In this document: positions 1-35,689 of the stretch, piece after piece
How positions within the stretch are numbered: position 1 is the first letter of the stretch
Layout: each line of letters begins with the position of its first letter
Assembly (NCBI RefSeq): GCF_030464365.1
Contig: NZ_VCYI01000021.1
Location: 1 to 35,689, forward strand
Length of the DNA: 35,689 nt
Direction of reading: 5' to 3'
From: Methanoculleus methanifontis
GTDB lineage: Archaea > Halobacteriota > Methanomicrobia > Methanomicrobiales > Methanoculleaceae
Notes under the pieces: generated by a model
Seen by the model: only the letters and a program-made list of their open reading frames with translations
Database searches by the model: none
Told to the model about the DNA's origin: nothing
Program-made: the position numbers and the translations under genes

Positions 1-852
1 CGTGTACTCGTTTAAGTCACGGGTGACCGCGATGGCCTCGTCGATGTTGTGGTTCTTCCCGAGCGACTGGGTCACGCCCATGCCGAAGAAGATGATCGCG
101 AAACGGCCGCTCTTGAGCGTCTCAGCGACCTCGTAGATCTTCGCTTTCGGGATTCCCGCGACGACGTCAGGGAGCTGCTCGCCCTTGAACGCCACGCGGA
201 GCGCATTGAGGAGTTCATAGTCGCGCCCCTGCTCGATCTGCAGGTGGACATCCGCCACGCTTGCGGTGTCGGTGGGCCGCGGGTCGACGACGATCATCTT
301 GCGGCCGGTGTGGCCCTTGCCGGTGAAGAATCCGCGGGGGAAGATCGAGTACCGGGACATGTGCCGCGGGTGAGCGTGCGCCGGGTTGCATCCCCAGAAG
401 AGGATCCGGTCGGCACGGTTCTTGACCTCACCGAGTGTGCAGCTCGGAATCCCGATATCCTGCACCGCGATGAGGGATGTCCCGTGGCAGACGGTCGCCG
501 TGTTGTCCATGACCGCTCCGACGGCTTCACCGATCTCTGACCCGACAGCCTGGGCTTCACAGTTCGTGGAACTCCAGCCGTACATCAGGGGCTTCTTTGC
601 GTCGGTGAGCATTCTGGCGGTATACTCGGCCGCCTCGTCGTAGGAGATCTCCTTCCATGACCCGTCCTCCTGCCTCATGCGGGGGCGGGTGATACGGTCC
701 TTTGCCTGGGAGTGGAGGAACTTCTCGGCGCCGATAGCGCACGCGTTGTAGACCTCGTGGAGTTCTTTTCCGTCATCGCTGACGACAACTTCGAGGTCAT
801 CGCAAAGCGTTCCGCAGAACGGGCAGATTACGTCGGTTACTGTCTTGGTCAT
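1..852 (-). CDS. fwdB: Formylmethanofuran dehydrogenase subunit B, 3' end outside window (partial)
   Basis: This is the catalytic molybdenum/tungsten bis-pterin subunit of formylmethanofuran dehydrogenase, which makes formylmethanofuran from CO2-derived formate in the first step of methanogenesis. The reading frame is open from its ATG at 852 to the left edge (284 codons; the family has about 430 residues, so about one third is missing). Near the start it has the CPFCGTLCDD motif with Cys10, Cys13 and Cys17, and Cys38 in NACAIG; together these should bind one [4Fe-4S] cluster. TVCHG carries Cys122, which matches the position of the metal-binding Cys or selenocysteine of the family; the codon is TGC, so this is a cysteine form. 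The ATG overlaps the stop of fwdD by four bases (ATGA), which indicates translational coupling. Whether the enzyme uses Mo or W cannot be read from the sequence. Confidence 0.93.
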   Translation of the reverse strand, partial: MTKTVTDVICPFCGTLCDDLEVVVSDDGKELHEVYNACAIGAEKFLHSQAKDRITRPRMRQEDGSWKEISYDEAAEYTARMLTDAKKPLMYGWSSTNCEAQAVGSEIGEAVGAVMDNTATVCHGTSLIAVQDIGIPSCTLGEVKNRADRILFWGCNPAHAHPRHMSRYSIFPRGFFTGKGHTGRKMIVVDPRPTDTASVADVHLQIEQGRDYELLNALRVAFKGEQLPDVVAGIPKAKIYEVAETLKSGRFAIIFFGMGVTQSLGKNHNIDEAIAVTRDLNEYT

Positions 853-1250
853 GCTAGTTCACCCCTGCATCCCTTGCGCACCAGTTCCAGTGAGCTGAGG
901 ACGGGTTCGTTTTTGGCGACCTCCACTTCCACCGGCGTACCTTTAAAGGTAGGCATACCGGTCGAGTAGGTGTTCGGGTTGACCACCATGTTTGCCCAGG
1001 GCCCCATCGGTATATACGCTACACCGGGGTGAGGGCCCTGGGTTGCATCGACCGCCTTGACGATGACGCTGCCGTAACTGCTGGTGACGCGTACGTTCGT
1101 GTTGCGGTAAGTTCCCAGCTTTTTAAAGTCCGCCGGGTCGAGTTCGATGATCCCGCAGGCGGTGGTGTAGGCGGGTTTTTCCTTCCCCGCCTCCATGGAC
1201 ACCCCCTGCTGGATCGTGCGACCCGTGATCAAATTCACTCTGATTGCCAT
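849..1250 (-). CDS. fwdD: Formylmethanofuran dehydrogenase subunit D (molybdopterin dinucleotide-binding)
   Basis: FwdD is the small subunit that completes the molybdopterin guanine dinucleotide pocket together with FwdB; it corresponds to the C-terminal domain of larger formate dehydrogenase-like enzymes. The 133-residue product starts MAIRVNLITGRTI and has the family's GRTIQQG segment near the N-terminus and the PMGPWANMV stretch around residues 80-90. The length fits the family (about 130). It lies 27 bases after mvhD and overlaps fwdB by four bases. That order (mvhD-fwdD-fwdB) places a Hdr electron-transfer subunit directly next to the catalytic Fwd genes. Confidence 0.93.
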   Translation of the reverse strand: MAIRVNLITGRTIQQGVSMEAGKEKPAYTTACGIIELDPADFKKLGTYRNTNVRVTSSYGSVIVKAVDATQGPHPGVAYIPMGPWANMVVNPNTYSTGMPTFKGTPVEVEVAKNEPVLSSLELVRKGCRGELA

Positions 1251-1277
1251 TCTTATTCATCCCCTGTCTATTGTGTA

Positions 1278-1703
1278 TTATCTGGCAAACTCTTTGAGCG
1301 GGCTTGGACCAAGCTCGGTGACGGTCTTGACGACGTCTTCCATGACCGTTCCCCACTTTGCACCCTCGGATGCGGAGACGAAGGTCATTCTGAGACGCTT
1401 GTCGTCAAGGCCAATGTTCTTGAGGACACTCTTCAAGAGGAACATCCTCTTGGCTGCCTTGTAGTTGCCCTCAAGGTAGTGGCAGTCGCCGAAGTGACAG
1501 CCGGAGACGAGCACGCCGTCCGCCCCGTCCTGGAATGCCTTCAGGATGAAGAGGGGGTCGACCCGGCCCGTGCACATCACGCGGATGGCACGGATGTCGG
1601 GTGGATACTGAATACGGGCGCCGCCGGCAAGGTCTGCACCGGCGTAGGAACACCAGTTGCAGATGATGGCGATGATCTTTGGTTTCCAGTTCTCGTCTGC
1701 CAT
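1278..1703 (-). CDS. mvhD: MvhD/FlpD-type [2Fe-2S] electron-transfer subunit of heterodisulfide reductase
   Basis: The 141-residue product is the small iron-sulfur protein that passes electrons from a hydrogenase or formate dehydrogenase to HdrA. Five cysteines are in the family arrangement: CNWC near residue 15, one in VMCTGRVD, and SGCHFGDC further on. The DPLFILKAFQDGADGV block is typical. Its ATG follows the hdrA stop directly with no gap, so it should be co-translated with hdrA. No mvhA or mvhG hydrogenase gene lies in the window, so the electron donor (F420-reducing hydrogenase, formate dehydrogenase or another partner) must be encoded elsewhere. Confidence 0.93.
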   Translation of the reverse strand: MADENWKPKIIAIICNWCSYAGADLAGGARIQYPPDIRAIRVMCTGRVDPLFILKAFQDGADGVLVSGCHFGDCHYLEGNYKAAKRMFLLKSVLKNIGLDDKRLRMTFVSASEGAKWGTVMEDVVKTVTELGPSPLKEFAR

Positions 1704-3725
1704 TTACTGTTCACCTCCGAGGAGGAATGCATCGATCTGTGCAACGATCTGTGGGGTTGCGAAGTGCTGCATCCAGATTGCACCGCCGGGGCAGAACCCG
1801 CCGCAGGTGCCGCAGCCCTTGCACTTGGCTTCGGTGACCTGCATGACCTTGCGGCCGTCCTTCTCGACGAGCGCGAGGGCACCGTAGGGGCACAGGTTGA
1901 CACACAGTCCGCATCCGGCACATTTCTCCTCGATACACTGGGCGAAGTAGGGCTCGAGCTCCACCTCTCCCTTGTGAATCGGGATGGACGCCGCGGATGC
2001 CGCGCCCTCTGCCTGGGCGACCGTGTCCGGAATATCCTTCGGTCCCTGGCAGACGCCAGCGAGGTAGACGCCGGCAGTGGTGGTGCCGCACGGGTTCAGC
2101 TTCGGGTGTGCCTCAAGGAGCCAGCCGTCCTGCGAGCAGGAGAGGCCGAAGAGTCTCCGCGTCTTCTCGGTCTCGGCGGAGGGCTCAACGGCGGCCGCGA
2201 GCACGACCATGTCGACTTCCATGTCGAGGGGACGGCCGAGGAGCGTATCCTCCGCGTTGACGTGGAGGTTCTTGGTCACCGGGTCTTCGGTGATGTTTGC
2301 TACCCTGCCGCGGATGAACTTCGCACCCTCGTCCTGGATGCGGTAGTAGAACTCCTCGTACATCTTCCCGAAGGACCGGATGTCCATGTAGAAGATGTAG
2401 GGTACCGCGCCGGGGATCTTCTCGATGATCTGGTGGGCGTGCTTGAGCGAGTACATGCAGCAGAACCGCGAGCAGTACGGCTTGCCGACGCCGGTGTTGT
2501 CACGGGAACCCGCACAGAGGACGAATGCGACCTTCTTCGGGGTTTCGCCGTCGCTCGGGCGGACAAGGTGGCCGCCGGTCGGGCCGGACGCACAGATCAG
2601 GCGCTCGAACTCGAGCGACGTGATGACGTTGTCGTAGTTCTTGTAGCCCCACTCGAACTTCTTTTCGATGGGGAAGATGTCGTAGCCCGTGGCAAGGATG
2701 GCGGTACCGACCTTGACGGTGATGAGTTCGTCCTCTGCGTCGAGGTCGATTGCCTTCTTCTCGCCGCATGCCTCGACACAGAGGCCGCACTTGACGCAGG
2801 CGTCGAAGTCGACGGTGTAGATCAGCGGGGAGACCTGCGGGTGGTAGATGTAGACCGCCTTTCTCGGCGCCATGCCGAGCTCGAACGGGTTCGGCTTGAT
2901 GACCGGGCAAACGGCTTCACAGTCACCGCACCCGGTACAGCCGCCGCCGACGATGCCGCGGGCTTCGGCCTCTGCCGGGGTGAGGACACCACGTGCCTTC
3001 TTCCGGAGGGTGACATCGAAGTTGCCGATGTATCCCTCGACCGCCTCGACCTCAGTGTAGGTGAGGAGCTCGATGCCCTCGTGCCGGTAGACATCCACCA
3101 TCTTCGGGGTCAGGATACACTGCGAGCAGTCCAGCGTCGGGAAGGTCTTGTCGAGCTGGGACATCCTGCCGCCGATCGTGGGGTTCTTCTCCACGAGGTA
3201 GGTCTTGATGCCTGCGTTCGCAAGGTCGAGCGCTGCCTGCATGCCGCCGACACCGCCGCCGACGACCATGGCCGCCTTCTCCACGGGGACGCTCTTCGGG
3301 ATGAGGTCTTCAAGCAGGGAGGCCTTTGCTACGGCGATCCGGACTGCGTCCTTCGCCTTGGATGTGGCCTCTTCGGGCTGGTGCATGTGCACCCACGAGT
3401 TCTGCTCGCGGATGTTTGCCATCTCGAACCGGAAGGGGTTCAAGCCGCCCTCAGCGGTTGCGTTACGGAATGTGGGCTCGTGAAGACGGGGTGAACAGGC
3501 CGCCACGACGACTCCGGTCAGGTTATGCTCGGCGATTGCCTCCGCGATCTTGTTCTGGCCGGGGGTCGAGCACATGTACTGGTAATCGTCGGCGATGGCG
3601 ACGTTCGGGAGCGTCTGGGCGTATTCCATTACCGCCTTGACGTCGATGGAGCCCGCGATGTTGGTGCCACAGTGACACACAAAAACGCCAATTCTTGGCT
3701 CTTCGTTCTTTTTGACTTCTGCCAT
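1704..3725 (-). CDS. hdrA: Heterodisulfide reductase subunit A, flavin-bifurcating iron-sulfur protein
   Basis: HdrA carries the FAD at which electrons are bifurcated between ferredoxin and the CoM-S-S-CoB heterodisulfide. The 673-residue product shows an N-terminal cysteine region (VCHCG at 16-20, later a Cys in AACSPR), a Rossmann FAD-binding site (VVGGGVGGMQAA near 154-165), the conserved LDCSQCILTPKM segment near 199-209, two [4Fe-4S] motifs at about 263-273 and 310-320, and two more near the C-terminus (CAGCGLCVNLCP and CKGCGTCGGFCP). The ATG at 3725 is preferred because GAGGTG sits eight bases upstream; a GTG at 3740 that overlaps the hdrB stop is the alternative. All expected cluster ligands appear as cysteine, with no sign of selenocysteine. 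Confidence 0.96.
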   Translation of the reverse strand: MAEVKKNEEPRIGVFVCHCGTNIAGSIDVKAVMEYAQTLPNVAIADDYQYMCSTPGQNKIAEAIAEHNLTGVVVAACSPRLHEPTFRNATAEGGLNPFRFEMANIREQNSWVHMHQPEEATSKAKDAVRIAVAKASLLEDLIPKSVPVEKAAMVVGGGVGGMQAALDLANAGIKTYLVEKNPTIGGRMSQLDKTFPTLDCSQCILTPKMVDVYRHEGIELLTYTEVEAVEGYIGNFDVTLRKKARGVLTPAEAEARGIVGGGCTGCGDCEAVCPVIKPNPFELGMAPRKAVYIYHPQVSPLIYTVDFDACVKCGLCVEACGEKKAIDLDAEDELITVKVGTAILATGYDIFPIEKKFEWGYKNYDNVITSLEFERLICASGPTGGHLVRPSDGETPKKVAFVLCAGSRDNTGVGKPYCSRFCCMYSLKHAHQIIEKIPGAVPYIFYMDIRSFGKMYEEFYYRIQDEGAKFIRGRVANITEDPVTKNLHVNAEDTLLGRPLDMEVDMVVLAAAVEPSAETEKTRRLFGLSCSQDGWLLEAHPKLNPCGTTTAGVYLAGVCQGPKDIPDTVAQAEGAASAASIPIHKGEVELEPYFAQCIEEKCAGCGLCVNLCPYGALALVEKDGRKVMQVTEAKCKGCGTCGGFCPGGAIWMQHFATPQIVAQIDAFLLGGEQ

Positions 3726-3736
3726 GTATTTGCACC

Positions 3737-4639
3737 TCACAGGATCTTCTTCAGGAACGGCTCAACATCAACGGCATGAAGATCGAGTGCAAGCTCGTCC
3801 GGGCTCATGCCCTGTGCCAGTCCCAGGAGTTCGTTGTAGTGCAGGACGGGGAGTCCCCATTCGATGCCGAACTTCTCCTCAATCTCGACCTGTCCCCTGT
3901 CGTACTGGAGCTGGCAGAACGGACAGACCTCGGTCAACGCATCCGCGCCCACTTCCTGCAGGTTGATCATCTTCTCGTTCGTGATATCGAGAGCATGTGC
4001 CAGGTCGTATCCACGGACACCGCCGCCGGCACCACAGCACTGCATCTTGTTGCGGTACTGGACCGGTTCGGCGCCGAGCGCGGCGACGAGTTCCTCGATC
4101 CACATCGGGTTCTCGGTGTCCCCGAAGTGCCGCTCCTTTCCGGGCTTCAGGAGGTGACAACCGTAGTGGACGGCGATCTTCGCGCCGGTCAGGGGGCGCG
4201 TGACGCTCTCGGCGATCTTGTCGATGCCTACGATCTTGGGGTCGTAGTAGAGTTCAGCGAGGTGCCAGACATCGATGGTTCCCTTGAACTCCATATCGAT
4301 CTCTGCAAGCACCTCGTTGGCCCCGTCGCGGAGGTCATCGTTGTGCTTCAGTTTCTCGTTGACTTCATAGATCGACTTGTAGCACCCGTTGCAGATCAGG
4401 GTGATGTCCATGCCCATCTGCTCGGCGAGCACGATGTTTCTGGCTGCCATGGCGTACCAGACGTTTAAGTCGATCGCACCGAACGCACCCGGTGCCGGGC
4501 AGCAGCTTGCGCCCTTCAGGGGCAGAAGGTCGATGCCGAGATTCGCGCTGGTCCGGATGGCCGACGCCTCAATGCCGGGGTACCGGTTCGGGGCGATGCA
4601 CCCGAGGAAGAATGCATACTGACGATTGTTTCCACTCAT
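3737..4639 (-). CDS. hdrB: Heterodisulfide reductase subunit B (CCG-domain catalytic subunit)
   Basis: HdrB holds the two non-cubane [4Fe-4S] clusters that split the CoM-S-S-CoB disulfide. The 300-residue product has the two CCG-type cysteine regions expected: CCPAPGAFGAID near residue 42 with an upstream FLGC, and CNGC, YGCHLLKPG, MQCCGAGGG and VCPFCQ further on. The length matches the family (about 300). It lies five bases downstream of hdrC and about a dozen bases ahead of hdrA. The small hdrCB pair and hdrA form the complete soluble HdrABC enzyme. Confidence 0.96.
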   Translation of the reverse strand: MSGNNRQYAFFLGCIAPNRYPGIEASAIRTSANLGIDLLPLKGASCCPAPGAFGAIDLNVWYAMAARNIVLAEQMGMDITLICNGCYKSIYEVNEKLKHNDDLRDGANEVLAEIDMEFKGTIDVWHLAELYYDPKIVGIDKIAESVTRPLTGAKIAVHYGCHLLKPGKERHFGDTENPMWIEELVAALGAEPVQYRNKMQCCGAGGGVRGYDLAHALDITNEKMINLQEVGADALTEVCPFCQLQYDRGQVEIEEKFGIEWGLPVLHYNELLGLAQGMSPDELALDLHAVDVEPFLKKIL

Positions 4640-4643
4640 GGTT

Positions 4644-5225
4644 TCACTCTCCCTCCGCGAGGATTCTGTCTGCTTTCTCTTTCATCTTGTAGTGATCGAT
4701 GATCTTCCTGAGGCCCGGCAGGTACTCGGGGTACTTGTGCGTCGTCTCAGGTTCTTCATCGAGTCCGAGCTTCTTCCTGGCCGCGCGGTTCGCGTCGTTG
4801 TTCGGGACACCGTGGCCGGTCTTGTAGATCGCCTGGACTGTCTTGAGGAAGTTGCGCGGCACAATGTCCCGCTTGAACGCCAGGTTCCTCATCGCCATGA
4901 TCGCGTCGGTCGGCGCGAGATTACGGGGGCACCGGTCGGTGCAGCTGTAACAGGTGGTGCAGAGCCAGAGGTCCGGGTCGGTGAGGACTTCTTCCTCGAG
5001 GCCAAGGATTGCCTTGCGCATGAACAGCCGGATACGGTATGAACTCCGGGGTGCCGAGGGGCACGAACCGGTGCAGGTGCCGCACTGGTAACACATGTGG
5101 GCGGCTGTCCGTCCCAGTCTCTCTACCTCTTTGATAAACTCCGGGTTGCTATCGGACACGTAGTAGTTCCTGTCCTGAAGCTTTTCAACGAGTTTCTGGT
5201 CTTTATAATCTTTTTTCACTGCCAT
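4644..5225 (-). CDS. hdrC: Heterodisulfide reductase subunit C (two [4Fe-4S] clusters)
   Basis: HdrC relays electrons from HdrA to HdrB. The 193-residue protein has two ferredoxin motifs, CYQCGTCTGSCP and CTTCYSCTDRCP, each with four cysteines, in an otherwise helical and charged protein with no membrane segment; it is therefore the soluble type and not HdrE-linked. The ATG at 5225 is ten bases after the fwdF stop. The C-terminal tail is rich in Lys and Glu. Confidence 0.95.
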   Translation of the reverse strand: MAVKKDYKDQKLVEKLQDRNYYVSDSNPEFIKEVERLGRTAAHMCYQCGTCTGSCPSAPRSSYRIRLFMRKAILGLEEEVLTDPDLWLCTTCYSCTDRCPRNLAPTDAIMAMRNLAFKRDIVPRNFLKTVQAIYKTGHGVPNNDANRAARKKLGLDEEPETTHKYPEYLPGLRKIIDHYKMKEKADRILAEGE

Positions 5226-5235
5226 TGGCTATCCC

Positions 5236-6405
5236 TCATGCCTCTTCTGCTTCTCCCAGAACTTTGACCTCAATCTCTCCGGGGGCGGCCTCTTTGACCT
5301 TCGATGTCCTCGGAGTGAGGAGTTTCTCCTTGATCTGCTTGAAGAGATCCGTTTCTTTATCCTGCATCCGGATACCTGTCCGCCGGAGAACAATCGCATC
5401 CTCGCTCGGGCAGGCGTTGACGCAGGCACCGCAGAGGATACAGAAGTCCTTGTTGATGGCGATATTGGCCTCAACCTCTCCCTTCATATCCTTTGCAGGG
5501 AGGGGGGACGGCAGGTAGAGCGCGTTGCAGGGGCAGACCTCGACACAGGTCGAGCACCCGCCGGGGCACTTCTCGGGGTGGATCTCGATGTCTCCCTCGA
5601 AGATCTTCTCGACGGTGATTGCCTCCTCCGGGCAGGACGTGACGCACCAGGTACAGGTGCAGCAGTTGTCCTGCTCGATGTTGACCTTGCCGGGCAGCTT
5701 GCTGCTGATGATCTCGCGTTCGAGGGTGATGCACTCCTGAGGGCAGGCCTCGACGCAGATCATGCATCCGTCGCAGGTGGTCTCTTCCCACTGGACATCT
5801 CCTTCGACCTTGCCGGTCTCGGGGTTCGCGGGCTTGCGAACGACGGTGATGCTCGGACAGAGTTCGCCGCAGATGCCGCAGACGTCGCACTTCTCGGTGT
5901 CGACGGTAAACGTCGTCTTGGTCTGCAGTGCGGTCTCGCGCGGTTTGCCGGCTTCGTCGCCGCCCTCGAACGCGGGGACGTCACGGTTGATGGCGTCCCT
6001 CGGGCAGACTTCCTCACAGATGGTGCACCGGTCGCACTTCTCCTCGTCGATCGTTGTGACCATGTCGTAGGTGGGGAATCCCTCCTGCTCGAGGATCGGG
6101 AGGCGCTCCTCCCCGTCGATCTTGAGTGTCATCGCATTGAAGGGGCACATGATGACACAAACGCCACAATACGAACACTTCTCAGGGTCGACGTCGACGG
6201 GTTCTGCGTAGTCGATTGCCCCGCGGCGCGTTGCACCGACGGGTCCGAGCACGATCGCCTCTTCCGGGCAGGCGTCGACACAGATGCCACAGCCTGTACA
6301 GGTCTCGGCGTTCAGGATCAGGTTATTGACTGCCTTCAGGAGCCTCTGCTCCATGACGACATTCTGACCGTCCCGCGTTTTGGAATACTTTGGAAACAGT
6401 GCCAT
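5236..6405 (-). CDS. fwdF: Polyferredoxin with eight [4Fe-4S] motifs, FwdF type
   Basis: The 389-residue product contains eight cysteine motifs of the CxxCxxCxxxCP kind, in order CTGCGICVDACP, CSYCGVCVIMCP, CDRCTICEEVCP, CDVCGICGELCP, CDGCMICVEACP, CTCTWCVTSCP, CPGGCSTCVEVCP and CILCGACVNACP; the seventh has one extra residue between its first cysteines. FwdF of known Fwd complexes also has eight clusters and forms the electron wire that links distant sites of the complex. Because hdrC follows after ten bases, this polyferredoxin is a plausible bridge between the Hdr and Fwd parts. The alternative, a general polyferredoxin such as MvhB, is less likely next to fwdG, fwdD and fwdB. Confidence 0.88.
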   Translation of the reverse strand: MALFPKYSKTRDGQNVVMEQRLLKAVNNLILNAETCTGCGICVDACPEEAIVLGPVGATRRGAIDYAEPVDVDPEKCSYCGVCVIMCPFNAMTLKIDGEERLPILEQEGFPTYDMVTTIDEEKCDRCTICEEVCPRDAINRDVPAFEGGDEAGKPRETALQTKTTFTVDTEKCDVCGICGELCPSITVVRKPANPETGKVEGDVQWEETTCDGCMICVEACPQECITLEREIISSKLPGKVNIEQDNCCTCTWCVTSCPEEAITVEKIFEGDIEIHPEKCPGGCSTCVEVCPCNALYLPSPLPAKDMKGEVEANIAINKDFCILCGACVNACPSEDAIVLRRTGIRMQDKETDLFKQIKEKLLTPRTSKVKEAAPGEIEVKVLGEAEEA

Positions 6406-6420
6406 ATTCTAGTATCACTC

Positions 6421-6693
6421 CTAGACTTCCACTTTTCGGGCCTTCGCCCGGCTTTCCCACGGTCCTACAAGCTTGATGACTCCATAGGGGCATGCCTGGA
6501 CACATACGCCGCAGCCGGCGCAGAGCTCTGAGTTGAAATCAAGGATGACGGCCTTGCCGTCGCGGACCTTGTAGATCTTCTCCTTGGTTGCTGGATCTTC
6601 AGTGTAGAGCTCGAGAGCGTCGACCGGACATGCCACCACGCAGTTGTTGCAGCCTGTACATCGTTCCATATTGATGTGCAATGCAAATGCCAT
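6421..6693 (-). CDS. fwdG: Small two-cluster ferredoxin, FwdG type
   Basis: The 90-residue product starting MAFALHINMERC has two [4Fe-4S] motifs, CTGCNNCVVACP and CAGCGVCVQACP, and matches the size of FwdG. The ATG at 6693 is chosen because an upstream start at 6747 would add 18 residues that do not look like ferredoxin and would run into the A+T-rich promoter region. It is the first gene of the operon, 15 bases ahead of fwdF. FwdG is a basal subunit that joins FwdF to the catalytic part of formylmethanofuran dehydrogenase. Confidence 0.85.
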   Translation of the reverse strand: MAFALHINMERCTGCNNCVVACPVDALELYTEDPATKEKIYKVRDGKAVILDFNSELCAGCGVCVQACPYGVIKLVGPWESRAKARKVEV

Positions 6694-6713
6694 GGTATCA
6701 CGCACCAGATCTG

Positions 6714-6730
6714 ATCGATTAAAAATCGAT
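6714..6730. promoter_or_regulatory. Perfect palindrome in the leader of the fwd-hdr operon
   Basis: ATCGATTAAAAATCGAT has two perfect 7-base arms around AAA. It lies 20 bases upstream of the fwdG start, between the A+T-rich promoter candidates and the gene. This is a suitable place for a repressor or attenuator, but no known regulator site is recognised. Confidence 0.4.
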
Positions 6731-6743
6731 ATAAAAAGAATTG

Positions 6744-6830
6744 TCAAAGAATATACATAAACTTTCTGAAATCCGGCAGCCTTATATTTCAGAACTATGA
6801 TTATCCGTCAATTTTTATAAATTAAAACGG
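6744..6830 (-). promoter_or_regulatory. A+T-rich promoter region of the fwd-hdr operon
   Basis: Read on the minus strand this stretch holds several TATA-like boxes: one around 6816-6826 (plus-strand TTTTTATAAATT) and one around 6750-6762 (plus-strand AATATACATAAA). They stand out from the G+C-rich surroundings and lie about 60-130 bases ahead of fwdG. Which one is used cannot be decided from the sequence. Confidence 0.4.
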
Positions 6831-6892
6831 GTGCTATGTTAATCCAATGCCCAAAATCTCATTGCTATGCGGACATCGGGGCGCGGGGGGAA

Positions 6893-6928
6893 ATCAAAAA
6901 CCTTAAATCTTAAATCGGGGTTTTTGAT
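6893..6928. repeat. 10-bp inverted repeat enclosing a short tandem repeat
   Basis: ATCAAAAACC (6893-6902) and GGTTTTTGAT (6919-6928) are perfect reverse complements and enclose CTTAAAT twice in tandem. The element lies between the divergent fwd-hdr operon and ftr. It may be an operator or a hairpin. Confidence 0.5.
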
Positions 6929-6930
6929 GA

Positions 6931-7308
6931 AAATCGGTGGTCAATCCGCCCCGGCAACGTTGAGGGCGTGCAGGATCGCTCCCCGGACCGCCGGGGGCGC
7001 CCATCCGCGCTCCTGGGGTGGCCCGATGCACGTTGCGCGGTGTGAGAGGCAACCGTTTATGTATCAACCGACTCTTCGCTCTTCGATGGAGGTCTCTGCT
7101 CCCCTCCGGAAAACAGTTCTTCTTCTGTGCCCGCAGTCCCTGTGCTGTACCCGGGATTGCCCTGCAGGGCAGGTGGACAGGCCTGCGGGTGTCGTGAAAC
7201 GTCTCTTCGGATGAAGCCCGGCGCCGGTCGGGTGCGCACGCCCGGGTAAAAAAGAAACCTTATTCTGTCCATATCATAACATTGTAGCAAACGAGGTGTA
7301 TTCTATCC
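6931..7308. other. Intergenic region upstream of ftr
   Basis: No convincing gene is seen here. The centre (about 6950-7050 and 7100-7250) is G+C-rich and the part next to ftr is A+T-richer, with TATA-like runs near 7053 (TTTATGTA) and 7256 (CCTTATTC). A ribosome-binding site, GAGGTG, lies at 7292-7297 ahead of the ftr ATG. Short frames on both strands have no recognisable protein features. A long leader or a small RNA cannot be excluded. Confidence 0.4.
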
Positions 7309-8217
7309 ATGGAACTGAATGGCGTTACTATCGATGATACCTATGCAGAGGCGTTCCCAACCTGGGTGGCACGGCCCGTTATCACCGCGGTCACCGAGGA
7401 GTGGGCATACAAGGCAGCAGTGGAGGCCGTAGGGTTTGCCACCTCGACCATCGGGTGTCCGGCGGAGGCAGGTATCGACTGCTTCGTCTCGCCCGACGAG
7501 ACTCCGGACGGCCGCCCCGGCTACGCGATCATGATCTGCGCGAGCAAGAAGAAGCTGAAAGAGCAGGTTGTGGAGCGTCTCGCCGAGTGCATCCTCACCG
7601 CCCCGACGACGGCGGTCTTCGACGGTCTTTCGGACGTCGTCGCCGAGGTCCCGGAGAAACTCCCGGTCAAGCTCCACTTCTTCGGCGACGGCTACGAGGA
7701 GAAGCGCGAGGTCGGCGGCAGGACGGTCTGGGCCATCCCGATCATGGAGGGCGAGTATATCGGTGAGGAGGAGTTCGGCGCCGTCAAGGGTGTTGCGGGC
7801 GGCAACTTCTTCATCATGGGCGAGAACCAGATGGCCGCCCTGACGGCCGCTCAGGCGGCGGTCGACGCAATCAGCGGCGTCTGCGGTGTCATCACGCCCT
7901 TCCCCGGCGGCATCGTCGCGAGCGGTTCGAAGGTCGGCAGCAACAAGTACAAGTTCATGGGCGCAAGCACGAACGAGGCCTACTGCCCGACCCTCCGTGA
8001 GAAGGTCGAGGGCAGCAAGGTCCCCGAGGGCGTCAAGGCCATCTACGAGATCGTCATCGACGGCGTCGACGAGGACTCGATCAAGACCGCGATGGCCGAG
8101 GGCATCCGGGCGGCGACCAAGGTGCCGGGCGTGAAGTTCATCAGCGCAGGGAACTTCGACGGCAGCCTCGGGAAGTTCAAGTTCGACCTGAAGGACGTCC
8201 TGGCTGAGTACCTCTAA
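7309..8217 (+). CDS. ftr: Formylmethanofuran:tetrahydromethanopterin formyltransferase
   Basis: Ftr moves the formyl group from formylmethanofuran to tetrahydromethanopterin (or tetrahydrosarcinapterin), the step right after Fwd. The 302-residue product fits the family length (about 297) and starts with the typical [19 protein letters not shown]. Other conserved blocks are [30 protein letters not shown], and [20 protein letters not shown] near the middle. It is a cytosolic, soluble enzyme. The gene stands alone, divergent from the fwd-hdr operon. It ends at 8217 just ahead of a T-run. Confidence 0.96.
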
Positions 8218-8218
8218 A

Positions 8219-8230
8219 TCTCTTTTTTTT
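8219..8230 (+). terminator. Oligo-T terminator after ftr
   Basis: TCTCTTTTTTTT directly follows the ftr stop codon. Archaeal transcription commonly ends in such T-runs without a hairpin. Confidence 0.55.
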
Positions 8231-8382
8231 GTGGTGGTTCTTGAGGGGACCGTCTGTTTGGTGCTGTTGGCGGGGCCGTGGCCTTTGGAGGCGGGACTGG
8301 TGAAGGTTTTCGGTGCGATGAAGGTGATGTGATATCTGGAGTTCAACTGTTGCAAGACTGCGGCCGACAGAACAGTCGAAGC

Positions 8383-8568
8383 GATGGAAATCCCCGTCCA
8401 GTGGACCGTGGGGATATCGCCATGACTGCCCCCGCCCCAGGGGGGTGGGAGGAGCGCGAAGCGCGGGCGGTGGGGGGGCGTAGGTAAAGCTTTACGGGGT
8501 AGAGACAGGAGAGGGGGTTGCACCCCCTCCCCGTCAGCCCCTCCCCGCGTGGCGATATCCGATGGAAA
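8383..8568. repeat. Dispersed repeat cluster: GATGGAAA/GGATATCGCC motifs and a G/C hairpin
   Basis: GGCGATATCCGATGGAAA at 8551-8568 recurs exactly at 29616-29633. Parts of it in inverted order occur at 8411-8420 (GGATATCGCC). GAGGGGGT (8511-8518) and ACCCCCTC (8522-8529) form a perfect 8-bp hairpin with a 3-base loop, preceded by GAGACAGG; the same arrangement occurs at 29488-29516. Short frames across this stretch appear to be by-products of the repeats. Confidence 0.65.
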
Positions 8569-8646
8569 GCCGTGGAAGGGCAAGTGATGGACAGAATATT
8601 CCAGGTTCTAGTACTTGTTGTCATCTAAACCTAAAATCCGACATCA

Positions 8647-8710
8647 CCTTCGCGGCTTCGCGTGAGACTGTACCGCCTCTATACCAAAACCTCACGCGAA
8701 GCCGCGAAGG
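8647..8710. repeat. Perfect 20-bp inverted repeat, dispersed palindromic element
   Basis: CCTTCGCGGCTTCGCGTGAG at 8647-8666 and its exact reverse complement at 8691-8710 are separated by 24 bases. The right arm is identical to 29351-29370. GAGACTGTA follows the left arm at both loci, so these are copies of one element. Confidence 0.8.
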
Positions 8711-8745
8711 ACGCGAAGACTGAGCGATACCTGCCGGCAACTTCA

Positions 8746-8773
8746 CTTCGCGGCTTCGCGCTCTTCGCGTGAG
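8746..8773. repeat. Partial third copy of the CTTCGCG element
   Basis: CTTCGCGGCTTCGCG followed by CTCTTCGCGTGAGAC repeats the left arm of the 8647 element with one extra unit inserted, 36 bases after that element ends. Confidence 0.65.
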
Positions 8774-9050
8774 ACCATGGTTTCCGTCCTGGTACATGCA
8801 AGAAATTTCTATAATAAGATGACACGGTGCACTAGATAGTTGATTAATCGTCTGAAATTCGAATCCGTTTGCTCCCCGGGCACTCCTCCCGGCACTTCCA
8901 CCCCCCACTCGATCCCCACTATGAAAGAACCGCCCTCACACTCAACCACCCCCCGCCCGGCTCCCCTCAACCGCGTGGAATAACCGCCCTTTCCCCTCTC
9001 GCCACCCCGCCAAATCCCGCTCGGGCTCACCCGCCCCTCCCGATCGATCC
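8774..9050. other. Gene-free stretch with a strongly C-skewed tract
   Basis: From about 8877 to 9050 the plus strand is dominated by C with very little G outside CG and GG steps. No gene with protein-like features is seen on either strand. The tract ends in the promoter of the next operon. Confidence 0.4.
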
Positions 9051-9060
9051 CCTTAAATAT
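9047..9060 (+). promoter_or_regulatory. TATA box of the coenzyme B/marker-protein operon
   Basis: CCCCTTAAATAT is a good archaeal TATA box about 45 bases ahead of the ATG at 9104. A GGTGA ribosome-binding site lies at 9096-9100. Confidence 0.55.
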
Positions 9061-9103
9061 CGTTATCAACGACATTCTTGTTAACGATTATTTCGGTGAC
9101 ATC

Positions 9104-10060
9104 ATGATTACGCTCACACCCGATGAAGTCAGGGCCCGGTTCGGGCGGTTGTTCTCGATGAAGTTCCTTGCCATGGTCGACCAGAACGCCGGTCTCGCGG
9201 AGATCCGCGAGCACTGCCGGGCCCGGGGGACCATCGAGTGGGACGCGGCGAACCGGGTGCGGGCGAAGGGCGCGGTCCGGTCCTGCCACGTCGAGGGCAC
9301 GACGATGACGATGATCGCCCGGCTGGGCGTATCGCCGGCGAACTTCGGGGCTGCCGGCCAGGAGATCGGCGGGCAGGCGCTCGAGGGGGTCGAGGTCGTC
9401 GGAGACGAAGTAGTGACGACCTGGTCGGGCATCGCGGGAGCGGGCGTCGGCGTCGCCGCCTGCCTTCCCCAGGCGCCGGGCGTGATCCGGGCGGAGTATC
9501 CTACCGAGGACGATCTCAAGATCGGCGGCGCCCGGGTCTGCCGGGTGCGGATCGTATCGCCGCTGTATGAGAAGGTGACGATCGGGATCGACGACACCGA
9601 TACCCGCGAGGAGGGTGCCACGTGGGTGCTTGCGCTCAAGTGCGCCGAGGCCTGCACGATCCCCGGGGTCGAGTACCTGGACATGCGCCTCGTGCAGTTG
9701 AACCCCGCGGTTCCGAAGAAGACCACCAACTGTGTCGGTTCGGCCCTGAACTTTGCCGTCCGGCCGGGCAAGGTGGACGAACTCCTCGAATACGTCCGCG
9801 ACTTCATCGAGTCGGAAGCGGTCAGCAACGATACCGGCATCGCCGTCTACCGCGGGATTGCGTTTACAGAAGAGTCCCCGTATCTCAAGCGGGTCAAGAC
9901 CGAGCTCCTGACGGTTGACGACGCGGAGGCGGAGGCGGCACGGATGGGCGTCCAATTCATCGACTCGACCGGGAGGAAGGGCAGAATCGGGGCTCTGGGT
10001 GCCGTTCTCTGGGGGAACAAAGGCGTTGAGGCGGCTGGATTGTATGGAGAGACTCTCTGA
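9104..10060 (+). CDS. Methanogen IGIDDTD-domain protein (TiaS-like fold), paralogue of the next gene
   Basis: The function is not known to me. The 318-residue product has a central IGIDDTDTREEGATWVLA motif at about residues 163-180, followed by NCVGSALNFAV and NDTGIAVYRGI. These motifs recur in the next gene and also resemble the DUF1743 region of tRNA(Ile2) agmatinylcytidine synthase (TiaS). The protein is too short for TiaS and lacks its zinc ribbon. The N-terminal half (FGRLFSMKFLAMVDQNAGL, then a Gly-rich WSGIAGAGVGVAAC) differs from the neighbour. It is the first gene of the operon and overlaps the next by 17 bases. ATP/nucleotide chemistry or RNA binding is possible from the TiaS relationship but is inference. 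Confidence 0.7.
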   Translation: MITLTPDEVRARFGRLFSMKFLAMVDQNAGLAEIREHCRARGTIEWDAANRVRAKGAVRSCHVEGTTMTMIARLGVSPANFGAAGQEIGGQALEGVEVVGDEVVTTWSGIAGAGVGVAACLPQAPGVIRAEYPTEDDLKIGGARVCRVRIVSPLYEKVTIGIDDTDTREEGATWVLALKCAEACTIPGVEYLDMRLVQLNPAVPKKTTNCVGSALNFAVRPGKVDELLEYVRDFIESEAVSNDTGIAVYRGIAFTEESPYLKRVKTELLTVDDAEAEAARMGVQFIDSTGRKGRIGALGAVLWGNKGVEAAGLYGETL

Positions 10061-10937
10061 TCCGTATACGATACGGTATCCGCAGATCGTGGCGGTGGCC
10101 GACGAAAGCGGCGGGCAGGTGGAACTCGTCGAGTTCTTCGACTGCACCGGCGGCGCGATGTGGGTGAAGCGGCACTACGCACAGAGCCCGCTCGTTAGCT
10201 CCATCCACACCGTGGGGTCGACCAACCGCTACCTCCTCTCGACCGGGAGCGCCGACCTCTCGCTCGAGGGCTCGGTCTTCCCGGCAGGGATCGCCGCCGT
10301 CGCCGTCAAAGAGGATGAGATCGCCGTCACCTACCGGGGGCTCGGCGGCGGGGGTGTGGGGGCGTCCATCTGTCGCGCCACGGCTCGCGGCGTCGTCCGC
10401 TGCGTGAGCGACCCTGCCGGTGGTGGGCGGCTCTCCGGCTCAACCGTCTGGCTTCCGCGGCGTGAGCGGGTGATCATCGGCATCGACGACACCGATACCC
10501 CCGAGGAGGGCGCCACCTGGACGCTCGCGCACAACATCGCACGCGCCGTCGAGGACGACCGTTCGCGCTACCTCTCCCACACCATCGTTCAGCTCTATCC
10601 TGTTCCCTACCGGACCAAGAACTGCGTCGCCATCGCCTGCGAGTTCGCCACTTCCGATCCCGAGGGGCTGATCAGGAACTACCGCGATCTCCTCGAAGAG
10701 TACACCCTCTCGGACGAGACCGGGATGGCGGTCTGGCGGGGGTTCGACCCCTCGCCGCTCGAAGAGTTCGGCTGCCGCGTGAAGCGGGGCGAGGTCTCCG
10801 CAGACGACCTTGCCGCCCTCGATGACCCGCGTCTCGCGATCGTCATGGACGGCCGGGGCGTGATCGGGGCGGTTGCGGCGATCCCGTTCTACACGCGATA
10901 TGAGGAGGCGCTGGCGCTATGGAATGGAAACGGCTGA
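10044..10937 (+). CDS. Methanogenesis marker protein 11
   Basis: The 297-residue product appears to be the protein known as methanogenesis marker 11, a family found in methanogens with no assigned function. The start is the ATG at 10044, within the end of the previous gene. The N-terminal half reads IVAVADESGG and VELVEFFDCTGGAMWVKRHY and then a Gly-rich RGLGGGGVGASIC. The second half has IGIDDTDTPEEGATWTLA, KNCVAIACEFA and DETGMAVWRGF. It shares the whole second half with the preceding gene. It overlaps the radical SAM gene by 19 bases. The exact family assignment of the two paralogues is from memory and could be swapped. Confidence 0.65.
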   Translation: MERLSDPYTIRYPQIVAVADESGGQVELVEFFDCTGGAMWVKRHYAQSPLVSSIHTVGSTNRYLLSTGSADLSLEGSVFPAGIAAVAVKEDEIAVTYRGLGGGGVGASICRATARGVVRCVSDPAGGGRLSGSTVWLPRRERVIIGIDDTDTPEEGATWTLAHNIARAVEDDRSRYLSHTIVQLYPVPYRTKNCVAIACEFATSDPEGLIRNYRDLLEEYTLSDETGMAVWRGFDPSPLEEFGCRVKRGEVSADDLAALDDPRLAIVMDGRGVIGAVAAIPFYTRYEEALALWNGNG

Positions 10938-11890
10938 AAGCCCGGGTGCTCGAGGCAGGCTCCGTCCGCCTCTCCGGCAAGCCATCAGACGAATACGTAT
11001 CGCGCTCCGCCGCCGGCCCCTCGGCCGGGACGCCCGGTTCACTCTTCTTCTCCCCCGTCGCCGGCCGGCGTCTCCGGGCCGGCATCGATGATACCAGCCC
11101 CATCGAGATCGTTCACCGGGGAGGCGGCGCGGCCGACCTCCTTGTCGACGGCGAATCCGTTGCCGGCCGGCTCGAACCCGCCGCTCTCCACTGCCCCCGC
11201 CAGGCCTACATCACGATCAGCGGGACGTGTATCTTCCACTGTCGCTACTGCCCGGTGCCGGCGCTCCCCGGACGGCGAAAGGAGATCGACGAGATCGTCC
11301 GCATGGTCGAGAGCGTCGCCGACCGGATCGATGCCATCGCGATCACGAGCGGCGTCGCCTCCTCGATCGAGGAGGAGGAGGCGTACGTCACCGAGGTCGT
11401 TTCGGCGCTCCGCCCGTTCGGTCTTCCCATCGGCGTCTCGATCTACCCCTGCCCCGGGACTCCGGCCCGGCTTCACGCTCTCGGCGTCGTCGAGGTGAAG
11501 TTCAACATCGAGGCGGCGACGGAGGCGCTCTTCTCGGAGATGTGCCCCGGCCTCTCGTGGGAAGGGGTCCGGGAGGCCCTCTCGTCCTCCGTCGCGCTCT
11601 TCGGGCGGGGGAGGGTCTACTCCAACGTCATCATCGGCCTCGGCGAGACCGACGAAGACCTGGCGCGGGTGATAGAAGACCTCGCCGCCATCGGGGTCAT
11701 CCCGGTTCTGCGCCCCCTCACCCCGGCGGCGTCTCTTGCGGGGATGCCGCGCCCCTCCGCCGAACGGCTGCTCTCGCTCTTTGAGGTTCACGGGAGGATC
11801 CTTCGCCGGGCGGGGCTCGACCCCCGCCGGGCGCTGACGATGTGTGCGGCGTGCACCGGGTGCGATCTTACGCCGGGGAGGGACGCATGA
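10919..11890 (+). CDS. Radical SAM protein with C-terminal CxxCxxC motif
   Basis: The 323-residue product has the radical SAM cluster motif CX3CX2C (Cys104, Cys108, Cys111 in GTCIFHCRYCP), which binds a [4Fe-4S] cluster and S-adenosylmethionine. A barrel with IAITSGV, VKFNIEAATEALF and SNVIIGLGET follows, as in biotin-synthase-like proteins. The C-terminus has CAACTGC (Cys309, Cys312, Cys315), which could bind a second cluster. The first 85 residues are a separate small domain I do not recognise. It is translationally coupled to both neighbours (19-base overlap before, ATGA after). The substrate is unknown; linkage with aks genes suggests a role around coenzyme B or another methanogen cofactor. 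Confidence 0.8.
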   Translation: MEWKRLKARVLEAGSVRLSGKPSDEYVSRSAAGPSAGTPGSLFFSPVAGRRLRAGIDDTSPIEIVHRGGGAADLLVDGESVAGRLEPAALHCPRQAYITISGTCIFHCRYCPVPALPGRRKEIDEIVRMVESVADRIDAIAITSGVASSIEEEEAYVTEVVSALRPFGLPIGVSIYPCPGTPARLHALGVVEVKFNIEAATEALFSEMCPGLSWEGVREALSSSVALFGRGRVYSNVIIGLGETDEDLARVIEDLAAIGVIPVLRPLTPAASLAGMPRPSAERLLSLFEVHGRILRRAGLDPRRALTMCAACTGCDLTPGRDA

Positions 11891-13146
11891 AGGGCGCCGA
11901 AGCGCTCGCCCGGGCGATCCGGCAGTCGGCGGACCGGTGCTACGCCGTCCCCGGCTACCCGGTATCGGAGGTTGCCGCCCTGGCGGGGGCCTCGAACACC
12001 GTCAACGAGAAGACGGCGCTCGAGTATGCCCTCGGCGACTCCCTCTCCGGGCGGAGGGCCGCGGTCTTCGTCAAGCACGTCGGCCTCAACGCCTGCGCCG
12101 ACCCGCTCGTTCACGCCACCGCCCAGGGCCTCCGGTCGGGTGTTGTGATCGTCGCCGCCGACGACGTCGGTGCGGCGGCTTCGGACGTCGTGCAGGACTC
12201 CCGCTACTACGGCGAGGTGGCCCGGGTTCCGGTTCTGGAGCCCGACGGCGAGACGCTCGGCCTTGCCGTCGACGCGGCGTTCGAGGCCTCGGAGGCATTC
12301 TCGCGGGTTGCCATCGTCAGGGTCACGCCCGCCTTGCTGGACGCGGACGTGCCCGAACCTCTCTCATCTCCCCGGCGGCGCCGGGAGGGGTGTCTCGCCG
12401 ACCCCGGACTCACGATGGCCGGCCGGGCGCTGATGGCCGACTGCCGGACCGCGGCGATGTTTGCCTGGTCGCGTTCCTCGCCGCTGAACCGGTTCTCGGG
12501 CGCCAGATTCCGTCCCGTCACCGTCTACCCGCCGCCGGCTGACCCGGACGTGCTCGCCTCGCTCCACGAGACCGGTCGCCCCTTCCTCCGGGAGCACCGG
12601 CTGCTCGATCCGCCTGAAGCCGCCGGGGAGCCGGAACGGTTATCCGGCCGCGGCTACTACCGGACGTTCTGCCGGAACTGCCCGTTCCACCCGACCCTTG
12701 CCATCCTCCGCGAACGTGGGCTGCGGGCGGCCTGCGACGCCGGGTGCGCGATCCTTGCGATGAACCCGCCCTACCGCATCGGCATCGCCACCTACGGCCT
12801 CGGGTCGTCGGTCGCCGTGGCCGCGACCGGTCCGGGCGTCGCGCTCACCGGCGACTACGCGCTCCTGCATTCGGGGTTGAACGCCCTCATCGACGTCTAC
12901 GAACGCAAACTCCCGCTCCTCTGTATCGTCTTTGCGAACAACCGGATGGGGATGACCGGCGGTCACCCCGTCCCCGACATCCTTCGCTACATCGGCTGGG
13001 CAAACCCGGTCGTCTGCGCCGCAGACGACATCGCGGCGCTTCGCCGGGTTCTCGTCGTCCCACAGGACGGCCCCCGGACGATGGTGATCGAAGGCTCCTG
13101 CCCTGAAGGTGAGACCCATGAAACCGTGGAATATCGAGATCTGTGA
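11887..13146 (+). CDS. Thiamine-diphosphate enzyme related to IorA, without ferredoxin domain
   Basis: The 419-residue product resembles the alpha subunit of indolepyruvate ferredoxin oxidoreductase. The N-terminal pyrimidine-binding domain has NEKTALEYALG with the expected catalytic Glu41 and the KHVGLNACADPL block. FCRNCPFHPT lies near residue 261. The TPP-binding motif GDYALLHSGLNAL followed by FANNRMGMTGGHP lies at about 322-360. IorA has some 600 residues and two C-terminal [4Fe-4S] clusters; this protein stops after the TPP domain and has no such cysteines, and no iorB is present. A non-oxidative 2-oxoacid decarboxylase is therefore more likely than an oxidoreductase. The start ATG overlaps the radical SAM stop (ATGA) with GGAGGG ahead of it; the end overlaps aksA by 29 bases. 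2-Oxosuberate is a plausible substrate, by inference. Confidence 0.8.
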   Translation: MKGAEALARAIRQSADRCYAVPGYPVSEVAALAGASNTVNEKTALEYALGDSLSGRRAAVFVKHVGLNACADPLVHATAQGLRSGVVIVAADDVGAAASDVVQDSRYYGEVARVPVLEPDGETLGLAVDAAFEASEAFSRVAIVRVTPALLDADVPEPLSSPRRRREGCLADPGLTMAGRALMADCRTAAMFAWSRSSPLNRFSGARFRPVTVYPPPADPDVLASLHETGRPFLREHRLLDPPEAAGEPERLSGRGYYRTFCRNCPFHPTLAILRERGLRAACDAGCAILAMNPPYRIGIATYGLGSSVAVAATGPGVALTGDYALLHSGLNALIDVYERKLPLLCIVFANNRMGMTGGHPVPDILRYIGWANPVVCAADDIAALRRVLVVPQDGPRTMVIEGSCPEGETHETVEYRDL

Positions 13147-14248
13147 TGTAACGCTGCGAGACGGGGAGCAGACTCCCGGCGTCTCGTTTACCCGCGATGA
13201 GAAGATGACGATCGCGGCATTGCTCGACGAGATCGGCGTGGAGGTGATCGAGGCCGGGTTTCCCGTGGTCTCCGCGGCGGAGAAGGAGTGCGTCGCGGCC
13301 ATCGCCCGGGCTGGTCTATCTGCCCGGGTCTGCTGTCTCGCACGGGCGCTCAAGCCCGATATCGAGGCGGCGCTCGACTGCGATGTGGATATGGTCAGCA
13401 TATTCTTCGCGACCTCTGATCTTCACATCCGGCACAAGTACCGAAAATCCCGCGAAGAGGTGCTCGACGGCGCTCTCGACATGGTGGAGTTCGCCGCCGA
13501 TCACGGCGTGCAGGTGCGGTTCGCCGCCGAAGACGCTTCGCGAACCGACCCGGCGTTTCTCATCGAGATGTATACTCGTGGCGTCGAGCGCGGCGCGAAC
13601 CTCGTCAGTTTCGCGGATACCGTCGGCTGCCTCACGCCGCTCGAGATTCACGCGGTCGTCACCCGTCTCCTCGATGCGGCCCCCCTCCCGCTCTGTATCC
13701 ACTGCCACAACGACCTCGGGCTTGCGACGGCAAACACCGTCACGGCCGCGGCCGCCGGGGCGTTCCAGCTCCACACCACCGTCAACGGCATCGGGGAGCG
13801 TGCGGGCAACGCGGCACTCGAACAGGTGCTCGCCGTCCTGCGGCTGAAGGGCGGCGTCGACCGCTACGACCTCTCCCGCCTGCAGGAGATCTCGCGCCTG
13901 GTCGCCCGGTGCTCGGGCATTACCCCGGAACGCACCCGGCCGGTCGTCGGCGAGAATGCGTTTGCTCACGAGAGCGGCATCCATATCGCCGCGATCCTCT
14001 GCGATCCGTTGACCTACGAGTACGTCCCGCCGGAACTGGTGGGCGGTGAGCGGCGCTTCGTCCTCGGGAAGCATACGGGGAGGCGGGCGCTCGAACACGT
14101 CGCGAAGGCCTATGGGTTCGACCTCTCCGACGACGAGGCGCGGTGGGTGCTCGAGCAGGTCAAACAGAAGAGCGAGGGCAAGTGCAGCGTCACCCGCGAG
14201 GTGCTCTGCAATCTTCTGCGAGCGGCAAAGGAGGGGATTGTCCAGTGA
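13118..14248 (+). CDS. aksA: Homocitrate synthase family enzyme (AksA), coenzyme B biosynthesis
   Basis: AksA condenses acetyl-CoA with 2-oxoglutarate and with its one- and two-carbon longer homologues, starting the chain extension to 2-oxosuberate. The 376-residue product has DVTLRDGEQTPGV near the N-terminus, the metal-binding HCHNDLGLA with two His near residue 200, and NGIGERAGNAALEQV after it. All are hallmarks of the homocitrate/isopropylmalate synthase family. It lacks the long C-terminal leucine-regulatory domain of LeuA (about 500 residues). The ATG at 13118 has AAGGTGAG ahead of it. AksD, aksE and aksF follow in the same transcript, which favours AksA over other family members. Confidence 0.92.
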   Translation: MKPWNIEICDVTLRDGEQTPGVSFTRDEKMTIAALLDEIGVEVIEAGFPVVSAAEKECVAAIARAGLSARVCCLARALKPDIEAALDCDVDMVSIFFATSDLHIRHKYRKSREEVLDGALDMVEFAADHGVQVRFAAEDASRTDPAFLIEMYTRGVERGANLVSFADTVGCLTPLEIHAVVTRLLDAAPLPLCIHCHNDLGLATANTVTAAAAGAFQLHTTVNGIGERAGNAALEQVLAVLRLKGGVDRYDLSRLQEISRLVARCSGITPERTRPVVGENAFAHESGIHIAAILCDPLTYEYVPPELVGGERRFVLGKHTGRRALEHVAKAYGFDLSDDEARWVLEQVKQKSEGKCSVTREVLCNLLRAAKEGIVQ

Positions 14249-15456
14249 GCACGCTCTCCGAAGCGTTCCTCGGCGCGCCGGCGGGGGAATACGTGGATCG
14301 AGAGGTCGATATAGCCTTTGCCCACGACGGGACCGGCGTCCTCGCCCGGGAAGCGCTCCGGGAGATGGGGGTGGAGCGGCTCCCGCACCCCGACCGCCTG
14401 CGCCTGGTCTTCGACCACATCGTCCCGGCGAACACCGGGACGACGGCGACGCTTCAGGCCGAGCTCCGCGAGTACGCCGGGGTATCGGGGATCGCGCTCT
14501 CGGATGCCGGCGGGGGGATCTGCCACCAGGTGATGAGCGAAGGGGTCGTCCGGCCCGGGATGATCGTCGTCGGCGCCGATTCCCATACCTGCACCCTCGG
14601 TGCCTTCGGCGCGTTCGCTACCGGGGTAGGGGCGACCGATATGGCGGCGATCTGGGCTTCGGGGGAGACGTGGTTCCGCGTCCCGGAGACGATCGCGGTC
14701 AACCTGGAAGGGCGGCTCTCCGGCGCTTCGGAGCCAAAAGACGTCGCTCTCGCCTACGTCGCGGACCTCGGGATGGAAGGCGCGACCTACCGGGCGCTGG
14801 AGTTCGTGGGCGACGGGGCGGCAGGGATCTCCATGGACGGGCGGCTGACGCTCTCGAACATGGCGGTCGAGACCGGGGCGAAGACAGGTATGTTCTACGC
14901 CGATCCGGTCACCGTCCGCTACCTCGCGGACCACGGGGTTGCGGCCTCGCCGCAGGTGCCGGAGGACAGCCACTACGAACGGACGGTCGCGATCGATCTC
15001 GCCGATATCGTGCCTCTCGTCGCGGTCCCGCACCGGGTGGATACCGTCTGCGAGGCCGAAGAGGTCGCGGGCACGCACCTCGACCAGGTCTTTGTCGGCA
15101 CCTGCACGAACGGCCGCTACGAAGACCTTGCCCGGTTCGCCAGGATCGTCCGGGGGAAGAAGGTGGCCGTCCGAACCCTGGTGTTCCCCGCATCCCGTTC
15201 GGTGCTCTCCCGGGCAATCGCCACCGGCGTCCTTGCCGATATCGTGGATGCGGGCTGTGTGGTAGGATCGCCCGGGTGCGGGCCGTGTCTCGGGGCGCAC
15301 GCCGGGGTGCTCGGGGAGGGGGAGGTCTGCCTCTCCACCGCCAACCGGAACTTCAAGAACCGGATGGGCGTGGGCGGCGAGATCTACCTCTCGTCGGTCG
15401 CCACCGCCGCAGCGAGCGCGATTACGGGTGTCATAACCGTGCCGGAGGTGGTATGA
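14245..15456 (+). CDS. aksD: Homoaconitase large subunit (AksD)
   Basis: AksD with AksE isomerises (R)-homocitrate and its longer homologues to the corresponding homoisocitrates. The 403-residue product has GADSHTCTLGAFGAFATG, VGTCTNGRYEDL and SPGCGPCLGAHAG, which include the three cysteines of the aconitase [4Fe-4S] cluster. The start is a GTG at 14245 in a GTGA overlap with the aksA stop; an in-frame extension further upstream would lie wholly inside aksA. The sequence alone does not separate homoaconitase from isopropylmalate isomerase; the aksE substrate loop and the operon do. Confidence 0.92.
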   Translation: MSTLSEAFLGAPAGEYVDREVDIAFAHDGTGVLAREALREMGVERLPHPDRLRLVFDHIVPANTGTTATLQAELREYAGVSGIALSDAGGGICHQVMSEGVVRPGMIVVGADSHTCTLGAFGAFATGVGATDMAAIWASGETWFRVPETIAVNLEGRLSGASEPKDVALAYVADLGMEGATYRALEFVGDGAAGISMDGRLTLSNMAVETGAKTGMFYADPVTVRYLADHGVAASPQVPEDSHYERTVAIDLADIVPLVAVPHRVDTVCEAEEVAGTHLDQVFVGTCTNGRYEDLARFARIVRGKKVAVRTLVFPASRSVLSRAIATGVLADIVDAGCVVGSPGCGPCLGAHAGVLGEGEVCLSTANRNFKNRMGVGGEIYLSSVATAAASAITGVITVPEVV

Positions 15457-15926
15457 TGCAGGGCACCGGGCCGGCAATCTGTCTCGGGAACGACATCGAC
15501 ACCGACCTCATCATCGCGGGCCGCTACCTCCGGACGAAAGACCGCTCGGTCTGGGCGGAGCACGTCTTCGAGGACCTCGACCCGATGCTCGCTTCCCGCC
15601 TTTCGGGATCGGTCATCGTCGCCGGGAGGAACATGGGCTGCGGGTCGTCCCGCGAGCAGGCGGTGGTCGCTCTCCGCGAGGCAGGGGTGGTTGCGGTCGT
15701 CGCGGAGTCGTTCGCCCGCATCTTCTTCAGGAACGCCGTCAACGTCGGCCTGCCGGTGATCGAGGCCTCTGTCGCCTGCACCGACAGCGCCCGCGTCGCT
15801 TTCGACCTCGATAGCGGGTGGGTGGAGGTGGATGGGAAACGGTATCCCGCCCGCCCGCTTTCGGAAAAGATGGTCGGCATCCTCCGGGCCGGAGGGATGG
15901 TTCCCTACTGGAGGTCGTGCCGATGA
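15453..15926 (+). CDS. aksE: Homoaconitase small subunit (AksE)
   Basis: The 157-residue product carries the swivelling domain of the aconitase fold. DIDTDLIIAGRYLRT at residues 14-28 includes the loop YLRT (25-28). In methanogen homoaconitase YLRT is reported as the form of this loop, whereas isopropylmalate isomerases have other residues there, so the sequence supports homoaconitase. GCGSSREQA near residue 60 is the substrate-binding motif. The ATG overlaps the aksD stop (ATGA) behind GGAGGTGG, and the end overlaps the next gene by four bases. Confidence 0.92.
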   Translation: MMQGTGPAICLGNDIDTDLIIAGRYLRTKDRSVWAEHVFEDLDPMLASRLSGSVIVAGRNMGCGSSREQAVVALREAGVVAVVAESFARIFFRNAVNVGLPVIEASVACTDSARVAFDLDSGWVEVDGKRYPARPLSEKMVGILRAGGMVPYWRSCR

Positions 15927-16744
15927 TCTTCCCGCCCCACTGCAAGTTTGTCGGATCCGCGAACGGCACCCCGTGCGGGAAGCGGGCCTACTTCCTCTCG
16001 CGATACCTTGTCCGGGAGACTCCGGACGGCACGGAGGTCATCGAGGTGGAGACCGACCCGAACGGGACCGGCCTGATGCGCGACGTCCTCTCGGCCCGTG
16101 TGGTCGCCTCCGGTGACGATGTCTACCGCTACCCGGAACGCGTGAATGTCCAGGATCGAACATTCTTGGTGCAGGAGGCGATGCGGTCCGGGTACCGGTG
16201 CACCGTGTTCTGCGGCCACGGCGAACAGACCACGTTCGTGCTCGACCCGGACCTCTCGGCCTTCCTCCGCATCCACGTCTACGACATCACCCCGCCCCGC
16301 CCCCACCTCTCGGCCACGCTCGGCGACCTCGAGAGAACCGGGATCTTCGGCGACCTCGAGATTGTCTTCGAGCACCACGTCCGCGACATCCGCGAGATCA
16401 AAGCCGACGTCTACCCCTGCCGGGCGGCCGGGTTCCCCCGCACCGTTGACGCCGACCCGTTCCGGCCCGGCGACCGCGTGGCAGGCTGCCTGACGGCACG
16501 GGAACTGCTGCGGGAGTGCTACGGCGAAGGGGTTACGGTGGAGAACATCTGTCCGCTTGAGAAGGTTGCAGCCGAGCCGTTCATCGCCCGATGCTGCAGG
16601 AGCGAGCGGGCCGGGCTCGGGCTCAGGAACGGCCTCTTTGGCGCGGTGGTACACTGGGGGGCGTCGTCGTGGGAGATCGCGGAGGCGGCAAGAGAGGTCG
16701 CAACCGCGTGGAGGAAGCAGAATGGTGAAGGTAGCGGTCGTTGA
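15923..16744 (+). CDS. Uncharacterised conserved protein within the coenzyme B operon
   Basis: I do not recognise a characterised family. The 273-residue product is soluble, without signal peptide or membrane segment. It begins MIFPPHCKFVGS and has scattered cysteines (in PHCKF, GTPCGKR, TVFCGHGE, YPCRAAG, GCLTAR, ECYG, NICP and RCCRSE) and a His/Asp-rich middle (EHHVRDIREIKADVYP). The C-terminal HWGASSWEIAEAAREV looks helical. It sits between aksE and aksF with a four-base overlap before and a 23-base overlap after, so it is made together with the pathway enzymes. It could be an enzyme of 7-mercaptoheptanoate or coenzyme B assembly, or an assembly factor; nothing in the sequence decides this. 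Confidence 0.75.
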   Translation: MIFPPHCKFVGSANGTPCGKRAYFLSRYLVRETPDGTEVIEVETDPNGTGLMRDVLSARVVASGDDVYRYPERVNVQDRTFLVQEAMRSGYRCTVFCGHGEQTTFVLDPDLSAFLRIHVYDITPPRPHLSATLGDLERTGIFGDLEIVFEHHVRDIREIKADVYPCRAAGFPRTVDADPFRPGDRVAGCLTARELLRECYGEGVTVENICPLEKVAAEPFIARCCRSERAGLGLRNGLFGAVVHWGASSWEIAEAAREVATAWRKQNGEGSGR

Positions 16745-17690
16745 GGGCGACGGCATCGGGCGCGAGGTCGTCCCGGTCGCCCGCGACATCCTCGCGGCCG
16801 TGCGCCCGGATATCGAGTTCTTCGACGTCGAGGTGGGCTACGACCGGTGGGAGCGGACCGGGAGCGCCTGCGACGAGGAGACGATCGCCGCTCTCCGGTC
16901 GGCGGACGCAATCCTCTTCGGGGCAATCACGACGCCGCCCGACCCCGGCTACCGGAGCGTCCTCGTGCAGATTCGCCGTGCTCTCGACCTCTACGCGAAC
17001 GTCCGCCCGATCCGGGGCGAGGGGGTCGACGTCGTCATCGTGCGGGAGAACACCGAAGGTCTCTACTCCGGCATCGGGTGGACGGAGCCTGATCGCGCCT
17101 GCACCGTCCGGGTCGTCTCCCGCCGGGGGAGCGAACGGATCGCCCGCTACGCCTGCACCCTTGCGAAGTCCCGCCGCCACCTCACCGTCGGCAACAAGGC
17201 GAACGTGCTGAAGTCGGACTGCCTCTTCGTCGAGGTCTGCACCGCGGAGGCCGCCCGGGCGGGAGTGCCCTGCACCTTCTGCTACATCGACGCGCTCTGC
17301 CTCGATCTCCTGATGCACCCGGACCGCTACGACGTGATCGTGACGACCAACATCTTCGGCGACATCCTCTCCGACGCCGCCGCCTACCTTGTCGGGGGGC
17401 TCGGGCTGCTCCCGAGCGCCAATATCGGGGAGGGGCACGCTCTTTTCGAGCCCGTCCACGGGAGCGCTCCCGACATCGCGGGCAAAAACGTCGCAAACCC
17501 CATTGCGGCCATTCAAAGCGCCGCGATGCTGCTCGAACACCTCGGCGATCCCGCGTCCGCGGCGGTTGTCGAGGAGGCCGTCGACCGGGTGCTCCGTGCA
17601 GGCATCCGGACACCCGACCTCGGGGGAGCCGCCGGCACCCGGGAGTTCGGGGCGGCGGTGCTCCGCGAGGTCGGGCGGGGGAAGGCCTAA
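16722..17690 (+). CDS. aksF: Homoisocitrate dehydrogenase family enzyme (AksF)
   Basis: AksF oxidatively decarboxylates homoisocitrate and its longer homologues, giving 2-oxoadipate, 2-oxopimelate and finally 2-oxosuberate. The 322-residue product starts MVKVAVVEGDGIGREVV and has the family's LYANVRPI, VIVRENTEGLYSG, NIFGDILSDAAAYLVGGLG (metal-binding Asp) and EPVHGSAPDIAGK blocks. It is a beta-decarboxylating dehydrogenase of the LeuB/Icd type. GGAGGA lies ahead of the ATG at 16722. A LeuB role is possible from sequence alone, but aksA, aksD and aksE in the same operon make AksF the natural call. Confidence 0.9.
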   Translation: MVKVAVVEGDGIGREVVPVARDILAAVRPDIEFFDVEVGYDRWERTGSACDEETIAALRSADAILFGAITTPPDPGYRSVLVQIRRALDLYANVRPIRGEGVDVVIVRENTEGLYSGIGWTEPDRACTVRVVSRRGSERIARYACTLAKSRRHLTVGNKANVLKSDCLFVEVCTAEAARAGVPCTFCYIDALCLDLLMHPDRYDVIVTTNIFGDILSDAAAYLVGGLGLLPSANIGEGHALFEPVHGSAPDIAGKNVANPIAAIQSAAMLLEHLGDPASAAVVEEAVDRVLRAGIRTPDLGGAAGTREFGAAVLREVGRGKA

Positions 17691-17715
17691 GCGATTTGGG
17701 GTCGAGAGTTACGGT

Positions 17716-18564
17716 ATGGTGCTGGTGGGATGCCACGTCTCCATCGCCGGCTCGATCGACCGTGCGGTCGGGCGGGCCCTTGATGTGGGCTGCGATACGT
17801 TTCAGATCTTCTCAAGGAACCCCCGCGGCTGGAAGGCAAAAGACCTCGACCCCGATCTAGCCGAAGCCTTCAGGGCGGCGGTGCGTTCGTCGGGGATCGG
17901 CCCGGTCGTCGACCACATGCCCTACCTCCCGAACCCGGCCTCGCCCGATGCCGAGATCTACGAAAAATCAGTCGCGGCGCTTGCCGGGGAACTCCGGCGG
18001 TGCGCCCTCCTCGGGATACCTTACCTCGTGACCCACCTCGGGCACCACCGCGGCGCCGGGATGGAAGCGGGGCAGGAGCGGGTCGTTGCCGCCATCAACC
18101 GGGCGTTTGAAGACGCCGGGGAGAGCGGCGTGATGCTCCTCCTCGAGAACACCGCCGGGGAGAAGAACAGCGTGGGAACGACCGTCGACGACCTCTCGCG
18201 GATCGTGGACGGGATCGATGCGGACGGAAGGGTCGGGATCTGTTTCGACACCTGCCACGCGTTCGCCGCCGGCTACGACCTCCGGACCGCGGAGGGGGTC
18301 GATGCGGTCATGGGAGAACTCGACGACCGGATCGGCCTTGCCAGCCTCCGGGTCGTTCACCTCAACGACTGCAAGGGGGATCTCGGGAGCGGGCTCGACC
18401 GGCACGAGCACATCGGGCTCGGGAGGATCGGGGAGGATGGGTTCCGGCATATCCTCCGCCATCCGGCCGTCCGCCGCCTCCCCCTCATCTGCGAGACGCC
18501 GGTTGACGGGCGGCGGAGCGATACCGGGAATATCGCGAAGGTCCGTGAACTTGCAGGGGCCTGA
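17716..18564 (+). CDS. nfo: Endonuclease IV, AP endonuclease
   Basis: Endonuclease IV cuts the DNA backbone at abasic sites in base-excision repair, using three zinc ions. The 282-residue product has the expected blocks: GCHVSIAGSI near the N-terminus, FQIFSRNPRGW, VTHLGHH, LLENTAGEKNSVG, CFDTCHAFAAGYD, VHLNDCKGDLGSGLDRHEHIG-type metal ligands and ICETPVDG at the end. The length fits (about 285). The ATG at 17716 is 25 bases after aksF. It is probably co-transcribed with the coenzyme B genes but is not obviously related to them in function. Confidence 0.95.
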   Translation: MVLVGCHVSIAGSIDRAVGRALDVGCDTFQIFSRNPRGWKAKDLDPDLAEAFRAAVRSSGIGPVVDHMPYLPNPASPDAEIYEKSVAALAGELRRCALLGIPYLVTHLGHHRGAGMEAGQERVVAAINRAFEDAGESGVMLLLENTAGEKNSVGTTVDDLSRIVDGIDADGRVGICFDTCHAFAAGYDLRTAEGVDAVMGELDDRIGLASLRVVHLNDCKGDLGSGLDRHEHIGLGRIGEDGFRHILRHPAVRRLPLICETPVDGRRSDTGNIAKVRELAGA

Positions 18565-18640
18565 GCGCCCCCGGCCATTGCCCCCGACGAGGCCGTGCTG
18601 CCGGTTATGGTGCGGCGGCTCCTGCTGCGATTAATATCTC

Positions 18641-18652
18641 TCGTTTTTTATA
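18641..18652 (+). terminator. T-rich terminator after nfo
   Basis: TCGTTTTTTATA about 80 bases after the nfo stop is a likely archaeal termination signal for the long operon. Confidence 0.4.
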
Positions 18653-18690
18653 ATAGTCTTGAACACTCCCTCCGCTCGCTCTGGTTTATG

Positions 18691-18706
18691 GGAATATATT
18701 TATATT
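18691..18706 (+). promoter_or_regulatory. TATA-rich promoter upstream of surface-protein gene
   Basis: GGAATATATTTATATT stands out in G+C-rich DNA. It lies about 170 bases ahead of the surface-protein ATG, so a long leader would result, or it was the promoter of the degraded gene between. Confidence 0.45.
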
Positions 18707-18773
18707 AATGATTCTATCCTGCAACGCGCGAACCCTTTACCTGTGGATCTCCGGTGGTTCTCCGGAATTCCAC

Positions 18774-18856
18774 AGGATCTCCGTTTGCACGCCGGCAGGG
18801 GAACCCCGTTTCCCTGGCGTGCGTGCAGACACCATCGTATGGGACGAAGGGGGCGT
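18774..18856 (+). pseudogene. Remnant of a TolB-type propeller repeat
   Basis: In a frame different from the gene downstream, the stretch CTPAGEPRFPGVRADTIVWD aligns without gaps with residues near the start of that gene (CTSGGSQEHPDIDGNTVVWE): Cys, Thr, Gly, Pro, Thr, Val and Trp are shared and most other positions are similar. It looks like a leftover of a paralogous or duplicated surface-protein gene. A short open frame from 18708 to 18899 contains it, but has no signal peptide and is too short to be a working protein. Confidence 0.4.
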
Positions 18857-18877
18857 TCTCATCGTGGTGATTAAAGA

Positions 18878-21475
<2,598 letters not shown>

Positions 21476-21502
21476 AAAGGTCCAAAAAAGCGGTGGAGGG
21501 GG

Positions 21503-22714
21503 TTACCGTCTCCTCCCTGCGAGCAGGAGGAGGAGCGCCGCCCCGGCAGCCGCCGCACCGAAGCCCGGTGCCGCCGTCGGGGCGGGGTTCACCGGCTCCG
21601 TGATCCCGGCCACCCAGGCGGCGCTGGTGTCGGATGAGAGGAACCGGATGCCCGCGAGGGTGTATCCATCGGGAGCGCTGGTGGCCCCGTAAACCCCGGT
21701 AGCGGGGATGGTTGTGTTCCACTGGATCGTTCCGTCCGCATCAATCCCGAGGGCGAAGCCTTCCCCGCTCCTGTGGTCCGTGCCTGCAATCATGTACCCG
21801 CCGGAAGATCGCAGGGTGACGGCGTATCCGGAGAGACCCTCCATATTCTCGATCCAGACCTCCTCCCCTTCTGCCTCGACAAGGCCGTACCAGTAGTTCC
21901 CCGAGTAGACGAACCGCCCGTCATCGGTCTCCTCGATGTCGTAGACGACCGGAGCCTGGTAATTCTCATGCCAGAGCGTGTTGCCGTCACTGTCGAGGCG
22001 GATGAGGAAGCCGTCACCCATGTCGTTGTTGAAGGGCGACGTCGTGCCCCCGATGACGTAGCCTCCGTCGGCGGTCACGATTCCTGCATTCGCGGAGAGC
22101 CCGGGGAATGTCTGGTTCCAGGCGGGGGTACCGTCACCGTCGGTCTTCATGATGGTCGCCGTCGTGTCGTTCGCTGATTCCGGTGGGTTCCAGAGCCACC
22201 CAATGGCGGCGTATCCGCCGTCGGCGGTCGGGCGGACGGTTGAGATCTTCTGCTCCGGTAGAACCTGCCGCCATTCCTCCTCCCCGGCGGCATTGGTTTT
22301 GATCAGGAACGAGGTGCCCTCGGTGATGAGGGTCTGATTGACCACGGTTGTGGACATGTTGTAGGCACCGATGATATACCCGCCATCACCGGTTTCTGCA
22401 ACGGAGGCCGCTGCCATGTCGGGTATTCTCACGTTCCAGGCTTCGTTCCCCTGGTCATCGGTCTTTACGAGCAGCAGATCCTCCCTGCCCTCGATCATCT
22501 GCGTGATGGTTGAGCCGAGAGCGATGAACCCGCCGTCTGCGGTCGGTGCAACGGCATCGAATTTACTGATATTCTCCGGTGCGAACGTCACGTTCCAGGC
22601 GACCTCCGGTGAGGTCTCGCTCGCGGAGACGATCCCTGCCGGCAGCACTACCGCAATGAGCAGTGCCGCGAGGATCGTCCCCGGCTTCCAGAAATCTCTG
22701 ACTTTTTCCGTCAT
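21503..22714 (-). CDS. Secreted repeat protein with PGF-type C-terminal sorting signal
   Basis: The ATG at 22714 gives 403 residues beginning MTEKVRDFWKPG and a hydrophobic signal peptide ending near VSAS; the longer frame upstream is Arg-rich and implausible. The mature part has about seven repeats of the form ADGGY.I.G followed by a LIKTD.DG...WN block, typical of a propeller of the quinoprotein/kelch-like kind. The C-terminus has TAAPGFG, a hydrophobic stretch and RRR, which is the PGF-CTERM tripartite signal processed by archaeosortase A, after which the protein would be lipid-anchored. It converges on the preceding gene with a 27-base gap. Function beyond surface location is unknown. Confidence 0.85.
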   Translation of the reverse strand: MTEKVRDFWKPGTILAALLIAVVLPAGIVSASETSPEVAWNVTFAPENISKFDAVAPTADGGFIALGSTITQMIEGREDLLLVKTDDQGNEAWNVRIPDMAAASVAETGDGGYIIGAYNMSTTVVNQTLITEGTSFLIKTNAAGEEEWRQVLPEQKISTVRPTADGGYAAIGWLWNPPESANDTTATIMKTDGDGTPAWNQTFPGLSANAGIVTADGGYVIGGTTSPFNNDMGDGFLIRLDSDGNTLWHENYQAPVVYDIEETDDGRFVYSGNYWYGLVEAEGEEVWIENMEGLSGYAVTLRSSGGYMIAGTDHRSGEGFALGIDADGTIQWNTTIPATGVYGATSAPDGYTLAGIRFLSSDTSAAWVAGITEPVNPAPTAAPGFGAAAAGAALLLLLAGRRR

Positions 22715-22809
22715 GGAATTGATCACTGGTGCGGTGCGGCACGCAAAAAGCGTAGTGGTTCGCCCCCGGCAATCCATTAATGAACGTGAACTTCCAATAG
22801 CTCTAGCAC

Positions 22810-23820
22810 GTGTTGGCGATATTCGACGGAACCTGGGTACGCCTCGGCGGTGAAGGGCGGGCGCTCTACGAGCAGGGCGGCTACGGCAGGCTCGAGGGGA
22901 CCGGTCTCCGCCTCTCTCCCGAAGAGGCACTCTACCTCATGGAACGAAACAAGATCGACGTGAAAGACTTCGGTTTCGACGCCCTGCTCGGCCTCTTTGC
23001 CGGCCAGGCGAACTTCATCCGCAGGTATCTCGTCTACCGCGATATCCGCGAGCGGGGATACGTGATCCAGCCCGGGCCGCAGGACTTCCGCGTCTTCCGC
23101 CGCGGGCACAAGCCCGGCGCCGGGAAGTCCCGGTACCTGATTCGGGTTCTTTCCGAGCGTGATATCGTCGACTTCGACCGATTAAGCCAGGACGTGCTTG
23201 CCGCGGTCAACATGCGCAAACAGTACCTCCTTGCGGTCGTCGACGACGAGGACGAGCTGACCTACTACGAGGTGCGGGTGCAGGACCTCCCCGGGGTCGG
23301 GGAGCCTGCGGGATGCGCGATGCCGGTGGAGGCCACGCTCTTTGGAACCTACGCGCTCGCCCACCTGCCGCCGGGAACCCCACTCGAGGAGGACTGGTAC
23401 GGTAAGAGGCTCGATACCGAGCGCTTGCTCCTCCGGCCGGTCGAGTCGATCTATCTCATGCGCAGACGCTGCCTCTCGATCGTGCAGGATGGTAAACCGA
23501 TGACCGCAGAACAGTTCCTCGATGCGGCGTCGGGGAAGGATGTCGAGATCCGCGAAAAAGAGCGGGTCTTCTCTGATCTCCGGGAGAAAGGCTACATCCC
23601 CCGGACGGGTTACAAGTTCGGCCACCACTTCCGCGTCTACTCCGGGAAGAAGAGCCACTCCGAGATGCTCGTCCATGCCGTTCCGTCCGGGACGTCCACG
23701 CCGATGAGCGGCGTCTCCCGCTCGGTCAGGCTTGCTCACAGCGTCAAAAAGAAGATGTTATTTGCCTGCATATATAACACCGATATCAAATACGTCGAAT
23801 TCGCCCGAATAAAACTGTGA
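22810..23820 (+). CDS. endA: tRNA-splicing endonuclease, homodimeric fused type
   Basis: EndA cuts the bulge-helix-bulge motif to remove archaeal tRNA introns. The 336-residue product is about twice the size of the homotetrameric form, so it is the alpha2 type with two fused repeats; the N-terminal half (FDGTWVRLGGEGRALYEQGGYG) is the degenerate repeat. The second half has the catalytic triad: Tyr277 in FRVYSG, His283 in SHSEMLV and Lys313 in HSVKKKM. The spacing of His to Lys is 30 residues, as in the Archaeoglobus enzyme, and the Tyr-His loop is five residues shorter. The start codon is GTG at 22810. It leads a run with trpS, pheS and pheT. Confidence 0.93.
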   Translation: MLAIFDGTWVRLGGEGRALYEQGGYGRLEGTGLRLSPEEALYLMERNKIDVKDFGFDALLGLFAGQANFIRRYLVYRDIRERGYVIQPGPQDFRVFRRGHKPGAGKSRYLIRVLSERDIVDFDRLSQDVLAAVNMRKQYLLAVVDDEDELTYYEVRVQDLPGVGEPAGCAMPVEATLFGTYALAHLPPGTPLEEDWYGKRLDTERLLLRPVESIYLMRRRCLSIVQDGKPMTAEQFLDAASGKDVEIREKERVFSDLREKGYIPRTGYKFGHHFRVYSGKKSHSEMLVHAVPSGTSTPMSGVSRSVRLAHSVKKKMLFACIYNTDIKYVEFARIKL

Positions 23821-23830
23821 GCGTCATTAC

Positions 23831-25087
23831 ATGCATTCAGAAGTGAACCCGTGGTCGAATAACCAGACCGTCGATGTAGATCGACTCTTTGCCGACTTCG
23901 GCATCGAGCCGGTCAGTGAGGTCGCACGAAGGCTTCCCGAAGTACCGTCGTTTATGCGCAGGGGTATCGTCGTCGGGCACCGGGACTACAACCTGGTAGC
24001 CGATGCCATCCAAAACCGCACCCCGTTTCACGTGCTGACCGGGTTCATGCCCTCAGGCCTCCCGCATCTGGGGCACCTGATGGTCATGAAAGAGGTCGTC
24101 TGGCACGTTCAGCAGGGGGGGAACGGCTACGTCGCCGTCGCCGACCGGGAGGCGCACGCGGTCCGAGGCATCTCGTGGGAGAAGTGCCGCGAGTACGGGA
24201 AGGAGTATCTCAAGGCTCTCTATGCGCTTGGATTCGAGGGCACGACCTACTACCAGAGCAAGAACGACCGCTTGAAAGACCTCGCGTTCGAGGCGTCCAC
24301 GAAGGTGAACTTCTCGGAGCTCGCGGCGATCTACGGGTTCGGGCCGGAGACTTCGCTCTCCCACGCCGTGAGCGTCATCACCCAGGTCGCCGACATCCTC
24401 TTCCCGCAGCTCGATGCCGGCCCTGCACCGACGATCGTTCCGGTCGGCCTCGACCAGGACCCGCACATCCGGCTCACCCGGGACGTGGCCTACAAACTCC
24501 GGATGTTCACGGTCGAGGATCGCGGCGACCATATCAGCGTCCGGTCGAAGAACGCTCCCGAGGAGGCTCTCGAGGCCGTGCACCGCGCCTTCCCCGGCTC
24601 GAAGAAGTACGCGGGCCACGTGGACGTTGCCGGCCTTCCGCAGAGGCAGGTGGAGGACGCCGTCCGCGAGATCGAGATCGCCCACGGCGGATTCGGGTTC
24701 TACCTCCCCTCGTCGACCTACCACATCTTCATGCCCGGGCTCCAGGGCGGGAAGATGTCGAGCAGCGTGCCCGAGAGTTCGTTCGGGTTCTACGAGTCCG
24801 AAAAATCGATCAAGAAGAAGGTCATGGCGGCGAAGACCGGCGGGCGGATGACGCTTGAGGAGCAGAAGCGTCTCGGGGGCGAACCGGACGCCTGCTCGGT
24901 CTATCTCTTAAACCTCTTCCACATGCTCGAGGACGACGCGGAACTTGCCGACCTCGTGCGCCGGTGCGAGAGCGGCGAACTCACCTGCGGGCAGTGCAAG
25001 AAGGAGACGTTGGAGCGCGTGAATGCGTTCCTCCGAGAGTTGCGGGATAAGATGGATGCAGTCGAACACCTTGCAGAGGAGGTGTGA
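23831..25087 (+). CDS. trpS: Tryptophanyl-tRNA synthetase, archaeal type
   Basis: This class I synthetase charges tRNA(Trp). The 418-residue product has the HIGH-type motif PHLGHL (in FMPSGLPHLGHLMVMKE) and the KMSKS-type motif GGKMSSS, with VGLDQDPHIRLTRDVA between. The N-terminal extension before GFMPSGLPHLG is typical of the archaeal/eukaryotic type. Its start is ten bases after endA, and its stop overlaps the region ahead of pheS. Confidence 0.96.
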   Translation: MHSEVNPWSNNQTVDVDRLFADFGIEPVSEVARRLPEVPSFMRRGIVVGHRDYNLVADAIQNRTPFHVLTGFMPSGLPHLGHLMVMKEVVWHVQQGGNGYVAVADREAHAVRGISWEKCREYGKEYLKALYALGFEGTTYYQSKNDRLKDLAFEASTKVNFSELAAIYGFGPETSLSHAVSVITQVADILFPQLDAGPAPTIVPVGLDQDPHIRLTRDVAYKLRMFTVEDRGDHISVRSKNAPEEALEAVHRAFPGSKKYAGHVDVAGLPQRQVEDAVREIEIAHGGFGFYLPSSTYHIFMPGLQGGKMSSSVPESSFGFYESEKSIKKKVMAAKTGGRMTLEEQKRLGGEPDACSVYLLNLFHMLEDDAELADLVRRCESGELTCGQCKKETLERVNAFLRELRDKMDAVEHLAEEV

Positions 25088-25089
25088 TA

Positions 25090-26535
25090 GTGGAACTGAC
25101 GCTGAACGAGAAGAGGCTTCTGGTTGCCCTGGGGCCGATGGGATCGGCCGACGCGGCCGTCCTTGCGGAGAAGATGGATACCCGCCGGGAAGCGGTGGTG
25201 CAGTACGCGAACCTCGCCGGTGATCGGGGGCTCGTGGACGTGGAAAAACACGTCGCGCGTCGGTACGTCCCGACTGAAGAGGGGCGGGCCTACATGGGCA
25301 AAGGTCTCCCCGAGCGGCAGGTGCTCGAGAGTTTCGAGGAGTCGATCCCGATGCGGGATCTCCAGGGCCACCCGCTCGCAAAGATCGCCATCGGCTGGAT
25401 GCGCAAGAAGGGCTGGATCGTGATCCGCGACGGGGTCGTGAAAAAGACCGGCAAGACCTCCCCGGGCCCCGACGAAGCCGCGTTTGCAAGGCTCGCCGAA
25501 AGCGGCGAGATCGCCGACGGCGAGGGGGTTGCCGATCTCGCGAAGCGCGGGCTCGTCGAGGAGGAGGAGACCGTCGCCTACACCGTCTCGATCACGCCCC
25601 GCGGCCGCGAACTCCTCGCCGGAGGCCTCGACCTGCGGGAAGAGGTGGGGACGCTCACCCGCGAGCAGATCCTCTCCGGTGAGTGGAAATCTCTCCCGCT
25701 CCGGCGCTACGACGTCACGAAACTCCCGAAACGTGCCTATCCCGGGAAGGTTCACCCCTACCAGCGCATCATCGACGAGATGCGGCGCATCCTCTTCGAT
25801 ATGGGCTTTGAGGAGATGTCGGGCGGAATCGTCCAGAGTTCGTTCTGGAACTTCGACGCCCTCTTCCAGCCGCAGGATCACCCGGCGCGTGAGATGCAGG
25901 ACACCTTCTTCCTCGGCGAACGCCGGCCGCTCCCGAAGGGCTACGAACGCGTCCGCGACATGCACGAGCACGGCAGCGGAACCTCCTCCACCGGATGGGG
26001 AGGCACCTGGAGCGCCGAGAAGGCGGAGCAGTGCGTGCTCCGGACGCACACGACAAGCCTCTCCATCCAGCACCTCGCCGCGCACCCGAAGCCGCCGGTC
26101 AGGGCGTTCTGCATCGGCCGGGTCTACCGGCGGGAGGCGATCGATCCCACCCACCTCGCGGAGTTCGAACAGCTCGAGGGGATCGTGATGGACGAAGACG
26201 TCAATTTACGCCACCTCCTCGGGTTCTTGAAGGAGTTCTACGCCAAGATGGGCTTTGAGAAGGTCCGGTTCCGTCCCGGCTACTTCCCCTACACCGAGCC
26301 CTCCGTGGAGCCGGAGGTCTACGTCGACGGGCTTGGCTGGGTGGAACTCGGCGGGTCGGGCATCTTCCGCCAGGAGGTGACCGAGCCCTTCGGGATCGAG
26401 CACCCGGTGCTCGCGTGGGGTCTCGGGATCAGCCGGGTGGCGATGCTCCGGCTCGGGCTACGGGACCTCCGGCAGCTCTACAGGAGCGACGTCGAGTGGA
26501 TCCGGGAGACGCCCATCTACGGCGGGAGGCGGTAA
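25090..26535 (+). CDS. pheS: Phenylalanyl-tRNA synthetase alpha subunit
   Basis: PheS is the catalytic class II subunit of the alpha2beta2 enzyme. The 481-residue product has an N-terminal winged-helix region as in archaea, then the catalytic core: [13 protein letters not shown] (motif 1), [20 protein letters not shown] (motif 2) and [19 protein letters not shown] (motif 3). The GTG at 25090 is preferred because GAGGAGG lies about seven bases upstream; another GTG at 25084 sits too close to that site and overlaps the trpS stop. It is two bases ahead of pheT. Confidence 0.95.
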
Positions 26536-26536
26536 T

Positions 26537-28177
26537 ATGGCAATAATCACGTTACCCTACCGGTACCTGGAACGGCTGGCCCGCACCGACCGGCAGACGA
26601 TCATCGACCGCGTTCCGATGATCGGGGCCGACATCGAGCGGATCGAGGAAGACCACGTGGACGTCGAGTTCTTCCCGAACCGGCCGGACCTCTACTCGCC
26701 CGAGGGCGTCGCCCGGGCGATGCGCGGTTTCCTCGGGCTGGAGGAGGGGCTTCCAGCCTACACCGTCCGCCCTTCCGGCATCACTTTCTCGGTCGACCCG
26801 GCCCTTGCCGATATCCGGCCGTTCCTCGGCTCGGCCGTGATCCGGAACGTCAACCTCGACGAAGAAGCGATCGAGAGCCTGATGGCCCTCCAGGAGTCCC
26901 TCCACTGGGCGGTCGGGCGCGGCCGGGGCAAGGTAGCGATCGGCGTCCACGACCTCGATACGGTCAACCCTCCCTTCCGCTACATCGCCTCGCCCCGGGA
27001 TCGGTCGTTCGTCCCGCTGGACTTCGAGCGGGAGATGACGATGGACGAGATGCTCGCCGACCACCCGAAGGGCCGGGACTACGCTCACCTGGTGGAGGAT
27101 TTCCCTAAGTTCCCGCTGATCGTCGATGCCGACGACCGGGTGCTCTCCTTCCCGCCGATCATCAACGGCGAGCTGACGCGGGTCACGGCGGCGACGAAGA
27201 ACATCCTCCTCGACTGCACCGGCACCGACAGACGGGCGGTGATGACGGCGGTAAACATCATCTGCACGGCGTTCATCGAGGCCGGGGCGACGGTCGAGAC
27301 GGTGACCGTTGACGGAGAAGAGATGCCGATGCTCGCCCCCGCAGAAAGGGTCGTCTCGGTTGCGGAGTGCTCCTCACTCCTTGGCCTCCCCCTCACGGCG
27401 GAGGAGATGTCGCGGCTCCTTCGCCGGATGCGCTTTGACGCCGAGCCCGACGGCGACTCACGGGTCCGGATCCTCGTCCCCTGCTACCGCTCGGACATCC
27501 TCCACGACTGGGACATCTTCGAGGACGTGGCGATCGCCTACGGCATCGAGAACTTCGATGCCGCCCTCCCGGCGACCTCGACCGTTGCACAGGAGCATCC
27601 GATCCCCGCGATCGAGGGAGCGGTCCGGTCGGTGATGACCGGCCTCGGGTACCTTGAGGTGATCCCGTTCACCCTCACGAATGAGCGGGTGCTCTACGTG
27701 AACATGCAGCGGGAGCCCGCTCCCGGAACCCTGCGGCTGCTCCACCCGATCAACGAGGAGCAGACGGTGGTCCGGACCGACCTCCTCCCCCTGCTGATGG
27801 AGATGCTTCTTGCGAACAAACACCGCGAACTCCCGCAGAGGCTCTTTACGGTGGGCGACGTGGTGGAGGACTGCGTCACCTCCCAGATGGCCGCGGCGGT
27901 GAGCATTTACCCGACGGCCGACTTCTCCGAGGCGTACGCGGCGGCGGACGTTCTCTGCCGCGAGCTCTCGCTCTCCTACACGGTCGCCGAGTCGGCTGAT
28001 CCGGCGTTCCTCGACGGCCGCCGCGGGGATATCGTCGTCGACGGAAAAATTGTCGGGGTCTTCGGGGAGATCCACCCCGCCGTTCTCGGGGCGTTCGACC
28101 TCGAGCACCCGGTCGCGGCGCTCGCGCTCGATCTCAGAGCCGTACCGGGATACCCCGTCCTGCCAGATACTCCTTGA
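26537..28177 (+). CDS. pheT: Phenylalanyl-tRNA synthetase beta subunit
   Basis: The 546-residue product is the archaeal-length PheT (about 550; the bacterial one is about 800 residues and has extra N-terminal EMAP and C-terminal anticodon-binding domains). It begins [14 protein letters not shown] and has the early [19 protein letters not shown] block, a B3/4-type middle region ([26 protein letters not shown]) and, after a B5 domain, a C-terminal synthetase-like domain ([33 protein letters not shown]). Its last 44 bases overlap the 3' end of hisF, which is on the other strand. Confidence 0.95.
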
Positions 28178-28940
28178 CCTGGCGGACGGTGAACTCGCCG
28201 TAGTGGAAGACACTTGCCGCGAGGCAGGCGTCGGCCTTTCCTTCCGTGAACCCCCCGTAGAAGTGTTCGAGCGTGCCCACGCCGCCGCTCGCGACCACCG
28301 GGATGCCGACCGCCTCCGAGACCGCTCTCGTGATCGGGATGTCGAACCCCTCCTTTGTTCCGTCGGCCTCCATGCTGGTGAGCAGGATCTCGCCCGCCCC
28401 GCGCTCCTCCGCCTCTCTCGCCCAGGCGACGGCGTCAAGCCCCGTGCCCCGGCTCCCGCCGTGGGTCACGACCTCGTACCAGCACTCCTGGCCGTCAGGG
28501 AGGGTTATCGGCGTCTTTCCCGGTGCCGTCTCGTAGTTGCGCCGGACATCGACGGCGACGACGACGCACTGGGTTCCGAACCGTTCTGCGCCCTGCGAGA
28601 TCAGGTTCGGGTCGGCGACGGCGCTCGAGTTGATGCTTACCTTGTCCGCGCCCGCCCGGAGGATCTGTTTCATGTCCTCGATCGTCCGGATGCCGCCGCC
28701 GACGGTGAGCGGGAGAAAGAGCTGGTCGGCAGCCCGCTGCACGACATCGATGATGGTGCCCCGGTCCTCCCTGGTGGCGGTGATGTCGAGGAAGACCACC
28801 TCGTCCGCGCCCTGCTCGTTGTAGCGCTGGGCGAGTTCCACGGGATCGCCCGCGTCGCGCAGGCCGACGAAGTGCGTGCCCTTGACAACCCGCCCGTCCT
28901 TGAGGTCCAGGCAGGGGATGATCCGCTTGGTCAAAACCAT
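28134..28940 (-). CDS. hisF: Imidazole glycerol phosphate synthase, cyclase subunit
   Basis: HisF with HisH makes imidazole glycerol phosphate and AICAR in histidine biosynthesis. The 268-residue (beta/alpha)8 barrel starts [19 protein letters not shown]; the Asp in CLDL and the one in VVVAVDVRR (about residue 130) are the catalytic pair. Phosphate-binding blocks TVGGGIRT and VASGGVGT are present. It is the only his gene in the window and faces pheT tail to tail. Confidence 0.96.
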
Positions 28941-29090
28941 GCGTAGTGATTTTGGGGCGGAGGTGATGAGGGTTTGCCTATGCGACTGGCCGAAGGTGCG
29001 ATGTTCCTCTGGAACAGAGCTGGAGCACCGTTAGGAACGACGTTCCATGGGAACGGAGTTCGAGCACCGGAGGTGCGAGGTGCGGGGGCA

Positions 29091-29127
29091 GGAGCAGGAG
29101 AAAACGCGTAGCGTTTTCGACTTGCGA
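29091..29127 (+). repeat. Hairpin repeat copy 1 (AAAACGC-GTA-GCGTTTT)
   Basis: GGAGCAGG and GA, then the perfect hairpin AAAACGC/GCGTTTT with loop GTA, then CGACTTGCGA. Identical over its length to copy 2. Confidence 0.8.
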
Positions 29128-29173
29128 CGGGCGGGAGCGGAGCGAGCGTCCGGAGTTTGAGCGCCGAAGGGCA

Positions 29174-29218
29174 GGAGCAGGAGAAAACGCGTAGCGTTTT
29201 CGACTTGCGAAGATTCAT
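29174..29218 (+). repeat. Hairpin repeat copy 2 (loop GTA)
   Basis: Same sequence as copy 1, extended on the right by AGATTCATGA, an extension it shares in part with copy 3. A GGAGCACAGGCAC stretch follows and has a near match after copy 3. Confidence 0.8.
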
Positions 29219-29287
29219 GAGAACCGGAGCACAGGCACCGTTGCTGCGGCCCGTAAACGAGAGGCGACGATCGCTACCGATACCGGA

Positions 29288-29370
29288 CTTCGCGTCTTCG
29301 CGTCTTCGCGTCTTCGCGTGAGACTGTATTGCTGCCCCTTAGACCCTTGCCTCACGCGAAGCCGCGAAGG
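29288..29370. repeat. CTTCGCGT tandem repeat with inverted partner, copy of the 8647 element
   Basis: CTTCGCGT occurs four times in tandem at 29288-29319, followed by GAGACTGTA as at 8647. The right arm CTCACGCGAAGCCGCGAAGG at 29351-29370 is identical to 8691-8710. The left arm has been replaced by the tandem expansion. Confidence 0.8.
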
Positions 29371-29407
29371 GCGCGAAGAACGACTTTCCCGAAGGGTGCG
29401 ACGGGCG

Positions 29408-29452
29408 GGAGCAGGAGAAAACGCTACGCGTTTTCGACTTGCGAAGATTCAT
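29408..29452 (+). repeat. Hairpin repeat copy 3 (loop inverted to TAC)
   Basis: Same flanks and stem as copies 1 and 2, but the loop is TAC, the reverse complement of GTA. AAGATTCAT follows, as in copy 2. Confidence 0.8.
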
Positions 29453-29487
29453 TGAAACTGGAGCACAAGCACAGGAAGAGCGGGTTG

Positions 29488-29633
29488 GAGACAGGGGAGG
29501 GGGGCGTGCCCCCCTCGAAGAACTTCGTTCTTCTCGTGCTCCGTTCCTGCGGAACATCGCACCTCGCACCTCCGGTGCTCATGCTCCTGCCCTTCGGCCA
29601 GTCGCACTCCCCAATGGCGATATCCGATGGAAA
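29488..29633. repeat. G/C hairpin plus GGCGATATCC motif, copy of the 8501-8568 element
   Basis: GAGACAGG, then GAGGGGGGC (29497-29505) and GCCCCCCTC (29508-29516) as a hairpin, and further on GGCGATATCCGATGGAAA at 29616-29633. The order and orientation match the repeat cluster near 8.5 kb. Confidence 0.7.
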
Positions 29634-29841
29634 TCCGTTTCCGCTTTTTACGACTGGAAAATGGCTGAACGCTCCTGGGATGCTCCTGGAGGATATCCGT
29701 CAATAGAGGTTGCACATACACTCGGGTGAACCCGATCCCCGGAAGCGCGTGCCGCTCCCCTTACGTTTAAGTACTCCGGAAAGGTACCTTTACAGGCAAA
29801 CCGGAGAATATCCGGGCGGGATAACCGGTCTGGTGGTTTTT

Positions 29842-31068
29842 ATGGAGTCAGGAGATCTAAAAATTGCATGGGCGCGGCAGTACATGCCGGTACTCTCGTC
29901 CATTCGGAAGCGTTTCGTCGAGGAGAAGCCGTTTGCAGGCATGACTATCGGCATGGCCCTGCACGTCGAGGCGAAGACCGCGGTGCTGGTCGAGACGCTC
30001 GCAGCAGGCGGCGCCGAGGTGCACATCACGGGGTGCAACCCCCTCTCGACCCAGGACGATGTCTCTGCGGCGCTCGATACCCGGGAAGGGGTTCACTCCT
30101 ACGCCCGCCGGGGCGCCAACGTCGAGGAGTACTACGCGGCCATCGACCGGGTGCTCGACGCCCGCCCCGCGATCACCATCGACGACGGGATGGACCTGAT
30201 CCACCGCATTCACACCGAGCGGCGGGAGGTGCTGGACTCGATCATCGGCGGGTGCGAGGAGACCACGACCGGCATCCACCGGCTCCGCGCGATGGCACAG
30301 GACGGGGCGCTCAGGTTCCCGGTCGTCGCCGTCAACGACACCCCGATGAAGCACTTCTTCGACAACGTCCACGGCACCGGCGAGAGTTCGCTCGCGTCGA
30401 TCATGATCACCACGAACGTCCTCATGGCCGGAAAGCGGTTCGTCGTCGCCGGCTACGGCTACTGCGGCCGGGGGCTTGCCCAGAAGGCCCGGAGCCTCGG
30501 CGCCCGCGTCATCGTGACCGAGGTCGATCCCCGGCGGGCGCTGCAGGCGCACATGGACGGGTTCGACGTCATGACGATGGACGACGCGGCACCCCTCGGC
30601 GATATTTTCGTCACCACCACCGGGAATACGAGCATCCTCACCGAACGGCACTTCCCGATCCTGAAGGACGGCGCGATCCTCGCGAACGCCGGCCACTTCA
30701 ACGTTGAGATCGATGTCGACTGGCTCGCGGCGCACGCGGCTTCCACCGTCCACCGGGACGGTGTCGACACCTACGTTCTCGATGGCAAAGTTGTCCACGT
30801 CCTTGCCGAAGGAAGGCTCGTGAACCTTGCGACGCCGAAGGGTATGGGCCACCCCGTCGAGGTCATGGACCTGAGTTTCGCCGTCCAGGCGCTCTCCGCC
30901 GAGTTCATCGCGAAGCACGGCCGCGAACTCGCTCCCGGCGTGCACGACGTCCCGTCCGCCATCGATGAGGGGATCGCGCGGCTGAAACTCGACGCGCTCG
31001 GGCTCTCGATTGACCGGCTGACGCCCGAGCAGGAAACTTATATGAGCAGCTGGACGATCGGGACGTAA
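29842..31068 (+). CDS. ahcY: S-adenosylhomocysteine / S-inosylhomocysteine hydrolase
   Basis: This enzyme removes the product inhibitor of methyl transfer by splitting S-adenosylhomocysteine; the Methanocaldococcus homologue was reported to prefer S-inosylhomocysteine, so the substrate here may be the deaminated form. The 408-residue product starts MESGDLKIAW with GGTGG ahead of the ATG at 29842. It has HVEAKTAVLVETL, NDTPMKHFFDNVHGTGES (with the conserved Lys and Asp of the active site) and the NAD-binding VVAGYGYCGRGLAQKA. The canonical GYGDVGKG reads GYGYCGRG here, as is common in archaea. The C-terminus lacks the long tail of bacterial enzymes. An in-frame extension upstream from 29710 is improbable. 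Confidence 0.92.
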   Translation: MESGDLKIAWARQYMPVLSSIRKRFVEEKPFAGMTIGMALHVEAKTAVLVETLAAGGAEVHITGCNPLSTQDDVSAALDTREGVHSYARRGANVEEYYAAIDRVLDARPAITIDDGMDLIHRIHTERREVLDSIIGGCEETTTGIHRLRAMAQDGALRFPVVAVNDTPMKHFFDNVHGTGESSLASIMITTNVLMAGKRFVVAGYGYCGRGLAQKARSLGARVIVTEVDPRRALQAHMDGFDVMTMDDAAPLGDIFVTTTGNTSILTERHFPILKDGAILANAGHFNVEIDVDWLAAHAASTVHRDGVDTYVLDGKVVHVLAEGRLVNLATPKGMGHPVEVMDLSFAVQALSAEFIAKHGRELAPGVHDVPSAIDEGIARLKLDALGLSIDRLTPEQETYMSSWTIGT

Positions 31069-31075
31069 AACGCTC

Positions 31076-31085
31076 CTCTTTTTTT
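31076..31085 (+). terminator. Oligo-T terminator after ahcY
   Basis: CTCTTTTTTT just after the stop codon fits an archaeal termination signal. Confidence 0.5.
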
Positions 31086-31153
31086 GCCGTAAATACCAAC
31101 CCCCGTGCAAACCCCCGGATGCGAGGAAACGGAGGAGTGGGATTGGTTCGCCG

Positions 31154-31495
31154 TTAGATCGCCTGGTTGTCTGTGTTTTCCCGTATCTTGAGCATGAACC
31201 CGTGACCGCATCTCCGGCACCGATACTGTGCATACATGTCGCACCCGAGAGCATCGACGCACCCGAGATACTCGCTTGAGGATCTGCACTTGGGGCATGC
31301 CGGCCCCTGTTTGTCGAACCAGCGGCCGCACCAGAGACACTGGTGGATTGTATGAGTCCGCGGGTTGACGGCGATGAGATCTTCGATGTGGCTTTGGCAC
31401 CCGCAGAATGGGCAGGGAGCAGGTCCGTCATCTTCGGCATCATCGGTGTCGCACGACGGGCTTGTTGTCTTCCTGGTCACATCTGACTCGTGCAC
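31154..31495 (-). CDS. Small zinc-ribbon protein with four CxxC pairs
   Basis: I do not recognise a characterised family. The 113-residue product starts at a GTG (31495); a second GTG at 31480 is possible. It has an acidic N-terminus and then four metal-binding pairs: CPFCGC, CLWCGRW, CPKC and CRRCGHGF. The pairs can form two zinc ribbons or rubredoxin-like knuckles. Such proteins often bind nucleic acids or act as transcription accessories. It converges on ahcY and diverges from the ribbon-helix-helix gene. Confidence 0.65.
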   Translation of the reverse strand: MHESDVTRKTTSPSCDTDDAEDDGPAPCPFCGCQSHIEDLIAVNPRTHTIHQCLWCGRWFDKQGPACPKCRSSSEYLGCVDALGCDMYAQYRCRRCGHGFMLKIRENTDNQAI

Positions 31496-31644
31496 ACACC
31501 CACCCCCCTGCCCCCGGCGGTTACGGTTCTCTCTGGGAAGGTGTTATTCCACGTCTTTCGTATCTTCGGCGTGTTTTTCGCCTGGCGCGAGTCAACTACT
31601 CTGCTCTGTCTCATACACTGCTATGAGCGCTCCTGCTGCTTAAC

Positions 31645-31719
31645 GATACCTATGGGTATCAATTGGTATCTTATTGGAAAAATAAAAACAGTATAATATA
31701 ATTGTCTCGCCGGGATACC
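31645..31719. promoter_or_regulatory. GATACC/GGTATC sites around the promoter of the ribbon-helix-helix gene
   Basis: GATACC (31645) and GGTATC (31655) form an inverted pair, a further GGTATC follows at 31665, ten bases on, and GATACC recurs at 31714. They enclose a TATA box (GTATAATATAA, 31691-31701) that lies about 35 bases ahead of the ATG at 31731. This is the pattern expected of an autoregulated RHH repressor, with sites one helical turn apart. Confidence 0.5.
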
Positions 31720-31730
31720 TGAATAGGAAG

Positions 31731-32012
31731 ATGGAATCTCCCGATAACGTCTCAGGCAAGCAGGTGGGTGTTCGGCTGCCAGGCCATCTCTACCGGTGGC
31801 TAAAGGAGAAGGTCGACAGCGGTGAATACTCAAATATGGCACAGTCGGTCATCGGGGAACTGACGAAGGTGAGGGCGCTCGAAGAGATGCGGTGCCGGGA
31901 GACTTCACGCTACGATGTTTCCGGGGAAGAACCCCTTGCCCGGATGGTTAACGAACGAATCGAAAGCGTCCGTCGCGAACTTCTGGATGAAGTGAAGCGG
32001 CGGCGTACCTGA
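31731..32012 (+). CDS. Ribbon-helix-helix DNA-binding protein
   Basis: The 93-residue product has the RHH pattern near its start: a short strand KQVGVRLP, a helix HLYRWLKEKVDSGEYSN and a second helix MAQSVIGELTKV (residues about 10-48). The basic residues of such strands contact DNA in the major groove as a dimer. The C-terminal half is charged and helical. Half of the known RHH proteins are antitoxins, but no toxin gene is next to it, so a stand-alone regulator is more likely. It may also control modABC downstream, since both are on the same strand. Confidence 0.7.
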   Translation: MESPDNVSGKQVGVRLPGHLYRWLKEKVDSGEYSNMAQSVIGELTKVRALEEMRCRETSRYDVSGEEPLARMVNERIESVRRELLDEVKRRRT

Positions 32013-32164
32013 TCCGAACCTATTATCCAGCCTCCGCGTGACCACCGCCCCGGAGTGACTGCCTGTTCCTGCCGGATCGTTCGGCAGAGCCTTCTCGAAC
32101 TCTTTTCCTATCCGCTCCGGCAGCCGGTAGGACAACATGTTTTTATACTCGTCGGGCACGTAAA

Positions 32165-32209
32165 CCAAATATCATTTATTTGGGCTTAAAATAAGCTAAA
32201 TTAAATATA
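32165..32209 (+). promoter_or_regulatory. modABC promoter with two adjacent palindromes
   Basis: CCAAATA (32165-32171) and TATTTGG (32177-32183) are inverted with a 5-base spacer. GCTTA and TAAGC (32184-32196) form a second palindrome next to it. The TATA box TTAAATATA is at 32201-32209, about 40 bases ahead of the modA ATG. Placement directly upstream of the TATA box suits a metal-responsive regulator of the ModE type, but no ModE consensus is recognised. Confidence 0.5.
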
Positions 32210-32245
32210 CCGTGCCGCAACCCTCTATTGCAAGGTGTCATTATT

Positions 32246-33073
32246 ATGAAAGTACCTACCACGGCAACCCTTGTTGCCCTGACCCTCGTGATCATCGCCG
32301 GCCTCCTGGTTGCGGGATGCACGACCACGGAAGAGACCCCGGGAGAGACAACCCTGACCGTCTTTACAGCCGCGTCGCTCACGGGGGCCTTCACAGATAT
32401 CGGCAAAGCCTACGAGGCGGAGAACGAGAACGTCAGGGTCGACCTGGTCTTCGACGGATCGCAGGCCCTCCGCACCCAGATCGAACAGGGAGCGAACCCC
32501 GACATCTTCGTCTCGGCGAGCGAAAAGCACATGAAGGCCCTCCAGGACGGCGAGCTCATGGATGACGATACCGTGGCGGTCTTCCTCGGGAACAGCATGG
32601 CGCTGATCGTCCCTGCCGAGAATCCGGCCGGGATCACCGGTCTTGCCGACCTGGCAGAACCGGGCACGAAGATCGTCATCGGCACCAAGGACGTCCCCTT
32701 CGGCGACTACACCCGGCAGGTACTCGACAAGATGGCCGCCGATCCCGCATACGGCGAGACGTACCGGGAGGCCGTGATGAACAACGTCATCTCCGAGGAG
32801 ACGGCGGTGAGCTCCGTGGTGCCCAAACTGACGCTCGGGGAGGCGGACGCGGCGTTCGTCTACAAATCGGACGTTTCGAAGGACGATCTGGACAAAGTGA
32901 CCCGGATCAAGGTTCCGGCGGAGTATAACGTCATGGCCACGTATCCACTCGGCATCCTTGCGGAGTCACCGCACAAGACCGAAGCAGAGTCCTTCATAGC
33001 ATTCGTCCGGGGCCCGAACGGCAGCGCTATCCTGACCGAGTATGGATTCGACCCCATTCCGGCAGAGTCCTGA
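32246..33073 (+). CDS. modA: Molybdate/tungstate ABC transporter, substrate-binding lipoprotein
   Basis: ModA captures molybdate outside the cell and delivers it to ModB. The 275-residue product has a signal peptide ending in a lipobox (LLVAGC, Cys about residue 23), so it is lipid-anchored. Typical blocks follow: TLTVFTAASLTGAFTDIG, FDGSQALRTQIEQGANPDIFVSA and KIVIGTKDVPFGDYTRQVL. The ATG at 32246 has AAGGTG eight bases ahead. It is shorter than WtpA. ModA-type binding proteins bind both molybdate and tungstate. Confidence 0.9.
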   Translation: MKVPTTATLVALTLVIIAGLLVAGCTTTEETPGETTLTVFTAASLTGAFTDIGKAYEAENENVRVDLVFDGSQALRTQIEQGANPDIFVSASEKHMKALQDGELMDDDTVAVFLGNSMALIVPAENPAGITGLADLAEPGTKIVIGTKDVPFGDYTRQVLDKMAADPAYGETYREAVMNNVISEETAVSSVVPKLTLGEADAAFVYKSDVSKDDLDKVTRIKVPAEYNVMATYPLGILAESPHKTEAESFIAFVRGPNGSAILTEYGFDPIPAES

Positions 33074-33074
33074 G

Positions 33075-33887
33075 GTGACCCGGTGCGAAGGCGGCCTGGC
33101 GCGCGTCTCGAGGGCGGGTCTCACCCTCCTCGTCGCCGCGCTCGTCGCCCTCTTCCTCCTCTTCGTCACGCTGCCGGTCGCCTCGCTCTTCCTGCGCATA
33201 TCACCTGAAGCGTTCCTCCGGTCGCTCGCCGAACCGGTGGTGCTCGACGCGCTCTCCCTCTCTCTAGCCACCGCGACACTGAGCACGGCGATCGTCGTCG
33301 TCTTCGGGACGCCGCTTGCCCTGGTGAATGCCCGGCACGACTACCCGGGGAGAGCGATCGTCGATACGCTCACCGACCTCCCCATCGTCCTGCCGCCGGC
33401 GGTTGCGGGCATCGCGCTACTGATGGCGTTCGGCCGCCGGGGCGTTGTCGGGCAGTACCTCGACCACGTCGGTATCAACACCGCTTTCACCACGGTCGCA
33501 GTGATCCTCGCGCAGGTCTTCGTGGCCTCGCCGTTCTACATCCGGCAGGCGAGGGCGAGTTTCGAGGCGGTCGACCGCCTCTACGAGGATGCAGCCCGGA
33601 CGCTCGGGGCGTCCCCCATGACGGTTGCCCTCCGGGTCACCATCCCGCTTGCGTGGGGCGGGCTCATCTCCGGGGCGATCCTCTCGTTCGCCCGGGCGCT
33701 CGGGGAATTCGGCGCCACGATCATGTTTGCCGGGAACTTCCAGGGTCGAACCCAGACGATGCCGCTTGCCATCTACACGACGATGCAGGGCGACCTCGAT
33801 GCCGCGATCAGCCTCGCCATCATCCTCGTCGCGATATCTTTCGGAGTGATCGCTTCAGTGAAGATCATGACCCGGAGGAGTTTCTGA
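33075..33887 (+). CDS. modB: Molybdate ABC transporter, membrane permease
   Basis: The product has five to six membrane segments and the permease EAA-type motif near residues 182-200 (DAARTLGASPMTVALRVTIP). It starts probably at the GTG at 33075, two bases after the modA stop, giving 270 residues; the ATG at 33042 inside modA is the alternative. The last base overlaps the ATG of modC (TGATG). It would form the translocation channel. Confidence 0.88.
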   Translation: MTRCEGGLARVSRAGLTLLVAALVALFLLFVTLPVASLFLRISPEAFLRSLAEPVVLDALSLSLATATLSTAIVVVFGTPLALVNARHDYPGRAIVDTLTDLPIVLPPAVAGIALLMAFGRRGVVGQYLDHVGINTAFTTVAVILAQVFVASPFYIRQARASFEAVDRLYEDAARTLGASPMTVALRVTIPLAWGGLISGAILSFARALGEFGATIMFAGNFQGRTQTMPLAIYTTMQGDLDAAISLAIILVAISFGVIASVKIMTRRSF

Positions 33888-34600
33888 TGCTCTCTGTCCA
33901 CGCCGTCCGCCACCTCCGTGACTTCGCTCTCGACGTCACGCTCTCGGTCAGGCAGGGGGAGACGCTCGTCCTGATCGGGGAGAACGGGGCGGGCAAGTCC
34001 ACGGTGCTGAACCTGATCTCCGGCATCCTCACGCCTGACGCGGGAGAGATCGTGCTCGGGGAGAGGACACTCTACTCGGGCGAGGAGGGAATCGACGTCC
34101 CTGCCGAGAGCCGCAAGATCGGCCACCTCTTCCAGTCCTACGCCCTCTTTCCGCACATGACCGTCTTTGAGAACGTGGCGTTCGGCCTCCGGTGCCGGAA
34201 GGTTCCGCGGCCGGAAATCGCCTTCGCCGTGGCGAACCAGCTTCGCGCGATGAACCTCGCCGATCTTTCGGACGTCAACGTCGGCAGGCTCTCGGGCGGG
34301 CAGCGGCAACGGGTGGCCCTCGCCCGGGCGCTGGTGCTCGACCCGGACATCCTCCTCCTCGACGAACCGCTCGCCGCCGTCGATATGCGGGCGCAAGCTG
34401 CGATGCGAACCGAGCTCCGCGACCGGATACGGAGCGCCGGCATCCCCTGCATCGTCGTCACCCACAACCTCCGCGACGCCCTCGAACTCGCCGACCGGCT
34501 CTGCCTCCTCGAAGAGGGGCGGGTGGTGGCCGACGGTGCGCCGGAAGAGGTGCTTGGGATGCGGGAGAACGGGTTTATCGCCAGTTTTGCCGGGAGGTGA
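33887..34600 (+). CDS. modC: Molybdate ABC transporter, ATP-binding protein
   Basis: ModC drives uptake by ATP hydrolysis. The 237-residue protein has Walker A GENGAGKST, the Q-loop in FQSYALFPHM, the signature LSGGQRQRVALARAL, Walker B ILLLDEP and the H-loop IVVTHN. GGAGGAG lies ahead of the ATG at 33887. Many ModC proteins carry a C-terminal TOBE (molybdate-sensing) domain; here the protein ends after the nucleotide-binding domain, so inhibition by internal molybdate through TOBE would be missing. Confidence 0.92.
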   Translation: MLSVHAVRHLRDFALDVTLSVRQGETLVLIGENGAGKSTVLNLISGILTPDAGEIVLGERTLYSGEEGIDVPAESRKIGHLFQSYALFPHMTVFENVAFGLRCRKVPRPEIAFAVANQLRAMNLADLSDVNVGRLSGGQRQRVALARALVLDPDILLLDEPLAAVDMRAQAAMRTELRDRIRSAGIPCIVVTHNLRDALELADRLCLLEEGRVVADGAPEEVLGMRENGFIASFAGR

Positions 34601-34644
34601 AGATCTCCTAGGAGCAACCGGAAGTTTTTCTGCTGAAAACAGGA

Positions 34645-34756
34645 GGATTATCGGCTCTGTTGAAATGCTTCTGATAACCCCTAGATTTTGCCCAGTTAGC
34701 GGTGAAGGTGTGTGGTATGACTTCCAATAAGAGGGTTTCAACAGAGCCGGATTATC
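34645..34756. mobile_element. 96-bp MITE with 13-bp terminal inverted repeats and 8-bp target duplication
   Basis: The ends GGCTCTGTTGAAA (34653-34665) and TTTCAACAGAGCC (34736-34748) are perfect inverted repeats. They are flanked by GGATTATC on both sides (34645-34652 and 34749-34756), a perfect 8-bp target-site duplication. The end sequence resembles that of the IS6 family (GGCTCTGTTGCAAA type), which makes 8-bp duplications. The interior has no gene. Confidence 0.85.
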
Positions 34757-35160
34757 TGTCATAGATGTCTCAATAAGCCCTTATGAGGCCAATTTAGGGA
34801 GTATCAATCAGTAAAATCTGCTGGGGGTATTGCTCTACATGGGTGAACATTTTCTTTCTCACCGGATATCTGTGGGCCATAATAGGTAGTTCTCTCCGAT
34901 GACATCTGTTAATTGAAGGTTTTCATGCTCAGTTCGGAGCGTTCCAGCCTCTAAGGCAAATTCAAATAGGTTGGAACTTCTAGTGATACCTATATAGAAA
35001 CGAATGTATTTAGATACCAAACGAAAACATATTATATACTTTATACCTATGCTTGGCTGTAGCACAGCGTTCAGTGTATGTTGTTTTCGTGCTGCTGAAA
35101 GGCGGGATTAATCAGTTGTTTTGATCGGTCCTGCTCCTAAATGGACGTGGGTGTGATAAA
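34757..35160. other. A+T-rich gene-free stretch
   Basis: Beyond the MITE I see no convincing gene. The base composition is clearly richer in A+T than the rest. TATA-like runs occur near 35029-35043. A short minus-strand frame (34859-35065) has no recognisable features. Confidence 0.4.
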
Positions 35161-35577
35161 ATGAAAAAAAAGCATATCCTTAGGGGCTTTTCCATATTGC
35201 TTGTCTGCTTGCTAGTAAGCATAGTGTTTACACCCCATGTCTCAGCATCTGAAGTTGGAAGTCCAGATTCCCAAATGGAATATTATGCTGCGGATGCGGC
35301 CCGGATTGAGGTAGCAGATCAACTATGGGGGCAGGACATCTCTATGGGGGAGTACTACGAAGCAGTGATGCCTGACTTTCTGGCTGATATGCCCGAAGAG
35401 GTAAGAGTACATCTCTATACCGTTAAATGGGTATGGCCTACTCCTAGCACTGTGGGAGAATCTTCACAAAAAATCGTTTCTGGTCGCAGCACATTATCAG
35501 AAACATTCCAAAAGATCTGGGCGACTCTCGACGCTGCACCAGAGGGTTTTCCGTTTGATATCGAGGTCATCCCATAA
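35161..35577 (+). CDS. Secreted protein of unknown function, probably truncated by an IS
   Basis: The 138-residue product begins MKKKHILRGFSILLVCLL, a signal peptide ending near VSAS. The mature part (DSQMEYYAADAARIEVADQLWG and a Trp-rich VKWVWPTP) has no recognised domain. Its C-terminal end runs into the end of an insertion sequence: its last 11 bases overlap the transposase frame on the other strand, so the last residues are probably not original. The codon use is A+T-richer than neighbours, consistent with acquired DNA. GGTGTGATAAA is ahead of the ATG. Confidence 0.55.
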   Translation: MKKKHILRGFSILLVCLLVSIVFTPHVSASEVGSPDSQMEYYAADAARIEVADQLWGQDISMGEYYEAVMPDFLADMPEEVRVHLYTVKWVWPTPSTVGESSQKIVSGRSTLSETFQKIWATLDAAPEGFPFDIEVIP

Positions 35578-35689
35578 CCCTCCAGATCATGATGGCACAT
35601 GCCAGGTGGATCAGCCCGAGGAATGAGTGTTCATAGCGTTCATATCGAGGAACAATCTTCTTGAATGCCTCGATCCAGCTGAAGAACCG
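35567..35689 (-). mobile_element. C-terminal end of an IS5/IS4-type transposase (partial)
   Basis: Read on the minus strand from the right edge to the TGA at 35569-35567, the 40 codons give RFFSWIEAFKKIVPRYERYE and then HSFLGLIHLACAIMIWRVMG. This is the C-terminal signature of DDE transposases of the IS5/IS4 group (RFFSWI..FRR, YER, FL.L.HLA). The rest of the gene is outside. The element's end must lie between about 35500 and 35566; GAGGGTTTTCC at 35542 is a candidate but is not proven. Confidence 0.75.

Follow-up and report, generated by a model that had tools for sequence, protein, structure and literature searches.

Probable in-place inversion of a hairpin loop in a dispersed family of hairpin arrays of Methanoculleus

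Introduction

Interstrand template switching at short palindromes is a documented cause of very small inversions. In the yeast cases described in PMC8604942, template switching between short inverted repeats homogenises the arms and inverts the spacer, as in the change from gaa to ttc in TAT2, and the spacer inversions reported there were found only with arms longer than 9 bp. Loop inversions are also described in RNA genes, bacterial ones included (PMC8794818), and the small hairpin inversions described for chloroplast DNA are a further known form of loop inversion. In the yeast and RNA genes a perfect short inverted repeat has its spacer of a few bases turned into the reverse complement, while the flanks are unaltered and the arms still match.

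Palindromic repeats of other kinds are widely dispersed in prokaryotic genomes. Rickettsia palindromic elements (RPE) are palindromic repeats that insert in frame within protein-coding genes. REP sequences and the BIMEs that they form, which go with a RAYT transposase (TnpA-REP), are many dispersed palindromes in high copy, mostly intergenic and in mosaic clusters; they are described as mosaics with linkers, the palindromes of which are kept palindromic by complementary changes (PMC2817692).

Here we analyse a stretch of 35,689 nucleotides from Methanoculleus methanifontis (the window), in which the original prediction had singled out three hairpins with identical arms, two with the loop GTA and one with TAC, and had proposed that the centre of the palindrome had flipped. 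The loop flip itself is a known kind of mutation, and the part that deserves follow-up is the family of arrays to which these hairpins appear to belong. Genomes (G) and loci (L) are cited below by our own numbers.

Results

Three copies of one hairpin in the hisF–ahcY intergenic region

The source genome comprises 2.61 Mb in 30 contigs. In the window the hairpins lie between a gene for a histidine biosynthesis protein (hisF-like, His_biosynth; 28134–28940, minus strand) and an adenosylhomocysteinase-like gene (AdoHcyase, AdoHcyase_NAD; 29842–31068, plus strand), whose product has at most 96% protein identity to Methanoculleus genomes. Exact searching of the window places AAAACGCGTAGCGTTTT, with the loop GTA, at 29101–29117 and 29184–29200, and AAAACGCTACGCGTTTT, with the loop TAC, at 29418–29434; a fourth match to this 17-mer, at 31067, has 2 mismatches and a right arm that does not pair with the left. 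The identity of the arms and the split of the loops into two GTA and one TAC are borne out. Chance yields a mean of 0.04 matches at up to 2 mismatches over 100 dinucleotide shuffles, none of which reached four. The arms had been read as AAAACGC and GCGTTTT, which do pair perfectly, but pairing runs one base further and gives arms of 8 bp, GAAAACGC and GCGTTTTC.

On the plus strand, copies 1 and 2 are therefore GAAAACGC-GTA-GCGTTTTC at 29100–29118 and 29183–29201, with normal (GNA) loops, and copy 3 is GAAAACGC-TAC-GCGTTTTC at 29417–29435, with an inverted (TNC) loop; this copy was also recovered as flipped in our scan of the genus. An oriented linker, GGAGCAGGAG, stands 5' of copy 1 at 29091–29100 (plus strand), its final G being the first base of the arm, and is repeated before copies 2 and 3 at 29174–29183 and 29408–29417. 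On the 3' side the linker CGACTTGCGA occupies 29118–29127 (plus strand), its initial C being the last base of the arm, and recurs after copies 2 and 3 at 29201–29210 and 29435–29444. Both flanks are common to all three copies, which makes them a direct repeat with nothing inverted but the 3-base loop.

The three copies are part of a longer intergenic array, which runs in one orientation over 29002–29210 and 29408–29444 and in the opposite orientation over 29517–29578. The first part also holds, on the plus strand, the hairpin TGTTCC-TCT-GGAACA (29002–29016), upstream of a linker and with a loop that is neither GNA nor TNC, and GCACC-GGA-GGTGC (29064–29076), with a GNA loop. Read on the minus strand, the opposite part consists of GAAGAAC-GAA-GTTCTTC (29517–29533), GTTCC-GCA-GGAAC (29543–29555) and a further GCACC-GGA-GGTGC (29566–29578). 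Repeats of CGCGTCTTCGCG and CGCGAAGCCGCG occupy 29285–29370 of the same intergenic region, and similar phrases flank several other arrays. Scans of the window with Rfam (at the gathering threshold) and for tRNA genes gave no match.

A survey of loops across the source genome, as had been proposed, found nine copies of the 17-mer with the loops GTA, TAC, GAA/TTC and AAA/TTT according to strand. A scatter of many unrelated loops, which would speak against a flip, was not seen for this hairpin type: its normal loop is a family (GAA, GGA, GCA, GTA and occasionally AAA) rather than a single sequence, and the TNC exceptions are reverse complements of GNA. Eighty named loci added one match to the 17-mer, at L145, where the hisF–ahcY intergenic sequence is the same as that of G008 (L066).

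An oriented array family with a preferred loop

We read the organisation of the arrays from 29 sample stretches of the source genome with at least two linkers, a few of which are coding sequence. A grammar is repeated on one strand: TGCGAC, hairpin, GGAGNNNGAG, hairpin, GA-N-TGCGAC. The stems are diverse (GCACC/GGTGC, GAAGACC/GGTCTTC, GAAACCC/GGGTTTC, GAAAACGC/GCGTTTTC, GTTCC/GGAAC and others) and the loops much less so. Among non-redundant hairpins that follow GGAGNNNGAG and have arms of 5–6 bp, 145 of 169 carry GNA (82) or GNNA (63), the remainder being 8 ANA, 11 ANNA and 5 other loops, with no TNC or TNNC. In a set that includes loci fetched as flipped, 289 of 290 post-linker hairpins with arms of at least 5 bp close with C-G, and 58 of 65 GNNA loops have C or T as their third base. 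Hairpins ahead of the linker obey the loop rule less (GNA/GNNA in 115 of 160, arms of 5–7 bp). A GNA/GNNA loop closed by C-G on the GGAGNNNGAG strand is the rule of the family in the sense of a strong tendency. The sample from the source genome also contains 112 linkers, out of 188, with no perfect hairpin of at least 4 bp behind them, so that either the grammar has often decayed or linkers were matched by chance.

The pattern of linker plus GNA hairpin with 7–8 bp arms has 763 matches, tandem copies being counted separately, in 26 of the 35 genomes of the genus. Across the order it occurs in 41 of 232 genomes; beyond Methanoculleus, a single genome from the same family exceeds three matches, with 23. 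We regard the three hairpins of the window, with fair though limited confidence, as units of this dispersed Methanoculleus family, the centre of copy 3 having been inverted in place.

Flipped loops across the genus

The loop has a preferred orientation with respect to the linker, which allows flips to be recognised within a single genome. In post-linker hairpins with 7–8 bp arms, TNC stands where GNA is the rule in 35 of 798 pattern matches (4.4%; 35 TNC against 763 GNA, with a pattern that tolerates imperfect arms and with tandem copies counted separately), spread over 15 of the 35 genomes. Nine of the 35 are in G009, three of them in one tandem set, and none in G006 or G007; the rate of flipping may differ between lineages. 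Thirty of the 35 flipped matches were fetched as loci, most of which come with no alignment to another genome across that hairpin. TNC loops also occur ahead of the linker, at L048 (7740), L109 (8733), L346 (1252 and 1301), L124 (257) and L286 (1822); four of these have arms of 6 bp (three loci, two cases being in one tandem set), one has 7 and one has 9.

Several flips can be placed at orthologous or tandem sites. In the hisF–ahcY region the palindrome GGGGAGGGGGGA-NNN-TCCCCCCTCCCC has the loop TGC in G006 (L064) and GCA in G008 (L066), both 20-base flanks being identical; over the fetched loci there are eight TGC and two GCA. This is a second dispersed palindrome, often adjoining GTCAGCCCCTCCCC (L064 at 1463–1489, L066, L050, L059, L062, L093, L098 and L102). 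The hairpin CGACGTTCC-GACA-GGAACGTCG of G025 (L319) has TGTC in G009 (L320) with flanks 95% alike, and read on the array strand the reversed loop is that of G025. Within G026, L139 holds two adjoining 51-base units that are identical except for GAA in one and TTC in the other. Thus in L064/L066, L319/L320 (with the 95% flanks) and the L139 tandem pair the spacer is the reverse complement of the other allele, and arms and flanks are kept.

At the L117 site, read in 12 genomes, GAA is found in nine, TTC only in G012, and the hairpin is missing from two, and a 32-base right flank is shared almost without change by G012, G000, G006, G007 and G011. The arms at L117 differ from those of G006 besides the loop; they have GCG in some genomes and GTG in others, so that a paired change of the arms occurred there too. 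The last copy in the window, with TAC, shares its right flank, CGACTTGCGAAGATTCATTGAAAC, with the last copy in G003, which has GTA; the first copy in G003 has TAC. In a comparison of G006 with G007 over about 190 kb, 63 GNA/TNC hairpins with arms of at least 5 bp and a C-G closing pair were considered; 37 were unaligned, and the 26 that aligned, mostly outside arrays, included none with a flip.

The TNC exceptions to the loop rule are exact reverse complements, and several orthologous sites and one tandem pair differ only or mainly by the loop, from which it follows that the centre was flipped. The proposal that the palindrome centre turned over in place is thus supported, as judged from sequence, both by loop polarity relative to the linkers and by orthologous sites with conserved flanks.

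Arm length and co-variation of the arms

Counting both hairpin positions, flips number 0 of 157 with 5 bp arms and 4 of 102 with 6 bp arms (P = 0.02). Restricting the count to stretches not chosen for flips gives 0 of 91 at 5 bp and 4 of 75 at 6–8 bp (P = 0.04), and counting TNT/TNNT as flips of ANA/ANNA gives 2 of 175 at 5 bp and 6 of 120 at 6 bp (P = 0.07). One TNC case (L323) and one TNNC case (L268), each with 4 bp arms, were left out as too short. Flips look rarer with short arms, a trend that fits template switching, although the evidence is modest, the events being few. A clean threshold of arm length, based on 0 flips in 145 post-linker hairpins with 5–6 bp arms, was considered and dropped because the pre-linker hairpin flips at 6 bp.

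Arms also change in concert. Where aligned hairpins have arms of 6 bp or longer that differ between genomes, both arms changed and yet kept pairing in 23 of 45 distinct pairs from arrays, compared with 23 of 1331 elsewhere, a class in which some array hairpins remain. Hairpins can also be swapped whole within constant linkers, since at the hisF–ahcY locus GAAAACGC-gta-GCGTTTTC in G007 (L062) stands where G011 (L065) has GCACC-gcca-GGTGC. Template switching that homogenises the arms, selection for pairing and hairpin exchange may each have a part in the co-variation.

Discussion

How the loops were inverted

The mechanisms put forward in the original prediction, recombination within the hairpin and cruciform processing, are possible; interstrand template switching is instead the documented cause of such changes and needs no dedicated enzyme. 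We consider it the most likely mechanism of the loop flip, and a probable rather than a secure one. During copying of the palindrome the nascent strand would quit its template within one arm, anneal to the complementary arm on the opposite strand, copy the loop there and rejoin the original template in the second arm. Perfect arms would be unaltered by the switch and the centre alone inverted; diverged arms would be re-matched by the same switch, which would help to explain the co-variation of arms. Template switching accounts for the exact reverse complement together with the unaltered flanks. Against it stands the arm length of the yeast spacer inversions, all of which had arms longer than 9 bp.

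A different route to the same product is a reversed palindromic cassette, derived from an array of opposite orientation and inserted or converted through the short homologies of arms and linkers. Both array orientations coexist in the intergenic region of the window, and whole-hairpin swaps within constant linkers, as between L062 and L065, could imitate a flip. In addition, the orientation of the array reverses exactly at a hairpin in L128, L134 and L138 (near position 1500), with the linkers to the left and right on opposite strands, and probably likewise in L118, the ortholog of L134. As the array to the right of the hairpin is reversed at L128, L134 and L138, the loop is normal for the right-hand side, and the reversal looks as if a strand exchange or strand switch had occurred inside the palindrome; a reversed cassette explains such junctions better. 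However, L064/L066 and L319/L320 keep both flanks and identical arms, so that the loop alone changed, and at L139 the tandem neighbour has the same flanks. An exchange should moreover ignore arm length, yet flips look rarer at 5 bp, on the modest evidence given above. As a general account of the flips we therefore think a reversed cassette rather unlikely, with template switching the preferred reading.

A cruciform might be extruded, have its four-way junction or its loops cut, and be religated with the centre turned round. The product would be identical, and perfect palindromes with 3-base loops are extrudable in principle. Arms of 8 bp are, however, short for cruciform extrusion, and resolution alone, we reason, does not reverse the centre; we judge this route improbable. 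A site-specific invertible switch is also unlikely for a segment of 3–4 bp with the same lesion at many loci.

Errors of sequencing, PCR or assembly at palindromes deserve mention in that most genomes used are in many contigs and many of the named relatives are MAGs, and template switching in vitro can be provoked by hairpins. The flipped loop TCC at L113 is, however, common to G000 and G012 (G003 has TCT there) and so was inherited, and the one-contig genome G003 has a flipped copy at 751629, which makes an artefact very improbable. Independent point substitutions within the loop deserve hardly any credence. Single-base changes do occur, with 292 one-base comparisons among 3-base loops (GCA and GGA in tandem arrays, for example). 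Where all three loop bases differ, however, exact reverse complements make up 12 of 14 comparisons within arrays, or 4 of 5 distinct pairs, when arms are 6 bp or longer and flanks have a similarity of 80% or above (pairs counted in both directions and some loci overlapping). The same test on the non-array class gave reverse complements in 6 of 12 comparisons (3 of 6 distinct pairs), and of these three pairs two are array family or G-run palindrome missed by the filter and one is chance-like.

Comparison with described systems

Unlike the known spacer inversions, the Methanoculleus flips recur in a dispersed archaeal repeat family with a preferred loop polarity, so that a single genome suffices to recognise them and no outgroup is needed. 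Their arms are mostly 6–9 bp, with 12 in the G-run palindrome. Loops of known orientation make each genome a recorder of strand switching at short hairpins, and no pedigrees are needed to count flips in an archaeon according to strand, arm length and the direction of replication.

The arrays resemble REP/BIME with RAYT in being many dispersed palindromes in high copy, in mosaic clusters with linkers, apparently mostly intergenic, and with arms that change in a complementary way. They differ in their linkers, GGAGNNNGAG and TGCGAC, in the lack of a constant GTAG (or CGTC) end from the arrays read, in having many different stems under one linker grammar, and in their archaeal host; GACG stands beside the upstream hairpin in some array units only. 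A search for the Y1 transposase domain PF01797 (E at most 0.001) found none in the source genome nor in 28 of the 35 genomes overall, and matches in 7; the control search was positive in 5 of 14 known genomes. The array-rich genomes G000, G006, G007, G009, G011, G012, G014, G024, G025, G026 and G031 have no PF01797 match. We rejected a Y1 transposase as the driver of the arrays, as it is missing from most array-rich genomes, and we rejected identity with REP/BIME and RAYT, as defined in the accounts of PMC3733652 and PMC2817692, because the arrays read have no constant GTAG end and PF01797 is mostly absent.

Compared by description with RPE, the Methanoculleus elements are archaeal arrays of several hairpins with GNA/GNNA loops, and there is one in-frame case. 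An OsmC-like reading frame holds in-frame arrays in G026 (L139, about 1435–1555), G025 (L243) and G024 (L280), and the gene is array-free in G008, G009, G012, G014 and G031, all this being one locus. In G026 the 51-base tandem unit amounts to 17 codons, and the loop flip alters two residues.

Loop type and folded single-stranded DNA

GNA and GNNA loops on G-C pairs are described as extraordinarily stable DNA mini-hairpins, d(GCGAAGC) having a melting temperature of 78 degrees C (PMC4686876), and the stability of a GAA loop is put 6 degrees above that of GTA (PMC6479982). Like these mini-hairpins, the arrays have a GNA/GNNA loop closed by C-G, and the heptamer GCGAAGC is itself contained in AAAACGCGAAGCGTTTT, the usual form of the GAAAACGC/GCGTTTTC stem. 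The mini-hairpins are known as oligonucleotide chemistry, whereas the arrays are a genomic motif. Nearest-neighbour folding energies for GTA and TAC loops are equal, with DNA and RNA parameters alike.

Stable GNRA tetraloops of RNA require A or G as their third base, as only a minority of the GNNA loops here have, and this points to folded single-stranded DNA over RNA. An RNA element was accordingly not favoured, the GNNA loops counted above having C or T at that position and both array orientations occurring in one intergenic region. Judging by loop type and strand polarity, the arrays probably work as elements that fold in the form of single-stranded DNA, or are descended from such elements. 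Should the GNA/GNNA rule reflect selection at the level of single-stranded DNA, then a motif known, as far as we are aware, mainly from oligonucleotide work would have a use in genomes, and the arrays would be a starting point for finding an archaeal process that works on single strands in folded form.

As a tentative proposal, towards which we lean less than away, the arrays would form an undescribed class of Methanoculleus repeat, copied or maintained in the form of single-stranded DNA, with hairpins of extra-stable GNA/GNNA loop alternating on one strand between oriented linkers, spreading without a Y1 transposase, entering a gene in frame and having hairpins as points of strand exchange (loop flips, whole-array reversals and hairpin swaps).

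Descriptions in the literature and tandem expansion

We found no description of the arrays among the matches listed for the literature searched, a coverage in which most subscription journals were outside. The M. marisnigri genome paper gives 0 CRISPR repeats, and the portion of its text available to us describes no such arrays (PMC3035220). Tandem-repeat families of M. marisnigri are included in a survey of prokaryotic satellites (PMC6749651). The families named there are perhaps expanded units of the hairpin arrays.

Array units expanded into tandem repeats are seen in G007 at C1:211585–212088, with a 68-base period, and in G006 at C14:355973–356630, with a 63-base period. Further tandem arrays in G007 lie at C1:897009–897792 (63-base period) and C1:2023224–2023563 (52-base period). 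In the tandem arrays of 63-base period the loop varies between GCA and GGA.
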